Positions 1 through 34,852 of a stretch of DNA of 34,852 bases are shown one piece after another. This DNA comes from Dehalococcoidia bacterium (GTDB lineage Bacteria > Chloroflexota > Dehalococcoidia > SZUA-161 > SpSt-899). The notes below the pieces were generated by a model. The model was not told where the DNA came from. It searched no databases and saw nothing but the letters and a program-made list of their open reading frames with translations. Every line of letters begins with the position of its first letter. The first letter of the stretch is position 1. The position numbers and the translations under genes are program-made. Where the stretch lies: assembly GCA_028711995.1 (NCBI GenBank), contig JAQTRE010000020.1, forward strand, positions 1-34,852, in the 5' to 3' direction.

Positions 1-1
1 G

Positions 2-922
2 CGTTGTCCGTCAGATAACATACTGGAGCTTCTGAACGCGGCATTCAGGGTAAGGGAAAGGTATTTCGGGAAAAGGGTGATCATCCAGCTTCTCATCAAT
101 GCCAAGAGCGGTCTCTGCTCGGAAGATTGCGCCTACTGCTCCCAATCCGCAGTTTCTGAGGCAACAATCGAAAAATATCCGCTGCTGGATGAGGATATCA
201 TCATCAAAGGCGCCCATACGGCCAAATCCAGCCATGCCCGGAGATACTGCATCGTGACCAGTGGCTATGCTCCCTCCAAGCAAGATGTGGACCGTCTCTG
301 CCGCGTGGTTCGGAACATCAAGAAAGAAGTGGATATCGAAATCTGCAACTCCCTGGGACACCTCAGCGAGGAAACGGCACTCAAACTCAAGGAGGCAGGA
401 GTTGACCGCTACAACCACAACCTGAACACCGCCGAGCGCCTCTATCCCCAGATATGCACCACGCACAGCTATTCTGATCGGATCCAGACCCTGCAAAACG
501 CCAGGGCAGCAGGATTAGAATTATGCTGCGGAGCCCTCTTCGGAATGGGAGAAACCGATGATGACATCATCGATATCGCTCTTGCGTTACGGGATGTGAA
601 AGCCTCATCCATCCCCGTCAACTTCCTGAACCCTATCCCGGGGACTGCGCTGGAAAAGATAAAGACGCTTAACCCCATCAAGTGTCTTTCGATCCTCTGC
701 CTGATGCGCTTTCTCAACCCGAGCACTGAAATCAGGATCGCCGGTGGCCGGGAATTTCACCTCCGCTCGCTTCAACCATTGGGCCTTTACCCGGCCAACT
801 CCATTTTCGTTTCCGGCTACTTGACCACTGAAGGCCAATCGCCGGATGAAGCCGTACAGATGATCACCGACATGGGATTCGAGATTGAACCGGAGGCAAT
901 CCAGAAGATAAGGGCAGTGTAG
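2..922 (+). CDS. bioB: Biotin synthase BioB, 5'-truncated by window edge
   Basis: Radical-SAM enzyme that inserts sulfur into dethiobiotin in the last step of biotin synthesis (family knowledge). The reading frame is open from base 2, and the residues before the first in-frame GTG at 77 already resemble the BioB N-terminus (REKYFGKRV-like), so the gene begins outside the window and the GTG is not the start. The visible 306 residues carry the radical-SAM cysteines CxxxCxxC at visible residues 39, 43 and 46, followed by YCSQS. The later YNHNLNT and GALFGMGET segments and a C-terminal SGYLTTEG stretch are also typical. About 14 N-terminal residues are estimated missing by comparison with the E. 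coli protein. No other biotin gene is visible. A TTGCGAG-type palindromic repeat lies just downstream. Confidence 0.95.
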   Translation, partial: RCPSDNILELLNAAFRVRERYFGKRVIIQLLINAKSGLCSEDCAYCSQSAVSEATIEKYPLLDEDIIIKGAHTAKSSHARRYCIVTSGYAPSKQDVDRLCRVVRNIKKEVDIEICNSLGHLSEETALKLKEAGVDRYNHNLNTAERLYPQICTTHSYSDRIQTLQNARAAGLELCCGALFGMGETDDDIIDIALALRDVKASSIPVNFLNPIPGTALEKIKTLNPIKCLSILCLMRFLNPSTEIRIAGGREFHLRSLQPLGLYPANSIFVSGYLTTEGQSPDEAVQMITDMGFEIEPEAIQKIRAV

Positions 923-965
923 GCGCAGCCCATCTTCGTTAGAATGAAGGCAGTGTATTCTTCCC

Positions 966-1048
966 TGTCTTTGCGAGGAACCAGCGGCGACGAAGCAATC
1001 TCCAGGCAGATGAAGAAGGGGATTGCCACGCCAAAGCTCGCAATGACA
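966..1048. repeat. TTGCGAG/GCAATCTC palindromic repeat, single copy
   Basis: Imperfect palindrome of 83 bp between bioB and the next gene. It starts TGTCTTTGCGAG, has GACGAAGCAATCTC and GGATTGCC in the middle and ends CTCGCAATGACA. It belongs to the same family as the array at 7925-8681. The rest of the gap 923-1222 shows no gene. Confidence 0.85.
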
Positions 1049-1189
1049 TTTTAATCCCCTTTCGGACGTAACGCCATTTGTCCGCGGGAAAAGCCCGTGC
1101 ATCATGCCCCTACGATTCCTTGCCTTTCAAACAAATTCTGCCTCATCCAAGGATACCTCCCGATGCCCCGTGCGTAGCCCTGCTGTTTA

Positions 1190-1198
1190 TGCTATACT
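1190..1198 (+). promoter_or_regulatory. Extended -10 promoter for the MBL-fold gene
   Basis: TGC followed by TATACT forms an extended -10 element; no good -35 is visible. Transcription would begin near 1205, leaving a short leader before the ATG at 1223. Confidence 0.45.
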
Positions 1199-1222
1199 TG
1201 ACGTTAGTAAAGAGGACAATCA

Positions 1223-1861
1223 ATGGAAATAACCTGGCTAGGTCATTCCTGCTTCAAACTCAAGGGAAAGCAATCCTCGGTCATTACCGATCCGTACGAT
1301 AACAGCTGTGGCTATAGCCTCGGCAAAGCCACAGCCAGCATCGTTACCATCAGCCACGATCACCCTCATCACAACTTCGCCAGCGGCATCGGCGGCAACC
1401 CCAGGGTGCTGTGCAGTCCCGGCGAATATGAGATCGGAGGAGTGTTTATCTACGGAACCACTACTTATCACGACCGATCCAAAGGGCAAGAGAGAGGCAA
1501 GAACATCATCTATCTGATCGAGATTGACGATATCAAAGTGTGCCACCTAGGAGACCTGGGCCATGCCCTCTCTGCCTCGCAGGTGGAAGAGATCAGCGAT
1601 GCTGATGTCCTACTGGTGCCAGTCGGAGGTCTTACCGCCATCGACGCCTCAGGCGCAGTGGAGGTAATCAATTTGCTGCAGCCCAAGATTGTGATCCCCA
1701 TGCACTACAAAACGCCCATGGTGCAGGAAGCCCTGGAGCCGCTGGAAAAGTTCGTGAAGGAAATGGGGATGAAAGAGGTCACGCCGCTACCCAAGCTGAT
1801 CCTCAACAAGTCCACCCTACCGGCCGAAACACAGGTGCTCATCCTGGATTATGATAGATAG
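1223..1861 (+). CDS. MBL-fold metal-dependent hydrolase, UlaG-like
   Basis: A 212-aa cytoplasmic protein with the single-domain metallo-beta-lactamase fold of the UlaG/UPF0173 type. The N-terminal ITWLGHSCF motif, a metal-binding HDHPHH cluster near residues 45-50, a GEYEIGG segment, a HLGDLGH strand near 108 and a C-terminal PMHYKTP histidine are visible and match that superfamily. Substrate cannot be inferred; related proteins hydrolyse lactones or phosphodiesters, or have unknown roles. The ATG at 1223 follows a GAGG Shine-Dalgarno sequence. The gene stands alone, with its own extended -10 promoter and repeat-filled gaps on both sides. Confidence 0.85.
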   Translation: MEITWLGHSCFKLKGKQSSVITDPYDNSCGYSLGKATASIVTISHDHPHHNFASGIGGNPRVLCSPGEYEIGGVFIYGTTTYHDRSKGQERGKNIIYLIEIDDIKVCHLGDLGHALSASQVEEISDADVLLVPVGGLTAIDASGAVEVINLLQPKIVIPMHYKTPMVQEALEPLEKFVKEMGMKEVTPLPKLILNKSTLPAETQVLILDYDR

Positions 1862-1934
1862 CCCGGCCTAACGTTTCAAGGGCGCGATGGATCGAGCCCC
1901 CTACAAGTGACACCCTCAGAGGCTTTCCCAAAAC

Positions 1935-2030
1935 CTCAACTAAACCCCCTCACCCCCAATCGTTGGGGGAATTGTTGAATTTGGGGGACACCCCCAACCC
2001 CCCGGAAGGGAAGTGTCCCTTCACCCTCAC
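1935..2030. repeat. C-run/G-run intergenic repeat, second family
   Basis: Segment with alternating CCCCC and GGGGG blocks that can fold on themselves (ACCCCCAATCGTTGGGGGA, then GGGGGACACCCCC). Related segments occur at about 3936-3966 and 15726-15840, so this is a dispersed intergenic repeat distinct from the TTGCGAG family. No gene is seen in 1862-2267. Confidence 0.6.
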
Positions 2031-2100
2031 GAGAATTGACAACTTCTCGCTGATGGCAGGGTTCGGGCTTCCACGACTACGTTAAGTGATAAAAACGCTA

Positions 2101-2203
2101 TGTCTTTGCGAGTCCGGTACAATCGGGACGAAGCAATCTCAGGAAGGCATGCAGCTTCGCCCAGAAATCGCCACGTCCGCCCAAGGCGATCCTCGCGATG
2201 ACA
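2101..2203. repeat. TTGCGAG/GCAATCTC palindromic repeat, single copy
   Basis: A 103-bp member of the family, beginning TGTCTTTGCGAG and ending CTCGCGATGACA with GACGAAGCAATCTCA inside. It fills the gap between the convergent MBL-fold gene and the secreted protein gene. Confidence 0.8.
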
Positions 2204-2267
2204 CAACTACCCTCCTTCTGAAAAAGCGACCACACGGCATCAGCCCTGCTGACAACTGATGGCAAAC

Positions 2268-3695
2268 CTACGGTACCAGCACTCCTGCATCAATCAGGTA
2301 AATCCAATATCCCTTGCCCAACTCAACTGCGGGCAGATTATCCGAGCGATTCGCAGAATAGGGCTCACCTGTGATTGACGGAAAGCCATCAGTGGCCCAG
2401 ATATAGGGCGAAGTTGATTGCGGCCTGGATTGATCCCCTTCCTCGGTATAAACAGTCAGCCACTTGCCCTTCAGGTCGTCCCCCAGATAAAAGCTGAGCG
2501 GCATCTGCGGAACCAGGGCTTGAGAGGTATATCCGATCAAACTCCATCCCTGCCCCAGGTTGATCGTCTGTGGAGTTGTTGAAACGTCATGCTCCTCGAA
2601 GTCCGCCTCCAGATTTACATCTGCGACAGCTTTCACCATGTAACCCAACCCCGGCGTTATCTCCGAGACATCTGTCCATCGCCCGGCTATCATGGTCCGC
2701 ACCTCCTCTACCGGGAGTCCGGCAAAGACTGCACCGACTTGCGGATTCTTCAATGCTCTGGGCACCGAGATCAGGTTCCAGCCTTCATGCAGGCAAATCT
2801 GGAAGGAAGTGACCTCTTTCGTTACCTTCACCTCCACTGTCTGGATAGTTTCATTCCCAGCCCGATCCACGGCGACTACCTCAACGGGGTAGACACCCGG
2901 CGCAACATTACGGGCAACCGTATTCTGAATTGACCATACATCAACATTGGGTTCTCGGCTGAGTCTCACATTGGCATTCTCTCCAAAAACCGCCTCTGCT
3001 CCCTCACCTTCCAGTCGCACGGAAAAGACCCCGCTCAGATCATCGACGCCTCTGACCTCGATGGTGACGCTATCTCCAACCCGGGCAGGCCTGCTGCCAG
3101 TAGAGCACCGCGCCTTCGCCTCCATCTCCGGGGCAGTGACATCCTCCACCAGCTTGAGGGATATGGTAGTCGTGCTTTGCTGGTTGAACACATTGGCAGC
3201 GACTACAACAATCAGGGGAGAATCTGCCGGTATATTTCCGGCGTTGGGTAACTCCACCTGCCACTTATCCGTAGCCACAGCCGTCCCTCTGACCATCTCA
3301 TGCGTCAAGGCCTTGCGGTAATCATTGTATTCGTATCGGCTTCCCACGGTGACCAGGTACGCCTCTTCCCCTTCAATCACATATACTCTCCTCATAGGAG
3401 TGTCCATACCAGCATCCCTGATGGTGTTGGAGCTAGATTCATAGTATTGCGCGCCGGTGGTCCCGTGGAGATTCACGATGACAGTAGAAATCTGACCACC
3501 CGGCCCCCTGGCAATGACGGATAACACCAACGGGCTCCCTTCCGGCTGCGACCCCACGCTAACCGTGCTCGGGCTAGCTTTAGGAGAACAGAGTACGGGG
3601 CCGGAATTCCCCGCCAGCGATGCGGCAGGGCATAATAAGCAGATAAACAACGCAGATACACTAAGAATGGACCACAACAGGCAGATACTCCTCAT
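2268..3695 (-). CDS. Secreted multi-domain protein with GWNLI/GYW C-terminal region
   Basis: A 475-aa exported protein. A signal peptide covers about residues 1-28 (hydrophobic core, cleavage after ASLA). The middle looks like beta-sandwich domains, including a segment near 215-290 with a DDLSGVFSVRL motif and a VDRAGNET motif typical of bacterial Ig-like or cadherin-like domains. The last 170 residues hold two copies of a pattern: GWNLISVP then GLGYMVK, and GWSLIGY then GKGYWIY. The same pattern ends the 715-aa protein at 5158-7305. The ATG at 3695 has an AAGGAGA Shine-Dalgarno and a good promoter. Probably a cell-surface protein; no enzymatic motif and no anchor are seen. Confidence 0.8.
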   Translation of the reverse strand: MRSICLLWSILSVSALFICLLCPAASLAGNSGPVLCSPKASPSTVSVGSQPEGSPLVLSVIARGPGGQISTVIVNLHGTTGAQYYESSSNTIRDAGMDTPMRRVYVIEGEEAYLVTVGSRYEYNDYRKALTHEMVRGTAVATDKWQVELPNAGNIPADSPLIVVVAANVFNQQSTTTISLKLVEDVTAPEMEAKARCSTGSRPARVGDSVTIEVRGVDDLSGVFSVRLEGEGAEAVFGENANVRLSREPNVDVWSIQNTVARNVAPGVYPVEVVAVDRAGNETIQTVEVKVTKEVTSFQICLHEGWNLISVPRALKNPQVGAVFAGLPVEEVRTMIAGRWTDVSEITPGLGYMVKAVADVNLEADFEEHDVSTTPQTINLGQGWSLIGYTSQALVPQMPLSFYLGDDLKGKWLTVYTEEGDQSRPQSTSPYIWATDGFPSITGEPYSANRSDNLPAVELGKGYWIYLIDAGVLVP

Positions 3696-3738
3696 CTTGA
3701 TTATCTTCTCCTTTCTCTCATTTCAGGGAGTCTACCTT

Positions 3739-3768
3739 TATATAGCCCACCCTTGAACAATTTGTCAT
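3739..3768 (-). promoter_or_regulatory. Sigma70-type promoter of the 475-aa secreted protein gene
   Basis: On the minus strand ATGACA (3768-3763), an 18-nt spacer and TATATA (3744-3739) lie about 45 bp upstream of the ATG at 3695. Confidence 0.6.
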
Positions 3769-3819
3769 GGGCCTTTCGTCCTGCTTTGTGGAGAGGGTTC
3801 GCTTAGCACTACTACGTTA

Positions 3820-3911
3820 TGTCATCACGAGGCCGCCTTGGGCGGACGTGGCGATCCCTTCCTGAGATTGTTTTGTCCCGATTTCATCGGACTACTCAGA
3901 AACTCGTGATG
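3820..3911. repeat. Diverged TTGCGAG-family palindrome
   Basis: Begins TGTCATCACGAG and ends CTCGTGATG, with GTGGCGAT and GAGATTG inside. It has the same arm order as the family but is more diverged. The following bases 3936-3966 carry a C-run/G-run segment of the second repeat family. Confidence 0.6.
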
Positions 3912-3990
3912 CTCATACGCCGTTCCAGCGGGTCAACCCCCTCGATCCCCCAATCATGGGGGAAAGTGTTTGTTGTTGCAGGGAGTTGCG

Positions 3991-4118
3991 TGTCATTGCG
4001 AGCCCTTCATCAAGCCTGTCCTGAGCCGCGTCGAAGGGCTCAGGACAAACTCCGCGTGGCAATCTTGTTCTCATGTCCGGTAAGATTGCTTCGTTGCCGG
4101 TGGCTCCTCGCAAGGACA
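3991..4118. repeat. TTGCGAG-family palindrome with a nested palindrome in its left arm
   Basis: Starts TGTCATTGCGAG and ends CTCGCAAGGACA, but is longer than its relatives (128 bp). The small arm hairpin is replaced by a nested palindrome with TGTCCTGAGC and GCTCAGGACA arms around 4018-4048, itself a common intergenic repeat type. No gene is seen in 3696-4171. Confidence 0.75.
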
Positions 4119-4171
4119 TTTGGCTGTCTTTGCCCTTCCTTCAGCAAGCTCAGTTGCATGTGAAATAACCA

Positions 4172-4203
4172 AAGCGGCTCTCCTCTTGAGAGGAGAGCCG
4201 CTT
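4172..4203 (-). terminator. Terminator of the collagen-like protein gene
   Basis: Perfect 14-bp stem (AAGCGGCTCTCCTC and its complement) with a 4-nt loop. On the minus strand it is followed by the T-rich TTTGGTTATTT and lies 31 bp after the stop codon at 4235. Confidence 0.85.
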
Positions 4204-4234
4204 CCTAGAAAACCTATTCAATTGTTAGTGAGAC

Positions 4235-5071
4235 TTACTTTGGTGCTAGAGCAGCGCCCACTTTCTTCAGCTTCAGCAGCACAAACACCGCCAATCCTAA
4301 AGCGTTCACCGCAAGCAGGAGAGCGATGATCCCCATGACTGAAGAGGCATCTTCGCCATCCTCGCCATTGGTGCCGTTGGTACCATTTATACCATCTTTA
4401 CCATTGGTACCATTTATGCCATCTTTACCGTCTTTACCATCCTTGCCAGGGGTGCTCGCAGTGGCGTCAATGGTAAGGGTGGCATTTGCCATCCGGGTCG
4501 CTGACTCAGCGGCATAGATGGTGTAAGTGCCTGCAGCGCCTGTCTGCGCCACAACGATGGTACTGAAGCCGCCCGCGCTATCAACCGTCACGCGCTCCAA
4601 TACGGAATCTGCACCCACTGCATTCCACATGATGCCCACGGTCGCCTTGGGCGTGAATCCCGTTCCGGTTACCTTGGTAACAATGCCCTTGGCAGGACTG
4701 AGGGTGATCTTTGCCACACCCGTTGCCTCTTGGACTTTGCTGGCACTGAGATTGAGCGCCTTGTTGGCCCCCGCTTCCCAGAGAGCAGTCTCAGCGACAT
4801 CATTGTCATCTGTGCCTACGGTAAAGGTAACCGTCTTGCCGGCATAGTTGCCGTCTACATACATTGCGTAATTTGAACCTGTAGTGGTGACTGACTTCAC
4901 CTCCACACTGTCTACTAAGGCTTTCACCGTTGTGCCTGTGGCTACCGAAGCTCCGTCAAGGGTGACTGAGCCATAAAAGCCGCACACATTCGGCTGGGCC
5001 AGAGCAACAGTGGGGATGAGAAGCAGCGCGACCACTACTAAAGTCGCGATTAAAACTGTGATTCTGGACAT
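4235..5071 (-). CDS. Surface protein: IPT/TIG-like domain, collagen-like repeat, C-terminal membrane anchor
   Basis: A 278-aa protein with a signal peptide (about 1-25, ending VALA), a beta-rich N-terminal region, and an IPT/TIG-like segment near 125-200 (VTGTGFTPKATVGI). Residues 209-241 are 11 uninterrupted Gly-X-Y triplets (GKD, GIN, GTN, GED), which is collagen-like. A transmembrane helix at about 246-267 and a short basic tail (KLKK) follow. The layout suggests an outside domain on a rigid collagen-like stalk, anchored in the membrane. The ATG at 5071 has an AGGAGGG Shine-Dalgarno. It lies 86 bp downstream of the 715-aa S-layer-like gene on the same strand, with a strong hairpin between, so they may share a transcript. 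It could help hold that layer on the cell; this is inference. Confidence 0.8.
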   Translation of the reverse strand: MSRITVLIATLVVVALLLIPTVALAQPNVCGFYGSVTLDGASVATGTTVKALVDSVEVKSVTTTGSNYAMYVDGNYAGKTVTFTVGTDDNDVAETALWEAGANKALNLSASKVQEATGVAKITLSPAKGIVTKVTGTGFTPKATVGIMWNAVGADSVLERVTVDSAGGFSTIVVAQTGAAGTYTIYAAESATRMANATLTIDATASTPGKDGKDGKDGINGTNGKDGINGTNGTNGEDGEDASSVMGIIALLLAVNALGLAVFVLLKLKKVGAALAPK

Positions 5072-5107
5072 TCATCCCTCCTTTTGAACTTGAGTCCGTA
5101 TCTATCC

Positions 5108-5142
5108 GGTTATGACCCCGGTTTCCGGGGTCATAACCCCTA
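5108..5142 (-). promoter_or_regulatory. Strong intercistronic hairpin between two surface protein genes
   Basis: Perfect 14-bp stem (GGTTATGACCCCGG and its complement) with a 3-nt loop, just past the stop codon of the 715-aa gene. No T-run follows on the minus strand, so it is more likely a processing, stabilising or partial attenuation element than a full terminator. Coordinates are good to about 2 bp. Confidence 0.6.
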
Positions 5143-5157
5143 AATCGTATCTAATCT

Positions 5158-7305
5158 CTAGCCTAGCCAGCCAATCAAGTTCCAGCCTGTCTTCAGGGTA
5201 TAGACATTGCCGCCGTAAACAAGCGTACAATCCTCGGTGGCATTGATCCAATAACCCTGACCCCTGGAAAGAGTTGTTACAGTGCTGGTGGCGCCGGCAG
5301 CAGTATCATAGAGCTGCCATGCCTGAGTGCCTGCATCAAAGGTCCAAACAATGGAGAACTTACCGGCAATGGAGTTCAAGCCACCGGTGATAGAAACGGC
5401 TCCAGTTGTCTGCGTGAAACTGGCTACAGGAGTAAGACCGGTCACGACAAAGGTGTGAGGACCAGCAGCCAGACCGGGCCACATGAACGTGGCGGTCAAA
5501 TCACCATTGGCATTGGTAATAGCAGTCTGCGCGAAGTTAATCACCGTTGCGCCGTCAATGGTAACGCTATTATAGGAAGCATATGCCCCCAAACCCTTCA
5601 TCGTAACTGTAACTTGCGAACCGGGAAGCCCTGTGACCGGTGAGCAGGAAATGCTAGCCGGGTTGATGGTGAAGGTAGCTCTTGCGATAGTTGGTGGGGC
5701 TGTCACCACGCCATTAATCGAGGAGGTAGCAGTGAATCTGCCAGTGCCTGCGGCAAGAGCTGCACCACCAGCACTGTTGGCTGGTACTACCACGCTAGCC
5801 TGGAAGGTGCCGTCTGCACCTATGGACGCCGGAGTGGTAAGTAAATTGCCAGATGGAGTCCCGGCAGAGTCCGTGAAGATGATCTGCGCAGTGACGACAG
5901 AACCGGCCGCGGTGGGTTCAAAACCAGCGCCGTTCATAAGTATGGTGTCACCTTTGTAACCACTGCTCACGCTGGCGGTTAACGTTCTTGCATCGACGGT
6001 GAATGAACCAACTGCCAAGTCAGGGGCAGCAAAAGTAGTAGCCCTTACATTAATCACCTTAGCACCGGCAGACGAACCGGCAGGGATGGCAATCTTACAC
6101 GTGAACGACGTACCGGTGAGAGGGGTCCGGATTTCACCGGCTACCACAGTACCAACAGTGGCAGAAATCACGGGAACTGCTACACCGCTGACCCCTATGG
6201 CATATAGAGTATTTGCTGTCAGGCCAGTGGCCGTAACATCAATGACAGAACCGGTCAATCCACTAGTAGGCGAGACGACAGCCTTTGGAAGTAACACTAA
6301 AGGTGTAGCTGAAGCATTGACTACACCAGCACCATCAGTCGCCGTTATGGCAGCGGGGGTAGCGGCTGCTGCCGAGACAACGAAAGCACCGGTTGCATCG
6401 ACGGTGCCAAAGCCAGAAGCACCGCCAGTGATATCAATGGACGTACCGGGGGTAAATCCAAGACCGGAAACAGTTACCGTTGAACCGACTGTTGTCATTG
6501 CGGGACTAAACGTCACAATGGTAGTAATGGCGGAGTACGTTGCTGAATTCACAGGAGTTGTTTCGGCTGTGGTGCTGACTTTACCCACATAGGTATTGGC
6601 CACTTTGGCAACGCTCGGGTTCTTGATTCCAGAGGCGGCGAAGAACTTAACGTTAACAACCTGGCCAGCAGCCGCGTTATTACAGGTGGCAGGAATCAAT
6701 ACCGTGACTGAATTTCCGGCTACGGAAGGATCAGGATCGGTGGAAAGAAGAGGCTTGTAGCCTGTTCCGTTCACCTGTACGGCAACATTGGATTTAGCGA
6801 TGGCTGCCGGTACATACGCGCCCGTGGGGAAGGTAACAGTAACTTGATCAACACCCGCTGTCAGCACTGCACCGGTATTGAACGTAACGGTCTGAAGCGC
6901 GGCAGTTGCTGCTATCGTGGGATCCGCAACAAAGCCAACCGTGCTTAAGGAAACGTTAAAGACTTCGGTTGCGGTATCGGTTGCTCCGGTAATCACAACA
7001 TTGTTTGCACCCGCAACCGCTGCTGCAGGGATAGTGATGGTACCACTCAAGACTCCGCCCGCACTAACGGACAGAGTATATATTGCCGCCGCTCCACCCA
7101 CGGTAACGCCGGTAATGGCCTGAGAACCAGTCCATCCGGTTCCTGCAGCGGTTACTACTGTTCCTCCCGCGCCACTGGTCGGACTTATACTGGTGGTGGC
7201 GCTAACATCGGCAGCAAAAGCCGTCGGAACAGCCATTACCACGCACAGCGTGGACACAATGGCCAGGATCATCAAAACACTGATTAGGGTGTGCTTTGTC
7301 TTCAT
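5158..7305 (-). CDS. S-layer-like secreted protein with repeated IPT/TIG-type domains
   Basis: A 715-aa exported protein, rich in Ala, Thr, Val, Gly and Ser. A signal peptide covers about 1-31 (cleavage after AFA). The body holds several IPT/TIG-type segments with the pattern SPTSGxxGxxVxVxGxGF (near 43, 263, 340 and 450), each about 80-100 residues. The C-terminus has GQGYWINATEDC and ends in GWNLIGWLG, the pattern shared with the 475-aa protein. No SLH domain, LPXTG or transmembrane anchor is visible. Size, composition, single strong promoter and long leader fit an abundant surface layer protein. The ATG at 7305 has an AAGGAGT Shine-Dalgarno five bases upstream. Function is inferred from architecture only. 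Confidence 0.75.
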   Translation of the reverse strand: MKTKHTLISVLMILAIVSTLCVVMAVPTAFAADVSATTSISPTSGAGGTVVTAAGTGWTGSQAITGVTVGGAAAIYTLSVSAGGVLSGTITIPAAAVAGANNVVITGATDTATEVFNVSLSTVGFVADPTIAATAALQTVTFNTGAVLTAGVDQVTVTFPTGAYVPAAIAKSNVAVQVNGTGYKPLLSTDPDPSVAGNSVTVLIPATCNNAAAGQVVNVKFFAASGIKNPSVAKVANTYVGKVSTTAETTPVNSATYSAITTIVTFSPAMTTVGSTVTVSGLGFTPGTSIDITGGASGFGTVDATGAFVVSAAAATPAAITATDGAGVVNASATPLVLLPKAVVSPTSGLTGSVIDVTATGLTANTLYAIGVSGVAVPVISATVGTVVAGEIRTPLTGTSFTCKIAIPAGSSAGAKVINVRATTFAAPDLAVGSFTVDARTLTASVSSGYKGDTILMNGAGFEPTAAGSVVTAQIIFTDSAGTPSGNLLTTPASIGADGTFQASVVVPANSAGGAALAAGTGRFTATSSINGVVTAPPTIARATFTINPASISCSPVTGLPGSQVTVTMKGLGAYASYNSVTIDGATVINFAQTAITNANGDLTATFMWPGLAAGPHTFVVTGLTPVASFTQTTGAVSITGGLNSIAGKFSIVWTFDAGTQAWQLYDTAAGATSTVTTLSRGQGYWINATEDCTLVYGGNVYTLKTGWNLIGWLG

Positions 7306-7676
7306 CTAAACTCCTTTTTTCTCTAAGATTGTTTCTCTACCATTGGATTCTTCGCTCCGGGAAACCCCTCCCAGAGACCCCCTTTCAAGGGTTTCTGTCT
7401 CATCTGCCTTGCTATCTCACATTAATTTCTGCCGCTATCACCTCCTTGCAGTTTTTTTTGGTTTGCGACCAGAAAAATACATCATCAATCCCCAAAAACT
7501 TCTGGGGATAAAATGCAACAAAGTCCCTCTGGAGTTCTTCCGCGTTTGGCTGCCACTGGATAGGGGAGGTTTGCGGGGTAAAGTCCACCCTGCCGGCATC
7601 CGCCGCCATTGCTGGACTGTTAGCCAAAGCTGGCCTGTAGCTGATAGTCCCTTGTTTCTTCATCATGGACTTATTA
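7306..7676 (-). promoter_or_regulatory. Long 5' leader of the S-layer-like gene
   Basis: About 370 nt lie between the predicted transcription start and the ATG at 7305. The leader contains an ATG-initiated minus-strand ORF (start near 7667, stop at 7412, about 84 codons) with no clear Shine-Dalgarno; I do not recognise its product. A purine-rich AAGGAGGTGA sits near 7441-7450 with no good start after it. No known riboswitch was recognised by eye. Long leaders that stabilise mRNA are known for S-layer genes, so that is the simplest reading. Confidence 0.4.
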
Positions 7677-7682
7677 AACACT

Positions 7683-7711
7683 TTTATAGCACCTTTAAAT
7701 ACCTTTGTCAA
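7683..7711 (-). promoter_or_regulatory. Near-consensus sigma70-type promoter for the S-layer-like gene
   Basis: On the minus strand TTGACA (7711-7706), exactly 17 nt, then TATAAA (7688-7683). It is one of the best promoter matches in the window and points at the 715-aa gene. Confidence 0.75.
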
Positions 7712-7924
7712 CCCTTCCACGCTTGCTTGCCAAAACCCAAACCATTCTTCAGATATGTATCTGGTCTTTCTAGTATAGTAGACGGAATCGGAGCTAAAAA
7801 GGTTCCCTGCGGTAGAAAAGCAGTATTCTTCCTTTATATTGGCACCCACCAAGATTCCACCATACCATAACTCACGCTTTTTGTCATGGGTCTAAAAGGA
7901 GACACCTTACAGTACCATTGGTTG

Positions 7925-8681
7925 TGTCATTGCGAGCAAAGCGCGGCAATCTCCTTCTTTGCGTCCCTTCAGATTGCTTCGTCACCGATGGCTCCTCGCA
8001 AAGACATTTTATTTGTCATTGCGAGCCCGGATGAAATCGGGGCGCGGCAATCTCTTTCTTCATGCGGTCTGAGGTTGCTTCGTCGCCGTGGGCTCCTCGC
8101 AAAGACATTTTACGTGTCATTGCGAGCCCTGATGAAATCGGGCGCGGCAATCTCTTCTTCAAGCGTCTTGAGGTTGCTTCGTCGCCGTGGGCTCCTCGCA
8201 AAGACATCTTATCTGTCATTGCGAGTCCCGGATGGAATCGGGGCGTGGCAATCTCAAATCTCGTCATAGAGATCTGTCCATCCGGGATTCAGGCTTTGCA
8301 CCAAATCCAGCTTTTTCTGCCTTGAGCCAGCCTTGATCTGCTTCTCTCTCAGGATCGCCTCCGCGACATCCTCAAAAACCTCATAGTAGACCAAACGCAT
8401 AACGTTGTACTTCCTTGTGAATCCATCAACCAGCTTTTCCCTGTGTTCATAAGCTCTTCGCTTCAGATTGTTGGTGACCCCTGTGTACAACACCGCATTA
8501 CTCTTATTCGTGAGTATGTAAACATAATATTGCTTGCCCATTTTGAGGTTGCTTCGTCGCCGGCGGCTCCTCGCAAAGACATTTTACGTGTCATTGCGAG
8601 CCCTGATGAAATCGGGCGCGGCAATCTCCTTCTTCACACGTCGTGAGATTGCTTCGTCGCTACGCGCTCCTCGCAAAGACA
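7925..8681. repeat. Tandem array of five TTGCGAG-family palindromes, one carrying a gene
   Basis: Units are 7925-8006, 8014-8107, 8115-8206, 8214-8581 and 8589-8681. Each starts TGTCATTGCGAG and ends CTCGCAAAGACA, with GGCAATCTC and GAGGTTGCTTCGTCG (or close variants) flanking a central apex of 13-16 nt. Many also have a small arm hairpin (CCCGATGAAATCGGG type). Units are head to tail and separated by exactly 7 bp each time (TTTTATT, TTTTACG, TCTTATC, TTTTACG). Unit 4 is 368 bp because a GIY-YIG gene replaces its apex. The array ends 15 bp from the rho stop codon. Confidence 0.9.
8254..8541 (-). CDS. GIY-YIG nuclease-family protein embedded in a palindromic repeat
   Basis: A 95-aa single-domain GIY-YIG protein of the YhbQ/UPF0213 type. 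The first motif is YYVYIL (residues 5-10) and the second LYTGVT (18-23). A catalytic-arginine region NLKRRAYEH and a late LREKQIK glutamate are in the expected places, and the end GWTDLYDEI is typical of this short subgroup. Such proteins cut or bind DNA; cellular roles are mostly unknown. The placement is striking: the ATG directly follows the repeat half ending GCAACCTCAAA, and the stop TGA is part of the repeat half TGAGATTGCC, so the gene exactly fills the apex of repeat unit 4. No Shine-Dalgarno is seen; translation may depend on the repeat sequence or on read-through from rho, upstream on the same strand. Confidence 0.85.
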   Translation of the reverse strand: MGKQYYVYILTNKSNAVLYTGVTNNLKRRAYEHREKLVDGFTRKYNVMRLVYYEVFEDVAEAILREKQIKAGSRQKKLDLVQSLNPGWTDLYDEI

Positions 8682-8696
8682 CCAAAACAACCCCGG

Positions 8697-9959
8697 CTAC
8701 ATCTCCTTGGACAAGGAAGCGAGAAAATCGGCATTGTTCTTGGTCTTGGACATCCTGTCAAGGATACGCTCGCTGGCCTCGGTGGCGTCGGAGCCACTGG
8801 ATGATACCAGTGCCATCATGCGCCGCAGCAGCCACACCTGTTTCAAGGTATACTCATCAAGCAGCAGTTCCTCATGCCGGGTGCCGCTCCGCTGAATATC
8901 TATAGCAGGAAAAATGCGACGCTCGGCCAGCTTTCGATCCAGGTGAAGCTCCATATTCCCCGTACCCTTGAATTCTTCGTAGATCACCTCGTCCATACGG
9001 CTGCCCGTATCCACCAGGCAGGTGGCGATAATGGTGAGGCTGCCCTTTTCTTCGGCGTTACGGGCTGCCCCGAAGAACCTCTTTGGCGGATAGAGCGCAC
9101 CGGTATCAACACCGCCGGTGAGAGTCCGCCCGCTGGAAGGCATCGCCAGATTATAGGCCCTCGTGAGTCTGGTAAGAGAATCAAGCAGGATCACCACGTC
9201 AGTCCCGAGCTCCACCAATCGCTTGGCCCTTTCCAGGGCAACTTCGGCCACCCGTGTATGTTCCTCCACCGGCTCATCAAACGTGGAACTGACCACCTCG
9301 GCCTTGACGGACTTCTCCCAGTCCGTAACCTCTTCCGGCCGCTCGCCGATAAGGCACACAATAAGGTGAATATCGTTATAGTTCTTCAGAGCCCCATTGG
9401 CAATGTGCTTGAGTAAAAAAGTTTTCCCAGCTTTGGGCGGCGATACGATGAGCCCCCTCTGTCCCCGACCTATGGGAGAAATCAGATTGATCAGCCGGGT
9501 GGAAAGGTTCTTGGGCTCGGTCTCAAGGTTGATCAGTTTGTTGGGGAAGATCGGCGTAAGGTATTCAAAGTGGGGACGGACCTTGGCAGCCTCCGGATCC
9601 ATTCCGTTTACTGCTTCAACCCTGAGCAGCCCCGCATATCTCTCGCCGTTCTTGGGAGGCCGAACCTGGCCGGTAACCATATCGCCATTTCTCAGAATAA
9701 AACGTCGAATCTGGGACTGGGATATATAGATATCCTCGACCCGGGAACGAAGGTTATCCTGACGCAGGAATCCGTGTCCATCCGGCATAATCTCCAGAGT
9801 ACCGCCTCGGAAGGTGTGGCCCTGCTGCTCGGTATAGCCCTGAAGCAAACGAAGAACAAGCTCTTCTTTGCGCAGCGAGGAATACCCCGATATGCCTAGC
9901 TCCTTGGCCATATCGACCAATTCATCGCGGGTCTTGCTTTCCAGTTCGGAATAATTCAT
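8697..9959 (-). CDS. rho: Transcription termination factor Rho
   Basis: A 420-aa hexameric RNA helicase/ATPase that ends transcription at untranslated C-rich RNA. An N-terminal SAP-like helical segment (residues 1-45) precedes the CSD-like RNA-binding domain with [14 protein letters not shown] and [12 protein letters not shown]. The ATPase domain has a Walker A at 173-180 (SPPKAGKT), a Walker B near [11 protein letters not shown], and the Q-loop and R-loop segments [10 protein letters not shown] and [11 protein letters not shown]. Length is normal and no insertion domain is present. The ATG at 9959 has a GGGG-type ribosome site. The gene ends 15 bp from the palindromic repeat array. Confidence 0.98.
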
Positions 9960-10295
9960 CGTTCACCCCTTTTACGGAATCCCTGATTAAGTTCAATCAC
10001 CCCCCTGAGCACCCCGATTGAGAAATCCTGTACCCCTTAACCAGATTCCTTACTTAGAAACCGAAACTCTACGCAGCGATGCATGCGAAAACAACCGGAG
10101 ACATATTGAATGCAGAACCTCCCACACAGCTTACACCTCGATCCAGTGCAGCGAATGTTACAAGTGGAAAAACAGCAACCCACGCAACACCCTTTGAATC
10201 CCTGAAGACCGCACATCTCTTGGCTATACGGGCAGCGGCATGAATGCCAGAATGATGAGCCATCGCCACCAGCCGATGACCTCAGATGCTGGTTC
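9960..10295. other. Gap between rho and the transaldolase gene
   Basis: No supported gene. A minus-strand ORF of 66 codons (10069-10269) and an overlapping one of 100 codons (10037-10339) are open, but neither has a convincing ribosome site, nor a recognisable product. It probably holds rho leader sequence. Confidence 0.4.
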
Positions 10296-10946
10296 CTAGC
10301 GCCGAGCGACCTTTTGCCAATCCGCAGCAAACGCAGCAATGCCTCGCTCGGTGAGGGGGTGTTCTATCATTTGCATCAGCACCTTAAAGGGGACCGTAGC
10401 AATATGAGCGCCTGCTCTCGCTGCCTCAATACAATGCAACGGATGACGTATGCTGGCAGCGATCACCCGGGTAGTTATTTCATACCGCTGATAGACATCG
10501 ACGATATCCGCTACAAGCTCAATCCCGTCATGCCCGATATCGTCCAGCCGCCCAACAAAAGGACTCACGTAAGCCGCCCCTGCCCGTGCACCCAACAAAG
10601 CCTGATTAAGAGAAAAACACAACGTCAGATTGAATTTTATCCCCTTCGGAGAAAGGGCAGAGATCGTCTCCAGTCCGGCGGCCGACATGGGAATTTTGAC
10701 CACCACATTGGGAGACCATGAGGCAATCTCCTCGGCTTCCTCAATCATGCCCCTGGCGTCCAAGCTCAACACTTCAGCCGAGATAGGCCCATCGACAATG
10801 GAGGTTATCTGTCCGATCACTTCCTTGAGATTGCATGAACTCTCCTTGGCCATCAGCGAAGGATTGGTAGTAACTCCACTAATCACGCCCAGCTTGGCCG
10901 CTCGACGTATCTCATCGATGTTGGCTGTATCGAGGAAAATCCGCAC
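10296..10946 (-). CDS. fsa: Transaldolase / fructose-6-phosphate aldolase, small TalC/Fsa type
   Basis: A 216-aa class I aldolase of the short transaldolase family, acting on fructose 6-phosphate or sedoheptulose 7-phosphate in the non-oxidative pentose phosphate route. Visible are [11 protein letters not shown] at the N-terminus, GVTTNPSL (24-31), the Schiff-base lysine K84 in [18 protein letters not shown] and the conserved SPFVGRLDD. Length matches the family (about 215-220). The start is a GTG at 10946. The family contains both true transaldolases and fructose-6-phosphate aldolases, and the sequence alone does not decide between them. The rpe gene at 30683-31357 belongs to the same pathway. 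Confidence 0.93.
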
Positions 10947-11135
10947 TACATCAACCTTGCTAACAAAACTGGAGAATGAAGCTGTTCAAAGGGGTTAACC
11001 TCAACGGCTCAAAGCCGTCTTCGATTTCCAGACTATAACACATCTCACCATGTTTGTCTACGCCACTAAAGTCACCCTGATCGCTGAATACTGACGTCCC
11101 GGCGATGCCCCGAACCGGTGTCAGACACCACAGAC

Positions 11136-12764
11136 TTACAGAGGCAGAGGATGTTGATCGCCTTCTCTCAACATTCTCTTGGCGGCCTCGACGAATCTAT
11201 AGAAAAGCGGGTGGGGACGATTGGGCCGGGAAGCGAACTCTGGATGCGCTTGCGTGCCGACCATCCAGGGATGCCCTTTTACCTCCACTATCTCCACCAG
11301 GGTCCCATCGGGAGAGAGACCGCTGATGATCAACCCAGCTTGTTCCAACTGCTCCCGAAAAGTATTGTTGAACTCAAATCGATGACGATGGCGTTCACAC
11401 ACCTCGGGGCAACCATAGGCCTCAGCCGCTCTCGTCCCCAGAACCAGCTTGCACGGATAAAGGCCCAAGCGCATGGTGCCGCCCTTATCTTCTATGCAAC
11501 GCTGTTCGGGGAGAAGATCAATCACCGGATACCGGGTGTCGGCACAGAATTCAGCAGAGTTCGGCTCGCCGGAGCACAAAACATGTCGGGCAAAGTCGAT
11601 GACCATCACATGCATCCCCAGGCAAAGTCCAAGATAAGGAACCCCGGTTAGCCTGGCGTACCTGGCTGCCTTGATCTTCCCCTCTATGCCGCGATAGCCA
11701 AATCCACCGGGAACAACAATTCCCTGAACATCGCGAAGCAAGGCCTCGGCCCCTTCCGTTTCAAGGTCCTCAGAGTCAATCCAAACGATATCCACATCCC
11801 GGTCATGCGCCAGAGCCGCATGACGTAATGCCTCACGCACCGAAAGATAAGCATCCTTAAGCTGAACATATTTCCCCACAAGGGCTATCGGAAGCGACTC
11901 CTTGGGTCTCTTCATCCGCGTTACCATATGCCGCCACTCTTCCATATCCCGACCCGTCTCACAGAGGCCAAGCCGATCAACAATGAAATCACCCAACCCC
12001 GCCTCTTCCAGAATCAACGGCACTTCATAGATATTGGGAATGGTAACCAGCGGAATCACCGCCCTCCTCTCAACACTACAGAAAAGCGCGATCTTATCCC
12101 TGTGCCCTTCGGGTACCGGGTAATCGCTACGGCAGATAATCACATCCGGCTGAATACCAATAGCGCGAAGCTCCTTCACGCTATGTTGAGTTGGTTTTGT
12201 CTTCACCTCCTCAGAGGCGGATATATAAGGAAGAAGGGTTACATGGACATAGAGGACATTGCCCGGCCCGATATCATGGCGCATCTGCCGGATGGCCTCC
12301 AGGAAGGGTTGCCCTTCGATGTCACCCACAGTTCCGCCGATCTCACAGATCACTACCTGAGCCTGGCTTTCCTCGGCAACATCCAGTATGCGCCGCTTTA
12401 TCTGGTCAGTGACATGGGGCACCACCTGGATGGTGCCTCCCAGGAAATCACCCTTCCGTTCCCTGCCGATAACTCCGCTGTAGATCTGCCCCGAGGTTAC
12501 ATTGGAGGCCTGAGAGAGGTTGACATCGATGAAACGTTCATAGTGCCCCAGATCAAGATCGGTTTCTGCGCCGTCCTCAGTTACAAAAACCTCCCCATGC
12601 TGATAGGGAGACATCGTGCCGGGGTCAACATTCAAATAGGGGTCCAGTTTCTGTGGGGATACAGTGAGGCCCCGGCTTTTGAGGATTCGGCCGATAGAAG
12701 CGGCAGCAATCCCCTTGCCCACTGAGCTAACAACACCGCCGGTGACAAAGATGTACTTTGTCAT
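11136..12764 (-). CDS. pyrG: CTP synthase
   Basis: A 542-aa enzyme that converts UTP to CTP with ATP and glutamine. The N-terminal synthetase domain opens with [16 protein letters not shown] and has [13 protein letters not shown] and the GGTVGDIE metal site. The C-terminal class I glutamine amidotransferase domain shows the nucleophile in GLCLGMH and the His-Glu pair in QAHPEF. Length is full. The ATG at 12764 comes right after a strong promoter with a predicted leader of only about 14 nt, starting in a G run. Confidence 0.98.
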
Positions 12765-12781
12765 GAATTTCTCTCCCCTGC

Positions 12782-12811
12782 ATCATAGCTAATGACAATC
12801 TTCGCTGTCAA
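12782..12811 (-). promoter_or_regulatory. Strong pyrG promoter with very short leader
   Basis: On the minus strand TTGACA (12811-12806), 18 nt, then TATGAT (12787-12782). The start site should fall in GGGG, which together with AGAG also serves as the ribosome site for the ATG at 12764. Confidence 0.7.
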
Positions 12812-13051
12812 GTGCTTTTACATATCCTTTATCCGCGGATTTCGTCGTTCTGGCGATGCTCCGAGACATCGTTACAGTGAAGAATTTTGGTGGAAACCCA
12901 AAAAAGCGGTTGACCAATGCAGTAAATTCTCTGCTTCGGGTATGCCCCTCCCCTAAGACCAAGGGATCAAGGGGGATGACTGTTTTGGCATCTCGCGCCT
13001 GTCAGGTGAGAGCACACATATAAATATCATTTTCGGATAGATAGGAGTTGG

Positions 13052-13081
13052 TTGACTTGGCCTGTAAAAATGGTGTAGATT
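13052..13081 (+). promoter_or_regulatory. Candidate recJ promoter
   Basis: TTGACT (13052-13057), 18 nt, TAGATT (13076-13081), about 75 bp before the recJ ATG. The pyrG-recJ gap (12765-13156) otherwise shows no gene, only divergent promoters and a C-run segment near 12946. Confidence 0.45.
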
Positions 13082-13156
13082 CATTCCTATGGGATGGCAT
13101 TCGGCCTCAATCGATATATCCGGCAGTCCGCTGACTGAGCAGATCGGAGACACCCA

Positions 13157-14833
13157 ATGAGATGGAAGGTTCTCCCGCCTGCTCCGGCAGAACATCTATC
13201 TCTTTATGCCAACATTCCTTCGCTCCTTGCCCAGTTGCTGTACAATCGAGGCGTCACCGACCCCCGCCAGGCCGAACTCTTTCTCACCGCTGACAGGCAA
13301 CTGGAAAATGATCCCCGTTTGCTCCCTGATATGGCAAAAGCGGTGGCCCGGATTATACGTGCGGTCCTGGGGGGAGAGACCATCGCCGTATTTGGCGATT
13401 TTGATGCCGACGGCGTCACGTCCACAGCTCTGCTGGTTCAAGGACTGCAGAAGATGGGGGGGAACGTCATCAGCTATATTCCCCACCGGGTGGATGAAGG
13501 GCACGGCTTGAATGTAGCCGCCCTCCAGAACCTGCACAAGCAAGGGGCAAGCTTGGTCGTGACCGTTGATTGTGGCGTCACCGCCTATGCCGAGGCAGAA
13601 ACGGCCACTCAAATGGGACTCGATCTGATCATCACCGATCACCACGAAGTGACCGGGACCCTTCCCAGAGCCCTGGCAGTGGTCAATCCCAAGCGCCCCG
13701 ACTCAGCCTATCCCTGCCGCGATTTGGCCGGTGTTGGCGTTGCTTTCAAACTTCTGCAAGCGCTTTTCCGAGCAACGGGCAGAGACGACCAATCGGACAC
13801 TTTTCTCGACCTGGTAGCACTGGGAACGGTGGCCGACATGTCCCCGCTGCTGAGCGAAAACCGCTATCTGGTCAAGCAAGGCCTTGAAGCACTGAACATA
13901 ACCAACTGCCTTGGCATCCGGGCGATGATCGCTTCCGCCGGGAAAGAAATGGGGCAACTCAACGCCGAAACCATATCCTATGTATTGGCTCCCCGCCTCA
14001 ACGCTGCCGGCAGACTGGATCACGCCTCCGTCAGCTACGACCTTCTGATGACGAATTCCACCGAAAAGGCCCGCCAGCTCGCCGCAATCCTTGAGGCAAG
14101 GAACATCGAACGCCAGCAGATGACCAGCCAGTTTATGACGCTGGCTGAGCAGAAGCTTTCGCCGATTGATCCGGCTATTGCCCTCCTGATCGTCGATGAC
14201 ACTGAATTCCATGCCGGGGTCAACGGAGTGGTGGCCGGCAAACTGACGGATAAATACTATCGTCCGGCTGTGGTTATCGACGTGGGCGAAGAGGAGAGCA
14301 TGGGAAGCGCTCGCAGCATCCCGGAGTTCAACATCGTTGCGGCGCTGGCCGAGTGCCAGGACTTGCTTTCCCACTTTGGCGGTCATGCGCGAGCAGCCGG
14401 TTTTGGAGTGACAAACAAGAATATAGATCCCTTGCGGCAAAGACTTCTGCAGATAGCCAAACGTGAGCTGACTGGCATTGACCTTCAGCCAACAATTAAC
14501 GTCGATGCCGAGGTCTCACTGGCTGCTCTCGGCGGTAGAACGCTCGATCTCATCAGTCGGCTGGAACCTTTTGGGCAAGAAAATCCGTCTCCTACCTTTC
14601 TGAGCCGGGGGGTAAAGGTAGTGGGTTCCCGCCAGGTCGGTAGTGACGGCGAGCACATAAAGCTCAAGCTGAATGATAAAGGGACCATCTGGGATGCCAT
14701 CGGCTTTGGCCTCAATTATCTCAATGAGGACAATCCGCCGCTGATCGATATTGTCTACAACTTGAAGCTGAACAAGTGGATGGGCAGAGAATCCCTTGAG
14801 CTTGAAATCCTGGACTTTGCTCCCAGTCAATAG
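13157..14833 (+). CDS. recJ: Single-stranded-DNA-specific exonuclease RecJ
   Basis: A 558-aa DHH-family 5'-3' exonuclease for recombination and mismatch or base excision repair. The metal-binding motifs are visible: DFDADG (81-86), the VDCGV motif (138-142), TDHH (160-163), and the DHHA1-domain GGHARAAGF near 413. A C-terminal OB-like domain follows (VDAEVSLAAL to the end). Length agrees with RecJ. The ATG at 13157 has only a weak ribosome site. The stop codon is 2 bp before the start of the next gene, so the two are probably translationally coupled. Confidence 0.95.
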   Translation: MRWKVLPPAPAEHLSLYANIPSLLAQLLYNRGVTDPRQAELFLTADRQLENDPRLLPDMAKAVARIIRAVLGGETIAVFGDFDADGVTSTALLVQGLQKMGGNVISYIPHRVDEGHGLNVAALQNLHKQGASLVVTVDCGVTAYAEAETATQMGLDLIITDHHEVTGTLPRALAVVNPKRPDSAYPCRDLAGVGVAFKLLQALFRATGRDDQSDTFLDLVALGTVADMSPLLSENRYLVKQGLEALNITNCLGIRAMIASAGKEMGQLNAETISYVLAPRLNAAGRLDHASVSYDLLMTNSTEKARQLAAILEARNIERQQMTSQFMTLAEQKLSPIDPAIALLIVDDTEFHAGVNGVVAGKLTDKYYRPAVVIDVGEEESMGSARSIPEFNIVAALAECQDLLSHFGGHARAAGFGVTNKNIDPLRQRLLQIAKRELTGIDLQPTINVDAEVSLAALGGRTLDLISRLEPFGQENPSPTFLSRGVKVVGSRQVGSDGEHIKLKLNDKGTIWDAIGFGLNYLNEDNPPLIDIVYNLKLNKWMGRESLELEILDFAPSQ

Positions 14834-14835
14834 CC

Positions 14836-15717
14836 ATGCAGAGAAAATATTCCTTCACCCCGATTCTGGGCTGGTCCGTCAGCCGCTATGATAAATTCGA
14901 GACCTGCAAAAGGTGGTATTGGTACGATTACTACGCCAAGAAATACGATCGGGAAGTCTCCCCTCAGAAGCTGGATTCCCTGAGATCGCTCACCAGCACG
15001 CCGCTGGAGATCGGCAATCTGGTACACGACGCCATCGCCACACAATTGCATCGAATCAGAAAGAACACACCCCCTCAAAACACCGCCGAGGTCCTGGCCT
15101 ACAGTTCCTATCTGGTCGATCGCGCCATCCTGAGCAAGACTTTCCTCGAAGTATACTACAAACAGCGGGATCAGATCGATGCAGCTGACCTTAAAAGCAA
15201 AGTGAAGGCCTGCCTTGAAAATTTCTTCCAAAGCCCTCGGTATCAGTGGCTGCTTCAGGACGATCATCCCCACCGAAGCGACTGGATCATCGAGCCCAAC
15301 GACTTTGGCGAGGTCCGGCTGAACAACTTGAAGGCCTACTGCAAGGTCGACTTTCTTTTTCCAACCGCCGATGGAAAGCTCAACATCCTGGACTGGAAGA
15401 CCGGCAAGATCGATCGAGACAAACACCTGCGCCAAATGACGGGGTACGTCCTGTATGCCAGGGACATCCTCAACGCCAAACCAGACCGCGTCAACCCGGT
15501 GATCGTCTACTTGGGTGAATCTTACGAGGAGCTAAACCATTCTTTCAACGAAAGCGATCTGGACGAATTCGCCGCACAGGTTAGCCGGGAAACGCAAGAA
15601 ATGTATGCATACTGTAAAGACATAGCCCAGAATATCCCAAAACCGAAAGACTCTTTCCCAAAACACGTCAAAAGGCTGTGCGCCTACTGCAACTACCAGG
15701 AACTCTGTCAGGTTTAG
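14836..15717 (+). CDS. PD-(D/E)XK nuclease, RecB/Cas4-like, with possible Fe-S cluster
   Basis: A 293-aa protein of the RecB-like nuclease superfamily. Conserved parts are the N-terminal WSVSRYDKFETCKRWYW, GNLVHD (H64), D172 in KVDFLF, DWKTGK (186-191) and Q200 with Y204 in QMTGYVLY. Together these form the Mg-dependent nuclease core and motif III. C24 together with C282, C285 and C291 (LCAYCNYQELC) has the pattern of the 4Fe-4S cluster that staples AddB- and Cas4-type nucleases. Coupling to recJ suggests a role in DNA end processing. No helicase or cas gene is nearby, so it is not an obvious Cas4 or AddAB part; the family also includes uncharacterised stand-alone nucleases. Confidence 0.85.
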   Translation: MQRKYSFTPILGWSVSRYDKFETCKRWYWYDYYAKKYDREVSPQKLDSLRSLTSTPLEIGNLVHDAIATQLHRIRKNTPPQNTAEVLAYSSYLVDRAILSKTFLEVYYKQRDQIDAADLKSKVKACLENFFQSPRYQWLLQDDHPHRSDWIIEPNDFGEVRLNNLKAYCKVDFLFPTADGKLNILDWKTGKIDRDKHLRQMTGYVLYARDILNAKPDRVNPVIVYLGESYEELNHSFNESDLDEFAAQVSRETQEMYAYCKDIAQNIPKPKDSFPKHVKRLCAYCNYQELCQV

Positions 15718-15725
15718 GAAACCTC

Positions 15726-15840
15726 TGATCAACCCCCTGACCCCCACTCTTGGGGGAAGATAAGGAATTTAGGGGACACCCCCTTCGGCAAGCTCAGGGC
15801 AGGCTCTAAAACCCCGGCAGGAAGGGTCCTGCACCACTGA
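15726..15840. repeat. C-run/G-run intergenic repeat, second family
   Basis: Contains ACCCCCACTCTTGGGGGA and AGGGGACACCCCC, matching the segment at 1935-2030, then a CAAGCTCAGGGCAGG stretch and CCGGCAGGAAGGGTCCTG. The last piece recurs in altered form at about 34629-34651 (CCGGCAGGGGGAATCCTG). No gene is seen in 15718-16029. Confidence 0.55.
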
Positions 15841-16029
15841 ATCAAAGTTACCTTAGCCTTCCGACAACGCTGAAGCTATTATCAAAACATTTTCAGCAGT
15901 CTTCCGGTGACCAAAGTCACATCCTCATTCCCTACAAGTCAGTATCATTTCCTTAGATCATGTATGAGGGCTTATCTGGTCTACACGTTTGGCATAAAGC
16001 CGAGCAGCGCTGATCAAAGGGAGGACGAT

Positions 16030-16251
16030 ATGGATTACGAACTGTATGAGCGGGTTGATTCCTTCAGCAATGTGAAATGTCCCGATTGTGGAGAGGATCT
16101 GGCCTTGGAAATACGTCTTGAGAAGACGCACAAGCGGTTGAATGTCTGGCAAGAGGGGCTTTGCACCAATTGCGGCAATGGAGCCTTCTTCCCGTTATTG
16201 GAAGCCACCGTTGTGCTGGATGAGACATCAAGTCTGATACTGGCGAATTGA
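16030..16251 (+). CDS. Small CxxC-CxxC zinc-ribbon protein
   Basis: A 73-aa protein with two CxxC pairs (C17/C20 in CPDCG and C45/C48 in CTNCG), suggesting one zinc-ribbon or rubredoxin-like knuckle. It has no membrane segment. The ATG at 16030 follows AAAGGGAGG; a longer version from the GTG at 15907 is possible but has no ribosome site and lower-complexity sequence. It is 21 bp upstream of msrB on the same strand, so it may belong to the sulfoxide-repair operon. Specific function unknown. Confidence 0.75.
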   Translation: MDYELYERVDSFSNVKCPDCGEDLALEIRLEKTHKRLNVWQEGLCTNCGNGAFFPLLEATVVLDETSSLILAN

Positions 16252-16272
16252 ACCTGTGGCACGAGATGAACC

Positions 16273-16677
16273 ATGAGTAATAAAATAGTCAAAAGCGATA
16301 ACCAATGGAGGGCGACTCTGACGTCTCGCCAATATGCCATCACCAGACTCAAGGGGACCGAACCCGCTTTCTCGGGCGAATACTGGAACACAAAAGCGAT
16401 CGGCAAATATCGTTGTGTCTGTTGCGGTAACGACCTGTTTAGTTCGGAGACCAAGTTCGATTCCGGAACCGGCTGGCCCAGCTTCTGGGCTCCGATCTCT
16501 GAGGAGAGTATCCTCACGACCCCTGATGAAAGCAGCGGAATGCTTAGAACCGAGATGATTTGCGACCGATGCGGGGCGCATCTTGGCCACGTCTTCGAGG
16601 ACGGTCCCGCACCTACCGGACTGCGCTACTGCACCAACTCTGCCGCGCTGAAATTTGATGAAACGGCCAAGGAGTAA
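16273..16677 (+). CDS. msrB: Peptide methionine-(R)-S-oxide reductase MsrB
   Basis: A 134-aa enzyme that reduces the R epimer of methionine sulfoxide in proteins. The zinc site is visible as two CxxC pairs (C48/C51 and C97/C100), with the signature [11 protein letters not shown] and the catalytic cysteine C120 in RYCTNSAAL. The catalytic residue is an ordinary Cys (TGC), in contrast to the neighbouring MsrA. Length is typical for a single-domain MsrB. The gene is 3 bp upstream of msrA. Confidence 0.96.
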
Positions 16678-16680
16678 TCC

Positions 16681-17361
16681 ATGAATTCGAATAACACTAT
16701 TGCCGATTCCCTCATACCGCCGATAGACATACATGCACCAACCCGAATCCAGACGGCCACGTTTGGAATGGGCTGATTCTGGGGCCCCGATTCCCGGTTC
16801 GGGAACATCAAAGGGGTGGTCCGGACCCGTGTGGGATATGCGGGAGGCACCACGGCTGCCCCTTCGTACCACAATCTTGGCGACCACACAGAGACAATCC
16901 AGATCGACTATGATCCGGCTCAAGTATCGTACAAAGAATTGCTGGACGTGTTCTGGAGCAACCACAACTGCAGACAACCGACATGGTCGCGACAATACGC
17001 ATCCCTTATCTTCTTTCACAATGAAGAGCAAAGAAGATTAGCCCAGGATTCTCAAAGCCGTGAGTTCGCCAATTCAAAGAGCGACATCTTCAACCGAATT
17101 GTCCCCGCCACGTCATTCTATCTGGCTGAAGGGTATCATCAGAAATACTATCTACGCCACCACTCCCTTCTGGAAAACGAATACAAGGCCATATATCCCG
17201 TGGTGAACGATTTTGTCAATTCCACCGCCACCACACGCGTCAACGCTTATGTCGGAGGCCACGGGACACTCGCCTCGCTACAGGAAGAGATCGATATCCT
17301 CGGCCTCTCTCCGGAAGGCAGCGCAAAGCTCCTGGAAATCACGCGCAGACTGGCCAATTAA
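16681..17361 (+). CDS. msrA: Peptide methionine-(S)-S-oxide reductase MsrA, probable selenoprotein (TGA at codon 32)
   Basis: MsrA reduces the S epimer of methionine sulfoxide. The reading frame from the ATG at 16681 is open to 17361 (226 residues) except for one TGA at 16774-16776. That TGA is exactly where MsrA has its catalytic cysteine: the family motif GCFWG appears here as G-TGA-FWG, preceded by TATFGM and followed by VVRTRVGYAGGT. A SECIS-like hairpin follows at once. The rest is intact, with YHNLGDHTETIQIDYDP and a normal length. Selenocysteine MsrA is known in a few bacteria and an alga. The alternatives are a nonsense mutation or sequencing error. No C-terminal resolving cysteine is seen; C97 is the only other cysteine. 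The stop codon overlaps that of the opposing flavoprotein gene in TTAA. Confidence 0.85.
16785..16816 (+). promoter_or_regulatory. Bacterial SECIS-like hairpin after the msrA TGA
   Basis: Stem TTCCCG/CGGGAA (16791-16796 with 16800-16805) around GTT, so the apical loop can be read as GGTTC. It is extended below by GA/TC and CCCC/GGGG with small internal loops. The apical loop lies about 19 nt after the TGA, and begins with GG then T, as in known bacterial SECIS elements. Confidence 0.65.
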
Positions 17362-19073
17362 CGGCAGGTTTCCCGCATCTCGATCTGCCGATGTGCGCCA
17401 TAGCTCTTGATCCCACCGGACATATTTCGGGACTTAAACCCGTGCTGCAGAAGGGCACGGGAGGCATAGTACGAGCGTTGCCCTACCGCACAATAGGTCC
17501 GTATCTCTTTATCCGGCGCTAACTCCCCCATTCTGGCGCGGAGTTCTCCGAGCGGGATATTCACTGCCCCCGGAACGTGACCGGCACTGAATTCGGCCAC
17601 CTCACGGACATCCAGAATCGTCGCCTCCGCCTTATCGATCTCATCCCAGTGGTTCACCGGGGCATCACCTCGAAGGGCATTGGCAGCAATCATACCTGCA
17701 ATATTCACCGGATCCTTGGCTGTGCCGAATGGCGGTGCATAGCACACTTCGGCTTCCTCCAGATCGAAAACGGTCGAGCCCTTCTGGATGGCCATGGCGA
17801 TCACATCGATGCGCTTCTCCACGCCCTCCTCGCCGACGGCCTGCGCCCCCAGGACTCTGCCGTCATCGGTTGAGAAAATAAGCTTGATCGTCATGGGTTT
17901 GGCGCCAGGATAGTAATTGGCATGATGGCCCGGATGAAGATAAATCTTTTCGTATTGAGCCGGCTTACCATGGATACCGGTTTGATTCAGCGTTTTCTCA
18001 GTGGCTCCGGTTGAGGCAACCGTCAGGTCAAAAACCTGACATACCGCCGTTCCTTGAGTTCCCCGAAATCTGGCATTGCGTCCCAGGATAACATCGGCTG
18101 CGATTCGTCCCTGACGATTGGCCGGTCCTGCGAGGGGAATGAGTGTCCACTCATCGGTAACAAAATCCTTCACCTCAACGGCATCGCCGACCGCCCATAT
18201 CCGCTCGTCGCTGGTGCGCATTTGATCGTCGACCCGGATGCCTCCCCGCTTGCCAATCTCGATGCCCGCCGCCCTTGACAGACTAACTTCCGGACGAACA
18301 CCAATGGCAAGGATAACCAGATCTGCCATATGCCTTGCGCCCGACTTCGTTGACACGGCGAGAGTGCCATCGGAATTCTGCTCAAATCCGGAGACAGCAT
18401 CGCCGAGGCAAAGCGAAACACCTTTTTGAGCCAGGTGATTCTGGATAGGCACGGCCATCTCGGGATCAACCGACGCCATCACCTGCGGCAATGCCTCCAC
18501 AATAGTGACGGAGAGACCCCGATTGACCAGATTTTCCGTCATCTCCATGCCGATGAAGCCGCCACCGACTACTACCGCGCGTCTTGCGTCTCTCTCATCG
18601 ATCCACTGCCGTATCTGATGACTATCCGGGATCGTTCGAAGGGTGAGAATGCCGGGGAGATCAATTCCCCGTATTGGCGGTCTTATCGGCGCTGACCCCG
18701 GGGCGAGGACAAGCGCATCATATCTCTCCCGATAGACGTTTCCGCTTTTTGCATCTTTTACCTCGATCTCTCTTCTCTCCCGGTCAATAAGCTGGACTTC
18801 ATTCTCCAATCGGACTTCGATGTTGAATCGCTTTCTGAACAGCTCGGGCGTTGCCACCAGGAGCGCTTTCTCTGTCTTGATCACGTCGCCCACATAATAT
18901 GGCAACCCGCAATTGGCAAAGGAGACATAGGGACCGCGCTCAAAAATGATAATCTCGGCCCCTTCAGAGATTCTTCGCGCCCGGGCAGCGCAGGAAGCCC
19001 CCCCCGCCACGCCGCCGACGATCAGTATCCTCTTATGATTATCCAATCGACTTTCCGGTATACCCTGATTCAT
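17358..19073 (-). CDS. CoA-disulfide-reductase-like FAD/NAD(P) oxidoreductase with C-terminal rhodanese domain
   Basis: A 571-aa flavoprotein of the CoA disulfide reductase / NADH peroxidase family. It shows an FAD-binding ILIVGGVAGGASCAARARR at the N-terminus, the redox cysteine C55 in SFANCGLPYYVG, an NAD(P)-binding VVVGGGFIGMEM, a second FAD motif IWAVGDA, and a dimerisation domain. The last 100 residues are a rhodanese domain with DVREVAEF and an active cysteine in TYCAVGQRS. Fused forms are known to reduce CoA disulfide, polysulfide or persulfide. The start chosen is the ATG at 19073 because AAGGAG lies eight bases upstream; an upstream in-frame start at 19112 has no such site. It lies tail to tail with msrA and has its own strong promoter. 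Confidence 0.92.
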   Translation of the reverse strand: MNQGIPESRLDNHKRILIVGGVAGGASCAARARRISEGAEIIIFERGPYVSFANCGLPYYVGDVIKTEKALLVATPELFRKRFNIEVRLENEVQLIDRERREIEVKDAKSGNVYRERYDALVLAPGSAPIRPPIRGIDLPGILTLRTIPDSHQIRQWIDERDARRAVVVGGGFIGMEMTENLVNRGLSVTIVEALPQVMASVDPEMAVPIQNHLAQKGVSLCLGDAVSGFEQNSDGTLAVSTKSGARHMADLVILAIGVRPEVSLSRAAGIEIGKRGGIRVDDQMRTSDERIWAVGDAVEVKDFVTDEWTLIPLAGPANRQGRIAADVILGRNARFRGTQGTAVCQVFDLTVASTGATEKTLNQTGIHGKPAQYEKIYLHPGHHANYYPGAKPMTIKLIFSTDDGRVLGAQAVGEEGVEKRIDVIAMAIQKGSTVFDLEEAEVCYAPPFGTAKDPVNIAGMIAANALRGDAPVNHWDEIDKAEATILDVREVAEFSAGHVPGAVNIPLGELRARMGELAPDKEIRTYCAVGQRSYYASRALLQHGFKSRNMSGGIKSYGAHRQIEMRETCR

Positions 19074-19140
19074 TTCATCGTCTCCTTTCCCGAGAACTTC
19101 CGGCCTGTGCACCCTTCAATCATTGCTCATCGTACTGTGC

Positions 19141-19170
19141 ATCCTAATCTGTAGCGAAGCCGGTTGTCAA
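19141..19170 (-). promoter_or_regulatory. Promoter of the CoA-disulfide-reductase-like gene
   Basis: On the minus strand TTGACA (19170-19165), 18 nt, TAGGAT (19146-19141), about 68 bp upstream of the ATG at 19073. Confidence 0.65.
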
Positions 19171-19204
19171 GTCCGGTTGCTACCCGGGTCGCATCACAAT
19201 TGCC

Positions 19205-19251
19205 CGAAAAAACGACAAAAAAGGAGGGCCGTGGCTGCCCACTGCCCCCCT
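19205..19251 (-). terminator. Terminator of the lipoprotein gene
   Basis: On the minus strand an 8-bp outer stem (AGGGGGGC with GCCCTCCT, one G-U) and an inner GTGG/CCAC stem, separated by an A-G mismatch, are followed by TTTTTTG and another T run. It lies 24 bp after the stop codon at 19276. Confidence 0.85.
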
Positions 19252-19275
19252 CAAATCAAACGGATAATTCTCCGA

Positions 19276-20328
19276 TTACTGGAAGATCGGTATCGATTCA
19301 GACAGATCGAAACCCTGAGCCAAATCGATGATCACCGATATCGGCAAATCAATGCTGATCTCAACACAAGCGCCATCCCGACTCACATCCATATCTTTGA
19401 AAGCTGCAACCAGCGCCTGGGCATCCTCCGGAATCTCGATGGAACCGCTGCCCAGGAATTGCTGCAAAACAATACTTAAGAAGCCCTTGATGTTCTCCGC
19501 AGATTCGGTATCTGCAAAGCAAAGACGCAACTCTATGGGAAGCTCCTCGTCGTCCTTGTCCACTGTCAGCGAGACAGTCTCAAGATCGGCAAACATGGCT
19601 AGATCTATCGGCGCCTCCGATTCTAGGTCCTGCAGGCCATCCCCCATAGCTCCCGGGGGCACCGCCATCACCAGTTTCACCAGAGCCTTGCCAAGGTCAT
19701 TATATGCTTTCAGCAACGGGCCTGTGATGGCTGGCTGTTCGCCTTTTTGAATGTCCAAAACGTCCTTGACTGCCAGCATTGAACCAAAAACCAATCCATC
19801 ATCGCCCACGAAAGAGAATCCCATTTCCTGAGACGGATCAGTGTAAATCTGGAAATCCTTGTAGGTGATGGTGCTGAGCGGCTCATCCGCCGCTGATTCG
19901 ATGAGCGCCATTAAACCCTCTTTATCCTTGATCCCTTTAACCACCAGTCCCAAGTAGCCCTCGTCGCCAATCCCTTCTTCCGACGAACCTACAGCCTGCG
20001 CCATGCTTGAGATATCAGCAAACAGCACTCCTTGTGCGGAATTCCCCCCAACCATCTCCGAGAGATCATCATAGGTTTGAGGGATTTCGAGTTCCTCTTT
20101 GGGCAGCGAGTTATAGAACATAGAGAGGTCCTGATCTTCCAATAGCTGTGCCATGTCGATATAAACCAGCATATTGGCTTTCTGGGGAATCAATTTCAGA
20201 GGAGAAATTGCCTGTGCTGATGTTTCGTTTGACGATTTTTCATTTTCGTCATCGCCACCGCAGCCGAAGCTTGCGAACAACGAGACAAGCAGTATCAAGA
20301 TGAGCAGAGCAGGCGTCTTTCGTAGCAT
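19276..20328 (-). CDS. Putative lipoprotein, family not recognised
   Basis: A 350-aa exported lipoprotein. The N-terminus is LRKTPALLILILLVSLFA followed by SFGC; C23 is the likely lipidated cysteine, and a GGDDENEKSSNE linker follows. The mature part is acidic and soluble, with LIPQKANMLVYIDMAQLL at the start, a pattern seen in lipoproteins with a DUF3352-like fold; I am not certain of that family. The ATG at 20328 follows AAGGAG at good spacing, so the upstream in-frame start at 20379 is rejected. The gene is monocistronic with a clear terminator. Role unknown. Confidence 0.75.
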   Translation of the reverse strand: MLRKTPALLILILLVSLFASFGCGGDDENEKSSNETSAQAISPLKLIPQKANMLVYIDMAQLLEDQDLSMFYNSLPKEELEIPQTYDDLSEMVGGNSAQGVLFADISSMAQAVGSSEEGIGDEGYLGLVVKGIKDKEGLMALIESAADEPLSTITYKDFQIYTDPSQEMGFSFVGDDGLVFGSMLAVKDVLDIQKGEQPAITGPLLKAYNDLGKALVKLVMAVPPGAMGDGLQDLESEAPIDLAMFADLETVSLTVDKDDEELPIELRLCFADTESAENIKGFLSIVLQQFLGSGSIEIPEDAQALVAAFKDMDVSRDGACVEISIDLPISVIIDLAQGFDLSESIPIFQ

Positions 20329-20613
20329 AGTGACTCCTTCCTTAGCAATCCATTCCACCATTGAATCTAACAACCGCATTGAGGGTTGTCAAGGTAACAT
20401 TCGTACTATAGCAACCCAACGCCTAAACTGCCTTCGGATCCTCAATCAGCAAATTCCCGACGAGCAGCTAACGAATGATCCGAGTTGGTACGGCCCTTGA
20501 CCTTGAAAACGGTTTTGGCGCGCCTGGGTAGGCAAACACTGGATTTTCTCTCTAAGGTCAACGGCTGTCCGGCTCAGCCTATTCTAAGAACTGAATTCAT
20601 CAAAATCAGCACT

Positions 20614-21195
20614 TCAAGACAAACCGATCTCGCTTTCTGAGGGAAGGGGAGAGGGCGACTTGTCCGTATCCTCCGCCTCCGGCAGGGCCTGCATACTGAA
20701 ACCCAGATATTTGTGCCACTCCGGAGGGGCATGACAGGGGTAAACAATATTGTGATTGCTGACAGGAGGTTGAAAAGGCTTTTGCAGGAGTCTCATGTTA
20801 GCTTGCCTCGGCGTGCGTCCCGCCTTGCGCTGATTACAGCTCTTACAAGCGCTGACGACATTCTCCCACGTGTGCTCGCCGCCTACATAACGCGGGACCA
20901 CATGATCCAGCGTTAGCTCACGAGTCTGCTTGCCACAATATTGACAGGTGAAGTGATCGCGCAGAAAAATTCCACCTCGTGTCAGTCGCGCTTTGGGACG
21001 TGGCCGCCGGACATTATGAGACAGTCGGACCACCGAGGGCGATATCATCGAGAATGAGGCGCTCCGAACTACGCTCGAGTTGTTTTCAGTAACTTCGGCC
21101 CTGCCATTGAGCACCATCCCAATCGCCCGCCTGACCTGACAGACATTCAATGGCTCGTAGTTCTGATTGAGAATCAGCACGGGTTCGTTTAGCAT
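20614..21195 (-). CDS. HNH endonuclease family protein
   Basis: A 193-aa protein. The N-terminus (LNEPVLILNQNYEPLNVC) is typical of a widespread stand-alone HNH family. The HNH core has C84xxC87, D97-H98 in LTLDHVVPR, N112 in WENVVSACKSCNQRK, and C117xxC120, forming a zinc-stabilised beta-beta-alpha metal nuclease. The tail is Pro/Ser-rich. The ATG at 21195 has GAGGAG at 9-nt spacing; the longer frame up to 21447 is upstream non-coding sequence. It is transcribed divergently from the putative ribbon-helix-helix gene. Such genes occur both as housekeeping orphans and in mobile regions; the role here is unknown. Confidence 0.82.
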   Translation of the reverse strand: MLNEPVLILNQNYEPLNVCQVRRAIGMVLNGRAEVTENNSSVVRSASFSMISPSVVRLSHNVRRPRPKARLTRGGIFLRDHFTCQYCGKQTRELTLDHVVPRYVGGEHTWENVVSACKSCNQRKAGRTPRQANMRLLQKPFQPPVSNHNIVYPCHAPPEWHKYLGFSMQALPEAEDTDKSPSPLPSESEIGLS

Positions 21196-21465
21196 CACTG
21201 GGTTACTCCTCGAACCGATTGATTTTACCAAGAATGAAAGCAGCATTGCAAATAGAAGTCTCGTCCAACATGCTCCTAGATACTGAGGTCGGATGGTAAT
21301 AGTGGACACTAAACCATTCATGCTGCCAGTTGTCTGGCATAGAAGTTTTGTTTCTTGACAACCACGCAACGACGGCGTAGCAGTGGTCGCTTTCTGGTTT
21401 TTGCCATCCATAACGCTGTAGAATGTGATAACGGGAGCAGACATCAATCCGCATGGAGGTTACTC

Positions 21466-21897
21466 GTGAAGAATGTAGAGATTTCGGTGAGCGGGGATAC
21501 TCTCACTATCAAGGTTGCCCTGTCTCAGGAATTCGAGCCATCGTCTGAGAAGTTCACACAGATCAGGATTGGCAGGGAGACTTATGATCGAATAAGGGTC
21601 ATATCTGCGACTTCGGGTGAAAGCATCACCGAAGTGATCACCAGAGCATTGGATGTTCTGGATGCCACTGGCGATGAGTTGCCGCCGGAATCCAAGGAAG
21701 CTCTCAATCAGCCCAGAGAGGAATCTGTTACGAATCCACCACGCAATCTTCACAATGTGGTGCCCCCGATTGAGGAAGCTTCAAATTCAGAGAGCACTCT
21801 TGATTCTAGCTATTGGGGAAATTCGGCTATTGAGGAACTGCTGAGGCGGCGCAAGAAGCAGATGGGAACTGGTGAGGAACAAGATGGAGAAGTCTGA
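21466..21897 (+). CDS. Hypothetical protein with possible ribbon-helix-helix segment
   Basis: A 143-aa protein of unknown function. Residues about 28-70 (FTQIRIGRETYDRIRVISA to EVITRALDVL) read like a ribbon-helix-helix DNA-binding unit of the CopG type: a short beta strand followed by two helices. The C-terminal half is polar and likely disordered, ending in a charged LLRRRKKQ helix. The GTG at 21466 is chosen because GGAGGT lies 5 nt upstream; the frame is open further upstream but without a ribosome site. It is divergent from the HNH gene, and the roughly 270-bp space between them (21196-21465) shows nothing else definite. Confidence 0.6.
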   Translation: MKNVEISVSGDTLTIKVALSQEFEPSSEKFTQIRIGRETYDRIRVISATSGESITEVITRALDVLDATGDELPPESKEALNQPREESVTNPPRNLHNVVPPIEEASNSESTLDSSYWGNSAIEELLRRRKKQMGTGEEQDGEV

Positions 21898-21941
21898 GAG
21901 CGATCTTTGCAAATCGACTTTTAGCCTCGGTTGGCATCCAA

Positions 21942-22388
21942 GTGGCAATCCTGAAATGGGTTGACCGGCATAAACTCTGGCGGCGGCTCAATTCGGACGA
22001 TATGTTCCATCATGTCAATAATGCTCGCTATTTAGAACTCCTTGAAGAAGGACGATGGGTTTTCTTCGAACAAAATCGTAGTTCCGATGAATGGCCTCAG
22101 GGGATTGCTATTGTTGTAGTCAATATAAACATCAACCATAGACGTCCGGCCACTTTTGGTGACATCTTAGAAGTACGAACCGATATATCCGATCTTGGGG
22201 CTAAAAGGAGTGTAATTCATCAGGAGATAATACTGCAAGGTGCGGAGTCTATCGTTGATGACGCAGATGTTACTTTCGTCATCGTGGACTCCAAAACGCA
22301 ACAAACACTCCCTCTTGAGAATGGTTTAGCTTCGGGCAGTACATTTGAGAAACAAGGGTTTTCGGACATAAACTCGGGCGACGTGTAA
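21942..22388 (+). CDS. Acyl-CoA thioesterase-like hotdog protein (4HBT family)
   Basis: A 148-aa hotdog-fold protein. The conserved N-terminal motif DDMFHHVNNARYLELLEEGRW matches the YbgC/4HBT thioesterase signature (DxD, HVNN, YL, EExR). The next part has beta strands typical of the fold (GIAIVVVNININHRRPA, GDILEVRTDI). It would hydrolyse an acyl-CoA or acyl-ACP thioester; the substrate is unknown. The start is uncertain: the GTG at 21942 has no good ribosome site and the frame is open further upstream. The 3' part is low in conserved features. Confidence 0.78.
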   Translation: MAILKWVDRHKLWRRLNSDDMFHHVNNARYLELLEEGRWVFFEQNRSSDEWPQGIAIVVVNININHRRPATFGDILEVRTDISDLGAKRSVIHQEIILQGAESIVDDADVTFVIVDSKTQQTLPLENGLASGSTFEKQGFSDINSGDV

Positions 22389-22572
22389 ATTTCGGAGTTA
22401 TGCCATCAGTTACATAGGGATGCGCATCTAATTCAAAGAGGTAGCCAGAGCAAGATTGTGGCCGGACTGCTTCTTCAGAGTAAAACATCCACTATCCCTC
22501 AGCAAACCGGCCGCCGTGACGGCCAAATCGGCCACCCTTGTTTAAAGCCCAAACAGGCGTAGAGACCTCTTG

Positions 22573-22986
22573 CTACAATTCAACCCGGCTTCCCTCCCTT
22601 CTTTTGATAGTCTTTACTGCTGGCGGCTTGAAATCAGGTGCGTCCTTGGAAATGTCCCGGATATCCAAATCAGAGCCTTCCTGTTGATGGATGGCCAAAT
22701 CTGCCAAATGCATTCTCGCGCCACCCTGGCCGGACAGATCCTCGTCCTGAAAGAAACGGTCAATAACCCAGTCTCTGAGATCGCCGACCACTTCTCTCCC
22801 CTCCCTGACGGATGGCTTCTCTATACATAGCCCATCGACCAGATGGTCTCGCCAATACACTCTTCTCCGGTAGGCCCCCTTTTCTCCAGAGGCCTAAGGT
22901 CATTGATGAATGCGTCTAATTCCTGCCGGGCACTTCCATCATCAGGATAGTCTTTCCACCTCCGGACTTTCTGGAAAAACAGCGCC
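22573..22986 (-). pseudogene. Possible frameshifted ORF downstream of the RRM gene
   Basis: Two minus-strand frames look protein-like in succession. One runs from just after the RRM stop codon through VRRWKDYPDDGSARQ and ends at 22821. A second, from about 22860 down to 22573, reads YWRDHLVDGLCIEKP and continues to a stop. They meet at an A4G5 homopolymer near 22875-22883, where a one-base change would join them. I do not recognise either part, and no ribosome site is clear. It could be a decayed gene, a sequencing slip, or chance. Confidence 0.3.
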
Positions 22987-23349
22987 TCAGTGCCCTCGTT
23001 TCGCCGCGCGGATGTTGCGGCGACTGCCCTTCGACTTTGATCTCTTCGGCCCCTGATAACCCGAGTCTGGCGTCGAACTGGAGAAATTCGGCGAGCGTTT
23101 CGGCTGCTCCTCCGCCTGCGTGACACGAAGGGTCCTGCCTTTGAACTCGTGGCCGTTAAACTTCTCAACAGCCTTGGAAACAGCATTCCCCTCGGTGTAC
23201 TCCACAAAGGCGAAGCCCCTGATACGACCGGTATCACGGTCGGTCGGCAGGAATACCTCGACGATCTGACCCGCTTCAGCAAAGAGGGCCTCCAGGTCAC
23301 TCCGAGTGGTCTCGTAGCTCAAATTTCCGACATATATTTTTGCCTTAAT
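22987..23349 (-). CDS. Single-RRM RNA-binding protein with apparent ATT start
   Basis: A 120-aa protein with one RNA recognition motif, like the small cyanobacterial Rbp and other bacterial RRM proteins. RNP2 is KIYVGNL (residues 4-10) and RNP1 is RGFAFVEY (44-51). A basic, Ser/Gly-rich tail follows. No ATG, GTG or TTG lies in frame upstream of RNP2. The only placed candidate is ATT at 23349, five bases after GAGGAGG. The next in-frame TTG at 23322 would cut off the first beta strand. An ATT start would be unusual and might be regulatory. Likely a single-strand RNA binder acting in the cytoplasm. Confidence 0.85.
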   Translation of the reverse strand: MKAKIYVGNLSYETTRSDLEALFAEAGQIVEVFLPTDRDTGRIRGFAFVEYTEGNAVSKAVEKFNGHEFKGRTLRVTQAEEQPKRSPNFSSSTPDSGYQGPKRSKSKGSRRNIRAAKRGH

Positions 23350-23505
23350 GGTGTCCTCCTCATTAGTTAAGATGTTCTGGCAATCACTGGCTCTCCATGA
23401 TTCCGGGTGGTATGGTTTCCAGAAATATCGATCCGGTATTCTTCTACTTTGGAGCCACCCTCCTCAAACTCCGGTACGCCGACTCAGGGCTGAGAAATAC
23501 TGAAC

Positions 23506-23637
23506 TCACTTATTGCCCACAGGCTTGGGGGTTGCAGCCTGCTGCTTCAGTTGCCGCTGCTTTGTGGCTTCCACTTGTTTTGCATCCTTCTGGCGATTCC
23601 CTTTAGCCTTGTCCTTCTTGCTCTTCTTGTCGCCCAT
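23506..23637 (-). CDS. Tiny lysine-rich basic protein
   Basis: A 43-aa protein starting MGDKKSKKDKAKG, made almost entirely of Lys, Gln, Asp and Ala, probably a charged helix or disordered. The ATG at 23637 has AAGGAGG at good spacing, which is the best support for it being real. Similar tiny Lys-rich proteins occur as unnamed hypotheticals in many bacteria. Function unknown. Confidence 0.55.
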   Translation of the reverse strand: MGDKKSKKDKAKGNRQKDAKQVEATKQRQLKQQAATPKPVGNK

Positions 23638-23697
23638 TAAATGACCTCCTTTCCGATGTTGGTTCGTTGAATTTAGCCGCAAGGGTGGTCTGGCCAC

Positions 23698-24468
23698 ATG
23701 TGATGGCCTCTACCCTGCTCTATTCCGGGGTCAATGTTCGGCATATCCAGCTTTGGGACTAGGCACCAACCTGCCATCAACAGATCAAACTCTCTATATT
23801 GTCATTATAACAGCGCGTCATCTTTCAATCATCCCCCATTGATCAAATCCTTCCCATATCCTCGGAGATCATTCTTGAAAGCGATGCTTCGTCCTTGATC
23901 TCCATGCCGCTTCTTCTTTGGAGAAACGTCCTCGCTGGCCCCCTCGGATTCGGTCGCTGGTTCTGTTCTCACATGGAATCCCTGTTTGGCATCCATTTAT
24001 GTAAATGTAGCTACTTTCCGAAAGTGACCAAAAGCCCTTTTTGTCTCATCCTGATAGTGATCGATATGATCGTAAACCTTAAAAAAGCGGGTCCCCGTCA
24101 AGCGGTTTAGTCCCCGCCTTGACTAGGCCAGTCACAGTCTCGCATTAAAGGAGCTGACGAACGAATCAACAAAGCCGAACCCAAATTGAAAGCCGGGCCG
24201 CCTGTAAAGGTTCAGGTGGGCGCAAAGATGGATTGACTATCCTGTCGAAAAGACAAGGCGGACAACACCTTCGAAATATCTACTACAGGGATTGAAGGGA
24301 TCACAGAGGCCTTTGTTTGACTATGTGGAAGCCGGAACCTTTGGCGATCAGAGAGAAGGATATTTCCGATATCAGTTGAGCACTGACCCAACTTCCGCAG
24401 CTTGAACTGCCGCTGGCTGCCGGGAGCAAGCAGGAGGAGAATACTGAGGTTCTGCCTATCGTTACATT
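23698..24468. other. Gene-poor stretch upstream of the integrated element
   Basis: No supported gene. A plus-strand frame around 24140-24310 reads in a protein-like way (GADERINKAEPKLKAG) but is broken by an in-frame TGA and has no clear start. It may be a decayed gene. The 3' end of the stretch runs into the displaced tRNA-Ala 3' fragment. Confidence 0.35.
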
Positions 24469-24513
24469 TGGTGGAGCTGGGGGGACTCGAACCCCCGACC
24501 TTTTGACTGCCAG
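24469..24513 (-). repeat. Displaced 3' part of tRNA-Ala: left attachment site of the integrated element
   Basis: 45 bp identical to 27760-27804 except one base (C at 24488, T at 27779, in the T-loop). It covers the encoded CCA end, acceptor strand, T arm and 3' part of the anticodon arm. Homology stops right after the anticodon loop, so this is a tRNA fragment left by site-specific integration. Confidence 0.9.
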
Positions 24514-24556
24514 AGTAACGAGGGGTATGTACATATCTCTCTTGCGAGGGGGTCAA

Positions 24557-25744
24557 ATGACACCGACCGAGTTGAGGGAGCTTCTGAGAGGGCTGGTGAA
24601 TGAAGGAATGGGCTTTCCGGATGGGCTGACGGTTAAGGATGTGGAGGACAAGTTTTTGAGGGGTAAGGGTGGTAAGCTTGCGAGAAGTACACGGGTACAG
24701 TACGAGTGGATGTTCGGGAAGCTGGCGGAGCGGGGTGCTTTGTGGCCACGAAATGCAGGTGACGTGAATGAGTTTTTGGGGGTGAGCCGCGATGCTCTTG
24801 GTGATCGTTCTGTGCTTCAGTTGTTTAAGTGTTTACGGGCGGTAAGTGGTTATTGTTCGAGGACATACGGGTGGGCTGATGTTATGGAGAATGTTGAGAG
24901 ACCAAGGGTTTTGCATAAGCGAAGGCGGTATTTTGATGAGGTTGAGTTAGCGGCAGTTATAGGGGCGTGTAGGGATGAGCGTGAGAAGGTGCTAATTTTG
25001 GTTTTGCTGGATTCGTCGGCGCGTATTGGTGAAGTGGCCCGGCTTCGAACTTCGGATTTAGGCAAGGACTATTTTGTTGTTGTGGGTAAGACCGGTGAGC
25101 GTCGGTATCGGTGTGATGAGCGTTTGGTGAGTATGATGAGGCGTATTTCGTGTAAAGGTGTGGTCTTCCCGAAAAAGGTTTGCGGGTCTTGTGATCGGTA
25201 TGTTAAGCCTATTCAGCCGAGTCGGTCTGATGGGTTGTCAAGTCAGGTGAAGCGGATAATGGAACGAGCAGGTTTGAAGGGTGAGAAGCTCGGTCCTCAT
25301 ACGTTGAGGCATACAGCGGCATCTATTGTGGCGAGGGAAACGGGGTCGGTTTTGGCGGTAAGAGCACTTCTTCAACATGATAGTGTGAAGACTTCGGAAA
25401 TGTACATTCATGATGCAGATAGTGTGGTTCAACAGCGGGTTTCGCCTTTGCGTCTGTGTGGTGTGAAGGTAAAAGAGCTTGAGGGTTTACCTGGTTTGGG
25501 TGTGGTGGATGGAGCGGTGGTGTCCGTCGATGAGGAAAGCGAGGGTAAGCGGGAATTTGTGTGTCGGGTTGAGGAGTTGCTGCCGCATGCTCCTGAGGGT
25601 GTGGTGATTCGTCCGGGGTTAAGCACAGAGGATTTAGAGCTTATCCGGTCAGGTCTGGTAGCTTTGATGGTTCAGAACGGTGAGAGTGGGAGTGGTGTGA
25701 AGTCTGTGCAGTTGATGCGTCGGATGCTCCGGCGTCGGGTTTAA
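24557..25744 (+). CDS. int: Tyrosine recombinase / integrase of the element
   Basis: A 395-aa tyrosine recombinase. An N-terminal core-binding helical domain (about 25-118) precedes the catalytic domain. The full catalytic set is visible: R156 in SSARIGEVARL, K178 in VVGKTGERR, H248xxR251 in PHTLRH, H274 in LLQHDSVKTS and nucleophile Y283 in EMYIH. A CGSC pair near 209-212 interrupts the usual core, and about 100 extra residues follow the tyrosine (LPHAPEGVVIRPGLS region), of unknown role. The ATG at 24557 follows GAGGGGG; earlier in-frame starts at 24503 and 24527 lie in or beside the att repeat and lack ribosome sites. It sits 43 bp inside the left att site and likely catalyses integration into tRNA-Ala. 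Confidence 0.95.
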   Translation: MTPTELRELLRGLVNEGMGFPDGLTVKDVEDKFLRGKGGKLARSTRVQYEWMFGKLAERGALWPRNAGDVNEFLGVSRDALGDRSVLQLFKCLRAVSGYCSRTYGWADVMENVERPRVLHKRRRYFDEVELAAVIGACRDEREKVLILVLLDSSARIGEVARLRTSDLGKDYFVVVGKTGERRYRCDERLVSMMRRISCKGVVFPKKVCGSCDRYVKPIQPSRSDGLSSQVKRIMERAGLKGEKLGPHTLRHTAASIVARETGSVLAVRALLQHDSVKTSEMYIHDADSVVQQRVSPLRLCGVKVKELEGLPGLGVVDGAVVSVDEESEGKREFVCRVEELLPHAPEGVVIRPGLSTEDLELIRSGLVALMVQNGESGSGVKSVQLMRRMLRRRV

Positions 25745-25814
25745 GTGTTCTGCCTGGGTCGGTCGCTGTTTGAGGGGACAGCGTGGCTCTGAGTAAGTTT
25801 AAGGAGGTGTCTGT

Positions 25815-25982
25815 GTGGGTTCACGTAGACGGTTCAAGGCGCGAACGAGCACACAGAAGGTAAGTCGGAATGCGTACCGTGCGACCGGTAGGATTCTGAG
25901 GGCGGCGAAGGAGCGAGGTCTTCTTGTGGATGCTCGTCAGGTATATGAGGAGCAGCTGCACAAGCGGTTGGCTCGGTGGTGA
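25815..25982 (+). CDS. Small arginine-rich basic protein of the element
   Basis: A 55-aa protein starting at GTG with a near-perfect AAGGAGGT six bases upstream. It begins MGSRRRFKARTSTQK and contains a predicted helix (ATGRILRAAKERGLLVDARQVYEEQLHKR). It has about 15 basic residues and no hydrophobic segment, fitting a nucleic-acid-binding protein such as an excisionase-like or packaging protein; no family was recognised. It is 70 bp downstream of the integrase gene and 29 bp upstream of the membrane protein gene, probably in one operon. Confidence 0.65.
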   Translation: MGSRRRFKARTSTQKVSRNAYRATGRILRAAKERGLLVDARQVYEEQLHKRLARW

Positions 25983-26011
25983 GTGGGAAATAAATTTGGA
26001 GGTTGTTGGTT

Positions 26012-26233
26012 ATGAAAGATGGTGGGATTATAGGTTCGGTGTTACTGGCGTTTATTGCGGTGGTGATCATAATGAATCTGATTCCAAGTCTTGTTGACAC
26101 GAATGCCGTGGTTCAGGCAGATGCAGATGCGAGTGAGCTGACCAAGATGGCTTCTTCGATGGGGGAGTGGATGCTGCCGCTTGGTGGTATAGTGGCAGCT
26201 GGTTTTCTGGTGTTTCGTCAGGTCAAGCGTTAG
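26012..26233 (+). CDS. 73-aa bitopic membrane protein with coat-like architecture
   Basis: Starts at the ATG at 26012 with GGAGGT 8 nt upstream. Order of parts: an N-terminal hydrophobic segment (GGIIGSVLLAFIAVVIIMNL, residues 4-23), an acidic amphipathic stretch (VQADADASELTK), a second hydrophobic segment (about 51-68) and a short basic tail (RQVKR). Length and layout (leader-like helix, acidic region, membrane helix, basic end) resemble the precursor of the filamentous phage major coat protein, or a type IV pilin-like or holin-like protein. No sequence relationship is claimed. It is the last gene before the terminator at 26336-26373. Confidence 0.7.
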   Translation: MKDGGIIGSVLLAFIAVVIIMNLIPSLVDTNAVVQADADASELTKMASSMGEWMLPLGGIVAAGFLVFRQVKR

Positions 26234-26302
26234 TGGTGTTGGGTGCGTGTGTCTGGACTGGACTGAATGCGGGAATCGGCGGGCTTTTAGCTTCGAGTAA
26301 AT

Positions 26303-26322
26303 AGTCCGAGTCCTTACGGACT
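26303..26322 (+). other. Small hairpin before the element terminator
   Basis: Stem AGTCCG/CGGACT with an 8-nt loop (AGTCCTTA), 70 bp after the membrane protein stop codon and 14 bp before the terminator. Confidence 0.5.
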
Positions 26323-26335
26323 GATGTTCCTGGTA

Positions 26336-26373
26336 GAGGGGTAGCATTGAGGGGTGCTGCCCCTCTTTTTTTT
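26336..26373 (+). terminator. Rho-independent terminator of the element's plus-strand operon
   Basis: Stem GAGGGG plus TAGCAT, pairing with GTGCTG plus CCCCTC (two G-U pairs), followed by a run of eight T. It closes the int/55-aa/73-aa gene set. Confidence 0.9.
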
Positions 26374-26402
26374 GTCCCTCAGGATCTGGAGCAAGAGTTT
26401 TT

Positions 26403-26438
26403 GGGAGAGGTAGCTGGTTCGGGTCAGCTACCCCTCCC
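26403..26438. other. Long hairpin between convergent element genes
   Basis: 14-bp stem (GGGAGAGGTAGCTG with CAGCTACCCCTCCC, one A-C mismatch) and an 8-nt loop. No T run follows on either strand, so it is not a standard terminator; it may still limit read-through from the minus-strand gene that stops at 26459. Confidence 0.6.
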
Positions 26439-26458
26439 GAAGTGTGGAGGAGAGGAGC

Positions 26459-26785
26459 TTATCTGGGTGCGATAGGGTATGAGGGATAAGCAGCCGGCGT
26501 ACAGAGAGGGCAGTGTTTCCTCATGTTGATGGAGTGAAGGTGTTTGAGTTCGTTAAAAGCGGCTTTGGTTCCTTCCCTGGTGTTCGGGAAAGAGTGAGTG
26601 ATAACGAGGGTAGCGGTGTTTCCTTCGGCAAGAGCCTTAGAAACGATCTGTGAACCGATTCCCTGCTGGTAGAGCTCCATCCGTTTGTCGATGGGGAGCC
26701 TGGTGAGAGCGGTGTAATGCTGCCTGGTGCCTTTGTAAGGGTGTTTGAAGTGAAGTGTAAATACAGTGAGTGCTTTCTCTGACAT
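26459..26785 (-). CDS. GIY-YIG-like protein of the element
   Basis: A 108-aa protein on the opposite strand to the integrase operon. The start LTVFTLHFKHPYKGTRQHY (residues 6-24), then TRLPIDKRMELYQQGIGSQIV, follows the pattern of a subgroup of short GIY-YIG proteins (LHF..PYKHARHY, then a leucine-rich helix and GRGARL), and the C-terminal HCPLCTP ends like those proteins. The usual second glycine (YxG) is replaced by HYTAL, so activity is doubtful. The ATG at 26785 has AAGGAGG at good spacing; the open frame extends to 26872 but that part lies in the regulatory region. It is a different subfamily from the GIY-YIG gene at 8254-8541. Family call is moderate. Confidence 0.6.
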   Translation of the reverse strand: MSEKALTVFTLHFKHPYKGTRQHYTALTRLPIDKRMELYQQGIGSQIVSKALAEGNTATLVITHSFPNTREGTKAAFNELKHLHSINMRKHCPLCTPAAYPSYPIAPR

Positions 26786-26820
26786 GAGCTTTTCCTCCTT
26801 CTTTCTCGCTGCCGAATTTT

Positions 26821-26944
26821 TTGAGGTTTTTTCCTCACCCAAGAGGAAAAGCGGCCTGTGGCATGCTGTCAAGGGAACCCTCGCAAGCGCCCTTGACAGC
26901 TATGCTAAACAGGTCGCTAAAATATCAGTCGGAAAAAACCTCAA
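26821..26944. promoter_or_regulatory. Nested 124-bp palindrome with back-to-back TTGACA elements
   Basis: Perfect outer arms TTGAGGTTTTTTCC (26821-26834) and complement (26931-26944). Inside these are GCGGCCTGT/ACAGGTCGC (26851-26859, 26909-26917), GCAT/ATGC, and CTGTCAAGGG/CCCTTGACAG (26866-26875, 26890-26899) around a 14-nt loop. The inner arms place outward-facing TTGACA hexamers on both strands, as in a divergent promoter with an operator palindrome; the -10 matches are weak (TAAAAT at 26918-26923, spacer 19). It could instead be a replication origin or a folded RNA. Confidence 0.65.
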
Positions 26945-27034
26945 CGTTCTCCTCAGTTTGTTGATGAGGTGTTTGAATCGAGCGTGAGTCGAGATGAGTG
27001 AGGGGGTGTGAGTGTGAGTGTGAATGATCTGTCC

Positions 27035-27081
27035 TTGACAGGGGGAAAGCCACGGGCGGCGGGTGTGGCTTCCCCCGTCAA
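27035..27081. other. Long G-rich hairpin
   Basis: TTGAC-GGGGG-AA-GCCAC (27035-27053, two bulged A) pairs with GTGGCTTCCCCCGTCAA (27065-27081) around an 11-nt GC-rich loop. The left arm starts with CCTTGACAG, the same 9-mer as the inner arm at 26891-26899. No T run follows, so not a terminator. Confidence 0.6.
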
Positions 27082-27450
27082 CAAAAGAGAAAGTGAGGTT
27101 CTCCGGGTGGTGTGGTTTGAAGGTGAATCAAGAGGTGCTGAAGGTTATCCGAGGTGTGAAAGTCGGTCTGTTGGTCATCCTGGAGGCTCGTTTTTAGGGT
27201 GATGAGGGTGTTGCAGAAGACTTTTGAAGCTGGGAGGCTCTGAGAAGGCCAAGAGGGCTGTTTTCTGAAAAGGCCTGAGGAAAAGGGTCTGGTGCGGTGA
27301 GTGGTGGACAAAAACAGGGCGTTACGCTGGCCTGGGAGCTATGTTTAGAGGGTGGCAAGAGAGAGAATAAGAGAGAAAAGAAGCAAAAGAGAGAACAAGA
27401 GAGAGAATACTTACATGATCATATCTTCACTTGTCCTATTACCAATGAGA

Positions 27451-27477
27451 ATATATATAGAATATCTCTATATATAT
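27451..27477. other. AT-rich palindrome
   Basis: ATATATATAG (27451-27460) and CTATATATAT (27468-27477) with a 7-nt loop, flanked by direct copies of ATGAGAATA (27445-27453 and 27479-27487). It lies next to a purine tract of AGAGAGAA-type repeats, and looks like an easily melted site. Confidence 0.55.
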
Positions 27478-27560
27478 ATGAGAATACTAAAGCGTTAGGT
27501 GTGTTGATTTGAAGTGAAGAGGGGATGGAGGAACGGTTAAGGCAGCCGAAAGAGAGCGTA

Positions 27561-27652
27561 AGCCAGCCCGGGAATCAGCCAGGGAATAAGCCAGCCCGGG
27601 AATCAGCCAGGGAATAAGCCAGCCCGGGAATCAGCCAGGGAATAAGCCAGGG
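27561..27652 (+). repeat. Three 28-bp tandem direct repeats plus partial copy
   Basis: Exact units at 27561-27588, 27589-27616 and 27617-27644, then AGCCAGGG of a fourth. Each unit is itself two related halves (AGCCAGCCCGGGAAT and CAGCCAGGGAATA). They lie about 110 bp from the right att site, so they may be recombinase arm-binding sites or replication iterons. No unique spacers separate them, so this is not a CRISPR array. Confidence 0.85.
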
Positions 27653-27759
27653 AGGAGCGTTGGAGGGCGTGGGAACCTCGGTAGCAATGGGCCCGGTACT
27701 GATTCACTATTGCGAGTGTACAGTGGTTTGTGGTAAAATATGCGTGCCTGGCGGGAATC

Positions 27760-27835
27760 TGGTGGAGCTGGGGGGACTTGAACCCCCGACCTTTTGACTG
27801 CCAGTCAAACGCTCTCCCAATTGAGCTACAGCCCC
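27760..27835 (-). tRNA. tRNA-Ala (anticodon GGC), CCA encoded; right attachment site
   Basis: Full cloverleaf on the minus strand: 7-bp acceptor GGGGCTG/CAGCTCC with the G3-U70 alanine identity pair, D arm GCTC/GAGC, anticodon stem TTTGA/TCAAA with loop CTGGCAG (anticodon GGC), T arm GGGGG/CCCCC with TTCAAGT, discriminator A and encoded CCA. Its 3' 45 bp are repeated at 24469-24513. The element supplied the current 3' part, so the tRNA stays intact. Confidence 0.97.
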
Positions 27836-27923
27836 ACGGATTCAGATTATACCCTGCCAACCCCAGAATGTCCACCACTTTTGCCAATTCCCTGCCGCCA
27901 AGCACCAGTCTTTCTCCTAAGGA

Positions 27924-28766
27924 TCAATCAGCCCCTTCCAAAATACCTACGGCTATCGTTCCGGGACCCAGATAGCTTCCGATCACCGGGCCGATCCGGC
28001 TCTGGATGATCTTGTCCCTGCCCACAACAGGAACAAGCCTTTCAGTTAATGCAGCCGCTTCATCCGGGGCAGTACTGTGAAGGACGGTGATATCTCTGAT
28101 TGCTTTATATCCCTGCACGATTTCAAAAACCCGGTTGATGGCCTTTTTCCGGGTGCGCTCCTTTCCATATGGATGCGCCTCTCCATCGCGGACACACAGA
28201 ATCGGCTTGATACTGAGCAGGGTTCCCAGAAGGGCCTGCGCCTTGCCGATTCGTCCGCCTTTGTGCATATACTCCAACGTATCAACCGTTCCGAAAAAAT
28301 GCGCCCGGTCAATTGCCTTGTTTGTGGCCTCGACCACTTGATCGATACTGGCCCCTGATTTCGCCAATCTCGCCGCCTGGATGACCACAAGCCCCAAACC
28401 CATCGAACAGGAAAGCGAATCGATCACTTCGATCCGGCTCGTCTTCTGAACAGCAGTCCGCCCCAGGAGCGCCGAATTATAGGTGCCGCTGAGCTTTTGA
28501 GAAATATGGATGGAAACGATTCCCTCGCCTTTGGCCTGAAGATCCTGGTAGACGCCTATGAAGTCAGCAGGAGAGGGTTGAGAGGTAGTGGGCAGAACAT
28601 CGCTTTGCCTGAGTTTGTCGTAGAATTGATCGGCCGTCAGATCTATTCCGTCAAGATAGCTCTCTTTTTTGAGGCTTACCGTAAGCGGAACAACCGTTAT
28701 TTCCAACGCCCGTGCCAATTCAGTGGGGAGATCGGAAGTGCTATCAGTTACAATCCGGACTGCTAT
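27924..28766 (-). CDS. DegV family fatty-acid-binding protein (FakB) with apparent ATA start
   Basis: A 280-aa DegV/EDD-fold protein that binds a fatty acid and presents it to the kinase FakA. The usual DegV N-terminus is present only if translation starts at ATA (28766-28764): it then reads M-AVRIVTDSTSDLP, the family opening that holds the lipid-binding TDST motif. GGGAGG lies 6 nt upstream. No ATG, GTG or TTG precedes this motif in frame, and the later TTG at 28718 would delete it. Other family marks are HISQKLSGTYNSA, DSLSCSMGLG and MHKGGRIGKAQ. It follows the FakA-like gene by 11 bp, with the Shine-Dalgarno overlapping that gene's stop codon. Confidence 0.93.
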   Translation of the reverse strand: MAVRIVTDSTSDLPTELARALEITVVPLTVSLKKESYLDGIDLTADQFYDKLRQSDVLPTTSQPSPADFIGVYQDLQAKGEGIVSIHISQKLSGTYNSALLGRTAVQKTSRIEVIDSLSCSMGLGLVVIQAARLAKSGASIDQVVEATNKAIDRAHFFGTVDTLEYMHKGGRIGKAQALLGTLLSIKPILCVRDGEAHPYGKERTRKKAINRVFEIVQGYKAIRDITVLHSTAPDEAAALTERLVPVVGRDKIIQSRIGPVIGSYLGPGTIAVGILEGAD

Positions 28767-28777
28767 GGGATACCTCC

Positions 28778-30406
28778 CTACTCCACTGAAATGATATAGG
28801 CATAATGAGGCTGGCCTCCGAAGACAACCTCGACTTCGAGGTTGGGGTATTGGGACCGAATAGGGTCGAACAGTTTCTCCGTGTCGGCCCAGCCAACACT
28901 TTCCCCATAATAGACTGTCATGATCTCGCCATCTTGAACACGCATCTTCTGAAGGAGCTTCTGAAGAATATCCTCTAGAGCATATTCCGCCACGGTTAGT
29001 TCTTCATCCACAAACCCGATCACCTGATCTTTCTTCACGGTCATGTCCCTGTATCGCATCGATCGAACCGCAGTAGCGATATACCCGGTACGAACAGTGG
29101 AAAGGCTTTCTGTCATCGATTTTGTGTTGCCCTCAAGATCGGTTTCAGGATTAAACGCCATCAAAGCCGCGATTCCCTGAGGGATTGTCCTGCTGGGAAT
29201 CACCACAATCTTCTTTTTCGTCAAACTGCCTACCTGTCTAGCAGCAGCCAGGATATCCGGATTATTGGGGAGGATGATCACTTCATCTGTAGGCACGGAT
29301 TCGACTGCACGAACCATCTCCTGAACGCTGGGGTTCATGGTCTCGCCACCGGCGATAACCTGCGTTGCACCCAGACTGCCGAATACCTGGACCAGACCAT
29401 CGCCGGAGACGACCGGCACAGCAGAGACTTTCCCCAGATACTGGCGGGTCTTTCCGCTCTGGGCAGCGACGAACTCCCGGTGCTGGTCTTCCATATTGTT
29501 GATCTTGATCTGTTTGAGCGTTCCCACGGTGATCCCATAGCTGATGGCAGCTCCGGGGTCAAAAGTATGCACGTGAACACGCGCTGTGGTCTCGTCCCCA
29601 ACCACCAGGAGAGAGTCACCGATTCCACTCAGCGTTTCCCTGATCTGGTTCAGATCGATAGCCTCGCCATGGATGAGAAACTCTGTGCAGTAACCATAGG
29701 TGGGCTTTCCCTCTCGTGGCTGAGCGAGGATGGCACTGGGCTGCCGTTCAAGGATAGAATCCTCTGCCTCTATCTCCTTGCCCTGGAGATAGAACAGCAA
29801 CCCTTCGAGAATCAGCGCCAAACCCTGTCCTCCCGCATCCACCACCCCCGATTCCTTCAGCACAGGCAAAAGATCCGGCGATCTGATCACTGACTCCTTG
29901 GCCTCCTTCACGGCAGCTTCCATGATCAACCTCAGATCATAATATCCTGCGTATGATGTAGCCTGCGCCACTTCAGAGGCCTCGCGGATAACAGTCAGCA
30001 TGGTGCCTTCGGCAGGTTTGCTCATGGCATCATAGGCGGCACGCGATGCCTTGACCAGCGCCTTGGCCATATCCATGCCGGTGAAGGACTTCTTTTCCTC
30101 CAGGCCCTGCGCGATACCCCGGAACACTTGCGAGAGGATCACTCCACTGTTTCCCCGGGCACCCATCAGCGCACCTTTAGCCATAGCCTGCGCCACAGCT
30201 GAAGCATCATTATCGGTGCACAGATTGGCCTCCGCCATCGCTGATTGCATGGTCAGAAGCATATTGGTGCCGGTGTCACCATCGGGAACGGGGAAGACGT
30301 TGAGCGCATTTACGGCCGGAGCGTTATTGTTGAGGAGATTGGTGCCGGTTCTAAACATTTCCCGGAGATGCTTTCCACTCCAAGAGTCCTTCTGTCTAAT
30401 CACCAT
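28778..30406 (-). CDS. fakA: Fatty acid kinase FakA-like protein (DAK2/DhaL domain)
   Basis: A 542-aa two-part protein. The N-terminal DhaL/DAK2 nucleotide-binding domain shows NVFPVPDGDTGTNM (metal-binding aspartates), GARGNSGVILSQ and VDAGGQGL near 200. The rest contains the middle and C-terminal Fak domains (GYCTEFLIHG, PNNPDI, KDQVIGFVDEEL). FakA phosphorylates exogenous or recycled fatty acids bound by FakB for phospholipid synthesis. The DegV gene directly downstream supplies the FakB partner. The ATG at 30406 has AGGGG upstream. It is divergent from rpmB, with about 97 bp between the start codons. Confidence 0.93.
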   Translation of the reverse strand: MVIRQKDSWSGKHLREMFRTGTNLLNNNAPAVNALNVFPVPDGDTGTNMLLTMQSAMAEANLCTDNDASAVAQAMAKGALMGARGNSGVILSQVFRGIAQGLEEKKSFTGMDMAKALVKASRAAYDAMSKPAEGTMLTVIREASEVAQATSYAGYYDLRLIMEAAVKEAKESVIRSPDLLPVLKESGVVDAGGQGLALILEGLLFYLQGKEIEAEDSILERQPSAILAQPREGKPTYGYCTEFLIHGEAIDLNQIRETLSGIGDSLLVVGDETTARVHVHTFDPGAAISYGITVGTLKQIKINNMEDQHREFVAAQSGKTRQYLGKVSAVPVVSGDGLVQVFGSLGATQVIAGGETMNPSVQEMVRAVESVPTDEVIILPNNPDILAAARQVGSLTKKKIVVIPSRTIPQGIAALMAFNPETDLEGNTKSMTESLSTVRTGYIATAVRSMRYRDMTVKKDQVIGFVDEELTVAEYALEDILQKLLQKMRVQDGEIMTVYYGESVGWADTEKLFDPIRSQYPNLEVEVVFGGQPHYAYIISVE

Positions 30407-30503
30407 CGCAACCCCTATATCCTGTTTGCTAAGCTGCTGAATTTATGGTATCCTTGTTGAGTGAATTCTACAGGAAAGTAGTCACTTAGTCAAAGGAACA
30501 ATC

Positions 30504-30686
30504 ATGAAGTGTGAAGTTTGCGGAAAAACCCTCCAGTTCGGGCATAACATCAGCCATTCCAATCGCCACACCAAAAGGAAATGGCTGCCTAACATTCAAA
30601 AAGCCTCACTTATGATTGATGGCGAAAAGAAGCAAATCAGCATCTGCACACGGTGCCTTCGCAGCCAGTATAAGGTCCGTGCTTAG
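30504..30686 (+). CDS. rpmB: 50S ribosomal protein L28, short zinc-binding form
   Basis: A 60-aa protein with CxxC at C3/C6 and C48/C51 (a C+ zinc-type L28), and the family core FGHNISHSNRHTKRKWLPNIQ. The ATG at 30504 follows AAAGGAAC. Single gene, divergent from fakA. Its stop codon overlaps that of rpe on the other strand within TTAG. Confidence 0.95.
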   Translation: MKCEVCGKTLQFGHNISHSNRHTKRKWLPNIQKASLMIDGEKKQISICTRCLRSQYKVRA

Positions 30687-31357
30687 CTAACGCCACCAAT
30701 CGCATTCCTCATCCTTTTCATCGTCTGGGCAACGGGCTCTCTGGCGTTGAAAATGGCGCTACCTGCGACGATTACGGTTCCTCCGGCTTGAACAACCCTG
30801 GGAGCGATATCGGCATTGATTCCGCCATCCACTTCTAGTTCCGCGCCGATCTTCCTTTCATCCATCAGGCTTCTCAACCGGGCGATCTTATCCAACATCT
30901 CTCCAATGAAAGCCTGGCCACCGTATCCCGGGTTTACCGTCATCACCAGAACCAGGTCTAGAAAAGGCAGAATCTCGGTGACTGCCTCCAGCGGGGTAGA
31001 CGGATTGAGGGAAACGCCTGCTTTTACACCCAGCTCTTTTATCCGCGCCACGAGACGATGCAGATGAGTGCATGCCTCGACGTGAACAGTGATGATATTC
31101 GCACCAGCCTGAGCAAAATTATCCACCTGTCTTTCAGGGGACTCGATCATCAGGTGGACATCCAGCGGAACCGACGTGTGCTTGCGGATCGCCTTCACCG
31201 TCTCATGGCCAATGGTTATCGGCGGCACGAAGTGGCCGTCCATCACATCAACGTGGATATAGTCTGCCCCGTATTGGGTCACCTCTTCAACAGCCGCTCC
31301 TAGCGAGGCGAAATCTGCCGAGAGGATGGAGGGGGCCAGCTTGACCTTCTCAGACAT
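30683..31357 (-). CDS. rpe: Ribulose-phosphate 3-epimerase
   Basis: A 224-aa TIM-barrel enzyme interconverting ribulose 5-phosphate and xylulose 5-phosphate. The family motifs are visible: LAPSILSADFASLG, HVDVMDGHFVPPITIG, DVHLMIE, VMTVNPGYGGQ and EVDGGIN. The ATG at 31357 overlaps the end of argH by 8 bp, and its AAGGAG lies in the argH coding sequence, so translation is coupled. The much longer open frame upstream (to 31717) is only argH in another frame. With the transaldolase gene at 10296-10946 it belongs to the pentose phosphate pathway. Confidence 0.97.
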   Translation of the reverse strand: MSEKVKLAPSILSADFASLGAAVEEVTQYGADYIHVDVMDGHFVPPITIGHETVKAIRKHTSVPLDVHLMIESPERQVDNFAQAGANIITVHVEACTHLHRLVARIKELGVKAGVSLNPSTPLEAVTEILPFLDLVLVMTVNPGYGGQAFIGEMLDKIARLRSLMDERKIGAELEVDGGINADIAPRVVQAGGTVIVAGSAIFNAREPVAQTMKRMRNAIGGVS

Positions 31358-32720
31358 CCAGAATCTCCTTGGCGCTCTTGAGAGCTTGAGAAACCTGCCT
31401 GGAAGCAGTGCCCCCATGAATATCGCGTGCAGCGATAGAGGCTTGCACACTGATCGCGTAAACGTCGTCCTCAAAAAGTTCTGAGAACCTCTGATACTCA
31501 GCAAGGGAGAGGCCCGCCAGAGTCTTGCCCTGCTCAATGGCATGGCGAACCAGGCTGGCCACAACACCATGCGCCTCGCGGAAAGGCATTCCTTTCTTGA
31601 CCAGATAGTCGGCCAGATCGGTAGCCAGAGAAAAGTTTTCACCAGCACATTGCGCCGTGCGTGCTGAATTGACGGCCAGGGTTTTGACCATTCCGGTAAA
31701 AACCTCCAGCGTCGCATGCAGGGTATCCACCGTATCGAAGAAGCCCTCTTTATCCTCCTGCAAGTCCCGGTTGTAGGCTAACGGCAGGCCTTTCATCGTC
31801 GTCAGGATGGCCATCAGATTGCCATAGATACGCCCGGTTTTGCCGCGCGCCAGTTCGGCCACATCGGGATTCTTCTTCTGCGGCATTATGCTGGAGCTGG
31901 TGGCATAGGCGTCATCGATCTCAATGAATCCGAATTCCGCCGAAGACCACAGGACCATCTCCTCCGCCAGACGCGAGAGATGCATCATAGTGAGGCTGGC
32001 CGCCGCCTGGTATTCGATGACAAAATCGCGGTCGGAGACGGCGTCCAGGCTATTGGCACTGATTCGACTGAAACCCAGCTCTTTGGCCACCATTTCGCGA
32101 TCGATGGGATAGGGAATACCGGCCAGCGCTCCGCTGCCCAGGGTCAGAACGTCGGCTCGTTTCAAGCAGTCGCCAAAGCGCTCAACATCACGCTGCAACA
32201 TCTCGAAATAGGCCAGAAGATGATGCGCCAGCAAGATCGGCTGAGCCCGCTGCAGGTGAGTATAGCCGGGAATGATCACTTCTTTGTTGGATTCGGCCAA
32301 ATCGATCAGAACTCTTTGAAGCCCCTTGATCCGTCCCACGGTTTCGGAGATCGCCTCTTTGGTGAAAAGGCGCATATCGGTGGCGACCTGATCATTGCGA
32401 GAGCGAGCCGTATGAAGCTTCCCCGCCACATCGCCGATCACCTCGAAAAGGCGGGTTTCAATGTTCATATGGATATCTTCCAGCGAGGGATCGAACTTGA
32501 ACTGCCCGCGTTCGATCTCCTCAGCTATGGAAGTAAGCCCTCTGGCGATGGACTCCGCTTCCGCTGGTGTTATGATCCCCCCTTTGGCCAGCGCCCTGGC
32601 ATGGGCAATCGAACCGGCGATATCCTGACGATACAATCGCTGGTCATAAGCAATAGAGGCTGTATAGTCCTGAACGGCCTTTTCGGCGTCCTTTTGAAAA
32701 CGCGAGCGTAGCGGCTTCAT
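31350..32720 (-). CDS. argH: Argininosuccinate lyase
   Basis: A 456-aa enzyme cleaving argininosuccinate to arginine and fumarate. Signatures: HTARSRNDQVATD, PGYTHLQRAQPI, the fumarase-superfamily loop SSSIMPQKKNPD, and ASIPFDQ-like TASIAYDQRLYRQDI near the N-terminus. The usual opening WGGRF is changed to PLRSRF, so the first residues are atypical although the rest is well conserved. The ribosome site is weak (AGCAGCAA). It is translationally coupled to rpe downstream. Confidence 0.97.
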   Translation of the reverse strand: MKPLRSRFQKDAEKAVQDYTASIAYDQRLYRQDIAGSIAHARALAKGGIITPAEAESIARGLTSIAEEIERGQFKFDPSLEDIHMNIETRLFEVIGDVAGKLHTARSRNDQVATDMRLFTKEAISETVGRIKGLQRVLIDLAESNKEVIIPGYTHLQRAQPILLAHHLLAYFEMLQRDVERFGDCLKRADVLTLGSGALAGIPYPIDREMVAKELGFSRISANSLDAVSDRDFVIEYQAAASLTMMHLSRLAEEMVLWSSAEFGFIEIDDAYATSSSIMPQKKNPDVAELARGKTGRIYGNLMAILTTMKGLPLAYNRDLQEDKEGFFDTVDTLHATLEVFTGMVKTLAVNSARTAQCAGENFSLATDLADYLVKKGMPFREAHGVVASLVRHAIEQGKTLAGLSLAEYQRFSELFEDDVYAISVQASIAARDIHGGTASRQVSQALKSAKEILDV

Positions 32721-32809
32721 TTGCTGCTTATTATGGCATCAATCTATGATTGGGGTCAAGTGGAACTCGGACGGTCCGACGATTGGCTGTCCGTCCGCTT
32801 CCCGATTCG

Positions 32810-33532
32810 TCAACTTTCCTTTTCTGTGCTCTGGCTCTCCAGCCAGGTCTTCCAATCCTCGGTGGCCTTTTGCAGTCCACTTCCGGCCTCTGTCTGGCCG
32901 AGAACATCCATCCTTTCCAGACATTCCCGCAGCTCTTTCTGCTCTTTCAAAATCGTCCTAATGACGTCGGCAACCGGGTCAGGGAGCCGGCCATGCTCCA
33001 ACTCGGGGACGGCCTCCAGGTGCTGCGTCACAACTTTGCCGGGGACGCCGACCACCGTTGCCCCGGGGGGAACGAGTTTAACCACCACTGAGCCCGACCC
33101 GATACGCGCATCATCGCCCACCGTAATGGAACCCAGAACAATCGCACCAGAGCCAATCACTACCCGGTTGCCGATAGTCGGGTGCCTCTTTTTCTTTCCC
33201 AGACTGGTGCCACCCAGAACGACTCCCTGATAGATCAAAACATCATCGCCGATCTCTGCCGTCTCCCCAATCACCACTCCCGAACCGTGGTCAATGAAAA
33301 AGCGTTTGCCGATCTGGGCTCCGGGGTGGATTTCGATGCCGGTCAGAAAACGACTGCCGTGCGAAAGCAATCGGGCAAGAAAATAAAGATGGTGCCGCCA
33401 GAGAAAATGAGCCACTCGATGACCCCACAGGGCATGCAATCCGGGATAGCAGAAGAGGATTTCGGCTGTGCTTCTGGCCGCCGGATCCTTGCCTCGAATG
33501 GTGCGGATGTCCTCACGCAAGGTCTTAAGCAC
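32810..33532 (-). CDS. cysE: Serine O-acetyltransferase
   Basis: A 240-aa enzyme that makes O-acetylserine for cysteine synthesis. An N-terminal helical part ([17 protein letters not shown]) precedes the left-handed beta-helix with hexapeptide repeats ([25 protein letters not shown]). The active-site histidine lies in DHGSG, and [19 protein letters not shown] and VVGVPGKVV are typical. This is the shorter form of the enzyme. The start is a GTG at 33532 with GGAGGG upstream. It is 15 bp downstream of cysK on the same strand. Confidence 0.95.
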
Positions 33533-33547
33533 CTTCTTTGCCCTCCT

Positions 33548-34549
33548 TTATCCGCCCGTCTGGAAGAGCCACGTGGATAAATAGCGCTCTCCGGTATCGG
33601 GCAGGATCACTACAACCAGTTTGCCCTCGTTTTCCGCTCTCCTGGCCATTTCTATAGCTGCCCAGGTTGCAGCCCCGGAAGAGATGCCGGCCAGTATCCC
33701 CTCTTCTTTAGCCAGTCTCCTGGCCATATCTCCGGCCTCATCGTTTCCCACCGAAACGATTTCATCAATCAGGTCCCGCCTGAAAACTTCGGGGACAAAA
33801 CCAGCGCCGATGCCCTGAATCTTGTGCAGTCCGGCCTTTCCCCCGGATAGAACCGGCGAACCCGCCGGTTCTACGGCAATGGCTTTGACCTGCGTCTTTT
33901 TCGCCTTGAGAACCTCGGCCACACCGGAGATGGTCCCTCCCGTCCCTACCCCGGCCACCACGATATCCACTCTGCCTGCAGTATCGCGCCATATCTCCTC
34001 GGCAGTGGTGAGGCGATGGATTTCCGGGTTGGCCGGATTCTTGAACTGCTGGGGCATGAAATAGCCCGGATTGGCGGCCACAAGTTCTTCTGCTTTTCTC
34101 ACCGCTCCGGTCATTCCCTCGACGCCGGGGGTAAGCACCAGTTCAGCCCCAAAAATGGAGAGGAGCTGTCTTCGTTCCACAGACATGGTATCCGGCATAG
34201 TCAGGATCAGTTTGTATCCTCTGGCAGCGCAGACAAAGGCCAGAGCAATGCCGGTATTCCCGCTGGTCGGCTCAACGATAACGGTATCCCTTTTGATCAA
34301 CCCCTTCTCCTCAGCATCGACGATCATGGCCACCCCAATCCTGTCCTTGATGCTATGGGTCGGATTGAAGGACTCCAGCTTCGCCACCACCTCGGCCCTC
34401 GCTCCGGCGGTGACATGATTCAATCTGACCAGAGGGGTATTGCCGATCAGTTCGGTGGAATCCTTGGCAATGCCTCGTGTGAGCCTAGGCATCGCGGTTG
34501 TTTTATAATAATGCACTTTGGCGGATTTCGAAGCTGCATTGGTATCCAT
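33548..34549 (-). CDS. cysK: Cysteine synthase A (O-acetylserine sulfhydrylase)
   Basis: A 333-aa PLP enzyme that makes cysteine from O-acetylserine and sulfide. Motifs: IGNTPLVRL, the PLP lysine K68 in [30 protein letters not shown] and [10 protein letters not shown]. The ATG at 34549 follows AGAAGGAA. About 25 residues precede the usual family start, so the later ATG at codon 20 is an alternative. It forms an operon with cysE, its partner in the cysteine synthase complex. Confidence 0.96.
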
Positions 34550-34770
34550 ATGATTCCTTCTGCACTGTTGATCAGGTGAGTCATGATAGCAGAGGAGCCG
34601 TGCAGTGTCAATCAAAATATTACAGTAACCCGGCAGGGGGAATCCTGCACCACTTGGGATTGCTCAGGAAAATCATACTCACATTCAGAAGGGGGTATCC
34701 CCTTCGATAGACCACCTATCTCAACGGGATGCCCCCTTCGAATAGTGCTTGACTACAATTTGTAGATCTT
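34550..34770. other. Gap upstream of cysK with repeat remnants
   Basis: No gene seen. It contains a piece similar to the end of the repeat at 15726-15840 (CCGGCAGG...TCCTGCACCA near 34629-34654), and two AGGGGG/CCCCCTTCGA-type segments near 34690 and 34732. Confidence 0.4.
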
Positions 34771-34852
34771 CTAGTCTGACACTACGGTCAGCTTTCCATC
34801 CTTGTATTGCACGATATGGCCTACGTTGCTGTGAACGCCATTGGCCTGAATG
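34771..34852 (-). CDS. C-terminal end of a protein, possibly an ABC substrate-binding protein (partial)
   Basis: The minus strand is open from the window edge to a TAG at 34771-34773, giving 26 residues that include GHIVQYKDGKLTVVSD. That ending resembles the C-terminus of branched-chain amino acid (LivK-type) periplasmic-binding proteins. The match is short, so the family is tentative. Confidence 0.4.
   Translation of the reverse strand, partial: IQANGVHSNVGHIVQYKDGKLTVVSD

Follow-up and report, generated by a model that had tools for sequence, protein, structure and literature searches.

A catalytic-site UGA in msrA of a Dehalococcoidia bacterium, very probably decoded as selenocysteine in a protein of the Clostridium oremlandii type

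MsrA was reported as a bacterial selenoprotein family in 2006 (PMC1794560) and 2008 (PMC2398784), with examples from Syntrophobacter fumaroxidans and marine metagenomes that we liken to the present gene by description, and a review of 2026 (PMC13188914) counts it among the selenoproteins of prokaryotes. The closest described system is the selenoprotein MsrA of Clostridium oremlandii (CoMsrA; PDB 4lwj, 4u66), which carries selenocysteine (Sec) within a GUFWGPD motif and has a C-terminal helical domain that is needed for its activity (PMC4333827). CoMsrA uses glutaredoxin, not thioredoxin, as its reductant and dimerises via the catalytic residue (PMC4479559).

Here we describe an msrA gene in a window of 34,852 nucleotides, by which we mean the whole stretch of DNA that was analysed, from contig C20 of a Dehalococcoidia assembly of 3.32 Mb in 240 contigs. 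Its product shares with CoMsrA the position of Sec, the GUFWGPD motif and the C-terminal helical domain; it differs in belonging to another phylum, in having a Cys at residue 97 where CoMsrA has no Cys at all, and in being encoded directly after a cysteine-type msrB. It is a well-supported new member of a selenoprotein family that had been described in Clostridium. The observation stands, although its kind is familiar, and what we add is a codon-level comparison within that family.

The msrA gene, its active site and its relation to CoMsrA

The features of the window used below are as follows.
16273-16677, plus strand: msrB with a catalytic Cys (TIGR00357, 182 bits; PF01641)
16681-17358, plus strand: msrA, 226 amino acids, with a UGA very probably read as selenocysteine at residue 32 (PF01625, TIGR00401, CoMsrA alignment)
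16774-16776, plus strand: TGA that encodes the catalytic residue (Sec32), the sole in-frame stop (homologue codon comparison)
16791-16805, plus strand: SECIS-type hairpin with apical loop GGUUC at 16796-16800 (synonymous-codon test, pair counts, pairing probabilities)
16969-16971, plus strand: Cys97 codon; apart from the catalytic position, the protein has no further Cys (homologue comparison)
17164-17358 (boundary approximate), plus strand: C-terminal helical domain (CoMsrA alignment to residue 222; PF20939)

The msrA frame runs from an ATG at 16681 to a TAA at 17356-17358 and comprises 226 codons with one internal stop, the TGA of codon 32, which lies at the catalytic residue in the motif GMG-U-FWGPDSRFG. 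An earlier note, made from the sequence alone, had described exactly this situation, a single TGA at the catalytic codon of an otherwise intact msrA beside a cysteine-type msrB, and both parts of that description hold. The translation exceeds the curated cut-offs of both MsrA profiles (PF01625, 138.8 bits against 23.7; TIGR00401, 120 against 108.1). A search of the genome with an E threshold of 0.001 gave one msrA match, and an all-cysteine spare therefore seems to be absent from the cell, within an assembly that is 96% complete. The msrB catalytic motif, RYC, contains Cys, and three bases separate the end of the gene from the msrA start codon; the two probably form one transcription unit. An msrB likewise lies near msrA at seven of the loci compared (L027, L056, L058, L061, L062, L071 and L100).

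Automatic annotation would label this gene as broken or begin it late, at 16816, and indeed a mechanical search for open reading frames lists 16816-17361. That the true product starts at the GTG at 16816 and is a short functional protein lacking the catalytic residue is nonetheless extremely improbable, given that it would be left without the GUFWG active site, which is invariant across the MsrA homologues compared. The complete frame is very probably intact.

Alignment to CoMsrA structures covers residues 22-222 of 226 (E 1.5e-60) and scores far above the alignments to other MsrA structures. An AlphaFold model built from eight sequences is of middling confidence (mean pLDDT 67) and was used for fold matching only, where it placed CoMsrA entries first; it is too weak for a reading of the distance between Sec32 and Cys97. 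By sequence alignment and predicted-structure match, the nearest solved structures are thus all CoMsrA. Helices are predicted for residues 162-225, and PF20939 matches the helical domain just below its cut-off (E 0.0002; 21.5 bits against 23.7). Cys MsrA proteins of haloarchaea, Domibacillus and Planococcus have the same length, the same domain layout and about 40-50% identity, but in them the catalytic codon specifies Cys and there is no excess hairpin.

Cys97 is shared by 15 of the 47 Sec forms but by none of the 41 Cys forms with the helical domain. Its presence places the protein outside a 1-Cys type defined by having no Cys beyond the catalytic residue; other Sec forms vary in their extra Cys residues, so membership of the wider group does not depend on the 1-Cys state. 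One might guess that Cys97 is a resolving partner of Sec32, exclusive to the Sec forms of this subfamily, and that it permits a selenenylsulfide recycling absent from cysteine-free CoMsrA. We regard this as unlikely, in that 12 of the 15 carriers belong to one verrucomicrobial clade.

The last base of msrA is overlapped by a convergent gene (17358-19112, minus strand) whose product resembles a CoA-disulfide-reductase-like flavoprotein with a C-terminal rhodanese domain, with scores under the equivalog cut-offs.

The hairpin and the exchange of Cys and TGA among homologues

The putative SECIS element has the form UUCCC-GGUUC-GGGAA, with five pairs and a spacing of 19 nt from the TGA. Its loop, spacing and number of pairs are inside the published range for bacterial SECIS elements (criteria of PMC13188914), and its core pairs have computed pairing probabilities of 0.96-1.0 in a 61-nt context. 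The 15-nt hairpin alone has an energy of -5.2 to -6.4 kcal/mol, and a longer segment, 45 nt counted from the UGA, extends the hairpin and reaches -15.2 kcal/mol (SECIS criterion, <= -7.5). An Rfam search at the site found no RNA family. The 61-nt fold shows no excess stability over dinucleotide shuffles (z 0.54), and the window alone is therefore no proof of the hairpin.

The proof comes from comparison with other genes. We assembled 110 MsrA loci from relatives and a genome collection, a set picked by likeness to the query, in which the catalytic codon is TGA in 46 and TGC or TGT in 64. Holding the protein constant, we compared the fold of a 24-nt segment starting 12 nt after the first UGA base with that of synonymous recodings. 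TGA genes fold better than their recodings (median z -2.1; p < 0.05 in 70%), whereas the Cys genes compared do not (median z -0.4; p < 0.05 in 9%). Two stem pairs vary on both sides together among the 46 TGA genes: at offsets 18/30 from the UGA, 26 genes have U-A and 15 have G-C, and at 17/31 the counts are 20 for C-G, 9 for U-A and 6 for U-G. In the 3' arm, glycine is encoded by GGG in 35/46 TGA genes versus 7/46 Cys genes, and every one of the 46 TGA genes has GU in the loop. The covariation score of the hairpin is 0.284; slid registers reach 0.149 at most, and shuffles average 0.147. One verrucomicrobial clade has its upper stem pairs offset by one, with a bulged A. Taken across the TGA genes, the pattern appears to fit the published model of the bacterial SECIS element (PMC13188914). 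The comparison thus upholds the earlier note's claim of a hairpin with a GGT-type apical loop at the right distance behind the codon.

The homologues also bear on whether an ordinary msrA has simply had its Cys codon turned into TGA by a nonsense mutation or a sequencing error, so that the gene is broken or the base wrong. The window does rest on a single assembly. Nevertheless, the identical TGA is present in 45 other genes from independent genomes, the reading frame remains intact after it, the hairpin is conserved beyond the needs of the protein, and the genome holds a full Sec machinery (see below). For the family as a whole a defect is refuted by the 46 TGA genes, and for this gene we consider it very unlikely, as the earlier note had argued of a random nonsense mutation. 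The selenocysteine reading that it had proposed instead is strengthened by the exchange of Cys and TGA at this exact codon, which it had put forward as a check, and by the hairpin that accompanies TGA. The 46 TGA and 64 Cys homologues illustrate an exchange at one codon alongside an RNA element. The earlier note's view that Sec MsrA is rare in bacteria was only partly right: TGA is common within this MsrA subfamily (46/110), in a set picked by likeness to the query.

According to record titles, the TGA genes come from Thermodesulfobacteriota, Myxococcota, Nitrospirota, Chloroflexota, Planctomycetota, Verrucomicrobiota, Bacillota, Synergistota and Actinomycetota, many of them from MAGs. On the MsrA tree, whose deep branches are weakly supported, Sec and Cys must have been exchanged three times or more. 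A strong SelA match is found in 31 of 34 TGA-msrA genomes versus 3 of 16 Cys-msrA genomes (Fisher p 7e-7, with related genomes treated as independent); among the relatives, SelA is present in 5/6 TGA-msrA genomes. The three of 34 TGA-msrA genomes without a strong SelA match may reflect incomplete assemblies. Three genomes of Planococcus and Planomicrobium (L098, L123 and L128) have a Cys msrA of the same subfamily and yet a strong SelA match.

One Cys gene, from another Dehalococcoidia MAG (L056:3091 and the next 40 bases), reads TGC where the query reads TGA, still has a nine-pair hairpin (z -5.5) whose loop is UGUUC, and comes from a 1.9 Mb assembly that gave no SelA match. With a Cys codon, a retained hairpin and no selA match, the element looks like a recently retired SECIS, and the gene is probably a recently retired selenoprotein gene. 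Loss of the loop G was considered for this hairpin and rejected, as UGUUC retains GU. SECIS-like remnants in Cys genes have already been described (PMC1794560).

Selenocysteine machinery and the proposed reaction

The genome of the window contains the full set of selA, selB (lacking its 5' end), selC and selD, the genes whose presence the earlier note had named as a check on its reading and whose absence, on its terms, would have refuted it. Two of the components are located as follows.
L019:2715-2805 and L020:4279-4370, minus strand in each: tRNA-Sec pair (ARAGORN, Rfam)
L021:1483-2532, plus strand: selD with its own in-frame TGA at GAG-U-ASK (profile match; selenium site)

SelA (564 bits; cut-off 268) and SelD (397 bits; cut-off 125) are complete. 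SelB covers its profile from about position 112 onwards; the contig edge lies within the gene and removes the first ~111 positions, which leaves the score under the cut-off. ARAGORN identifies both tRNA genes, each with the anticodon TCA, as tRNA-Sec, and both exceed the Rfam tRNA-Sec cut-off. The stretches read from the sel contigs have a GC content of 0.52-0.54, similar to that of the window (0.529). Among 19 genomes compared, a Dehalococcoidia MAG has the EF-Tu nearest to that of this genome (73%), which is suggestive of its placement.

An open TGA in the msrA frame could also be expected if UGA were read as some other residue, such as Cys or Trp, through a changed code or a suppressor. We judge this to be exceedingly unlikely in a genome where both TCA-anticodon tRNAs found are tRNA-Sec, where selA, selB and selD are present, and where both Cys-to-UGA sites observed, residue 32 of MsrA and the one in SelD, are known Sec sites.

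The evidence of codon, frame, conserved hairpin, machinery genes and family membership thus makes it almost certain that msrA is a functional selenoprotein gene of the C. oremlandii type in which UGA codon 32 is read as selenocysteine. From these sequence features we infer how readthrough, catalysis and reduction would proceed. By binding the hairpin downstream of the UGA, SelB would deliver Sec-tRNA-Sec, and the ribosome would read codon 32 as selenocysteine. The selenol would then attack methionine-S-sulfoxide, freeing methionine and leaving the selenium oxidised as a selenenic acid. A thiol would next reduce the selenium, with glutaredoxin the likeliest donor by analogy with CoMsrA. The adjoining Cys MsrB would repair the R isomer. 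A search for a selenoprotein glutaredoxin partner like that of C. oremlandii found two glutaredoxin-family genes in the genome, both free of in-frame stops.

The two tRNA-Sec copies are nearly identical and lie on different contigs, with about 311 surrounding bases 83% alike. On contig C4, a frame that by eye resembles a tyrosine recombinase (L020:4376-5599, minus strand) ends a few bases upstream of tRNA-Sec, an arrangement like that of mobile elements inserted at selC.

A candidate small selenoprotein beside tRNA-Sec

Within 12 or 29 nt downstream of each tRNA-Sec gene lies a 54-codon frame with an in-frame TGA at codon 19 and a strong hairpin immediately behind it.
L019:2534-2698 (contig C195) and L020:4081-4245 (contig C4), minus strand in each: candidate 54-amino-acid membrane selenoprotein, two copies (in-frame TGA and hairpin)

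The two products follow the pattern METSL.IATAVLAFLTAA-U-G.SIHRGWIDRSV.KWHGTFAFLTVAVAIAAAV.. and have no family match above cut-off. Among 147 related genomes a clear match was found only in the window's own genome, and viral contigs held no clear relative. Between the copies there are 26 base differences, of which 18 fall at third codon positions; most of the changed codons are synonymous on both sides of the TGA. Judged by its sequence, the frame looks like an undescribed small membrane selenoprotein.
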